A stretch of 36,491 nucleotides of DNA from Oscillospiraceae bacterium (lineage in GTDB: Bacteria > Bacillota > Clostridia > UMGS1810): the NCBI GenBank assembly GCA_015068825.1, contig SVJU01000018.1, forward strand, positions 1 to 36,491, given 5' to 3'. The notes under the pieces were generated by a model. It did not search any database. It was not told where the DNA came from and saw only the letters and a list, made by a program, of their open reading frames with translations. Position 1 is the stretch's first letter. The number at the start of each line of letters is the position of its first letter. This document shows positions 1 through 36,491 of this stretch, in pieces. The translations under genes were made by a program, and so were the position numbers.

Positions 1-142
1 TTGATTAATGTTTTACTTTGAAATCAATTTGCCTTCATTCGAACATGTGTCGGCGGAGAATTTGAAAAATTAAACTTCGCCGATATGAGTTCGTTATTTC
101 TTTATTGATGGAATCTCCCTTAAAAAGTTATCGGCATAATGA

Positions 143-173
143 TGAAATTTCCAGATATCCATTGAAATTTCCA
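143..173. repeat. Direct repeat TGAAATTTCCA, 20-bp period, over the -35 box
   Basis: The 11-mer TGAAATTTCCA occurs at 143-153 and 163-173, exactly 20 bp apart, which is close to two helical turns. Each copy contains the self-complementary octamer GAAATTTC. The second copy covers the -35 element of the OPT promoter. This is what a binding site for a dimeric regulator can look like, but the regulator is unknown. Confidence 0.5.
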
Positions 174-190
174 AACACCTGTGGTATACT
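162..190 (+). promoter_or_regulatory. SigA-type promoter for the OPT transporter operon
   Basis: TTGAAA at 162-167 and TATACT at 185-190 are separated by 17 bp, which puts the transcript start near 197 and leaves a leader of about 120 nt. The -35 box lies inside the second of two TGAAATTTCCA repeats (143-153 and 163-173). Confidence 0.75.
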
Positions 191-207
191 ATAAAAGTAT
201 AATTATA

Positions 208-257
208 ATCGGTGAAGAATTGCCTTAAAATGAGTGGCATCTAAATTGTTCACTGAT
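208..257 (+). promoter_or_regulatory. Stem-loop in the OPT leader RNA
   Basis: ATCGGTGAA (208-216) pairs with TTCACTGAT (249-257), nine pairs with one G-U. Further pairing inside (AATT with AATT, GCC 222-224 with GGC 236-238) extends it. It sits about 11 nt after the predicted transcript start. I do not recognise a known riboswitch class. Bases 1-150 hold only a small inverted repeat (51-58 with 75-82) and no gene I can support. Confidence 0.4.
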
Positions 258-319
258 TCTACAATGACATAAGTATTTTAAGCTGCACATAATAAATGTG
301 TGGCGGAAACGAGGGAAAA

Positions 320-2224
320 ATGGATCAGCAAAAACAGTTTAAGCCGTATATTCCGGCTGAAAAAGTAACCCCCGAAATAACAGTAACATCTATTGTTATG
401 GGTATTATTCTTGCCGTTGTATTTGGTGCGGCAAATGCTTATTTGGGACTTAGAGTTGGTATGACAGTTTCAGCATCAATTCCTGCTGCTGTTATAGCAA
501 TGGGTGTTATTCGTGTTATAATGCGAAAAAACTCTATTCTTGAAAGTAACATAGTTCAAACAGTTGGTTCTGCAGGCGAATCACTTGCAGCGGGTGCAAT
601 TTTTACACTTCCTGCACTATTTTTGTGGGCTGCAGAAGGTAAAGTAGAAAACCCAAGCATTGTAGAAATTACACTTATCGCTTTAATCGGCGGACTTTTG
701 GGTGTGTTCTTTATGGTGCCTCTTAGAAATGCTCTTATTGTAAAAGAACACGGAATACTTCCGTATCCTGAAGGAACTGCCTGTGCAGAGGTTCTTCTTG
801 CAGGTGAAGAAGGCGGAGCAAATGCATCTACTGTATTTTTGGGTATGGGATTTGCAGCACTTTTTAAATTTATTATTGACGGATTAAAACTTGTTGCGGG
901 CGAAATATCGTTTCATGTAAAAGGTTTTGCAGGCGAAATTGGAACACAGATTTATCCTGCTGTAATGAGTGTAGGTTACATTTGTGGTGCAAGAATTTCG
1001 TCTTATATGTTTGCTGGCGGTGTTTTAAGCTGGCTTGTTATTATTCCTTTAATAGTTTTATTTGGCGAAAATATAGTTCTTTATCCGGGAACAGAAGCAA
1101 TTGGTGCAATTTATGAGGCAGGTGGTGCAAGTGCAATCTGGAGTTCTTATATAAGATACATCGGTGCAGGTGCATTAGCTGCAGGTGGTATTATAAGTCT
1201 TATTAAATCACTTCCTCTTATTGTAACAACATTCAGTGGCGCAATGAAGAGTATGGCAGGCGTAAAAAACACATCAAATGAAAGAACAAATCAGGATATA
1301 AATCTCAAAATTGTTCTTGTTTCAATCGCAATTTTAACACTTTTGGTATGGCTTGTTCCTGCAATTCCTGTTACATTTATCGGTGCTATAATTGTTGTTG
1401 TATTTGGCTTCTTCTTTGCAACAGTATCATCTCGTATGGTTGGCCTTGTAGGAAGCAGTAATAACCCTGTATCAGGTATGGCAATTGCAACACTTTTAAT
1501 AACAACTTTAATCTTAAGAATTGTTGGAAATGATGGTATTGCAGGTATGTGCAGTGCAATTGCAATTGGTTCAATTATTTGTATTGTTTCTGCTATCGCA
1601 GGTGATACATCACAGGATTTAAAAACAGGTTTTCTTTTAGGTGCAACACCTAAAAAACAACAGATTGGTGAGCTTATTGGTGTTGTTGCATCGGCATTTG
1701 CAATTGGTGGAACATTATATCTTTTAAATCAGGCTTGGGGCTTTGGTACAGATGAGCTTGCAGCTCCTCAGGCTACACTTATGAAACTTATTATCGAAGG
1801 TGTTATGCAGGGAAATCTTCCGTGGACTCTTGTATTTATTGGTGTGTTTATTGCAGTTGTTGTTGAAATTGTAGGTATCCCTGTTCTTCCATTTGCAATT
1901 GGTATTTATCTTCCTGTTCAGCTTAATGCCTGCATTATGGTTGGCGGACTTGTAAGACTTTGCCTTGATAGATTAAAACGCAATGAAGAAGAAAAGAAAT
2001 CAATTGTCAATGACGGAATTCTATTTTGTTCAGGTATGATTGCAGGTGAAGGCCTTGTTGGTATCCTTCTTGCACTTTTAGCTGTATTTGGAATAGATTC
2101 TGCGCTTAACCTTTCAGCTAAACTTGGTATTCCTTCAGTTGTTTCAAATGTTGGCGGATTAGTTTTATTTGGAATTATCATTCTTACCGTTTTAAAATTC
2201 TCATTGTGGAGAAAAAGAAAATAA
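320..2224 (+). CDS. OPT-family oligopeptide transporter
   Basis: This is a 634-residue integral membrane protein of the OPT family, which imports small peptides or metal chelates by proton coupling. The sequence is almost wholly hydrophobic helices. An early family-like stretch (ANAYLGLRVGMTVSASIPAA) and the glycine-rich loops LPYPEGTACAEVL and SSNNPVSGMAIATL are visible. An in-frame ATG at 296 exists, but nothing like a ribosome site precedes it. The ATG at 320 follows GAGGG at 311-315 and begins MDQQKQFKPYIP, so I chose it. The gene is followed after 3 bp by a PqqD-fold gene. The family assignment is secure from overall character; the substrate is not deducible. Confidence 0.9.
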   Translation: MDQQKQFKPYIPAEKVTPEITVTSIVMGIILAVVFGAANAYLGLRVGMTVSASIPAAVIAMGVIRVIMRKNSILESNIVQTVGSAGESLAAGAIFTLPALFLWAAEGKVENPSIVEITLIALIGGLLGVFFMVPLRNALIVKEHGILPYPEGTACAEVLLAGEEGGANASTVFLGMGFAALFKFIIDGLKLVAGEISFHVKGFAGEIGTQIYPAVMSVGYICGARISSYMFAGGVLSWLVIIPLIVLFGENIVLYPGTEAIGAIYEAGGASAIWSSYIRYIGAGALAAGGIISLIKSLPLIVTTFSGAMKSMAGVKNTSNERTNQDINLKIVLVSIAILTLLVWLVPAIPVTFIGAIIVVVFGFFFATVSSRMVGLVGSSNNPVSGMAIATLLITTLILRIVGNDGIAGMCSAIAIGSIICIVSAIAGDTSQDLKTGFLLGATPKKQQIGELIGVVASAFAIGGTLYLLNQAWGFGTDELAAPQATLMKLIIEGVMQGNLPWTLVFIGVFIAVVVEIVGIPVLPFAIGIYLPVQLNACIMVGGLVRLCLDRLKRNEEEKKSIVNDGILFCSGMIAGEGLVGILLALLAVFGIDSALNLSAKLGIPSVVSNVGGLVLFGIIILTVLKFSLWRKRK

Positions 2225-2227
2225 GTT

Positions 2228-2572
2228 ATGAAAAAGAATGTAATCAACGAAAACTATCTTGATAAAATTCCTGTAAGGAATGAGAAAATAAACTTTACAA
2301 GTGATGAAAATGGTATTGTAACGCTTGAAATCGAAAACAAAGGTATATTTAACAAATTAGCACAAAAGCTTTTGAAAAAGCCAAAAATAAGTTATGTTCA
2401 TCTTGACGAAACAGGAAGTTTTATATGGCCTTTGATTGATGGTGAAAAGTCAATTTTAGCACTCGGAGAAGATGTAAAAGAAAGGTTTAAAGATAAAGCA
2501 AATCCGCTTTATGAAAGACTTGCAAAATATTTTCAGATTCTTGAAAGTTATAAATTTATAAACTTTAAATAA
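2228..2572 (+). CDS. Stand-alone PqqD-fold (RRE-like) protein
   Basis: The protein has 114 residues and no signal peptide or membrane segment. The C-terminal half, with VHLDETGSFIWPLIDG followed by a helix, an acidic stretch and a final helix ending in ESYKFINF, matches the PqqD pattern (strand, LNETAxxIW, helices). PqqD-type domains bind leader peptides for radical SAM and other RiPP enzymes. The start codon lies 3 bp after the OPT stop, so the two are cotranscribed and probably translationally coupled. No radical SAM enzyme or precursor peptide is visible nearby, so its partner may be encoded elsewhere or the fold may serve another role next to the transporter. Family assignment is fairly sure, function open. 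Confidence 0.75.
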   Translation: MKKNVINENYLDKIPVRNEKINFTSDENGIVTLEIENKGIFNKLAQKLLKKPKISYVHLDETGSFIWPLIDGEKSILALGEDVKERFKDKANPLYERLAKYFQILESYKFINFK

Positions 2573-2581
2573 TTTTTGAAC

Positions 2582-2616
2582 AAAACCGTCTGATTTTAAA
2601 TCAGGCGGTTTTATTT
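2582..2616 (+). terminator. Rho-independent terminator of the OPT-pqqD operon
   Basis: AAAACCGTCTGATTT (2582-2596) pairs with AAATCAGGCGGTTTT (2598-2612) with a single G-U pair, and the 3' arm runs into a T-rich tail. It begins 10 bp after the PqqD-like stop codon. Confidence 0.85.
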
Positions 2617-2688
2617 TAAAATAGTAATATAAATCTTTTATTCAAAATAAAATAAAATATAACGGTTTTATCTGAAAGGAAGATTTAT

Positions 2689-3477
2689 ATGAAATTATAT
2701 GTTGTGCATAAAGATACGGTAATTATATATTCACTTATAGCGGTGTTTATAATTTCTATTCTTACACTTAACTGGGATACGGCGGTGTCGGTTTTTGAGG
2801 TGATGGCTCCAAAAAGGGATTTGCCCATATACTGTGTTCAGAAGGAAGAAAAGATTTGTGCAATCAGTTTTGATGCAGCCTGGGGAAATGAAGATACACA
2901 TTCACTTATTGAAATTTTAAAAAAGTATAACATAAAAACTACATTTTTTGTTGTGGGTGAGTGGGTGGATAAGTATCCTGAATCTGTGAAAGAATTATCT
3001 GATGCAGGCCATGAAATAATGAATCATTCAAATACGCATCCGCATATGACATCATTATCAAAAGAAAATATGAAAAAAGAGGTGGAAGAGTGCAACAAAA
3101 AAATTGAGTCGGTAATAAACAAAAAACCAATTTTGTTCCGCCCGCCTTATGGGGATTATAACGATTCGGTTGTAGGTGCTATGAGGGATATTGGTATGTA
3201 TACAATTCAGTGGGATGTTGACAGCCTTGACTGGAAGGATCTTGATGCACAAACAATTGTAAACAGGGTTACAACAAAGGTTAAACCCGGGTCAATTGTG
3301 CTTTTTCACAATGCTGCAAAAAATACTCCCGAGGCATTGCCTTTAATTTTAGAAAAGCTTATTGCTGATGGTTATAAAATAGTTCCGGTATCTGAAATAA
3401 TTTACAAAGAAAACTTTACTGTTGACCCTACGGGCAGACAAATTCCAAATTCGGTTGCGACAGGAAGTATCGATTAA
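2689..3477 (+). CDS. Membrane-anchored polysaccharide deacetylase (PdaB-like, CE4)
   Basis: The protein has 262 residues with one N-terminal membrane segment (about 11-28) and an extracytoplasmic NodB-type domain. Such enzymes remove acetyl groups from peptidoglycan or chitin-like sugars; the closest named type is the sporulation protein PdaB. CE4 motifs seen are SFDAAWG (D62), the metal pair H113/H117 in NHSNTHPH, RPPYGDY, the DSLDW motif and the final VLFHN. The first motif lacks the second Asp of the usual TFDDGP, as in PdaB proteins, so metal binding may differ. The ribosome site is AAGGA upstream of ATG 2689. It has its own unit between two terminators; I saw no convincing SigA promoter, which would fit a sporulation sigma factor, but this is inference. 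Confidence 0.85.
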   Translation: MKLYVVHKDTVIIYSLIAVFIISILTLNWDTAVSVFEVMAPKRDLPIYCVQKEEKICAISFDAAWGNEDTHSLIEILKKYNIKTTFFVVGEWVDKYPESVKELSDAGHEIMNHSNTHPHMTSLSKENMKKEVEECNKKIESVINKKPILFRPPYGDYNDSVVGAMRDIGMYTIQWDVDSLDWKDLDAQTIVNRVTTKVKPGSIVLFHNAAKNTPEALPLILEKLIADGYKIVPVSEIIYKENFTVDPTGRQIPNSVATGSID

Positions 3478-3535
3478 TAATTTTGTAAAAAAATGCTAAT
3501 TTTATCGGCTTCAATTATTTTGTTTTTTATGTTTA

Positions 3536-3635
3536 TGTTAATTTTTACAAAATATTTATTAAAAAAATGTTAAAAAAATTTGACAAATGTTAAAAAATAT
3601 GATATGATAAACTCGTTGATTGGTGATATTGTTAA
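3536..3635. repeat. Four TGTTAA hexamers around the NlpC/P60 promoter
   Basis: TGTTAA occurs at 3536-3541, 3568-3573, 3588-3593 and 3630-3635, all in the same orientation. The middle two belong to a 13-bp direct repeat, AAATGTTAAAAAA, with a 20-bp period. Half-sites of this form resemble those of the wall-stress regulator WalR (TGTWAH), which controls wall hydrolases. The spacing is not the classical 11 bp, so the assignment is weak. Confidence 0.3.
3580..3608 (+). promoter_or_regulatory. Strong SigA-type promoter for the NlpC/P60 gene
   Basis: A perfect TTGACA at 3580-3585 and TATGAT at 3603-3608 are separated by 17 bp. The leader is about 50 nt and ends with the ribosome site GGAGG (3656-3660). 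Confidence 0.85.
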
Positions 3636-3665
3636 AACACCAAATTTATTATACGGAGGATACAT

Positions 3666-4346
3666 ATGAAAAAGCTGATAATAAGTGTTATGACATTTTT
3701 ATTACTTGCAACTATTTTTACAGTGAATGCTTTTGCTCTTGAATCACAGGGTATTGTTAAGGCAGATGTTTTGAATGTAAGATCGCAGCCGCAAATAGCA
3801 GACAATATTGTAGGTACTCTATATAACGGACAGACAGTTGATATTCTTGGACTTGAAGGTGAATGGTATAAAATTAATTTTAATTCAATACCTTCTTATG
3901 TTCATGGCGATTACATAGTTTTAAAAAGTGTTCTTGCTTCGAGAGATGGTAATGATGCTGTAAACCGCTCAAGAGCCGGTGATGAGGTAGTTGAATTTGC
4001 AAAAAAATTCATAGGCACACCTTATGTTTATGGCGGTTCTTCACCTTCTGGTTTTGATTGTTCAGGTTTTGTGTATTATGTTTACAAAAACTTTGGGGTA
4101 ACATTAAACAGAGTTGCAAATGATCAGCGTCTTAATGGATATGTTGTTGAAAAAGCAGATTTAAGACCGGGTGATATTGTTCTTTTCTCAAGAACACTTG
4201 ACGGATATATTACACATGTTGGTATTTATGTTGGTGATAATCAGTTTATCCATTCACCGCAGACCGGCGAAACAGTTGAAATTGTTTCAATGTCAAGTGG
4301 ATATTACGGTTATGGTTATGTAGGTGCAAGAAGAATTTTTAACTAA
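3666..4346 (+). CDS. Secreted SH3-NlpC/P60 peptidoglycan hydrolase
   Basis: The protein has 226 residues. A signal peptide (1 to about 24, cleaved after AFA) is followed by a bacterial SH3 domain (about 28-85, VKADVLNVRSQPQ) that binds wall peptides. The C-terminal NlpC/P60 cysteine peptidase domain (about 105-226) cuts the peptide stems of peptidoglycan. Catalytic residues are C132 in FDCSGFVYYVY, H184 in THVGIYVG and H196 in QFIHSP. GGAGG stands 5 nt before ATG 3666. It is monocistronic, with its own consensus promoter and a strong terminator. It is probably used in wall turnover or cell separation. Confidence 0.93.
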   Translation: MKKLIISVMTFLLLATIFTVNAFALESQGIVKADVLNVRSQPQIADNIVGTLYNGQTVDILGLEGEWYKINFNSIPSYVHGDYIVLKSVLASRDGNDAVNRSRAGDEVVEFAKKFIGTPYVYGGSSPSGFDCSGFVYYVYKNFGVTLNRVANDQRLNGYVVEKADLRPGDIVLFSRTLDGYITHVGIYVGDNQFIHSPQTGETVEIVSMSSGYYGYGYVGARRIFN

Positions 4347-4349
4347 TAA

Positions 4350-4379
4350 AAAAAACGGTCGTTTTTCGACCGTTTTTTT
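4350..4379 (+). terminator. Terminator of the NlpC/P60 gene
   Basis: AAAAAACGGTCG (4350-4361) and CGACCGTTTTTT (4367-4378) form a perfect 12-bp stem with a TTTTT loop, and the 3' arm doubles as the T tract. Confidence 0.93.
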
Positions 4380-4482
4380 ATATTTTATTAAAATACCTCT
4401 ATTCAAATTCAAAAATATATGATATAATATTTTATGATATTATTTATTAACATAAATAAAATTATTAAGGAGATGAATTAAA

Positions 4483-5631
4483 ATGGCAAACAGATTTGTA
4501 CTTAACGAAACTTCATATCATGGCAAAGGTGCAATACTTGCTATTGCAGATGAAGTTAAAGCAAGAGGTTTTAAAAAATCATTTGTATGTTCAGACCCCG
4601 ATCTTATTAAATTCGGTGTTACTAAAAAGGTAACAGACATACTTGATAACGCTAAAATTGATTATGAAATTTATAGCGAAATCAAAGCTAACCCAACAAT
4701 TGAAAATGTTCAGGGTGGGGTTGAAGCTTTCAAAAAAAGCGGTGCTGACCATATTATAGCAATCGGTGGCGGCTCATCAATGGATACGGCAAAAGCAATT
4801 GGTATTATTATTGAAAATCCCGAATTTGCAGATGTTCGTTCACTTGAAGGTGTTGCGCCTACAAAAAATAAATGTACTCCTATTATTGCAGTTCCTACAA
4901 CAGCAGGTACCGCAGCAGAGGTTACAATTAACTATGTTATAACTGATGCTCAGAATAATCGTAAAATGGTTTGTGTAGACGTTCACGATATTCCTGTTGT
5001 TGCAGTTGTTGACCCTGATATGATGGCTTCAATGCCAAAAGGCTTAACAGCAGCAACCGGTATGGATGCTCTAACACATGCAATCGAAGGTTATATTACA
5101 AAAGGCGCTTGGGAATTATCTGATATGTTCCATATAAAAGCTATTGAGATTATTGCTAAATCTTTAAGAGGTGCAGTAGAAAACACAGACGAAGGAAGAG
5201 AAGGAATGGCTCTTGGTCAGTATGTTGCAGGTATGGGCTTTTCTAATGTAGGTCTTGGTATTGTTCACTCAATGGCACATCCTCTTGGAGCACTTTACGA
5301 TACACCTCACGGTATTGCAAATGCTATTATTCTTCCTAAAGTTATGGAATACAATGCAGAAGCAACAGGCGAAAAATACAGAGATATTGCAAAAGCAATG
5401 GGCGTTGCAAATGTTGATGCAATGAGCCTTTCAGATGCAAGAAAAGCTGCTGTTGATGCGGTTAAAAAGCTTGCAGCTGATGTTGGAATTCCTTCTGACC
5501 TTAAAGAAATTGTTAAAGAAGAAGACATTGCATTTTTGGCACAGTCTGCATTTGATGATGCTTGTCGTCCTGGTAATCCAAAAGATACAAGTGTTGAAGA
5601 TATCACAAAACTTTATAAAGAACTTTTATAA
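4483..5631 (+). CDS. fucO: Lactaldehyde reductase / 1,2-propanediol oxidoreductase
   Basis: This 382-residue iron-dependent group III alcohol dehydrogenase reduces L- or D-lactaldehyde to 1,2-propanediol with NADH, disposing of the aldehyde made from fucose or rhamnose. It matches E. coli FucO from memory almost end to end without gaps, from MANRFVLNET through NPEFADVRSLEG, TTAGTAAEVTINYVITD and ALGQYVAGMGFSNVGLG to the C terminus. The nucleotide-binding IGGGSSMDTAKA is present. Metal ligands are D195, H199, H262 and H276. AAGGAG precedes ATG 4483, and a TATAAT at 4423-4428 may be its -10 box with a poor -35. No fucose or rhamnose catabolic genes lie next to it, so the lactaldehyde source is elsewhere. 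Confidence 0.93.
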   Translation: MANRFVLNETSYHGKGAILAIADEVKARGFKKSFVCSDPDLIKFGVTKKVTDILDNAKIDYEIYSEIKANPTIENVQGGVEAFKKSGADHIIAIGGGSSMDTAKAIGIIIENPEFADVRSLEGVAPTKNKCTPIIAVPTTAGTAAEVTINYVITDAQNNRKMVCVDVHDIPVVAVVDPDMMASMPKGLTAATGMDALTHAIEGYITKGAWELSDMFHIKAIEIIAKSLRGAVENTDEGREGMALGQYVAGMGFSNVGLGIVHSMAHPLGALYDTPHGIANAIILPKVMEYNAEATGEKYRDIAKAMGVANVDAMSLSDARKAAVDAVKKLAADVGIPSDLKEIVKEEDIAFLAQSAFDDACRPGNPKDTSVEDITKLYKELL

Positions 5632-5650
5632 TTTAATAATACTGAAATTA

Positions 5651-5686
5651 AAACATCCGCATTTTTTGAAAATGCGGATGTTTTTT
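5651..5686. terminator. Bidirectional terminator between fucO and the AraC gene
   Basis: AAACATCCGCATTTT (5651-5665) and AAAATGCGGATGTTT (5669-5683) form a perfect 15-bp stem with a 3-nt loop. The T run reads TTTTTT on the plus strand and TTTT on the minus strand, so it can serve both convergent genes. Confidence 0.9.
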
Positions 5687-6524
5687 AATGTGATTTTAAA
5701 CAGAATGGATTTTGATTTTTTCTTATTTCAACTTCATTCTGATTTATGTGAATTTGTTTTCTGTAACCAGATGGGGTTACACCCATTTCTTTTTTGAAAA
5801 TCCTCATAAAGTGGACATCGTTGTTATATCCGCATATTGAAGATATATAGCTTACCGTCATATCGGTACTCGAAAGAAGATATTTTGCGTGTTCAATTCT
5901 GCTTTGGGTAATGTCGGATATTATTGATTTATTAAAAAACGATTTATATAAATGCTGAACATAAGAACGGCTCAAATTCATTTTTTTGCAAATTTTTTCG
6001 ACCGACCAGTCTTTTTCAGGTTTTAAATATATTTCATTTCTTAAAAGCGTGAATTCATTATATAAAGGGTTTTCTTTTTTTTCGTAAGAAAGCTTTATTA
6101 TTTCGGAAATTTTAATTAAAATAAGCTCAAAATAAAGCGTTAACGATTCTTTTTTGTGGGTGTTTTGCGAATAAAGTTCGTTGAACATACTCTTAATAAA
6201 TCCTGAAATAAGAGTGGTATTGTTTGCTTTAAGAACAGTATCAAATGGTATGTTAAGCTTATTAAACTTTTCTTCTTCTTTTTCATTAAGCTCAAAGTGT
6301 ATCCAGTCGTTTACATATTCTCCATTTAGTGCACCGTAATATTGCGGAGTGCCTTTTTTGTAAATTATAAGAGAATCTGCCTCGGTGATTTGTTTTTGAC
6401 CGTTTATTATAAAATATGCATCAGTTCTTAAAAGCAGAAGTATATAGTCCCCAGAACCGTAAGGACGATAGATAGAAAAACCTTCAGGATGCTTGTAATT
6501 ATAGCCTACATTAACAATTTTCAT
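5685..6524 (-). CDS. AraC-family transcriptional regulator with cupin sensor domain
   Basis: The protein has 279 residues. The N-terminal half is an AraC-type cupin ligand-binding domain (YRPYGSGDYILLLLRTDAYF). The C-terminal 100 residues carry two helix-turn-helix motifs; the second contains VSYISSICGYNNDVHFMRIFKKEMGVTPSGYRK split across the usual AraC signature. A TTG at 6539 is in frame, but the stretch GAGGTG (plus-strand complement 6532-6537) is a good ribosome site for the ATG at 6524, so I chose MKIVNVGYNYKH as the start. It is divergent from the GH51 arabinofuranosidase with interlocked promoters, so it probably activates that gene in response to a sugar. The ligand is not shown by the sequence. 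Confidence 0.9.
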   Translation of the reverse strand: MKIVNVGYNYKHPEGFSIYRPYGSGDYILLLLRTDAYFIINGQKQITEADSLIIYKKGTPQYYGALNGEYVNDWIHFELNEKEEEKFNKLNIPFDTVLKANNTTLISGFIKSMFNELYSQNTHKKESLTLYFELILIKISEIIKLSYEKKENPLYNEFTLLRNEIYLKPEKDWSVEKICKKMNLSRSYVQHLYKSFFNKSIISDITQSRIEHAKYLLSSTDMTVSYISSICGYNNDVHFMRIFKKEMGVTPSGYRKQIHINQNEVEIRKNQNPFCLKSH

Positions 6525-6570
6525 ATTTTTACACCTCAAACATTAAAGCATAAAACATCAGTTTTAAAGT

Positions 6571-6599
6571 ATTATAATATATTGAAAAAAATTTGTCAA
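6571..6599 (-). promoter_or_regulatory. Consensus SigA promoter for the AraC regulator
   Basis: On the minus strand a perfect TTGACA (plus 6594-6599) and a perfect TATAAT (plus 6571-6576) are 17 bp apart, with transcription starting near 6564. It overlaps the candidate promoter of the divergent GH51 gene. Confidence 0.8.
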
Positions 6600-6611
6600 A
6601 TGTATTATACT
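6582..6611 (+). promoter_or_regulatory. Candidate promoter for the GH51 gene
   Basis: TTGAAA (6582-6587) and TATACT (6606-6611) are 18 bp apart. A start point near 6618 would fall at the ribosome site itself (GAGGTGA 6618-6624), giving a leader of only about a dozen bases, which is odd. The -35 box sits inside the regulator's promoter. Confidence 0.45.
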
Positions 6612-6630
6612 AAAGGCGAGGTGATTTGTT

Positions 6631-8121
6631 GTGAAGGCAAAAATAACTGTTAATAAAAATTATACAATTGGTAAGATAGATAAAAGAATTTATGGCTCAT
6701 TTATTGAGCATCTTGGGAGGGCAGTATATGAAGGTATTTATGACCCTGAACATAAAATGTCCGATGACGAAGGATTCAGAAAAGATGTAATTGAGCTTGT
6801 TAAGAGCATAGATGTTCCTATTGTAAGATATCCTGGCGGAAATTTTGTGTCAGGATATAATTGGGAAGATGGAATAGGTGATAAATCAAAAAGACCCAAA
6901 AAACTTGATTTTGCATGGTCATCAATAGAAACAAATGAGGTTGGTATTGATGAATTTCAAAGCTGGGCAAAAAAGGCAAATACCGAAATTATGATGGCTG
7001 TAAACCTTGGTACAAAAGGCATAGAAGATGCAAAAAATCTTTTGGAATACTGTAATTTTTCTACTGATACATATTATTCCAATTTAAGAAAGCAAAATGG
7101 ATTTATTAAACCTTTCAATATAAAAACGTGGTGTCTTGGAAACGAAATGGACGGCGAATGGCAGATTGGACATAAAACAAGTGAGGAATATGGCCATCTT
7201 GCGCTCGAAGTTGCCAAGGTTTTAAAATGTATGGATAATAACATTGAGCTTGTGGTGTGCGGAAGCTCTGATGAAAATATGTCAACTTTTGGTTCTTGGG
7301 AGCTTGATGTACTCGATAAAACTTATGATTATGTTGATTATATTTCGCTTCATCAGTATTATGACAACGAAGATGATAATTATTATGAGTTTGTCGGCAA
7401 ATCGGTTTGCATGAATAATTTTATCAAAGGTGTAAGCGCAATGTGCGATGCGATAAAAGCTAAAAAACATTCAAACAAAACAGTAAATCTTTCGTTTGAT
7501 GAATGGAATATATGGTATCGAACAAAGGATAAGCCGTTTAATAAATGGTCTGCAAAACAGCATCTTCTTGAAGAAAAATATAATTTTGAAGATGCTCTTC
7601 TTTTGGGCTGTATGCTTATGACACTTCAAAACAACTGTGACAGAGTAAAAATTGCCTGCCTTGCACAGCTTATAAATGTAATTGCACCAATAATGACAGA
7701 AAAAGACGGTAAGGTATGGAAACAGACAATTTTTTATCCTTATATGTATGCTTCTATCTTTGGAAGAGGCGAGACAATGAATGTAATTTGTGAAAGTGAA
7801 GGTTATAAAACAAAATATTCTGATTTTATTCCGTATGTTGAAAAATCCGTTATTCACAATGAAGAAAAAAGAGAAATTACCGTGTTTCTGGTAAATCGTT
7901 CTTTGGAAGAAGATATGGATGTAACCATAAATTTTGAAAATTTTGGTGATTGTCAGCAAGTTGAGCATATATATCTTTATTGTGACGATTTAAAAAAAGA
8001 AAACACACCTGATACAGAAAGTATATATCCACAGAAAAATGATATCAGTACCGATAAAAAAGAGGAACATAGTATAAAAATCAAAAAACATTCATGGAAT
8101 ATGATAAGATATAAATATTAG
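6631..8121 (+). CDS. abfA: Intracellular alpha-L-arabinofuranosidase, GH51
   Basis: This 496-residue enzyme releases terminal arabinofuranose from arabinan and arabinoxylan fragments. No signal peptide is present, so it acts in the cytoplasm on imported oligosaccharides. It has a TIM barrel followed by a beta-sandwich tail. The N terminus ITVNKNYTIGKIDKRIYGSF and RYPGGNFVSGYNWEDG are typical of GH51. The acid/base is E172 in WCLGNEMDG and the nucleophile is E291 in SFDEWNIWY, matching the family spacing. Translation starts at GTG 6631 behind GAGGTGA. A divergent AraC-type regulator shares its control region, which fits induction by arabinose-containing substrates. Confidence 0.93.
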   Translation: MKAKITVNKNYTIGKIDKRIYGSFIEHLGRAVYEGIYDPEHKMSDDEGFRKDVIELVKSIDVPIVRYPGGNFVSGYNWEDGIGDKSKRPKKLDFAWSSIETNEVGIDEFQSWAKKANTEIMMAVNLGTKGIEDAKNLLEYCNFSTDTYYSNLRKQNGFIKPFNIKTWCLGNEMDGEWQIGHKTSEEYGHLALEVAKVLKCMDNNIELVVCGSSDENMSTFGSWELDVLDKTYDYVDYISLHQYYDNEDDNYYEFVGKSVCMNNFIKGVSAMCDAIKAKKHSNKTVNLSFDEWNIWYRTKDKPFNKWSAKQHLLEEKYNFEDALLLGCMLMTLQNNCDRVKIACLAQLINVIAPIMTEKDGKVWKQTIFYPYMYASIFGRGETMNVICESEGYKTKYSDFIPYVEKSVIHNEEKREITVFLVNRSLEEDMDVTINFENFGDCQQVEHIYLYCDDLKKENTPDTESIYPQKNDISTDKKEEHSIKIKKHSWNMIRYKY

Positions 8122-8154
8122 AAAAAGTGCATATCAATCTGATATGCACTTTTT
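8122..8154. terminator. Bidirectional terminator between the GH51 gene and thiD
   Basis: AAAAAGTGCATATCA (8122-8136) pairs perfectly with TGATATGCACTTTTT (8140-8154) across a 3-nt loop. Both strands have a T run after the stem, so it serves both converging transcripts. Confidence 0.9.
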
Positions 8155-8157
8155 TGT

Positions 8158-8955
8158 TTAAAATAACGGTTTGATACTGTATGTATGGTCTAATGGACCA
8201 CTTCCTTTACCTAAATTGAGCATAGCTAAGAGCGCACCTGTAAGATATGTTTTTGCATTTTCAATGCAAGTTGGTATATCAAAATTGTTTGCCAGATTGC
8301 AGGCAATGGCAGAAGATAAGGTACAGCCTGTACCGTGTGTGTTTGGATTATTAATTTTATTATGCGAAAACCATTTTATATTACCATTATCATATAAAAG
8401 GTCAGTTGCATAATCACTTAAAAGATGTCCTCCCTTAATGAGTATTGCACCGTTAAAGTAAAGGCTTATTTTTTCTGCAGCTTTTATCATATCATTTTTG
8501 TTTTCAATTTTGACACTGCTTAAAACCTCTGCTTCGGGAATGTTTGGTGTTATAATGTCGCAAAGCGGTATAAGAAGATTTTTAAGTGCATCAATTGCTT
8601 CGTCAAAAATAAGCTTACTTCCGCTTGTTGATACCATAACAGGGTCTAATACAATGTTTTTTGCCCTGTATTCTTTGAGCTTTTTTGCAATAACCTTAAT
8701 GTTGTCTGGACCTGATACCATTCCTATTTTTATACTGTCAGGAAAAATATCGGTAAAAACAGAGTCAAGCTGTGAGGATACAAAACTTTTGTCAACTGTT
8801 AAAATATCACTTACGCCCATTGTGTTTTGTGAGGTTACGGCACATAAAACACTCATTGCATACATTTTATGGGCTGTTATAGTTTTTATGTCTGCCTGGA
8901 TTCCTGCACCTCCACTTGAATCTGAGCCCGCAATTGTAAGCACTTTTTTAATCAC
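8158..8955 (-). CDS. thiD: Hydroxymethylpyrimidine / phosphomethylpyrimidine kinase
   Basis: This 265-residue ribokinase-fold kinase phosphorylates HMP to HMP-P and then HMP-PP, the pyrimidine donor for thiamine. Motifs seen are AGSDSSGGAGIQADIKT at the N terminus, DPVMVSTSG in the middle, KGGHL, and the anion-hole HGTGCTLSSA with its catalytic region. The start is GTG at 8955, preceded on the minus strand by AAAGGAGTGA, which lies over the end of thiE, so the two are translationally coupled (5 bp between genes). It is the last gene of the cytX-thiW-thiM-thiE-thiD cluster. Confidence 0.95.
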   Translation of the reverse strand: MIKKVLTIAGSDSSGGAGIQADIKTITAHKMYAMSVLCAVTSQNTMGVSDILTVDKSFVSSQLDSVFTDIFPDSIKIGMVSGPDNIKVIAKKLKEYRAKNIVLDPVMVSTSGSKLIFDEAIDALKNLLIPLCDIITPNIPEAEVLSSVKIENKNDMIKAAEKISLYFNGAILIKGGHLLSDYATDLLYDNGNIKWFSHNKINNPNTHGTGCTLSSAIACNLANNFDIPTCIENAKTYLTGALLAMLNLGKGSGPLDHTYSIKPLF

Positions 8956-8960
8956 TTAAA

Positions 8961-9596
8961 TCACTCCTTTATTACTTCTTTTGAAAGGTTGTATAACTTT
9001 TTTGTTATTTTCTTTTTGTTATCTGACGATAAAATTGTGTTTGATAATGCTACTCCGCAAATTTTAGTTGCCTTTAAGTTTAAAATATTGTTTTCATTTA
9101 TTCCGCCAATGGCAACTATTGGTATTGATACACTTCTTGCAATTTCTTCTAATTTTTCCAATGATAAAGAAACAGCGTCTTTTTTTGTTTCGGATGCAAA
9201 AACTGCCCCCGAACCGATATAATCAGCACCATCAGCTTGCGCTTTTTTTGCCTGCAAAACGGTTTTTGCGGTTGCACCGATTGTTTTATCATTACCCAAA
9301 ATTTTGCGTGCTTCTTTTATACTTAAATCATTCTGACCCAAATGAATTCCGTCTGCGCCCGATTTTATACAAACATTTATGTTGTCGTTTATAATAAGCG
9401 GAACACCGTGTTTTTCACAAAGCTTTTTTAAATTGATTGCCTCTTTTAAAAAATCATCTTCACACATATCTTTTTCTCTTAGCTGAATCATTGTAGCACC
9501 GCCAAGGATAATATCTTCAATATCCTTTAAAAAACTTTCTTCGTTTGCTTTATGTACTATTACATATAAAATAAGATTTTTTTTATCGAATTTCAT
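8961..9596 (-). CDS. thiE: Thiamine-phosphate synthase
   Basis: This 211-residue TIM-barrel enzyme joins HMP-PP to thiazole phosphate to give thiamine phosphate and pyrophosphate. Motifs are MIQLREKD, ADGIHLGQNDLS, IGATAKT, DYIGSGAVFASETKKDA and PIVAIGGINENN, in family order. The usual Pro after the DYIGxG loop is Ala here. A longer frame from 9647 exists, but AAAGGAG stands just before the ATG at 9596, and the resulting length is normal, so I chose it. The start overlaps the 3' end of thiM by 14 bp, which indicates translational coupling. Confidence 0.95.
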   Translation of the reverse strand: MKFDKKNLILYVIVHKANEESFLKDIEDIILGGATMIQLREKDMCEDDFLKEAINLKKLCEKHGVPLIINDNINVCIKSGADGIHLGQNDLSIKEARKILGNDKTIGATAKTVLQAKKAQADGADYIGSGAVFASETKKDAVSLSLEKLEEIARSVSIPIVAIGGINENNILNLKATKICGVALSNTILSSDNKKKITKKLYNLSKEVIKE

Positions 9597-10398
9597 ATTT
9601 TGCTCCTTTTGTAAAATCGCTTTGTGATAAATTAAAAACTTCATCAATAAGATAATTTCTGTAAGATAAATTACCGTCGTTTTCTTTCATACTGGCAAAT
9701 GCCTTTTCACCACACAATCCCATTGCGCATACACCGGATGCGCAGGCTGATAAAGCATCTCTTTTATTTGCACCCAAAAAAGCACTCAAAAGAGCACCAA
9801 GCATACAGCCTGATCCGGTTATACTTTCCATCATTTTATGACCGTTTTTTATAAGATATGTTTTTTCACCGTCTGATATTAAGTCAATTTCTCCTGTAAT
9901 AACAATAATAGCACTTGTTTTTTTGGCAAAATCTTTTGCAAGATTTATAAAAAGATAAATGTTTTCATTTGTTGTTTTATCATGTGTATCAACACCTTTG
10001 CCAAGTTTTTTACCATAGTAAAAAGCTTTTATTTCGGTTGCATTGCCTTTTATAACAGAAACTTTATTCTTTTTCAAAAGATAATTTGCGTATTTTAGTC
10101 TAAAAGATGATGCACCTATCCCAACAGGGTCTAAGCAAACAGGAATATCATTTTTGTTTGCAATTTTTACTGCTTTGTTAATGGCCTTTATTTTATCCTT
10201 GTTTAAAGTTCCAAGATTTATATATAATGCGTCGCATTTTGGTGTTATTTCTTTAATATCCAAAATACAATCTGCCATAACAGGTTTAGCACCTATTGCA
10301 TAAAGAATATTTGCACAGTCATTTGAAGTTACGTAATTTGTAAGCGAATGAACAAGTGGTTTTGTTTTTTTTATATTGTCAAGTGTGGAAAAATTCAC
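9583..10398 (-). CDS. thiM: Hydroxyethylthiazole kinase
   Basis: This 271-residue kinase phosphorylates the salvaged thiazole alcohol (HET) to HET-P, the second substrate of ThiE. Family motifs are PLVHSLTNYVTSNDCANILYAIG, ALYINLGTLN, LDPVGIGAS, VIKGNATEI and GSGCMLGALLSAFLGA (ATP and anion-hole region). Translation begins at GTG 10398 behind GGGGTG. It lies 13 bp after thiW, the likely thiazole importer, and overlaps thiE by 14 bp. Having a thiazole kinase and no thiazole biosynthesis gene in view fits a salvage pathway. Confidence 0.95.
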   Translation of the reverse strand: MNFSTLDNIKKTKPLVHSLTNYVTSNDCANILYAIGAKPVMADCILDIKEITPKCDALYINLGTLNKDKIKAINKAVKIANKNDIPVCLDPVGIGASSFRLKYANYLLKKNKVSVIKGNATEIKAFYYGKKLGKGVDTHDKTTNENIYLFINLAKDFAKKTSAIIVITGEIDLISDGEKTYLIKNGHKMMESITGSGCMLGALLSAFLGANKRDALSACASGVCAMGLCGEKAFASMKENDGNLSYRNYLIDEVFNLSQSDFTKGAKYEIR

Positions 10399-10411
10399 TT
10401 AAAACACCCCG

Positions 10412-10906
10412 TTATTTTAAAAAATCGTTCAAAACTTTAGTTTTTTTCAAGGCAACAAGAATTACCGATGCAATTATGCAGCCTCCAAGTGTGCTTATTA
10501 AAAACGGAACAATGTATCCAAAAATAGCTGCTTGTTTGTTGCCAATTAAAAAATAAGCAACAGGGTATGCCAGAAGTCCGCCTATAACACTTGTGCCAAA
10601 CGCTTCGCCAAAAAGTGCAGATAAAGTGTTTTTAAATTTTTTATATAAAATTCCTGCAAGATAAGCTCCGCACATACTTCCCGGAAATGCAAGAAGCGTT
10701 CCAAGACCAAAAATGTTTCTTAAAACAGATGTAATAAATGCTGCAAGAACTGAGTAATATGGTCCTAAAATAATAGCGGATAATACATTTACAAGGTGCT
10801 GAACAGGTGAACATTTTGATGCAAATACAGGGAACGAAAAGGTTGAACCAAATACTGCAATGGCAATTAAAATTGCTGTTAATACTAATTTTTTTGTGTT
10901 TTTCAT
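10412..10906 (-). CDS. thiW: ECF transporter S component ThiW (predicted thiazole importer)
   Basis: This 164-residue membrane protein is the substrate-binding component of an energy-coupling-factor importer; the shared ATPases and EcfT must be elsewhere. It has about five or six membrane segments and the ThiW hallmark stretches FPVFASKCSPVQHLVNV, LGPYYSVLAAF, LRNIFGLGTLLAFPGSMCGA. A longer frame to 11035 runs into the leader RNA. The ATG at 10906 follows AAAGGAG with normal spacing, so I chose it. That ATG is part of a perfect 12-bp inverted repeat with 10948-10959, so its translation is probably gated by RNA structure. Linkage to thiM supports thiazole as substrate. Confidence 0.9.
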   Translation of the reverse strand: MKNTKKLVLTAILIAIAVFGSTFSFPVFASKCSPVQHLVNVLSAIILGPYYSVLAAFITSVLRNIFGLGTLLAFPGSMCGAYLAGILYKKFKNTLSALFGEAFGTSVIGGLLAYPVAYFLIGNKQAAIFGYIVPFLISTLGGCIIASVILVALKKTKVLNDFLK

Positions 10907-10960
10907 TTTGGAAAACTCCTTTTTAAATAAAATTTTGTCCTTTTGGATTTTCCAAAATGG
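10904..10960 (-). promoter_or_regulatory. Start-codon-sequestering switch before thiW
   Basis: In the mRNA, CAUUUUGGAAAA (plus 10959-10948) is perfectly complementary over 12 nt to UUUUCCAAAAUG (plus 10915-10904), whose last three bases are the thiW start codon. The ribosome site lies in the loop. The same 5' segment can instead form a local hairpin with UCCAAAAGG (plus 10939-10947) that leaves the start codon free. The two folds exclude each other. Confidence 0.6.
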
Positions 10961-10965
10961 GCGCA

Positions 10966-11054
10966 AAAACAGCGGACTTTTAAAAAAGCCAAAAGGTCGG
11001 TCGAAGGTCAGTTCCTTCCTCTCAATCTGAAACACAGACTCCCATCGCTGTTTT
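10966..11054 (-). promoter_or_regulatory. Variant TPP-like aptamer upstream of thiW
   Basis: The mRNA folds as a three-way junction. P1 is AAAACAGCG with CGCUGUUUU (plus 11046-11054 with 10966-10974, 9 perfect pairs). P2 is a weak UGGG with ACCG. P3 is GUCUG with CAGAU, followed directly by UGAGA (plus 11020-11024). P3a is GAAGG with CCUUC, followed by GACC. These match the pyrimidine-binding arm of clostridial TPP riboswitches, and the cytX riboswitch in this window shows the same order. The second arm, GAC-UUUU with AAAAGUC (plus 10991-10998 with 10975-10981), has none of the conserved CCUGAU, UAAU or GCGUAGGG bases that hold the pyrophosphate. Confidence 0.6.
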
Positions 11055-11085
11055 ATTGTCTTTAAAGATATTTATGCTTAAAATC

Positions 11086-11110
11086 CTTGCGGCGCTCCCC
11101 GCCCGGCAAG
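11086..11110 (-). repeat. GC-rich hairpin between cytX and the thiW leader
   Basis: CTTGC and GCAAG close a stem containing GGCG and CGCC around a GGGAG loop. It begins about 30 nt after the cytX stop. The following bases (GGATTTTAAG in the mRNA) are not a proper T tract, so termination would be leaky at best. No SigA promoter is evident between it and the thiW leader, so thiW-thiM-thiE-thiD is probably read through from cytX. Confidence 0.5.
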
Positions 11111-11139
11111 CTTATTTAAATATCCGTTTGATAAGGGGA

Positions 11140-12306
11140 TTAATCAGTTACTCTTTTTATAAATTTGTTTGATACAAAAGTTATAACAATTACAATAACC
11201 ATTGCAGGAAGAGTGTAACCTAATGGTGTATCAATTTTCATAAGTAATCTGTATATAATAAATCCAATAATCCATATTACAATATTTAACATATCAATTT
11301 TTTTGTTGTCATTTCTATTATTAAGTATAAAATAATCGGTAATAAGAATTGCAATCATAGGTGCAAAAACCGAGCCAATAAAATATAAAAAGTTTTCAAA
11401 TCTTAAAATTGGTGTAAACGATGCAAGAAGCGTGCCTAAAATACAAATTATTATTGAAGATGCGCTTCCGTTTGCAGTTGGAAAAATACTTTTAAAGCTT
11501 ACCCCGGCTGAATAAGCATCAAGAAATGTTGTTGTAACTGTTGAAAAAACAATAATCAAAAGTGCAGATATTCCAAAGCCCGATTTAAGCATTATTAATG
11601 CAATATCTGTTTCGCCGGTGAAAATTGCAGCACCTAATCCTATAATATACATCCAGCAACTTGCAAAAAAATATGTAATACTGCTTGCAATTGTAGAACC
11701 AACAGGTTTTTTTGCGTCTTTGGTGTAATCTGAAATAAGCGGAAGCCACGAAAGCGGCATTGCAACTGAAAGCTCTACTGCTGCACCAAAGGTTATGTTG
11801 TCAAAAGATTTTAAATTACCTTTTACTTTAAAAATGACGGTACTTAATAAAATTGTAAGAAAAAATAACAGTAACATTGCAATGATATTGATTTTACCCA
11901 TATTTTTAAGACCGATAAATATCCATAGGCAAATTAAACCGCCTATAATAATATTCCAGGTCAATATGCCCATGCTGAAAATAGAATTTGCAGCGTTTGA
12001 ACCGTTTATTATCATAATTGCAGTCCAACCGATAAGTTGAATTACATTGAGCACAGAAAATATTAAAGAACCATTTTTGCCAAATGAAAATTTAACTGTT
12101 TCCATTGAGCTTTTTTCGGTTTTTCCACCGATAATTCCTGTAAGGCACATAAGTATTAATCCTATGAGGTGTCCTGTAAAAATTGCTGTGGTACCCTTTG
12201 CAAAACCTAACGGTGCAATAAGTGTTCCTGTAACGATTTCGGCAATTGAAACCGCGGCACCAAACCATATTAACGAATTTGAAAATATTGATGTTTTGTG
12301 TGACAT
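11140..12306 (-). CDS. cytX: NCS1-family hydroxymethylpyrimidine permease
   Basis: This 388-residue membrane protein with about 12 helices belongs to the nucleobase:cation symporter family. The N terminus SNSLIWFGAAVSIAEIVTGTLIAPLG and the later MPLSWLPLISDYTK are typical of CytX, predicted to import HMP, the pyrimidine half of thiamine. A TPP riboswitch with terminator precedes it, and the thiazole importer, the kinases and thiE follow on the same strand. All this supports the assignment over cytosine transport. ATG 12306 follows GAAGG. It is the first gene of the salvage cluster and probably sets the level of the whole transcript. Confidence 0.9.
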   Translation of the reverse strand: MSHKTSIFSNSLIWFGAAVSIAEIVTGTLIAPLGFAKGTTAIFTGHLIGLILMCLTGIIGGKTEKSSMETVKFSFGKNGSLIFSVLNVIQLIGWTAIMIINGSNAANSIFSMGILTWNIIIGGLICLWIFIGLKNMGKINIIAMLLLFFLTILLSTVIFKVKGNLKSFDNITFGAAVELSVAMPLSWLPLISDYTKDAKKPVGSTIASSITYFFASCWMYIIGLGAAIFTGETDIALIMLKSGFGISALLIIVFSTVTTTFLDAYSAGVSFKSIFPTANGSASSIIICILGTLLASFTPILRFENFLYFIGSVFAPMIAILITDYFILNNRNDNKKIDMLNIVIWIIGFIIYRLLMKIDTPLGYTLPAMVIVIVITFVSNKFIKRVTD

Positions 12307-12345
12307 TGTTTTCCTTCTTTCTTTAAAACTTAACTTTTTTGAAAA

Positions 12346-12380
12346 ACAAAAAACGAAGCTACCTGAAATGGTAACTTCGT
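12346..12380 (-). terminator. Riboswitch-controlled terminator before cytX
   Basis: On the minus strand ACGAAGTTACC (plus 12370-12380) pairs with GGTAGCTTCGT (plus 12353-12363), 11 pairs with one G-U, followed by TTTTTTG. It lies between the TPP aptamer and the cytX start. The 5' arm AAGUUACC can instead pair with GGUAGUUU at the end of the aptamer (plus 12401-12408), forming an antiterminator. Confidence 0.88.
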
Positions 12381-12401
12381 TTAAAAAACAAGTTTAGTAT
12401 A

Positions 12402-12494
12402 AACTACCTACGTTGGCATTATCCAAATCAGGTTAAAAGGGTCGAAGCTAAATTACTTCCTCTCAGCCTGATATTTACAAGCTCCCCTGTTAAA
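12402..12494 (-). promoter_or_regulatory. TPP riboswitch (THI element)
   Basis: The minus strand shows the full consensus in order: GGGGAGC, CAGGCUGAGAGGAAG, CUUCGACCC, UUAACCUGAUUUGGAUAAU and GCCAACGUAGGUAG. Both the pyrimidine arm (UGAGA) and the pyrophosphate arm (CCUGAU...UAAU...GUAGG) are intact. TPP binding holds the 3' GGUAG in the aptamer, which frees the terminator to form. High TPP should therefore stop cytX transcription. Confidence 0.96.
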
Positions 12495-12510
12495 TTTTCA
12501 ATTTTTAAGT

Positions 12511-12539
12511 ATTGTATACCAAAAAAATAATTTTGTCAA
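12511..12539 (-). promoter_or_regulatory. SigA promoter for the cytX-thi transcript
   Basis: On the minus strand TTGACA (plus 12534-12539) and TACAAT (plus 12511-12516) are 17 bp apart. Transcription would start near 12504, about ten bases before the riboswitch. Confidence 0.85.
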
Positions 12540-12578
12540 TAGAAATTTTAAAATTACACTCACGAAAAAATTAATCAC

Positions 12579-12607
12579 TTGAAAAAAACATAAAAATATG
12601 TTATAAT
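12579..12607 (+). promoter_or_regulatory. SigA promoter for smc-ftsY
   Basis: TTGAAA (12579-12584) and TATAAT (12602-12607) are 17 bp apart, back to back with the cytX promoter. The leader to the GTG start is about 34 nt. Confidence 0.8.
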
Positions 12608-12647
12608 AATATAGATTGTGAATTTTACATAAAGGTGTGTAATTTAA

Positions 12648-15600
12648 GTGTATTTAAAAGGAATTTGTATGCAGGGATTTAAATCCTTTGCTGACAAAAT
12701 TGAATTACAGTTTGGAAAGGGTATAACCGCCATTGTAGGCCCAAACGGAAGCGGAAAAAGTAATGTTTCTGATGCAATCCGTTGGGTTATGGGTGAGCAG
12801 AGTGCAAAAAGCCTTCGCGGAAGTAAAATGGAGGATGTTATCTTTTCGGGAACTCAAAACAGAAAACCTCTTGGTTTTGCCGAGGTTTCTATTATACTTG
12901 ATAATACTGACAGATGCTTAAAAATTGACTTTGATGAGGTTACTGTTACAAGAAGAGTTCACAGAAGCGGCGAGGGTGAATATTTTATAAATAAATCACC
13001 TTGCAGATTAAGGGATATCTATGAGCTTTTTATGGATACAGGTATTGGAAGAGAAGGATATTCTGTTGTAGGACAGGGTAAAATTGATGAGATTTTATCG
13101 TCAAAATCAGAGGACAGACGACACATCTTTGAAGAAGCGGCAGGAATAAGTAAATACAAATACCGCAAAATTGAGGCAGAAAAAAAGCTTAATCAGACCG
13201 AAGAAAACTTAATAAGAATAAAAGATATTTTATCCGAGCTTTCATCACAGGTAGGACCTTTAAAAATTCAAAGTGAAAAGGCAAAAAAATACCTTGACCT
13301 TCGGGAAGTATTAAAGGTTCTTGAAATAAATATTGCCATTGTAAACATTGAAAAGTATAAGGCAAATGTTCAAAAATGCAATAATGATTTAAAAATTGCA
13401 TTAGAGCAGCTTGAAGAATCTAAAAAAGCTCAGGTTGATATTGATAACGAGCAGGAAAAATTAAATACACTTTCGCAAGAAAAAAATGCTGAAATTGCAA
13501 AAATAAATGAGCAGAAATTTGAGCTTGAAAAAAGCGAAGGTGGATTTTTAAATAAAATCGAGCTTTTAAAAAATGAAATTTTACATAATAATGAAAATAT
13601 AGAGCGTCTTAAAAATGACAACAAAGAGCTTGAAGAAAAAATAAGTGCAATAGATGATGACAATAAGAAGAAAGATGATGAGAGCGAAAATCTTAAAAAT
13701 TTGATTTTGGAACTTGAAAACCACATTGAAAAACTTATTGGTGAATCTAATCTTAAAAAAGAAGAATATGACAAAATATTTGACGATATAGAGGCTAAAA
13801 AAGGCGATATAATTGAACTTCTTAATGAAAACACCAATTATAGTGCATCTTATGAGGGGCTTAACACATTGGAGAAAAACTTCTCTGAGCGTGAAGAGAG
13901 CATTACAGTCGAAACAAGTGTTACGAAAGACGCACTTTCAGAAAATGAAAAAAGACTCAAAGAGTGTAAAGAATCTATTGAAGAAAATCAAAAAACAGCT
14001 TCAGAATGCAAGGAAAAACTTGATGTATTAAAAAATGAATATTTTAAAATTGTAAAAGATAATGATAACATAAAAGCACATCAGAATATTATTACAACTG
14101 AATATAATGCAAAAAGCTCCAAGAAAAAAGCATTGGAGGATCTTGAAAAAGGATACGAGGGCTATGCAAGAGGCGTTAAGGAAATAATAAATGATAAGGT
14201 TTCTGGTGTTCTTGGAGTTGTTTCAAAGCTTATTACAGTAAGCGATAATTATGTTATTGCTATTGAAACTGCACTGGGAAGAGCACTTCAAAATATTGTT
14301 GTTGAAGATGAAGAAAGTGCAAAAAAATGTATAGAAAAGCTTAAAAACTCAAAAGGCGGAAGAGCTACATTTCTTCCTTTAACATCTGTTAACGGTGAGG
14401 TTATGAAAAATGCACCCGAAAAAGAAAAGGGGTATATTGGCATTGCATCTAACCTTATTGAGTTTGATGCGCGTTTTGACGGAATATTTAAATCTCTTTT
14501 GGGCAAAACCGTTATTGTTGATAATATTGACAACGCAATTTATATTTCAAAAAAATACGGATATAAATTTAAAATTGTAACATTGGACGGGCAGGTTTTA
14601 AATGCTGGCGGTTCTATAACAGGTGGTTCAAGTGATAAAAATGCATCACTTTTAAGTCGTTCTAAAAATATTGAAAGTCTTGCAAAAGATATAGAGAAAC
14701 TTGAAAAAACCATTGATAAAAACGATAATCTTATTTATGAAAATAATCAGAAAATAAAAGAGATTTCTGTTAAAAAAGAAGAACTTGATTTAAAAAACAA
14801 CCAGAGTGCAAACAATCTTGTAAGGCTTGAAGCAGAAGAGAAACATCTTTTGGAGGATATCAAAAAATTAACCGAAAAGCTAAATCTTCTTGGCGGCGAG
14901 ATGGGGGATATCAAATCGCAGATTAAAGAAATTGATAAAAACAGAAATCAGCTTTTGGAAAATCAAAAAATTAATGATGAAAAAATTGTTGTAATAAGAG
15001 GCGAAATAACAAATCTTGATAAAAAGCTTATAGATGTTCAAAACAAAAAAGATGAGACCGACAATCTTATTTCTGAAGAAAAACTTAATGTAAGCGGTAT
15101 GGAAAAGGATTTGGAATTTATAAATTCCAATATAAAATCCAATCAGGCTGCAAAGGATGAATTTTTAATAAAACTTGATGACAACAATGCACAAATTGAC
15201 GATTATAACAGCAAAAATTCTTCTTCAAACAAAAATATTGAAGAAATAGAAAAGAACATGCACGGCACAAAAGAAATTTTTGAAGAATTTAAAATTAAGC
15301 TTGAAGAAAAGAAAAAGGAAAATGAAAAAATTCTTGAAGATATAAAAAAAGCGCGTGAAAAATCCAAAGAAAATCAGGATGTTGTGCTTGTTCTGGCACA
15401 GGAAGTAACCCGCTGTGAAAATAAGGTTGCAAAAGCAGAAGCAGATATTGAAAATGTTATAAATAAGCTTTGGGATGATTATGAAATTACATTTTCTGAT
15501 GCACAAAGCTATAAAAAAGATATCGAAAACTTTGCCGAAGCACAAAGAGAAGCTGCGTCTTTAAAAAGACAGATAAAAGAGCTTGGAAACATTAATATTG

Positions 15601-16196
15601 ATGCAATAGAGGAATATAAAGCAGTATCCGAAAGATTTGAATTTTTGTCAAATCAGGAAAATGATCTTAATACTGCAAAGAAAAATCTTCTTGATATAAT
15701 AGATGAAATGCAAACGGTTATGAAAGAAAAATTCACCGTTGCATTTAATCTAATCAGCGAAGAATTTAAGAGAGTGTTTGTTGACCTTTTTGGCGGCGGT
15801 ATTGCAAAAATATATCTTGCCGATGAGAGTGATATATTAAACTCGGGAATTGAAATTGAAGTTCAGCCCCCAGGTAAAAAGCTGCAGAATTTAACTCTTT
15901 TATCGGGTGGTGAAAGGGCATTTTCTGCAATCGCTCTTTTGTTTGCTGTACTTAAATGTGCGCCAACACCATTCTGCCTTCTTGACGAGGTTGAGGCGGC
16001 ACTTGACGAGGCAAATGTTTATAAATTTGCAAATTATGCAAAAAAATATGCAGGTAAAACGCAGTTCCTCATTGTAACACACAGAAGAGGTACAATGGAA
16101 ACTGCCGATATTTTATACGGTGTTACAATGCAGGAAAAGGGTGTATCAAAGCTTCTTAAACTTAACTTTACAGATCTGGAGGATAGCGATGTTTAA
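12648..16196 (+). CDS. smc: Chromosome segregation ATPase SMC
   Basis: This 1182-residue protein forms the dimeric ATPase core of the bacterial condensin, with ScpA and ScpB, that organises and separates sister chromosomes. The ATPase head begins MYLKGICMQGFKSFADKIEL with Walker A at 31-38 (GPNGSGKS). Two long coiled coils (about 170-505 and 670-1000, rich in K, E, N) flank a globular hinge near 515-640 (GVLGVVSKLI... GGRATFLPL). The C-terminal head holds the signature LSGGERA at 1085-1091 and Walker B LLDEVEAALD. Translation starts at GTG 12648 behind AAAGGTG. It overlaps ftsY by 8 bp. The rnc gene that often precedes smc in Firmicutes is absent here. Confidence 0.97.
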   Translation: MYLKGICMQGFKSFADKIELQFGKGITAIVGPNGSGKSNVSDAIRWVMGEQSAKSLRGSKMEDVIFSGTQNRKPLGFAEVSIILDNTDRCLKIDFDEVTVTRRVHRSGEGEYFINKSPCRLRDIYELFMDTGIGREGYSVVGQGKIDEILSSKSEDRRHIFEEAAGISKYKYRKIEAEKKLNQTEENLIRIKDILSELSSQVGPLKIQSEKAKKYLDLREVLKVLEINIAIVNIEKYKANVQKCNNDLKIALEQLEESKKAQVDIDNEQEKLNTLSQEKNAEIAKINEQKFELEKSEGGFLNKIELLKNEILHNNENIERLKNDNKELEEKISAIDDDNKKKDDESENLKNLILELENHIEKLIGESNLKKEEYDKIFDDIEAKKGDIIELLNENTNYSASYEGLNTLEKNFSEREESITVETSVTKDALSENEKRLKECKESIEENQKTASECKEKLDVLKNEYFKIVKDNDNIKAHQNIITTEYNAKSSKKKALEDLEKGYEGYARGVKEIINDKVSGVLGVVSKLITVSDNYVIAIETALGRALQNIVVEDEESAKKCIEKLKNSKGGRATFLPLTSVNGEVMKNAPEKEKGYIGIASNLIEFDARFDGIFKSLLGKTVIVDNIDNAIYISKKYGYKFKIVTLDGQVLNAGGSITGGSSDKNASLLSRSKNIESLAKDIEKLEKTIDKNDNLIYENNQKIKEISVKKEELDLKNNQSANNLVRLEAEEKHLLEDIKKLTEKLNLLGGEMGDIKSQIKEIDKNRNQLLENQKINDEKIVVIRGEITNLDKKLIDVQNKKDETDNLISEEKLNVSGMEKDLEFINSNIKSNQAAKDEFLIKLDDNNAQIDDYNSKNSSSNKNIEEIEKNMHGTKEIFEEFKIKLEEKKKENEKILEDIKKAREKSKENQDVVLVLAQEVTRCENKVAKAEADIENVINKLWDDYEITFSDAQSYKKDIENFAEAQREAASLKRQIKELGNINIDAIEEYKAVSERFEFLSNQENDLNTAKKNLLDIIDEMQTVMKEKFTVAFNLISEEFKRVFVDLFGGGIAKIYLADESDILNSGIEIEVQPPGKKLQNLTLLSGGERAFSAIALLFAVLKCAPTPFCLLDEVEAALDEANVYKFANYAKKYAGKTQFLIVTHRRGTMETADILYGVTMQEKGVSKLLKLNFTDLEDSDV

Positions 16197-17100
16197 CATA
16201 TTTAAAGAAAAGCTTAAAAAAGGGCTTGAAAAAACAAAAAGCTCTTTTGGCGAAAAAATTGATAATGTATTAAAGGTATTCAAAAAAATAGATGACGACC
16301 TTTACGATGAGCTTGAAGAAGCACTTATTATGGCAGATGTGGGTGTAGAAACCGCAATGTATATAATAGACGAATTAAAAAAGAAGGTAAAGGAAAAGCA
16401 TCTTACTGAATCTGATGAGGTTAAAGAGGTTATAAAAGAAATAATCAGTGAGATTTTATCAGAAAATGAAAATGAAGTGAATTTATCAGGAAAACCATCT
16501 GTTGTAATGGTTATTGGTGTTAACGGTGTTGGTAAAACAACTTCAATAGGAAAAATGGCAAACCTTTTTAAATCAGAGGGTAAAAAGGTAATACTTGGTG
16601 CAGGTGATACCTTCAGAGCTGCTGCTATAGACCAGCTTGGAATATGGGCAGAAAGAGTAGGGGTAGATATTGTTAAGCATCAGGAGGGGTCAGACCCCGG
16701 TGCAGTTATGTTTGATGCAATTTCTGCTGCAAAGGCAAGAGGCAGTGATGTTCTTATTTTCGATACTGCAGGAAGACTCCATAATAAGAAAAATCTTATG
16801 GATGAACTTAAAAAAATATACAAAATCATCGACAGGGAGCTTCCTGATTCGAAAAAAGAAGTACTTCTTGTTTTGGATGCTACAACAGGACAAAATGCTT
16901 TAAGTCAGGCAAAGCTTTTTGGCGAAGCAACCGATATTACCGGCATTGTTTTAACCAAACTTGATGGAACTGCAAAGGGCGGTATTGTTGTTGCAATAGC
17001 AAATGAACAAAAAATTGGTGTTAAATTTGTCGGCGTTGGAGAGGGCATAGACGATTTGCAAAGATTTAATGCTGATGATTTTGCTGAAGGATTGTTTTGA
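16189..17100 (+). CDS. ftsY: Signal recognition particle receptor FtsY
   Basis: This 303-residue SRP-type GTPase receives ribosome-SRP complexes at the membrane. A short charged N-terminal helix region is followed by the NG domain. The P loop GVNGVGKTT starts at residue 110; DTFRAAA, DTAGR, TKLDGTAKGG and the closing GVGEGIDDLQRF are all present. No long acidic A domain is present, as is usual in Firmicutes. ATG 16189 has GGAGG at ideal spacing inside the end of smc and overlaps the smc stop by 8 bp, so the two are coupled. A frame from 16120 exists but lacks such a site. Confidence 0.96.
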   Translation: MFNIFKEKLKKGLEKTKSSFGEKIDNVLKVFKKIDDDLYDELEEALIMADVGVETAMYIIDELKKKVKEKHLTESDEVKEVIKEIISEILSENENEVNLSGKPSVVMVIGVNGVGKTTSIGKMANLFKSEGKKVILGAGDTFRAAAIDQLGIWAERVGVDIVKHQEGSDPGAVMFDAISAAKARGSDVLIFDTAGRLHNKKNLMDELKKIYKIIDRELPDSKKEVLLVLDATTGQNALSQAKLFGEATDITGIVLTKLDGTAKGGIVVAIANEQKIGVKFVGVGEGIDDLQRFNADDFAEGLF

Positions 17101-17127
17101 TAATATACTACAAAGGAGATAGACAAA

Positions 17128-17577
17128 ATGGATCATGTTTTGGAGGCACGAAAGCTTTTTTTAGAAGGATACAACTGTTCACAAGCTGTTCTTGGTGCAT
17201 TTTCAGATGTTACGGGAATAGATTTTGAAACAAGTATGAAGCTTGCATCATCGTTCGGTGGCGGAATGGGCAGAATGAGAGAGGTTTGCGGTTCTGTTTC
17301 GGCAATGTTTATGATAGCAGGATTTGTATGCGGTTATACCGACCCTGAAGATGATAAAATAAAAGCTAAGCATTATGCACTTATTCAAAAGCTTGCCGAA
17401 AAATTCAAATCACAATACGGAACAATTGTTTGCCGTGAACTTTTGGTAAATATCAAGCACGATACATCAAATGTTCCAACCAAACGCGACGACGAGTTTT
17501 ACAAAAAAAGACCATGTTTAAGGTTTGTAGAAACAGCTGCAGAAATTATCGATGAGTTTTTAAAAGAAAATGAATAA
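17128..17577 (+). CDS. C_GCAxxG_C_C family (putative redox) protein
   Basis: The protein has 149 residues. It shows the family's spaced cysteines: YNCSQAV near residue 17, the glycine-rich FGGGMGRMREVCGSVSAMFMIAG, a further Cys in GFVCGY, IVCRELL, and a final RPCLRFV. The family is thought to be redox-active or metal binding, but no reaction is established. No signal peptide is present. AAGGAGATAG precedes ATG 17128, 27 bp after ftsY, so it is probably on the smc-ftsY transcript. Confidence 0.85.
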   Translation: MDHVLEARKLFLEGYNCSQAVLGAFSDVTGIDFETSMKLASSFGGGMGRMREVCGSVSAMFMIAGFVCGYTDPEDDKIKAKHYALIQKLAEKFKSQYGTIVCRELLVNIKHDTSNVPTKRDDEFYKKRPCLRFVETAAEIIDEFLKENE

Positions 17578-17608
17578 TTTAAACCATTTTTAAGAAGGGA
17601 TAATAATT

Positions 17609-19549
17609 ATGAAAAAAATTATTTCTTTGTTGATTTGTTTGTTTATTGTTTTTAATATGTTGACATTTTCTGTTTATGCCTATAAGTTTCCAAATAGTTT
17701 CTGGAAAATCAACGATGCTTATCAGGCAGCTCTTGACAGTGGTGATGACTGGAAAATTGTTCATTTTGGAGAAGAAACAACTGCACTTATACGAAATGAG
17801 CCGGAAAACGAACAGACATTAAATGTTTTGGCATCCCGTTATGAACAGGTGGCAAAATCGTATGCAAAGCTTGGCGAGTTTGATAAAAGCGCCCAGGCAT
17901 ACAAAAATTTTATTCCTTATGGAGAAAAACTGGGCTGGAGTGACAGTGTAAAAATTGCAAATGCAAGTATTCTGCAATATGAATCAGATGTAAAAATTTA
18001 TACCGATAATGGTAACGAAGTTTTTTACGGCGCAAAAAATGAACATACTAATGGTGTGCTTTTTGGTTCGTGTTCAGATGCTAATATAAGACAAAAGCTA
18101 AGTAACGAATCAATGATGATTTTGTATCATGAGCTTAATGAAGGCATTACTGATTGGCAGAAAATGATAATGGATAAAGCAAATGATAGTGATATTGCGG
18201 TAGAATTTGCATTAAACTGCAAAAATGAAGGCTGGGATATTGATAACATACATCAGTATGATGCCAATCTTTCAAATATTGCAGCATTTTTAAATAACTA
18301 TCCTGATATGAAAATCTTTCTTCGTTTTGCGGCAGAATTTGATGTGTGGACAACAATTCCCGAAAGTCAGAGTTTCGTTTCTGCATACAGGTATGTATCG
18401 GATTTTTTTAAATCAAAATGTAAAAATGTTGCAATGGTATGGAGTCTTAACCATGTTTCTAACTGGGATATAAACATAGACGACTATTATCCCGGAGATG
18501 AATATGTTGACTGGGTTGGAATGTCATCTTATTATCAAAAATATTTTAAAGGCGAATATGGTAATGATGATGGTTACACAGAAGTTGTGTTTAAAACAGG
18601 AATAAATTCCGAACCGTATCTTGCTGTTAAAAACATTGTTGAAAAATACGGCAACAGAAAACCCATTATGATTTCAGAATCGGGATTTTCTCATTATGCA
18701 AATAAAATCGGTGTTGATACAACCGCATTTGCACTTGAAAGAATGGAAGATTTTTATACATATCTGCCAATAATGTATCCGCAAATTAAGCTTATAGCAT
18801 ATTTTGATAAATCATTTGGTCACGAAAGTGATGATTATTCAATTCCGCAAGTGTCTGAAATAGAAAAAAATTACTTAAAATATACCAAATCTCCAAGATT
18901 TATTCAGGATAGCGAAAATAATATATCGCCTGTTTATTATAGCGAGATTAACGAAAGTGTCACTCTTTCAAATATTGTAAATCTTTTTACATATTCTCAT
19001 ATTTATGGTGAAAAAGTTGTAAGTGCCGAATACTACATAGGTAGCACTTTAGTTGCAACAAGTAACAAAAAACCATTTATTGCAACAATTGATTTATCAC
19101 AGTTTGAAAACGGACATCATCTTCTTTGTGTTAAAACATATACCGAATCAGGCAAGGTTTGGGGCAAAGAAATGGGAATTAAAATAGAAAACAATTTACA
19201 GAGTGAAATAAGTGTTGTTGTAAACGGACAAAAATTATCATTTGATGCACCTGCATTTATTTATAATAACAGAACCTTTGTACCGCTTAGGGCAATATTC
19301 GAAGCTCTTGGTGCATCTGTTGAATGGAATGGTGCAGCAAAAACGGTTACCGCAACCAAAGGTGAAACACAGGTTATGGCAACAATAAATGATTATGTTA
19401 TGACAAAGAACAACGAAACTAAGATTTTAGATGCATTTCCAATGATTGTATCATCAAGAACTTTTGTTCCTGTAAGAGCTATTGCTCAAAGCTTTGATTG
19501 TAATGTTAACTGGAATAGTAATACAAAAACTGTTGAAATAACAGGTTAA
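17609..19549 (+). CDS. Secreted GH26-like glycosidase with C-terminal copper amine oxidase N-type domain
   Basis: The protein has 646 residues. A signal peptide (1 to about 25, ending VYA) is followed by a TPR-like helical region (about 33-115). A TIM-barrel domain (about 145-430) resembles GH26 beta-mannanases: E243 in FLRFAAEFDVW is the likely acid/base and E357 in MISESGFSH the likely nucleophile. A small beta domain (about 450-530) and a tandem copper amine oxidase N-terminal type domain (about 535-646, RTFVPLRAIFEALGASVEW and RTFVPVRAIAQSF) close it. In Clostridia that last domain is common on exported proteins and may attach them to the wall. GAAGGGAT precedes ATG 17609, 31 bp after the previous gene. 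The polysaccharide target is unproven. Confidence 0.75.
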   Translation: MKKIISLLICLFIVFNMLTFSVYAYKFPNSFWKINDAYQAALDSGDDWKIVHFGEETTALIRNEPENEQTLNVLASRYEQVAKSYAKLGEFDKSAQAYKNFIPYGEKLGWSDSVKIANASILQYESDVKIYTDNGNEVFYGAKNEHTNGVLFGSCSDANIRQKLSNESMMILYHELNEGITDWQKMIMDKANDSDIAVEFALNCKNEGWDIDNIHQYDANLSNIAAFLNNYPDMKIFLRFAAEFDVWTTIPESQSFVSAYRYVSDFFKSKCKNVAMVWSLNHVSNWDINIDDYYPGDEYVDWVGMSSYYQKYFKGEYGNDDGYTEVVFKTGINSEPYLAVKNIVEKYGNRKPIMISESGFSHYANKIGVDTTAFALERMEDFYTYLPIMYPQIKLIAYFDKSFGHESDDYSIPQVSEIEKNYLKYTKSPRFIQDSENNISPVYYSEINESVTLSNIVNLFTYSHIYGEKVVSAEYYIGSTLVATSNKKPFIATIDLSQFENGHHLLCVKTYTESGKVWGKEMGIKIENNLQSEISVVVNGQKLSFDAPAFIYNNRTFVPLRAIFEALGASVEWNGAAKTVTATKGETQVMATINDYVMTKNNETKILDAFPMIVSSRTFVPVRAIAQSFDCNVNWNSNTKTVEITG

Positions 19550-19551
19550 AA

Positions 19552-19583
19552 AAATAGCCACCCTCTTTTGCGGATGGCTATTT
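19552..19583. terminator. Bidirectional terminator between the GH26-like gene and uxuA
   Basis: AAATAGCCA (19552-19560) and TGGCTATTT (19575-19583) pair perfectly, with CC/GG inside. The T run is longer on the minus strand (seven T), so it ends uxuA best and probably also the plus-strand unit. Confidence 0.85.
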
Positions 19584-19585
19584 AA

Positions 19586-20659
19586 TTATCTTGGAAGATA
19601 TTTTTTATCTACATCTTTTTCTGTTTCTTTAACAATAGCTTCCCAAAGACCGTTAAGATAGGTTAAACCTAAAGCTCTGTCAAAAAGACCGTATCCTGGC
19701 TTTCCTTCTTCGCCCCAAATCATTCTGCCGTGGTCAGGACGAATGTAAACATCGCCACCGATGTCATGATATGCTTTCATAATTTCATAAACATCAAGCG
19801 AACCGCATGGGGTGTAGTGAGCAGATTCTTCAAAACATTTTTCTTCTGTAATAAGAATATTTCTTACATGGCCAAAATGTATTCTGTCACCAAATTTTCT
19901 AATCATTTCAGGAATATTGTTGCTTTTTAATACACCAAGTGCACCTGCGCAAAGTGTAAGACCGTTGTTTTTGCTCGGTACAAGTGAGCAAAGCTTTTCG
20001 AGTGCCTTTGTATCGGTTATAATTCTTGGAAGTCCAAATACTGACCAGGGGGGATCATCCGGGTGAATAGCCATTTTGATGCCAACCTCGTCACAAACAG
20101 GAATAATTTTCTCAAGAAAATATTTAATATTATCCCAAAGTTTTTCTTCTGTCATTTCTGTATTGTATTTTTTAATAAGGTTAACAAGCTCTTCTTTTGT
20201 GTAACCAATATCCCAGCCGGGAAGTGATAAATCACCTTCCATAGGGTCAATCTTCTGAGCTTCTTTTTCAATGTAAATCAGTGCATTTGAACCGTCAGGA
20301 AGTATATGTTTAAGTTCAGTTCTTGTCCAGTCGAATACTGGCATAAAGTTGTAGCATACAACTTTAACACCTGCTTTTGCAAGTCTTCTTAATGTGATGC
20401 AAAAGTTTTCTATGTATTCATCTCTTTTTCCGCAGCCAAGCTTAATGTCTTCATGAACAGGAACACTTTCAACAACTTCCCATTCAAGATTTGCATCGTT
20501 GATTTTCTTTTTTAAATTAAAAATCGACTCTTCGCTCCAGGCTTTTCCAACTGGTACATCATAAATGGCAGATACAACACCTGTAAGTCCCGGAATTTGT
20601 CTTAACTTTTCAAGTGTTACCGGGTCAGATTCGCCATACCATCTCATGGTAAGTTTCAT
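19586..20659 (-). CDS. uxuA: Mannonate dehydratase
   Basis: This 357-residue enzyme dehydrates D-mannonate to 2-keto-3-deoxygluconate in glucuronate breakdown. Typical stretches are MRWYGESDPVTLEKLRQIPG, CYNFMPVFDWTRT, IHPDDPPWSVFGLPRI, LTLCAGALG, the metal ligand region HFGHVRN and RPDHGRMIWGE. The length fits the family. AAGGAGAG precedes ATG 20659. It is a single-gene unit with its own promoter, divergent from the beta-glucosidase operon. The other hexuronate genes (isomerase, mannonate oxidoreductase, kinase) are not in view. Together with GH51 it suits hemicellulose use. Confidence 0.95.
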   Translation of the reverse strand: MKLTMRWYGESDPVTLEKLRQIPGLTGVVSAIYDVPVGKAWSEESIFNLKKKINDANLEWEVVESVPVHEDIKLGCGKRDEYIENFCITLRRLAKAGVKVVCYNFMPVFDWTRTELKHILPDGSNALIYIEKEAQKIDPMEGDLSLPGWDIGYTKEELVNLIKKYNTEMTEEKLWDNIKYFLEKIIPVCDEVGIKMAIHPDDPPWSVFGLPRIITDTKALEKLCSLVPSKNNGLTLCAGALGVLKSNNIPEMIRKFGDRIHFGHVRNILITEEKCFEESAHYTPCGSLDVYEIMKAYHDIGGDVYIRPDHGRMIWGEEGKPGYGLFDRALGLTYLNGLWEAIVKETEKDVDKKYLPR

Positions 20660-20711
20660 TTTCTTCTCTCCTTTTTTAATTTTTGTGCTAAAATACTTTT
20701 TTCAATTTATA

Positions 20712-20740
20712 AGTATATCATTATTTTCATAATAAATCAA
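20712..20740 (-). promoter_or_regulatory. SigA promoter for uxuA
   Basis: On the minus strand TTGATT (plus 20735-20740) and TATACT (plus 20712-20717) are 17 bp apart. Confidence 0.75.
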
Positions 20741-20766
20741 TAATGAATTTATATTATGTGATTATA

Positions 20767-20795
20767 TTGAATTTTGGATAATTATGTTGTATAAT
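20767..20795 (+). promoter_or_regulatory. SigA promoter for the beta-glucosidase operon
   Basis: TTGAAT (20767-20772) and TATAAT (20790-20795) are 17 bp apart. Transcription from about 20802 gives a leader of about 215 nt before the GH1 start codon, which is unusually long and structured. Confidence 0.78.
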
Positions 20796-20829
20796 TTATT
20801 TGTTGAATATTTAATGTAAAAAAAGAAAG

Positions 20830-20942
20830 TCTTTTTAGGGAAAGGTGTCAGCAGTAGCTGACGAATAAGGTGGGAAAGGAAGGACGATTGTTTTTTACAA
20901 TCTGTACTTTACCGCCGTCTGTGGCGGAGTTGCCTTAAAAGA
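20830..20942 (+). promoter_or_regulatory. Unassigned structured leader RNA before the GH1 gene
   Basis: A closing helix pairs UCUUUUUAGG (20830-20839) with CCUUAAAAGA (20933-20942), one mismatch. Inside are three hairpins: GUCAGC-AGUA-GCUGAC (20847-20862), GAUUGU-UUUUU-ACAAUC (20886-20902) and CCGCC-GUCUGU-GGCGG (20912-20927). The purine-rich segment GGUGGGAAAGGAAGGAC (20869-20885) between the first two is the sort of unpaired stretch that is conserved in aptamers. I compared it from memory with TPP, glycine, THF, lysine, cobalamin, fluoride, ZTP, c-di-GMP and T-box consensus and found no match. Confidence 0.5.
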
Positions 20943-20990
20943 GAAACCTTTGAAATAATCGTATATAAATCTTATATTCCGTATAAAACG

Positions 20991-21010
20991 TTTCTTAGAT
21001 AAGAAAGGAG
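20991..21010 (+). promoter_or_regulatory. Hairpin abutting the GH1 ribosome site
   Basis: UUUCUU (20991-20996) pairs with AAGAAA (21001-21006) around AGAU, and its 3' arm overlaps the AAAGGAG ribosome site (21004-21010). The position of that site favours ATG 21019 (8-nt gap) over ATG 21013 (2-nt gap). The segment AAACGTTT at 20986-20993 is also loosely like a CcpA site. Confidence 0.4.
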
Positions 21011-21018
21011 AAATGAAA

Positions 21019-22374
21019 ATGGGGTTTAAAAAAGATTTTGTTTGGGGTACGGCAACTTCATCATATCAGATTGAAGGTGCATATAACGAAGACGGCCGAG
21101 GATTAAGCATTTGGGATGTTCATTCTCATCAACCGGGCAATGTAGATTGTCAACATACAGGTGATATTGCATGTGACCATTATCATAAGTTTAAAGAAGA
21201 TGTACTTCTTATGAAAAATCTTGGTATAAAAGCATATCGTTTTTCTTTGAGCTGGCCCCGTATTTTTCCGGATGGAACAGGAAAAATTAACGAAAAAGGT
21301 GTTAAGTTTTATTCCAACCTTATTGATGAACTTTTAAAAAACGGCATAGAACCTTACATTACGCTTTTTCATTGGGATTATCCCTATGCCTTGTATAAGA
21401 AAGGCGGTTGGTTAAATGATGATAGTGTTAAGTGGTTCAAAGAATATGCCGGTGAGGTTTCAAGGCTTTATTCAGATCGTGTAAAGAATTTTATTACATT
21501 TAATGAGCCACAGTGTTTTATTGGAGAAGGCTATCTTTCGGGTGCGCATGCGCCCGGCTTAAAAGTATCGTACAAAGATATTTTTCAAATGTGTCATAAT
21601 GTATTAAAGGCCCACGGTGCAGCAGTTATTGCAATAAGAGAAAATGCAAAACAGCCTGTTAAAATAGGCTATGCTCCAACATGCAGTGTAAAATATCCTG
21701 CAAGCGAAAAGAAAGAAGATATTGATGCAGCACGCAAGGCATTTTTTGATTCTTATCCACTTAGCCGTTCTGTTATGTGGAATACAGCATGGTGGAGTGA
21801 TCCTGTTGTGCTTGGACACTATCCGGAAGATGGACTTGAAATGTATAATGAATATCTTCCCGAAATTACAGATGAAGATATGAAACTTATAAATCAGCCT
21901 ATTGATTTTTATGCGCAAAACATATATAATGGGCGGGGGGTAAGAGCAACAAGCGACGGAAATTACGAATTTACAGATCGCTATGCGGGCTTTCCTAAAA
22001 CAGCTATTCAATGGCCCATTACACCCGAGTGTTTAAGATGGGGGCCAAAATTTTTATACGAAAGATATAAACTACCGTTTTACATTACAGAAAACGGTAT
22101 GTCAGCACATGATGTTATCTCACTTGATGGTAAGGTGCACGATCCAAACCGTATTGATTTTTTAAACCGTTATCTTTTAGAACTTGAAAAAGCGGCAGAT
22201 GAAGGTGCAGATATCCAAGGATACTTTCTTTGGTCGTTTATGGATAATTTTGAGTGGGCAAAAGGCTATACAGACCGTTTTGGTATTGTTTTTGTTGATT
22301 ATAATACTCAAAAAAGAATTCCTAAAGATTCTGCGTACTGGTACAAAGACTGGATAGAAAAACACAGTATATAA
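21019..22374 (+). CDS. Beta-glucosidase, GH1
   Basis: This 451-residue cytoplasmic TIM-barrel enzyme hydrolyses beta-glucosides such as cellobiose. Near the N terminus is FVWGTATSSYQIEGA; the acid/base is E163 in TFNEPQC and the nucleophile E358 in YITENGMS. The C-terminal DNFEWAKGYTDRFGIVFVDY has the Glu-Trp pair that binds unphosphorylated glucose, so a 6-phospho-beta-glucosidase is less likely. No signal peptide. The start at 21019 is chosen because AAAGGAG is only 2 nt from the alternative ATG at 21013. It leads an apparent operon with a small membrane protein and a metallo-hydrolase, divergent from uxuA. Confidence 0.93.
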   Translation: MGFKKDFVWGTATSSYQIEGAYNEDGRGLSIWDVHSHQPGNVDCQHTGDIACDHYHKFKEDVLLMKNLGIKAYRFSLSWPRIFPDGTGKINEKGVKFYSNLIDELLKNGIEPYITLFHWDYPYALYKKGGWLNDDSVKWFKEYAGEVSRLYSDRVKNFITFNEPQCFIGEGYLSGAHAPGLKVSYKDIFQMCHNVLKAHGAAVIAIRENAKQPVKIGYAPTCSVKYPASEKKEDIDAARKAFFDSYPLSRSVMWNTAWWSDPVVLGHYPEDGLEMYNEYLPEITDEDMKLINQPIDFYAQNIYNGRGVRATSDGNYEFTDRYAGFPKTAIQWPITPECLRWGPKFLYERYKLPFYITENGMSAHDVISLDGKVHDPNRIDFLNRYLLELEKAADEGADIQGYFLWSFMDNFEWAKGYTDRFGIVFVDYNTQKRIPKDSAYWYKDWIEKHSI

Positions 22375-22399
22375 TTCACAAATGAAGGAGAGTTTTATT

Positions 22400-22870
22400 A
22401 TGAGAAAAAAGCTTCAGGATAAGATGTTTGAAATAAGCTACATAGTTGAACTTTTGATATCTGTAATAGTTGGAATTTCAGTTTTGATAATGGTGGTTAT
22501 ACTTGTTATCAATATGTTTGATTTAAATCAGTATTCCAGTGGAGCAGATTCGTTAGTAAAAATTTTAGATGATGCAATTATTCTTGCAATTGGTGCCGAG
22601 CTTATAAAAATGCTTTGTAAGCATACGCCCGAAACAATAATCGAAGTTCTTGCGTTTGCGCTTGCGCGACAGCTTATTGTGGGCCATGAAGCTCCGTTAG
22701 AAAATCTTGTTACAGTAGTTGCAATAGCAGTTCTTTTTGCTATAAGAAGATTTTTGTTAAACCGTCACGATATGGTTGAAACACCCGACGGACTTGTTGA
22801 AATAGACGATAAAACAGATAATTTCGATGAAGATGCAATAAACATGGAAAAAGAAATATTACACATGTAA
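22400..22870 (+). CDS. Small membrane protein, possibly PsiE-like
   Basis: The protein has 156 residues with about three or four membrane segments (first near 14-38) and an acidic cytoplasmic tail (DGLVEIDDKTDNFDEDA). The middle stretch, with an amphipathic IIEVLAFALARQLI and a last helix followed by RRFLLNR, resembles the phosphate-starvation PsiE family, but weakly. I chose ATG 22400 because AAGGAG at 22385-22390 is well placed for it; the ATG at 22382 overlaps that site. It lies 25 bp after the beta-glucosidase. Function is not known. Confidence 0.65.
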   Translation: MRKKLQDKMFEISYIVELLISVIVGISVLIMVVILVINMFDLNQYSSGADSLVKILDDAIILAIGAELIKMLCKHTPETIIEVLAFALARQLIVGHEAPLENLVTVVAIAVLFAIRRFLLNRHDMVETPDGLVEIDDKTDNFDEDAINMEKEILHM

Positions 22871-22899
22871 ACAAAAATTAAAATAAAGGATGATGAAAA

Positions 22900-23577
22900 A
22901 TGAAAATTACTTATCTTGGTCAGGCAAGTCTTTTGCTTGAAAATGAAAACATTAAAATTATGGTTGATCCTTATCTTTCAAACAGTGTTGAAAAGATAAA
23001 TCCAAGAAACTACAGACGCAAACCAATTGATGAAAGCTTTTTAAAAATTAAACCTGATGTTATTGTGCTTACACATAATCATCTTGACCATACCGACCCA
23101 GAAACACTTGAGCATTTTATTTGTGGCGAAGATAGTGTTGTTGTTTTAGGTCCATCGGCAGTTTTTGATGCAGTAAGAAAAATAGGTAATAAAAACCAGA
23201 ATTATGTTATGTTTAACCGTCATACAGAGTGGACACAAAACGGAGTAAAATTTACTGCTGTTATGGCTGCACACTCCGACATACATCCAATTGGTGTTAT
23301 TATTGAAGATGGTGAAAAGAAATACTACATAACAGGTGATACACTATATAATACCGATATTTTTGAAGATATCCCCGATGATATTGATGTTATGTTTGTT
23401 CCTGTTAACGGACTTGGAAACAACATGAATAAAACTGATGCAAAAAGATTTGCCGAAAAAGTAAATCCAAAAATTGTTGTTCCGTATCATGTTGGTATGT
23501 TTGATGAAATGACCGCTGATGATTTTGATATGGACAATAAAGTTATCCCCGAAATATACAAAGAAATCAAGCTTTAA
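22900..23577 (+). CDS. Metallo-beta-lactamase-fold hydrolase (UlaG/UPF0173-like)
   Basis: The protein has 225 residues and the metal-binding motif THNHLDHTD, then AAHSD, ITGDTLY and PYHVGMFD, giving a complete set of two-metal ligands. The compact N terminus MKITYLGQASLLLENENIKIMVDPYLS is typical of the subgroup that includes L-ascorbate-6-phosphate lactonase and many uncharacterised hydrolases. AAAGGATGATG precedes ATG 22900. It ends the beta-glucosidase operon. A phosphodiester or lactone substrate is possible, but nothing in the sequence decides it. Confidence 0.85.
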   Translation: MKITYLGQASLLLENENIKIMVDPYLSNSVEKINPRNYRRKPIDESFLKIKPDVIVLTHNHLDHTDPETLEHFICGEDSVVVLGPSAVFDAVRKIGNKNQNYVMFNRHTEWTQNGVKFTAVMAAHSDIHPIGVIIEDGEKKYYITGDTLYNTDIFEDIPDDIDVMFVPVNGLGNNMNKTDAKRFAEKVNPKIVVPYHVGMFDEMTADDFDMDNKVIPEIYKEIKL

Positions 23578-23626
23578 TCATTGTCAGAAATTGTAAAAAA
23601 ATGTTGCCCGATTTTTGAAAAAACAT

Positions 23627-23655
23627 TTGACTTTTACTACCTTGTATGTTACACT
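23627..23655 (+). promoter_or_regulatory. SigA promoter for the cold shock gene
   Basis: TTGACT (23627-23632) and TACACT (23650-23655) are 17 bp apart, giving a leader of about 42 nt before ATG 23704. Confidence 0.75.
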
Positions 23656-23703
23656 AAATGTTGAGCAGAAATGTTCGCAATTTTTTTAGGAGGTACTTTA
23701 AAC

Positions 23704-23904
23704 ATGCAGAAAGGTACAGTAAAATGGTTCAACGCTGAAAAAGGTTATGGCTTCATCGAAGGTGAAGACGGAACAGACGTATTCGTTCATTTTTCAGCAA
23801 TTTCAATGGAAGGCTACAAATCACTTGCAGAAGGTGACAACGTAGAATTTGAAGTTATCGAAGGAAACAAAGGCCCTCAGGCAGCTAACGTTACAAAGTG
23901 CTAA
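23704..23904 (+). CDS. Cold shock protein (CspA family)
   Basis: This 66-residue single OB-fold protein binds single-stranded RNA and DNA and melts RNA structure. RNP1 (KGYGFIEG) and RNP2 (VFVHFSAI) are intact, after the usual [12 protein letters not shown] start. AGGAGG stands 9 nt before ATG 23704, which is preferred to an in-frame ATG at 23671. It is monocistronic, with its own promoter and terminator. Its codons are more regular than those of the neighbours, as expected of a highly expressed gene. Confidence 0.96.
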
Positions 23905-23996
23905 TTTGGCCATCTGATGCAAGGGTTTAAATATAGATTGATTAGGATTTTATTTTAAGAAAGTGTATATTTAGCTCGATAATTACAAGCCTTATG

Positions 23997-24026
23997 ACAC
24001 CCCCAATGGCACATTGGGGGTGTTTG
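23997..24026 (+). terminator. Terminator of the cold shock gene
   Basis: ACACCCCCAATG (23997-24008) pairs perfectly with CATTGGGGGTGT (24012-24023), with a 3-nt loop and a short T-rich tail (TTTGATT). The 92 bases before it, after the stop codon, hold no gene I can see. Confidence 0.85.
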
Positions 24027-24071
24027 ATTGTAAAGTAAAATATATAAAATGCCAGAAATCAGGAGTTTAGT

Positions 24072-24938
24072 ATGGAAAAAGATTTAATATCCGAAATTGA
24101 AAAATCTATGGATTCTTTCAGTAAAGGTCAGAAAAAAATTGCCGAATACATAATAAAACACTACGACAAAGCGGCATTTATTACAGCTTCAAAGCTTGGT
24201 GAGGTTGTGGGAGTAAGTGAATCTACTGTTGTAAGATTTGCGGTTGAACTTGGCTATCAGGGTTATCCAAAACTTCAGAAAGCACTTCAGGAGCTTATAA
24301 GAAATAAGCTTACATCTGTGCAGAGAATGGAAATAATTACAAGTAAACTTAATGAGCAGAATATTTTAAAAACCGTTCTTATGGCGGATATAGACAAGCT
24401 TAACAAAACAATTGAAGAAATTGATAACGAATCATTTAACGGCAGTGTTGCTACCATTTTAAAAGCTAAAAAAATATATGTTATCGGCACAAGAAGTTGT
24501 TATTCAATAGCTAACTTTTTAGGCTTTTATTTAAATCATATTTTTCCGGATGTAAAAATCATTTCTACCAACAGTGCAAGTGAAACTTTTGAACAGATTT
24601 ACAGAGTAGATAAAGATGATGTTGTTATTGCTATAAGTTTTCCGCGATATTCAAGAAGAACTATTAATGCGTTAAAGTATGCTAATGAAAAGAAAAGCAG
24701 TATCATTGCAATTACCGATAGTTTAAATTCTCCAATAACAGAAAATGCCACATATACCTTAACTGCAAGATGTGATATGTCATCTTTTGTTGATTCACTT
24801 GTTGCACCGCTTAGTATTATAAATGCACTTATCGTTGCACTTGTTATGGAGAAAAAAGATGAAGTTGTAAAAACACTTTCGCATCTTGAAGATATATGGG
24901 ATGAATACGAGGTTTATGAAAAGTTTTCTCAAAAATAA
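24072..24938 (+). CDS. MurR/RpiR-family transcriptional regulator
   Basis: The protein has 288 residues. The N-terminal helix-turn-helix (about 1-77; SKLGEVVGVSESTVVRFAVELGYQGYPKLQ) is typical of RpiR. The C-terminal SIS domain (about 125-260; IYVIGTRSCYSIANFLGFYLN) binds phosphorylated sugars. Such proteins control sugar, amino-sugar or sialic acid use. AGGAG precedes ATG 24072. The gene precedes a housekeeping cluster on the same strand with 21 bp to the next gene, so its regulon cannot be read from its position. Confidence 0.93.
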   Translation: MEKDLISEIEKSMDSFSKGQKKIAEYIIKHYDKAAFITASKLGEVVGVSESTVVRFAVELGYQGYPKLQKALQELIRNKLTSVQRMEIITSKLNEQNILKTVLMADIDKLNKTIEEIDNESFNGSVATILKAKKIYVIGTRSCYSIANFLGFYLNHIFPDVKIISTNSASETFEQIYRVDKDDVVIAISFPRYSRRTINALKYANEKKSSIIAITDSLNSPITENATYTLTARCDMSSFVDSLVAPLSIINALIVALVMEKKDEVVKTLSHLEDIWDEYEVYEKFSQK

Positions 24939-24959
24939 TAAAAAGGATTTTAAATAAAT

Positions 24960-26174
24960 ATGGATGTTGTTGCAGTAATAGGAGGCGGTCCTGCAGGTAT
25001 GATGGCAGCAAGCATTGCAGCAGGACGCGGTAAAAAAGTAATATTAATAGAAAAAAATAATATGCTCGGCAAAAAGCTTCTTATTACGGGTAAGGGCAGA
25101 TGCAATATAACCAATAATGCTGATATCGAAGAGTTTTTTAAGAATGTGCCCACAAATTCAAGCTTTTTGTATAGTGCGTTTTATTCGTTTACAAATGAAA
25201 AACTTATTGCCCTTTTAAATAAACTCGGTCTTGAAACAAAGGTTGAGAGAGGTATGCGTGTTTTTCCGGTAAGCGATAAATCAAAAGATGTTTTAAATGC
25301 TTTAAAAAAACTTCTTTCAATAAGCGGAGTAACTGTTTATAATGGCAATGTAGAAAGCATTGTAAACGAAGAGGGCAGAAAAAGAATAATTTTTGATGAT
25401 AAGAAAACTCTTTTGTGCGATAAGGTTATAATTGCAACAGGTGGTGTGAGCTATCCAAAAACAGGTTCTACCGGTGACGGATATAAATTCGCAAAAAGTT
25501 TTGGTCATACAATAATCAATCCAAAGCCTTCACTTGTTCCTGTTGTAACAAATGAAGATACCTATCCTTTAATGGGGTTATCTTTAAAAAATGTTACTCT
25601 TAGTGTTTATGATAATAAAAAAGAAATCTTTTCTGAAATGGGTGAAATGCTCTTTACCCATTATGGTGTGTCAGGGCCTCTTGTTTTAAGTGCATCAAGT
25701 CATTTACAACATTCAAAATTAAATGCCTATAAATTTGTAATTGATTTAAAACCTGCACTTGATGAAAAAACACTTGACAGACGAATAATCCGTGATTTTG
25801 AAGAATTTAAAAATAAGGATTTTGTAAATTCTTTATCAAATCTTCTTCCGCAGAAAATGATTTTACCTATTGTAAGATTATCAGGAATAGAAGAGCATAA
25901 AAAGGTAAATGAAATTACAAAAGAGGAAAGAAGAAATCTTTTGCACAGTATAAAAAACTTTACTCTTACAATTAAGGATTTTCGTCCTGTTGACGAAGCT
26001 ATTGTTACATCGGGCGGTGTTTGTGTCAAAGAAATAAATCCGTCTACAATGGAATCAAAAATAGAAAAAGGATTGTTTTTTGCAGGTGAAGTAATAGATG
26101 TTGATGCATATACAGGAGGTTTTAATCTTCAGATTGCTTTTTCAACAGGTTACCTTGCAGGAAAGAATGTATAA
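24960..26174 (+). CDS. HI0933-family FAD-binding oxidoreductase
   Basis: This 404-residue flavoprotein has a Rossmann nucleotide-binding motif at the N terminus (VIGGGPAGMMAASIAAGRGKKV), followed by GKKLLITGKGRCNITN, the hallmark of the HI0933/YhiN group. The C-terminal VTSGGVCVKEINPSTMESKI and GLFFAGEVIDVDAYTGGFNLQIAFSTGYLAG close the FAD site. The cellular reaction is not established. AAGGA precedes ATG 24960. In Clostridia this gene commonly precedes cmk, plsC and ispH, as here. Confidence 0.93.
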   Translation: MDVVAVIGGGPAGMMAASIAAGRGKKVILIEKNNMLGKKLLITGKGRCNITNNADIEEFFKNVPTNSSFLYSAFYSFTNEKLIALLNKLGLETKVERGMRVFPVSDKSKDVLNALKKLLSISGVTVYNGNVESIVNEEGRKRIIFDDKKTLLCDKVIIATGGVSYPKTGSTGDGYKFAKSFGHTIINPKPSLVPVVTNEDTYPLMGLSLKNVTLSVYDNKKEIFSEMGEMLFTHYGVSGPLVLSASSHLQHSKLNAYKFVIDLKPALDEKTLDRRIIRDFEEFKNKDFVNSLSNLLPQKMILPIVRLSGIEEHKKVNEITKEERRNLLHSIKNFTLTIKDFRPVDEAIVTSGGVCVKEINPSTMESKIEKGLFFAGEVIDVDAYTGGFNLQIAFSTGYLAGKNV

Positions 26175-26188
26175 AATGAATTTAAATT

Positions 26189-26228
26189 CCGCTTTCTTCA
26201 TAAAATAGTTTTGAAGGGAGCGGTTTTG
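26189..26228 (+). terminator. Terminator-like hairpin that contains the next ribosome site
   Basis: CCGCTTTCTTC (26189-26199) pairs with GAAGGGAGCGG (26213-26223), 11 pairs with two G-U, followed by TTTTGTTTT. It can end the flavoprotein transcript. The right arm also contains GGGAG (26216-26220), the only ribosome site for the TTG start at 26231, so the hairpin could hinder translation too. Confidence 0.6.
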
Positions 26229-26230
26229 TT

Positions 26231-26668
26231 TTGAAAAAATTTAATACAGATAAATTTTTGATTTTTTTATGCTTGTGGGTTTTTGTGGTTGTTTTAATAT
26301 CGCAGATAGGACTTAAAATTCCGTATCTAAAGAGTGTATTTACTGATATAGAAGTATTTGAAGGTAAAGCAATAAATGAAGATAGTGCAATAAATTCGGG
26401 AGTTATAACACTCGAAATGGTTTCAGGATTACCTTCGGATGAATTTGAAATTATGATAAATGGTGAAAAATATGATGTATTTGATGAAAAAGTAAAAAAG
26501 ATAGAAATTTTAAGTACATCAGTAGTTGAGGTTTTATCATCATCAAAAGATGGTGCAGTTATTAAAATTTCGGATATGACAAGTAATTTAAAAGCTGTTA
26601 CATCTGGTATAGATGTCAGTATTAAAAAGGGAATTAATATGGTGTCAAGAATAATTCTTAAAAGTTAA
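26231..26668 (+). CDS. Small membrane-anchored protein of unknown function
   Basis: The protein has 145 residues, with one N-terminal membrane segment (about 9-28) and an extracytoplasmic part that looks all-beta (many alternating hydrophobic residues, VEVLSSSKDGAVIKISDM). I do not recognise a family. Translation must start at TTG 26231, since the next Met falls near residue 62, after the membrane segment. GGGAG lies 10 nt before it, inside a stable hairpin, which predicts weak or regulated expression. It sits between the flavoprotein and cmk. Confidence 0.65.
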   Translation: MKKFNTDKFLIFLCLWVFVVVLISQIGLKIPYLKSVFTDIEVFEGKAINEDSAINSGVITLEMVSGLPSDEFEIMINGEKYDVFDEKVKKIEILSTSVVEVLSSSKDGAVIKISDMTSNLKAVTSGIDVSIKKGINMVSRIILKS

Positions 26669-26680
26669 GATAAAAAAGTG

Positions 26681-26709
26681 TTGTTTTATGTAAAAAAATG
26701 TTATATAAT
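26681..26709 (+). promoter_or_regulatory. SigA promoter for cmk-plsC-ispH/S1
   Basis: TTGTTT (26681-26686) and TATAAT (26704-26709) are 17 bp apart, giving a leader of about 85 nt before cmk. Confidence 0.65.
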
Positions 26710-26801
26710 ATTATTGTATGTGTAAAATTTTACGCAATATATTAAATAAGCTTACAATCGTGGTTAGAATAAATTACATAAAACGATGCGGAGGATTAAA
26801 T

Positions 26802-27479
26802 ATGGAATTTATAAATATTGCAATAGACGGACCATCCGGTGCGGGAAAAAGCACAATAGCAAAGATTATTGCAAAAGAAATGGGGTATATTTATATTGAT
26901 ACCGGTGCAATGTACCGTGCGGTTGCTCTTAAAATGCTTAATCTTGGTATTGATATTAAAAATGAACAGGATAAGGTTATAGAAGCACTTGATAACACAG
27001 AGGTTGATATTGCACATTCAGATGAAGGTCAGCTTATTTTTCTTGATAAAGAAGATGTAACAGGAAAAATCCGTACTCCTGAGGTTTCTATGGGTGCATC
27101 AGCTGTTGCAGTTATAAAAGAGGTTCGTTTAAAGCTTGTTGAGCTTCAGAGAATTTTGGCAAAAAAGAATAATTGTATAATGGATGGAAGAGATATTGGA
27201 ACTTATGTTCTTCCAAATGCAAAGATAAAAATTTTCCTTACAGCATCAGTAGAAGACAGAGCAAAAAGAAGATATGACGAGCTTTTGGAAAAAGGGCAGA
27301 AAGTTGTTTATGAGGATGTATTATCTGATATGATAAAACGCGACAAAAATGATTCGGAGCGTTCGTTTGCGCCTTTAAAACCTGCAGATGACAGTATTTT
27401 GATTGATACAAGCGGGAATACTCTTGAAAAATCAGTTAATATTATAAAAAGTATTATTTTGGATAAAATAGGAAAGTGA
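26802..27479 (+). CDS. cmk: Cytidylate kinase
   Basis: This 225-residue kinase converts CMP and dCMP to the diphosphates. The P loop is near the N terminus (IAIDGPSGAGKST), followed by YIDTGAMYRAVALK, the CMP-binding region, MDGRDIGTYVLPNAKIKIFLTAS and RRYDEL with RDKNDSER near the C terminus. GGAGG stands just before ATG 26802; a frame from 26718 lacks such a site and adds an unrelated leader. It heads a run with plsC (7 bp later) and ispH/S1. Confidence 0.96.
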   Translation: MEFINIAIDGPSGAGKSTIAKIIAKEMGYIYIDTGAMYRAVALKMLNLGIDIKNEQDKVIEALDNTEVDIAHSDEGQLIFLDKEDVTGKIRTPEVSMGASAVAVIKEVRLKLVELQRILAKKNNCIMDGRDIGTYVLPNAKIKIFLTASVEDRAKRRYDELLEKGQKVVYEDVLSDMIKRDKNDSERSFAPLKPADDSILIDTSGNTLEKSVNIIKSIILDKIGK

Positions 27480-27486
27480 AAAAGTT

Positions 27487-28074
27487 ATGGGTTATAAAAT
27501 ATTAAAAGCATTGGTAAGTGGCGTTTGTCACATACTTTTCAGAATAAAGGTTGTGGGAAACGAGAATTTGCCTCAGGATGGTTCATGTATGATTTGTGCA
27601 AATCATATCAGTAATTGGGATCCGGTTATTTTAATAATTTCTTTCAAAAGAAAGGTGCATTTTCTTGCTAAAAGTGAGCTTTTTAAATTCAAACCTCTTG
27701 CAGCAATATTAAAATGTGCGGGTGTAATTCCTTTAAAAAGAGGCACTGCAGATGTTGGGGCAATTAAATCAGCAATGGAACTAATAAAAAAAGACAAAGT
27801 TTTAGGTATGTTTCCAACCGGTACAAGAAATAAAGATGTGGCAACAGCCAAACCAAAATCAGGTGCAGCACTTATTGCATCACGAATGGGAACAAAGGTT
27901 GTTCCTGTTTATATCAAAGCTACATATAAACCTTTTTCAAAAATTACAATATATGTTGATAAGCCTGTAGACCTTTCTAAGTATAAAGGTGTTAAATTAA
28001 CAGGTGAAGAACTTGATGGTATCAGCGAAAATATTTATTCAAAAATTGTGGATATGTTAAAAAAGCAGGGATGA
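27487..28074 (+). CDS. plsC: 1-acyl-sn-glycerol-3-phosphate acyltransferase
   Basis: This 195-residue membrane-associated enzyme makes phosphatidic acid. The catalytic NHISNWD motif (H40 to D45) is intact. The second conserved block reads FPTGTRN (109-115) instead of the usual FPEGTR: the Glu thought to contact the glycerol phosphate is Thr111 (codon ACC). LKCAGVIPLKRG is also typical. It starts 7 bp after cmk and ends 4 bp before ispH, so it is within one operon. Activity is likely but the substitution deserves a check. Confidence 0.9.
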   Translation: MGYKILKALVSGVCHILFRIKVVGNENLPQDGSCMICANHISNWDPVILIISFKRKVHFLAKSELFKFKPLAAILKCAGVIPLKRGTADVGAIKSAMELIKKDKVLGMFPTGTRNKDVATAKPKSGAALIASRMGTKVVPVYIKATYKPFSKITIYVDKPVDLSKYKGVKLTGEELDGISENIYSKIVDMLKKQG

Positions 28075-28078
28075 ATAT

Positions 28079-30100
28079 ATGAGTGTTATTGTTGCTAAAA
28101 GTGCAGGTTTTTGTTTTGGAGTTGAGAGAGCAGTAAATGAACTTATAAATATTGCAAAAACCAATAAGGTTGCAACGCTTGGTCCTATAATACACAATGA
28201 TTTTGTTGTGGACAAGCTAAAAAAAATGGGTGTGTCAATTATAGATGATATAAATAATATTCCGCATGATACCCATGTTGCTATAAGAACTCATGGTGTT
28301 AAGAAAAAAGTTGTTGATGAACTTGAAAAAAACGGAATAAAAATTTTTGACTTAACATGCCCGTTTGTTAAAAAAATTCATAATATTGTAAATGAGCACC
28401 ATAAAAATGGTTACAAAATAGTAATAGCGGGTGACAAAAATCATCCTGAGGTTGATGGTATTAACGGCTGGTGTGAAGATACAGCTTTTGTTGCAGAAGA
28501 TGTAAGTGAACTTGAAGGCGTTTTTAATAATGGTGACAAGGTGTGTCTTGTGGCACAGACAACATTGGATAAAAAAACTTATGAAAAAATTAAAAATTTT
28601 TTAAAAATGTCTTGCCAAAACATAGTGATATTTGATACAATATGTAATGCGACCACAAAAAGACAACAGGAAGCAGAAAAAATTGCAAAATGCGTTGATT
28701 CTATGATTGTCATAGGTGGCAAAATGAGTGCAAACACAAAAAGACTTACAGATATATGTAAAAATTTTTGTGAGCATACATTTCAGGTTGAATCCATTGA
28801 GGATATTCCTCAATGTTTCAATATACCAAAAAATAAAATTGGTATAACGGCGGGAGCATCAACTCCCCCGTGGATTATTAAGGAGGTAGTAGGAAACATG
28901 GAAGAAATGATGAATGGCGAATTAAGTTTTGCCGAAGTACTTGAAGAACATGAAAGGGAACAGGCTTTGGTAACCCTAAAAACAGGTGATATTGTTAAGG
29001 GAACCGTTATGCAGGTAGAACCAAACGGTGTTAGCGTAAACTTAGGGTATAAATCAGACGGTTTTATACCGGCTTATGATGTTGTTGACGACCCTGAAGC
29101 TAACATTTGTGATTTAATAAATGTTGGTGACCAAATCGAAGTCTTCGTTGTAAGAGTAAACGATGTAGACGGTGAAGTTAAGCTTTCTAAAAGAAAAGTT
29201 GATGCTAAAAAGAGCGAAAAACTTTTAGACGAAGCTTATGAAAATGGTACTGTTTTAACAGGTAAAGTTGTTGAAGTTTTAGAAAGAAAAGTTTTGGTTG
29301 CTACAAATGGCGGAAGAGTAACAATTCCGGCAAGACATGCAAGTGACAGATTTTTGACAGATTTATCAGTTTTGCAGAATGCGACAGTTGATTTCAAAAT
29401 TATTGATGTTGCTAAAAGACGTGGTAAAACATATATCGGTTCAATTGCAGCAGTTTTAAAAGAACAGAAAAAGAAACTTGCAGAAGAATTCTGGAACAAT
29501 GCAGAAGTTGGCAAAACATACAACGGTATTGTAAAATCACTTACAAACTTTGGCGCGTTTGTTGATATCGGCGGTGTAGACGGTTTGGTACATATATCTG
29601 AACTGTCTTGGGCTAAAATCAAACATCCTTCTGAAGTTGTTAAAGAAGGCGATGCAGTTGAAGTATATATTATCGATATGAACAAAGAAGAAGGCAAAAT
29701 TTCTTTAGGTTATAAAAAATCAAGTGATAATCCTTGGGAAAAAGCAAAAGCTGAACTTGAAGTTGGCAAAGATATCGAATGTAAGGTTGTAAGAATTGTA
29801 CCTTTTGGTGCATTCGCAGAAATCTATCCTGGTGTTGACGGATTAATTCATATCTCTCAGGTTGCTGCAAAAAGAATCGGCAAAGTTGAGGACGAGCTTA
29901 CAGTAGGTCAGCACATTACTGCAAGAGTTGTTGAACTTGATTTTGAAAACAAAAAAATCGGTCTTAGCATAAGAGCTATCATTGAAGAAACACAGAAAGC
30001 TCAGGAAGCTGAAGTAGTTGCTGAAGATGAAGCTAAAGAAGAAGCTAAAGAAGAAGCAGTAGTTGAAGAAGCTGCAGCTGAAGAAACAACTGAAGAATAA
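28079..30100 (+). CDS. ispH: IspH reductase fused to four S1 domains
   Basis: The protein has 673 residues. Residues 1 to about 270 are the iron-sulfur enzyme IspH, which makes IPP and DMAPP from HMBPP in the MEP pathway. The cluster Cys are C12 (AGFCFGVERA), C94 (LTCPFVKK) and C189 (FDTICNATTKRQQEAEK); HPEVDG is present. From about 297 four S1 RNA-binding domains follow (e.g. GAFVDIGGVDGLVHISELSW), ending in an acidic Ala/Glu tail. The fusion is known in Clostridia. An AAGGAGGT at 28880-28887 followed by ATG 28898 (codon 274, between the two halves) may allow a separate S1 protein of 400 residues. Confidence 0.95.
   Translation: MSVIVAKSAGFCFGVERAVNELINIAKTNKVATLGPIIHNDFVVDKLKKMGVSIIDDINNIPHDTHVAIRTHGVKKKVVDELEKNGIKIFDLTCPFVKKIHNIVNEHHKNGYKIVIAGDKNHPEVDGINGWCEDTAFVAEDVSELEGVFNNGDKVCLVAQTTLDKKTYEKIKNFLKMSCQNIVIFDTICNATTKRQQEAEKIAKCVDSMIVIGGKMSANTKRLTDICKNFCEHTFQVESIEDIPQCFNIPKNKIGITAGASTPPWIIKEVVGNMEEMMNGELSFAEVLEEHEREQALVTLKTGDIVKGTVMQVEPNGVSVNLGYKSDGFIPAYDVVDDPEANICDLINVGDQIEVFVVRVNDVDGEVKLSKRKVDAKKSEKLLDEAYENGTVLTGKVVEVLERKVLVATNGGRVTIPARHASDRFLTDLSVLQNATVDFKIIDVAKRRGKTYIGSIAAVLKEQKKKLAEEFWNNAEVGKTYNGIVKSLTNFGAFVDIGGVDGLVHISELSWAKIKHPSEVVKEGDAVEVYIIDMNKEEGKISLGYKKSSDNPWEKAKAELEVGKDIECKVVRIVPFGAFAEIYPGVDGLIHISQVAAKRIGKVEDELTVGQHITARVVELDFENKKIGLSIRAIIEETQKAQEAEVVAEDEAKEEAKEEAVVEEAAAEETTEE
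28880..28900 (+). promoter_or_regulatory. Possible internal ribosome site for a free S1 protein
   Basis: AAGGAGGT (28880-28887) is a full anti-16S match inside the ispH/S1 frame. It precedes ATG 28898 by 10 bases, at the boundary of the IspH and S1 parts. The spacing is slightly long, so use is uncertain. Confidence 0.4.
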
Positions 30101-30112
30101 TTTTAAAACCTT

Positions 30113-30144
30113 AAAAGACTACCTTTTTAAAAGGTAGTCTTTTT
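30113..30144 (+). terminator. Terminator of the cmk-plsC-ispH/S1 operon
   Basis: AAAAGACTACCTTTT (30113-30127) pairs perfectly with AAAAGGTAGTCTTTT (30129-30143), with the T tract formed by the arm's end. Confidence 0.9.
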
Positions 30145-30147
30145 GTC

Positions 30148-30176
30148 TTTACAACTTTAATTATTTATGGTAAAAT
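30148..30176 (+). promoter_or_regulatory. SigA promoter for azlCD
   Basis: TTTACA (30148-30153) and TAAAAT (30171-30176) are 17 bp apart, directly after the preceding terminator. Confidence 0.6.
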
Positions 30177-30211
30177 AATTAAAGTTTGATTATAAAGGAA
30201 GTATTTTACAT

Positions 30212-30934
30212 ATGAAAGAAAATAACAACTTTTTAAGAGGAATTGCAGACGGAATACCTGTATGCTTAGGGTATTTATCTGTTGCATTTGCATTTGGCAT
30301 TTTTGCAACAGATAAAGGACTTAGCATTATTCAAACACTTTTAATTTCAATGACAAATGTTACATCGGCAGGGCAGCTTGCAATGGTGCCCATAATAGCC
30401 GTTGGCGGAACGCTTACCGAACTTGCAATTTCTCAGTTTGTAATAAATTTAAGATATGCACTTATGTCGGTATCGCTTTCTCAAAAGCTTGGAAAAAGCG
30501 TAAATATGTTTGACAGATTTGTAATATCCTTTGTAAACACCGATGAGGTTTTTGCTATTGCAACTTCAAACAAGTTTCTGGTTGGTAAAAAATACCTATA
30601 CGGGCTTATTTTAACCCCATACCTGGGCTGGAGCGCAGGAACACTAATAGGCGCAGGAGCGGGCAATATTTTGCCGCTTGGAATAACAAGCGCACTTGGT
30701 ATTGCAATATATGCAATGTTTGTTGCTATTGTAATGCCAGAGGCAAAAAAACATACTCAAACAGCTCTTTGCGTTTTGTGTGCAATAGTTTTTAGCTGTT
30801 TATTTAAGTATATGCCACTTTTAAAAAGTGTACCTGATGGATTTACTATTATTATCTGTGCGGCACTATCAAGTGTGATTTTTGCTCTTTTTGCACCCAT
30901 TCAAAACGAAGATGAGGATGGTGAGCAGAAATGA
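30212..30934 (+). CDS. azlC: AzlC-family branched-chain amino acid exporter, large subunit
   Basis: This 240-residue membrane protein with about six or seven helices forms the major subunit of the AzlCD amino acid efflux system. FLRGIADGIPVCLGYLSVAFAFGIFA at the N terminus, split here by the usual loop, and SAGQLAMVPI and INLRYALMS are typical. AAAGGAAG precedes ATG 30212. It overlaps azlD by 4 bp (ATGA). The substrate in this organism is not determined. Confidence 0.93.
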   Translation: MKENNNFLRGIADGIPVCLGYLSVAFAFGIFATDKGLSIIQTLLISMTNVTSAGQLAMVPIIAVGGTLTELAISQFVINLRYALMSVSLSQKLGKSVNMFDRFVISFVNTDEVFAIATSNKFLVGKKYLYGLILTPYLGWSAGTLIGAGAGNILPLGITSALGIAIYAMFVAIVMPEAKKHTQTALCVLCAIVFSCLFKYMPLLKSVPDGFTIIICAALSSVIFALFAPIQNEDEDGEQK

Positions 30935-31245
30935 TAAAAAACTTTTGGATATATCTTGCCTGCGCAACGCTTATAACATATTTAATCCGTATGCTTCCGA
31001 TTGTGCTTGTTAAAAAGAAAATTAAAAACAAATTTTTACTGTCGTTTTTATATTACATACCATATGCGGTTTTGAGTGTTATGACAATTCCTGCAATATT
31101 TTATGCAACATCTTATAAAATATCTGCAATAGTAGGATTTTTAATTGCTCTTATTCTTGCATATAAAGAAAAAAGCCTTGTTACAGTAGCATTTTTTTCG
31201 TGTCTTGCAGTGTTCTTATGCGAAACGATTATTAAATTTATATAA
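30931..31245 (+). CDS. azlD: AzlD-family exporter, small subunit
   Basis: This 104-residue protein has three or four membrane helices and the family start LACATLITYLIRMLPIV. It begins at the ATGA overlap with azlC, so the two are translationally coupled and assemble together. A perfect terminator follows. Confidence 0.92.
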   Translation: MIKNFWIYLACATLITYLIRMLPIVLVKKKIKNKFLLSFLYYIPYAVLSVMTIPAIFYATSYKISAIVGFLIALILAYKEKSLVTVAFFSCLAVFLCETIIKFI

Positions 31246-31275
31246 AAAAAGCCCTTCATAGAAGGGCTTTTTTTT
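31244..31275. terminator. Bidirectional terminator between azlD and the AGCS gene
   Basis: AAAAAAAGCCCTTC (31244-31257) pairs with GAAGGGCTTTTTTT (31261-31274) with a 3-nt loop. Long T tracts are present on both strands. Confidence 0.93.
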
Positions 31276-31286
31276 ATGTCAAATTA

Positions 31287-32813
31287 TTATTTTACTTCTT
31301 CTTTAAGCTTTGCTTCCTGCTCAGCCTGAATATCGTCAAATACAGAAATCATAGGTTTAATATCTTTACCCTTTAGTTTTCTGTCAACATAGTTCTTTGT
31401 AATTTTCATTACAAGACCAGAAAGTGCAAGAACACCAATTAAGTTAGGTACCATCATAAGACCATTGAATGTATCTGAAATATCCCATGCAAGAGATGAT
31501 GTTAAAAGTGCACCGAACATAATTGTTACAAGGTGAATAATTCTGTAAACAACAAGTGATTTTGTACCAAACAGATATTCCCATGCTTTTGAACCGTAGT
31601 GGTCCCAACCAAGAACTGTTGTGAAAGCGAAAAGTAAAATTGCAACAGCGATAAATCTTTCACCCCAAACACCAAATAGAAGTGAGAATGCTTTAGCAAC
31701 AAGGTTAGCATCGGTAGCGCCTTCAATCAAAGTACCGGTATCAAGGTTAATTACACCAGATGTAAGAACAACCAAAGCTGTCATTGTACAAACAACCATT
31801 GTATCTGCAAAAACTTCAAATATACCCCAAAGACCTTGTCTTACAGGTTCAATAACATTTGAATTTGAGTGTACCATAACAGATGAACCAAGACCTGCTT
31901 CGTTCGAGAATACGCCTCTTTTACATCCAAGTGTTACAATTTCTTTAACAGCAATACCTGTAACACCACCCCAGACAGCAGGACCTGTAAATGCATATTT
32001 GAAAATTGATTTAAACGCTGCACCAATATTTGCAAAGTTAACTCCAAGAATAATAAGGCTTCCTGCAACAAATAAAACTACCATGAAAGGTACAACTTTT
32101 TCTGCAAAGTTTGCAATTCTCTTAAGACCGCCAAGGATGATAAGAGCTGCAATTGCAACTAAAACAATACCAATGATAAGGTGATACATAGTTACGTTTC
32201 CAAAAGGAATTGCTGTTAATGAAGGCACTTGGAAAGCATCAACGATATTTACAACAATTTTATTTATCTGACCCATAGCGCCAATACCAAATGATGCCAA
32301 AATAGCAAAGATTGCAAAAAGAACAGCAAGAATAATGCCTATGTATTTGCAGCCTTTCATTTTGCCAAGACCATCTCTTAAATAGTACATAGCACCGCCT
32401 GACCATTCGCCATCTTCATTTTTTCTTCTGTAATAAATACCAAGAACATTTTCAGAATAGTTGGTCATCATACCAAAGAATGCAGCAATCCACATCCAGA
32501 AAACAGCACCGGGACCACCGCCAACAATAGCAGCTGCAACACCGGCAATGTTACCAACACCGATTGTAGCTGCAAGTGCAGTACAAAGTGCCTGGAACTG
32601 TGAAATTGATTTGCCTTTTACGTGACCTGAAACATCTTTTTTAAATAAACTTCCAAGTGTTTCAGAAAACCAGTGACCAATGTGTGTAATCTGAAATACG
32701 CCTGTAATAACAGTCATAATTACACCGGTTGCAAGTAATAGGTATAAACCTTTACCCCATACAAAACTATTAACATTGTTGTTAAAGTTTGTGAGCCATT
32801 CAAAGAAACTCAT
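31287..32813 (-). CDS. Sodium:alanine/glycine symporter (AGCS family)
   Basis: This 508-residue membrane protein with about 11 helices couples sodium to uptake of alanine or glycine. Family stretches are GNIAGVAAAIVGGGPGAVFWMWIAAFFGM, the metal region TNYSENVLGIYYR, GGAMYYLRDGLG and GVFSNEAGLGSSVMVHSNS. AAAGGAAG precedes ATG 32813. A tandem glycine riboswitch and terminator stand between its promoter and the start, so glycine is a likely substrate and signal. It is a single-gene unit. Confidence 0.95.
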   Translation of the reverse strand: MSFFEWLTNFNNNVNSFVWGKGLYLLLATGVIMTVITGVFQITHIGHWFSETLGSLFKKDVSGHVKGKSISQFQALCTALAATIGVGNIAGVAAAIVGGGPGAVFWMWIAAFFGMMTNYSENVLGIYYRRKNEDGEWSGGAMYYLRDGLGKMKGCKYIGIILAVLFAIFAILASFGIGAMGQINKIVVNIVDAFQVPSLTAIPFGNVTMYHLIIGIVLVAIAALIILGGLKRIANFAEKVVPFMVVLFVAGSLIILGVNFANIGAAFKSIFKYAFTGPAVWGGVTGIAVKEIVTLGCKRGVFSNEAGLGSSVMVHSNSNVIEPVRQGLWGIFEVFADTMVVCTMTALVVLTSGVINLDTGTLIEGATDANLVAKAFSLLFGVWGERFIAVAILLFAFTTVLGWDHYGSKAWEYLFGTKSLVVYRIIHLVTIMFGALLTSSLAWDISDTFNGLMMVPNLIGVLALSGLVMKITKNYVDRKLKGKDIKPMISVFDDIQAEQEAKLKEEVK

Positions 32814-32851
32814 TTTAAATCTACTTCCTTTCTTTTTTCGCTAAATAAAGC

Positions 32852-32886
32852 AAAAACGGAGTTTTTGATAAACACAAAAACTCCGT
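32852..32886 (-). terminator. Riboswitch-controlled terminator before the AGCS gene
   Basis: On the minus strand ACGGAGTTTTTG (plus 32875-32886) pairs with CAAAAACTCCGT (plus 32856-32867), followed by a short T run (plus 32852-32856). Its 5' arm repeats the ACGGAG of the second aptamer's P1 strand. Confidence 0.88.
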
Positions 32887-32922
32887 AAACAGTAAACAAA
32901 CCTATTAATTTAAAAGGTTGTA

Positions 32923-33103
32923 CCTCCGTCCTTTTGCCTGAGAGATTAACTCTAAAAAAAGAGTCTTGCACCTTCGGCATCCTTTGCTTAAAATATAAGC
33001 GGACTTCTCCGGAGCGCTATCCGTTTGCAGTCTTTACTTTAATAAAGCACCTGAGAGTGTTACTCCTTCGGCGGGTTTAAAAGATTAAACCCTTTTCCTG
33101 CAT
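32923..33103 (-). promoter_or_regulatory. Tandem glycine riboswitch
   Basis: Two glycine aptamers stand in a row on the minus strand. Aptamer I is at plus 33027-33103, with GCAGGAAAAGGG, CGCCGAAGGAGTAA, CTCTCAGG and closing CTGC. Aptamer II is at 32923-33014, with CTCCGGAGAAGTCCGC, GCCGAAGGTGCAAG and CTCTCAGGCAAAAGGACGGAG. The consensus GCCGAAGG and CTCTCAGG blocks occur in both. The terminator follows 37 nt after aptamer II. Confidence 0.95.
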
Positions 33104-33137
33104 ACTTCACTTAGCTAATATAAAATTGTTTTTTTAT

Positions 33138-33166
33138 ATTATGCCACTTTTTTTGACATTTGTCAA
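33138..33166 (-). promoter_or_regulatory. SigA promoter for the AGCS gene
   Basis: On the minus strand TTGACA (plus 33161-33166) and CATAAT (plus 33138-33143) are 17 bp apart. The -35 box is half of the inverted repeat TTGACA-TT-TGTCAA (plus 33153-33166), which could be an operator. No separate terminator for glnN is visible in the short gap. Confidence 0.8.
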
Positions 33167-33188
33167 CATATATTGATAAAAATATTAT

Positions 33189-35279
33189 TTAAACCCCAAA
33201 AAGAAGCTTATCGTAAGTGGGAAATGGCCAATATTTTTCTGCTGTGTGAATTTCCATTTCATCAGCAATACTTCTTAATTTATTCATAACAGGCACAATA
33301 GTATTTTGACAAAATCTTGCATTTTCCAGAATGTCTGTTATATTTTTTGCTTCTTCCAAAGCATTTTCAAGCATAATAACTGTTTCAAAGCATTCATCGT
33401 TAAGCTTTGAAAGCTTTAATGCGGTTTCTTCTTCATATTTAGAAGAAATTGTTTTAAAAGCCGCTTTTTTTGAATTTAAAGCATCACAAAGATTTAAAAT
33501 ATATCCTGAAACAGCAGGAATAATATCTTTTCTTGCCATATCAACCATTGTTTTTGCTTCAATGTTTATTACTTTTGAATAGTTTTCAATAAGAATATCC
33601 TGTCTTGAAGAAAGCTCTGATTTTGTATAAATATGATGCTTTGTAAAAAGGTCAACATTTTTTTTGTCGGTGTAATGTGGTAGTGCATCAACTGCGGTTT
33701 TAAAGTTTAAAAGACCTCTTTTTTCGGCTTCTTCAACCCATTCGTTCGAATAGTTGTTACCATTAAATATTATGCGTTTGTGCTTTTTAATGGTATCCCT
33801 CATAAGCTTATTTAAAGAAGTGTCAAAATTCTTTGCGCCTTCAAGCTTATCTGCAAATTCTTCGAGTGCATCCGCAACAATAGTGTTAAGAATTATGTTA
33901 GGACCTGCAATAGAGAAGCTTGAACCAAGACTTCTGAATTCAAATTTATTACCGGTAAAAGCAAATGGGGATGTTCTGTTTCTGTCGGTTGTGTCTTTTG
34001 AAAAGTTTGTAAGAACATCAACGCCTACTTCAAGTTTTTCTTTTTTTCTTTTTTCGTAATCGGTACCATCTTCAATTGACTGAAGTATATCACAAAGCTC
34101 ATCGCCCAAAAACATAGAGATTATTGCAGGCGGGGCTTCATAACCGCCAAGACGGTGATCGTTTCCTGCACTTGATACAGAAATTCTAAGTAAATCCTGA
34201 TACTCGTCAACAGCTTTCATAACTGCAACCAAAATAAGTAAGAACAGCTTATTTTCGTGTGGGTTTTTGCCTGGATTCAAGAGATTTTGTCCATCTTTTA
34301 CAGTAAGTGACCAGTTGTTGTGCTTACCGCTTCCGTTAATACCGCTGAATGGTTTTTCGTGCAATAGACATACAAGGTCGTGTTTTTCTGCAACCTTTTT
34401 CATAGTCATCATTGTAAGCTGATTATGGTCGGTTGCGGTGTTTGTTGTTTCAAAAATTGGTGCCATTTCGTGTTGAGCAGGAGCAGCTTCGTTGTGTTTT
34501 GTTTTAGAAAAAACACCAAGCTTCCAAAGCTCTTCATCAAGGTCTTTCATATATTCCGAAACCCTTGTTTTAATTGCACCAAAATAATGGTCGTCAAGAT
34601 CCTGACCTTTTGGAGGCATTGCACCAAATAAGGTTCTGCCTGTAAAAATAAGGTCTTTTCTTTGATCGTAATATTTTTTATCTACCAAAAAATATTCCTG
34701 CTCTGCACCAACGGTTGTAACAACTCTTTTAGCGGTTGTATCACCAAAAAGTTTTAAAATTCTTAAAGTTTGTGTATTTATTAATTCCATTGAGCGAAGA
34801 AGCGGAGTTTTTTTGTCAAGCGCTTCACCGCTGTATGAACAAAAAACAGTAGGTATAAAAAGGGAATTGTCTTTAACAAAAGCGTAAGAGGTAGGGTCCC
34901 ATGCAGTATAGCCTCTTGCTTCAAAGGTTGCTCTAAGTCCGCCTGATGGGAAAGATGAAGCATCTGGCTCACCTTTTATAAGCTCTTTTCCTGAAAATTC
35001 CATTATAACATGAGCATCATCAGTTGCAGATATAAAGCTGTCGTGCTTTTCGGCGGTAATGCCTGTCATTGGCTGAAACCAGTGTGTAAAATGGGTTGCA
35101 CCTTTTTCAATAGCCCAGTCTTTCATAGCATTTGCAACAATATTTGCAACATGAATATCAAGTGGGATGCCTTCATCAACAGTCTTTTTAAGTGCTTTAT
35201 ATGTTTCTTTTGGCAGTCTTTCACGCATTACGGTGTTGTTAAAAACATAACTGCCAAAAATTTCTGATACATAACCCAT
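33189..35279 (-). CDS. glnN: Glutamine synthetase type III
   Basis: This 696-residue GSIII enzyme makes glutamine from glutamate, ammonia and ATP. The N terminus MGYVSEIFGSYVFNNTVMRERL and FTHWFQPMTGITAEKHDSF are diagnostic of the type; AAPAQHEMAPIFE, GSGKHNNWSL and the arginine-rich GNDHRLGGYEAPPAI form the active site. The length (about 700) fits type III rather than the 440-470 of type I. AGGAGG precedes ATG 35279. It follows asnA by 22 bp on the same transcript, so ammonia assimilation into Asn and Gln is linked. Confidence 0.96.
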   Translation of the reverse strand: MGYVSEIFGSYVFNNTVMRERLPKETYKALKKTVDEGIPLDIHVANIVANAMKDWAIEKGATHFTHWFQPMTGITAEKHDSFISATDDAHVIMEFSGKELIKGEPDASSFPSGGLRATFEARGYTAWDPTSYAFVKDNSLFIPTVFCSYSGEALDKKTPLLRSMELINTQTLRILKLFGDTTAKRVVTTVGAEQEYFLVDKKYYDQRKDLIFTGRTLFGAMPPKGQDLDDHYFGAIKTRVSEYMKDLDEELWKLGVFSKTKHNEAAPAQHEMAPIFETTNTATDHNQLTMMTMKKVAEKHDLVCLLHEKPFSGINGSGKHNNWSLTVKDGQNLLNPGKNPHENKLFLLILVAVMKAVDEYQDLLRISVSSAGNDHRLGGYEAPPAIISMFLGDELCDILQSIEDGTDYEKRKKEKLEVGVDVLTNFSKDTTDRNRTSPFAFTGNKFEFRSLGSSFSIAGPNIILNTIVADALEEFADKLEGAKNFDTSLNKLMRDTIKKHKRIIFNGNNYSNEWVEEAEKRGLLNFKTAVDALPHYTDKKNVDLFTKHHIYTKSELSSRQDILIENYSKVINIEAKTMVDMARKDIIPAVSGYILNLCDALNSKKAAFKTISSKYEEETALKLSKLNDECFETVIMLENALEEAKNITDILENARFCQNTIVPVMNKLRSIADEMEIHTAEKYWPFPTYDKLLFGV

Positions 35280-35301
35280 TGTAATTCCTCCTAAGTCTAT
35301 T

Positions 35302-36309
35302 TTATAAAAGTTTGATTCCTGCTTTTTCGCAAGCTTCTTTTGTCTGGTTATCCCAGATAGATACCTGAACTTCGCCGATATGTGCCATAGATAAAAGAAG
35401 CATACATAGTCTTGACTGACCTACACCGCCCCCCATAGTAAGCGGTAGTTCATTGTTTAAAAGCATTTTGTGATATGAAAGATTTCTTCTGTTATCGCAA
35501 TTTGCTTTTGTAAGCTGTGTATCAAGCGATTTTGCATCAACTCTTATACCCATAGACGATATTTCAAATGCATGACCTAACAGTTCATTATAAAACATAA
35601 TATCGCCGTTTAATTGCCAGTCGTCATAGTCGGGCGCTCTGCCATCGTGCTTTTTGCCCGATTTTAAAACGTCGCCAATCTGCATAATAAATGCAGTTTT
35701 ATGTTCTTTTAAATATGCATCTTCTCTCTCTTTTGAAGTTAAGGTTGGATACATATCCTCAAGCTGTTGAGTTGTAACAAAGCTTACTTCACGGCAAAGA
35801 GAGGTTTTGATATTAGGATATTTTGCCTTAACAGCATCAAGTGTATTGCAAACAGCCTTTACAATAGCTTTAACTGTTGTTTTTAAGTACTCAATATTTC
35901 TTGTATTCTCATCAATAACTTTTTCCCAATCCCATTGGTCAACATAAATTGAATGAATGTTGTCCATATCTTCATCACGGCGTATAGCATTCATATTAGT
36001 ATATAAACCTTCGCCAACAGAAAAACCATATTTAGATAATGCAACTCTTTTCCACTTAGCAAGAGAGTGAACAATCTGAGCTTCGGTTTTGGTTTCTAAA
36101 ATATCAAAGCTTACAGGTCTTTCAAAACCATTTAAATCGTCGTTAAGACCCGATGTGCTGTCAACAAATAACGGAGCAGAAACTCTGATTAAGTTGAGAG
36201 ATTTAGATAATTCATTTTCAAAATTTCGTTTAACAAGCTCTATTGCACCCTGTGTCTGATAGGGGGTAAGATTGCTTTTGTATCCCTTAGGTATAATGGT
36301 TTTACTCAT
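35302..36309 (-). CDS. asnA: Aspartate-ammonia ligase
   Basis: This 335-residue class II tRNA-synthetase-like enzyme makes asparagine from aspartate, ammonia and ATP (AMP-forming). Recognisable stretches are YQTQGAIELVKRNFENEL, LIRVSAPLFVDSTSGLNDDLNG, ERPVSFDI, LHSLAKWKR-type VHSLAKWKRVAL, YVDQWDWEK and LTMGGGVGQSRLCML. AAAGGATGAT precedes ATG 36309. It is the first gene of asnA-glnN. Confidence 0.96.
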   Translation of the reverse strand: MSKTIIPKGYKSNLTPYQTQGAIELVKRNFENELSKSLNLIRVSAPLFVDSTSGLNDDLNGFERPVSFDILETKTEAQIVHSLAKWKRVALSKYGFSVGEGLYTNMNAIRRDEDMDNIHSIYVDQWDWEKVIDENTRNIEYLKTTVKAIVKAVCNTLDAVKAKYPNIKTSLCREVSFVTTQQLEDMYPTLTSKEREDAYLKEHKTAFIMQIGDVLKSGKKHDGRAPDYDDWQLNGDIMFYNELLGHAFEISSMGIRVDAKSLDTQLTKANCDNRRNLSYHKMLLNNELPLTMGGGVGQSRLCMLLLSMAHIGEVQVSIWDNQTKEACEKAGIKLL

Positions 36310-36374
36310 TTAAATCATCCTTTCGCCGTTAAGAATACAGTGCATATTTTGAAAAAAAAGCACATTCCTACATA

Positions 36375-36403
36375 ATTATATATCAAAAAACATATTTATG
36401 CAA
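36375..36403 (-). promoter_or_regulatory. SigA promoter for asnA-glnN
   Basis: On the minus strand TTGCAT (plus 36398-36403) and TATAAT (plus 36375-36380) are 17 bp apart, leaving a leader of about 60 nt. Beyond it, to the window end, the DNA is very AT-rich and I see no gene. Confidence 0.7.
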
Positions 36404-36491
36404 TATTTTAATTAAAAATATTTAAAATATAATAAAAATACTATAATCAAAAAATAATATTGTATAAAATTTAGGAAAATCACAGAAATAT

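Follow-up and report, generated by a model that had tools for sequence, protein, structure and literature searches.

We identified a conserved, putatively regulatory RNA in front of thiW in more than 100 gut Clostridia, which, as judged from alignment, is related to the TPP aptamer, with the pyrimidine half kept and the pyrophosphate half lacking. This RNA is probably an undescribed riboswitch candidate for a compound of the thiamin pathway other than TPP. The copy analyzed here lies on the minus strand of a 36,491-nucleotide contig of an Oscillospiraceae bacterium, the whole of which is called the window. A preliminary description had proposed a three-way junction at 10966-11054 made of P1, P3 followed by UGAGA, P3a (GAAGG/CCUUC) and GACC, with an AU-rich hairpin in the place of the canonical second arm and with a canonical TPP riboswitch nearby, in front of cytX. 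Inspection of the minus strand located all of these parts, and the neighboring riboswitch is recognized by the Rfam model (see the list below). The element turned out to span more than first reported, reaching on its 5' side to about 11106, where a hairpin absent from that description (P0) is found, and on its 3' side, with the expression platform, to the thiW start codon at 10904. Its parts and the adjoining genes are as follows:

12388-12498, minus strand: canonical TPP riboswitch heading the operon (RF00059, 75.7 bits).
11140-12306, minus strand: cytX, encoding a putative HMP transporter and lying immediately upstream of the element (TIGR02358, 396.7 bits).
11085-11106, minus strand: P0 hairpin with the loop GGAGCG (loop at 11093-11098); stem covariation, invariant GAGC.
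11046-11054, minus strand: 5' strand of P1, AAAACAGCG, with nine perfect pairs to 10965-10973.
10998-11048, minus strand: aptamer core of 51 nt, GCGAUGGGA-P3-UGAGAG-P3a-GACCG, comprising P2, P3, the T-loop and P3a (model R1, 74.3 bits; covariation).
11024-11040, minus strand: P3 with the conserved loop UGUUU; four pairs with compensatory changes.
11020-11024, minus strand: J3/2 T-loop UGAGA, the putative pyrimidine-pocket equivalent of U39-A43 in the E. coli thiM aptamer (UGAGAG invariant; role from PMC3764141).
11003-11018, minus strand: P3a with the hexaloop AACUGA; four pairs with compensatory changes, conserved loop of the AA..GA type.
10976-10997, minus strand: P4 region, the second arm of the preliminary description and here switch strand 1; alternative pairing with 10937-10957 (-17.8 kcal/mol, z -3.4).
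10965-10973, minus strand: 3' strand of P1, CGCUGUUUU (sequence; permutation test).
10937-10957, minus strand: strand 2, AUUUUGGAAAAUCCAAAAGGA, predicted to pair with P4 or with the ribosome-binding site (pairing energies against controls).
10904-10920, minus strand: strand 3, from the Shine-Dalgarno (SD) sequence to the thiW start codon (AGGAGUUUUCCAAAAUG); pairs with strand 2 (-14.9 kcal/mol, z -3.0).
10412-10906, minus strand: thiW, S component of an ECF transporter (thiazole importer; TIGR02359, 161.5 bits).
8158-10398, minus strand: thiM, thiE and thiD downstream of thiW (NCBIfam matches).

The RF00059 model gave no match at 10966-11054 even at E values up to 10. In the leaders of the relatives this model matches only the upstream TPP riboswitch. 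Rfam 15 holds no family for the element, and relaxed thresholds returned nothing meaningful in the window or in the leaders of its relatives. No published description was found in a search of openly readable literature.

The distribution of the element was determined with several searches. When 60 related genomes were searched with the leader as query, ordinary TPP riboswitches were returned and, in G003, G006, G007 and G041, also a second element that lies downstream of a canonical TPP riboswitch and some 100 nt ahead of thiW. The four elements share the frame GCGAUGGGA-NNNN-GUGUUUC-NNNN-UGAGAGG-P3a-CGACCG. The pattern GATGGGA-N5-TGTTT-N5-TGAGAG occurred in 10 of 391 sampled genomes of the class and its reversed control in none, and in the GTDB genome collection at least 116 contigs carried the pattern CGATGGGA-N5-TGTTT-N5-TGAGA. 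Nearly all of the GTDB matches listed belong to Oscillospiraceae, Lachnospiraceae, Ruminococcus and other Clostridia, many of them from gut or rumen; 80 of these loci were retrieved. The locus L066 proved to be a chance pattern match and was removed. Finally, a covariance model of the core detected six members at 62 to 74 bits among 398 genomes of the phylum, followed by a gap, and the loci inspected from 42 bits downward were ordinary pyrimidine arms of TPP riboswitches.

The fold of the core was assessed by covariation, since energy folding was no better than shuffles (z -0.8 and -0.9) and its minimum-energy structure misses P3a. Across 51 distinct sequences, 128 cells were changed on both sides of a pair, compared with 36 ± 6 in shuffles (0/500) and at most 21 in slid controls. 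The cells of P2, P3 and P3a are 94% paired, and both-side changes were observed for four pairs of P3 and four pairs of P3a; P2 (UGG/CCG) is invariant and therefore neither supported nor contradicted by this analysis. The P3a hexaloop (core columns 36-42; 11008-11013 in the window) reads AANNGA in most cases, its last A being invariant, the AA..GA form being present in 39 of 63 full-length loops, and it likely makes a tertiary contact. For the closing helix P1, members of the window type, in which the core is preceded by A-GCG, gave 16 helices with a score of at least 7 against 4.8 expected from swapped partners (0/2000), while the other half of the family gave no signal in the same controls.

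In TPP aptamers, U39-A43 form a T-loop that is joined to P2 via G19-G42-A47 (PMC3764141), and the aminopyrimidine is contacted by G40 and G19 and sits between G42 and A43 (PMC7824784). The core model scores 74 bits on the window element, 25-42 bits on TPP pyrimidine arms and 33 bits on the cytX riboswitch of the window. When the numbering of the E. coli aptamer is transferred through the alignment, a correspondence that is itself putative, the equivalents of G19, U39-A43 and A47 are invariant in 71 of 71 distinct cores. UGAGAG is likewise present in all 71; it was fixed by the search pattern in most members and free in those found by the model. These model-found members, free of the pattern constraint and carrying UGUUC loops, GCGAGGGA or GCUAGGGA, retain the pocket positions. 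The canonical pattern of the pyrophosphate arm (P4/P5; U59, G60, C77, G78) follows the core in none of 101 loci, in agreement with the initial view of a TPP-aptamer relative deprived of this arm. Because neither the pyrophosphate arm nor a match to the Rfam model was found, we do not assign the element to the TPP family.

The P0 hairpin, which lay outside every search pattern used, is mostly located 15-45 nt upstream of the core and carries an invariant GAGC inside its six-base loop. Both-side changes were observed in nine of nine stem pairs among 55 distinct copies, and the stem is 86% paired overall, with one middle pair mostly open. Hairpins with at least 7 of the 9 pairs were found at 89 of 99 loci against 4 of 588 control windows; the copy of the window has 6 of 9. 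L082 is the only locus that has the core and no upstream P0, possibly the result of an assembly join. The GAGC of the P0 loop (11093-11098) may form a kissing interaction with GUU[U/C] of the P3 loop (11030-11034), in which case a G-U pair would be replaced by G-C in the U-to-C variants of the P3 loop; GAGC itself does not vary. A pairing of GCGA with the P0 loop was rejected by eye, as the loops GGAGCU and GGAGCA occur with the same GCGA. Upstream of P0 in L018, L024, L026 and L033, a GTG or ATG stands 7-10 nt behind a GGAGG that resembles a ribosome-binding site and opens a frame extending into P0 (by eye), with the readings VARERLTS... and MARELLTS*. A conserved leader peptide is unsupported, since this frame stops early in L026 and L033.

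To characterize the expression platform, pairing energies were compared with controls at 20 window-type loci. The P4 region pairs with strand 2 at -20.7 kcal/mol, compared with -13.5 kcal/mol for permuted partners, and strand 2 pairs with the SD/start region at -9.8 compared with -7.0 kcal/mol (0/5000 in either case). Dinucleotide shuffles of the same sequences gave combined Z values of -10.8 and -5.5, respectively, with 14 and 8 of the 20 individual loci below 0.05. The P1 partners of these loci were picked by their own pairing, partly by hand, a choice that does not directly bias the test of P4 with strand 2 but confines it to this subset. Since both pairings exceed their controls, the AU-rich arm, the new P4 of the preliminary description, is better regarded as a switching strand than as a conserved sensing arm: it is variable, several relatives lack it, and in window-type members the downstream strand is its alternative partner. 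Members of this type possess three mutually exclusive strands, of which the alternative partner can mask the ribosome-binding site. As in riboswitches generally, a covarying, conserved putative aptamer is linked to a predicted expression platform, the latter in the window-type half.

The closed state has the lower computed energy in 19 of 20 window-type loci, a result suggestive of an on-switch whose default is off. In silico, forcing the core did not consistently alter the accessibility of the SD sequence (up in 9 and down in 11 of 82), and neither did forcing P1. A competition between P1, P4 and an anti-SD strand in U-GCG-type members, attractive by eye, gave no signal against swapped partners. 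Likewise, a role of P1 as an intrinsic terminator, suggested by the window, L054 and L062, was dismissed, as most members have no U-run: runs of at least five U within 60 nt after the core were present in only 22 of 99 loci, and no terminator-like site was called in the window.

The gene context is that of thiamin salvage. Among the matches listed, the next gene after the element is thiW at 79 of 90 loci and thiM at 3, the rest being mostly contig edges; a later count found thiW downstream at 79 of 94 loci, with thiM within 6 kb in 72. A tandem arrangement behind a TPP riboswitch was observed, again among the matches listed, at 59 of 90 distinct loci and in the later count at 63 of 94. In five loci outside this tandem set, that of the window included, the element directly follows cytX, a putative HMP importer, with thiW as the next gene, or thiM in L032. 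In many loci thiM, thiE and thiD continue the operon. ThiC was detected in 14 of 21 genomes with the element (one a fragment) and a full-strength ThiG match in only 4 of 21, while the genome of the window gave a match to neither. These counts and the cytX context suggest that the pyrimidine is made or imported and the thiazole mostly imported. The presence of ThiC and ThiG did not clearly separate thiW genomes with the element from those without. Taken together, the pocket and the gene context point to an HMP-bearing ligand as the likely one.

Other RNA matches were noted in passing. A Clostridiales-1 RNA (RF01699) lies between a TPP riboswitch and thiW at L237 118-240 (minus strand), in a genome without the element. 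The window also contains a glycine riboswitch aptamer at 32916-33022 (minus strand, 51.1 bits), and weak matches to Phe_leader, SpF51 and STnc100 on both strands at 31228-31298 fall on one terminator-like hairpin.

We favor, with a probability of about 0.5, a translational riboswitch for an HMP-ring compound other than TPP that acts on the thiazole branch. HMP-PP would be the foremost candidate for the ligand, although we hold this assignment only tentatively; thiamin or thiamin monophosphate would rank after it, as a possibility of somewhat lower probability. The sensing part would descend from the pyrimidine half of the TPP aptamer or share its design, P0 with its GAGC loop would replace the pyrophosphate half, and the genes of the thiazole branch (thiW, thiM, often thiE and thiD) would be controlled at translation. 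With P1 and P4 closed, strand 2 would remain available for masking the ribosome-binding site of thiW (off), whereas pairing of P4 with strand 2 would leave this site free (on); we infer that a small molecule chooses between the two states. The preferred direction is a closed, off default that the ligand would open, and thiazole would then be imported only at low TPP and with the pyrimidine half waiting, following the logic of the proven HMP-PP riboswitch. Against this reading, a ligand-stabilized closing helix, the commonest riboswitch design, would make the ligand a repressor, a better fit for thiamin or thiamin monophosphate than for HMP-PP. Furthermore, thiD, the maker of HMP-PP, often lies downstream of the element, and the support for P1 and the three-strand switch is confined to the window-type half.

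The same common design speaks for an off-switch responding to thiamin or thiamin monophosphate, in which the ligand would close P1 and P4, strand 2 would mask the thiW site and salvage would stop when thiamin is plentiful. The closed state does leave strand 2 free to cover the site, and the lost pyrophosphate arm would suit a ligand without a diphosphate. However, the computed energies favor closure already without a ligand, the end product would already be signaled by the TPP riboswitch in tandem, and simple closure leaves the invariant GCGA and GAGC unexplained, so that we consider this off-switch unlikely, though a serious competitor. Considerably less probable is a sensor that still binds TPP, with P0 holding the pyrophosphate from the 5' side and the tandem loci acting as double TPP switches. 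Tandem TPP riboswitches are indeed common before thi operons of Bacillota (PMC12452182) and the P0 loop is invariant, but nothing like the metal-binding J4-5/J5-4 nucleotides is left, and the P0 loop bears no similarity to them. Even more doubtful is an RNA whose partner is a protein or a second RNA instead of a metabolite: the conserved P0 and P3a loops would allow for it, yet the element retains, intact, the pyrimidine pocket known from a metabolite aptamer, and the genes are thiamin genes. Finally, a functionless, decaying duplicate of the neighboring cytX riboswitch, to which the element shows 81% local similarity over 32 nt, is refuted by covariation, as the conservation extends over many genera and includes compensatory changes, and the window element is closer to other thiW-leader elements (88% over 59 nt) than to its cytX neighbor.

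If the favored HMP-ring riboswitch is correct, one of the commonest aptamers would have been recut, with one half of the ligand site kept and the other replaced, to give a riboswitch with a different ligand, which would represent a natural test of aptamer modularity. Many gut Clostridia, in whose thiW leaders Rfam annotates only the TPP riboswitch, would moreover have a further regulator of vitamin B1 salvage. Should the ligand be HMP-PP, two unrelated RNAs would serve the same gate before thiW.

The element shares with the TPP riboswitch (RF00059) the order of P2 with a bulged G, P3, the UGAGA T-loop, an optional P3a and the ACC return strand, the invariance of all positions contacting the pyrimidine, and the thiamin genes downstream. 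In contrast to it, the element has no CUGAU, UAAU and CGUAGGG of the P4/P5 pyrophosphate arm, is undetected by the RF00059 model, and instead possesses the conserved P3 loop UGUU[U/C], a conserved GCGA before P2 and an extra 5' hairpin with a GAGC loop. The proven HMP-PP riboswitch (thiS motif), which turns genes on, lies behind a TPP riboswitch before thiW of C. lundense (PMC6478431). Both RNAs precede thiW or other thiazole genes and frequently form a tandem with a TPP riboswitch upstream, and the element probably gates the thiazole branch as well. However, the HMP-PP riboswitch consists of one terminator hairpin in which the aptamer is embedded and controls transcription, whereas the element has a T-loop arm and a separate P0 and, in most members, lacks a U-run in the 60 nt that follow the core. 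On this architecture, the element was judged not to be the thiS motif, which was compared by its description. The reuse of a known scaffold for a related ligand beside other genes has been described for ykkC subtype 2, c-AMP-GMP and 2'-dG variants (PMC7266159), and the element would resemble these classes in this respect. While those variants retain the architecture of the parent and differ from it in nucleotides of the pocket, the element lacks a whole ligand-binding arm and carries another hairpin.
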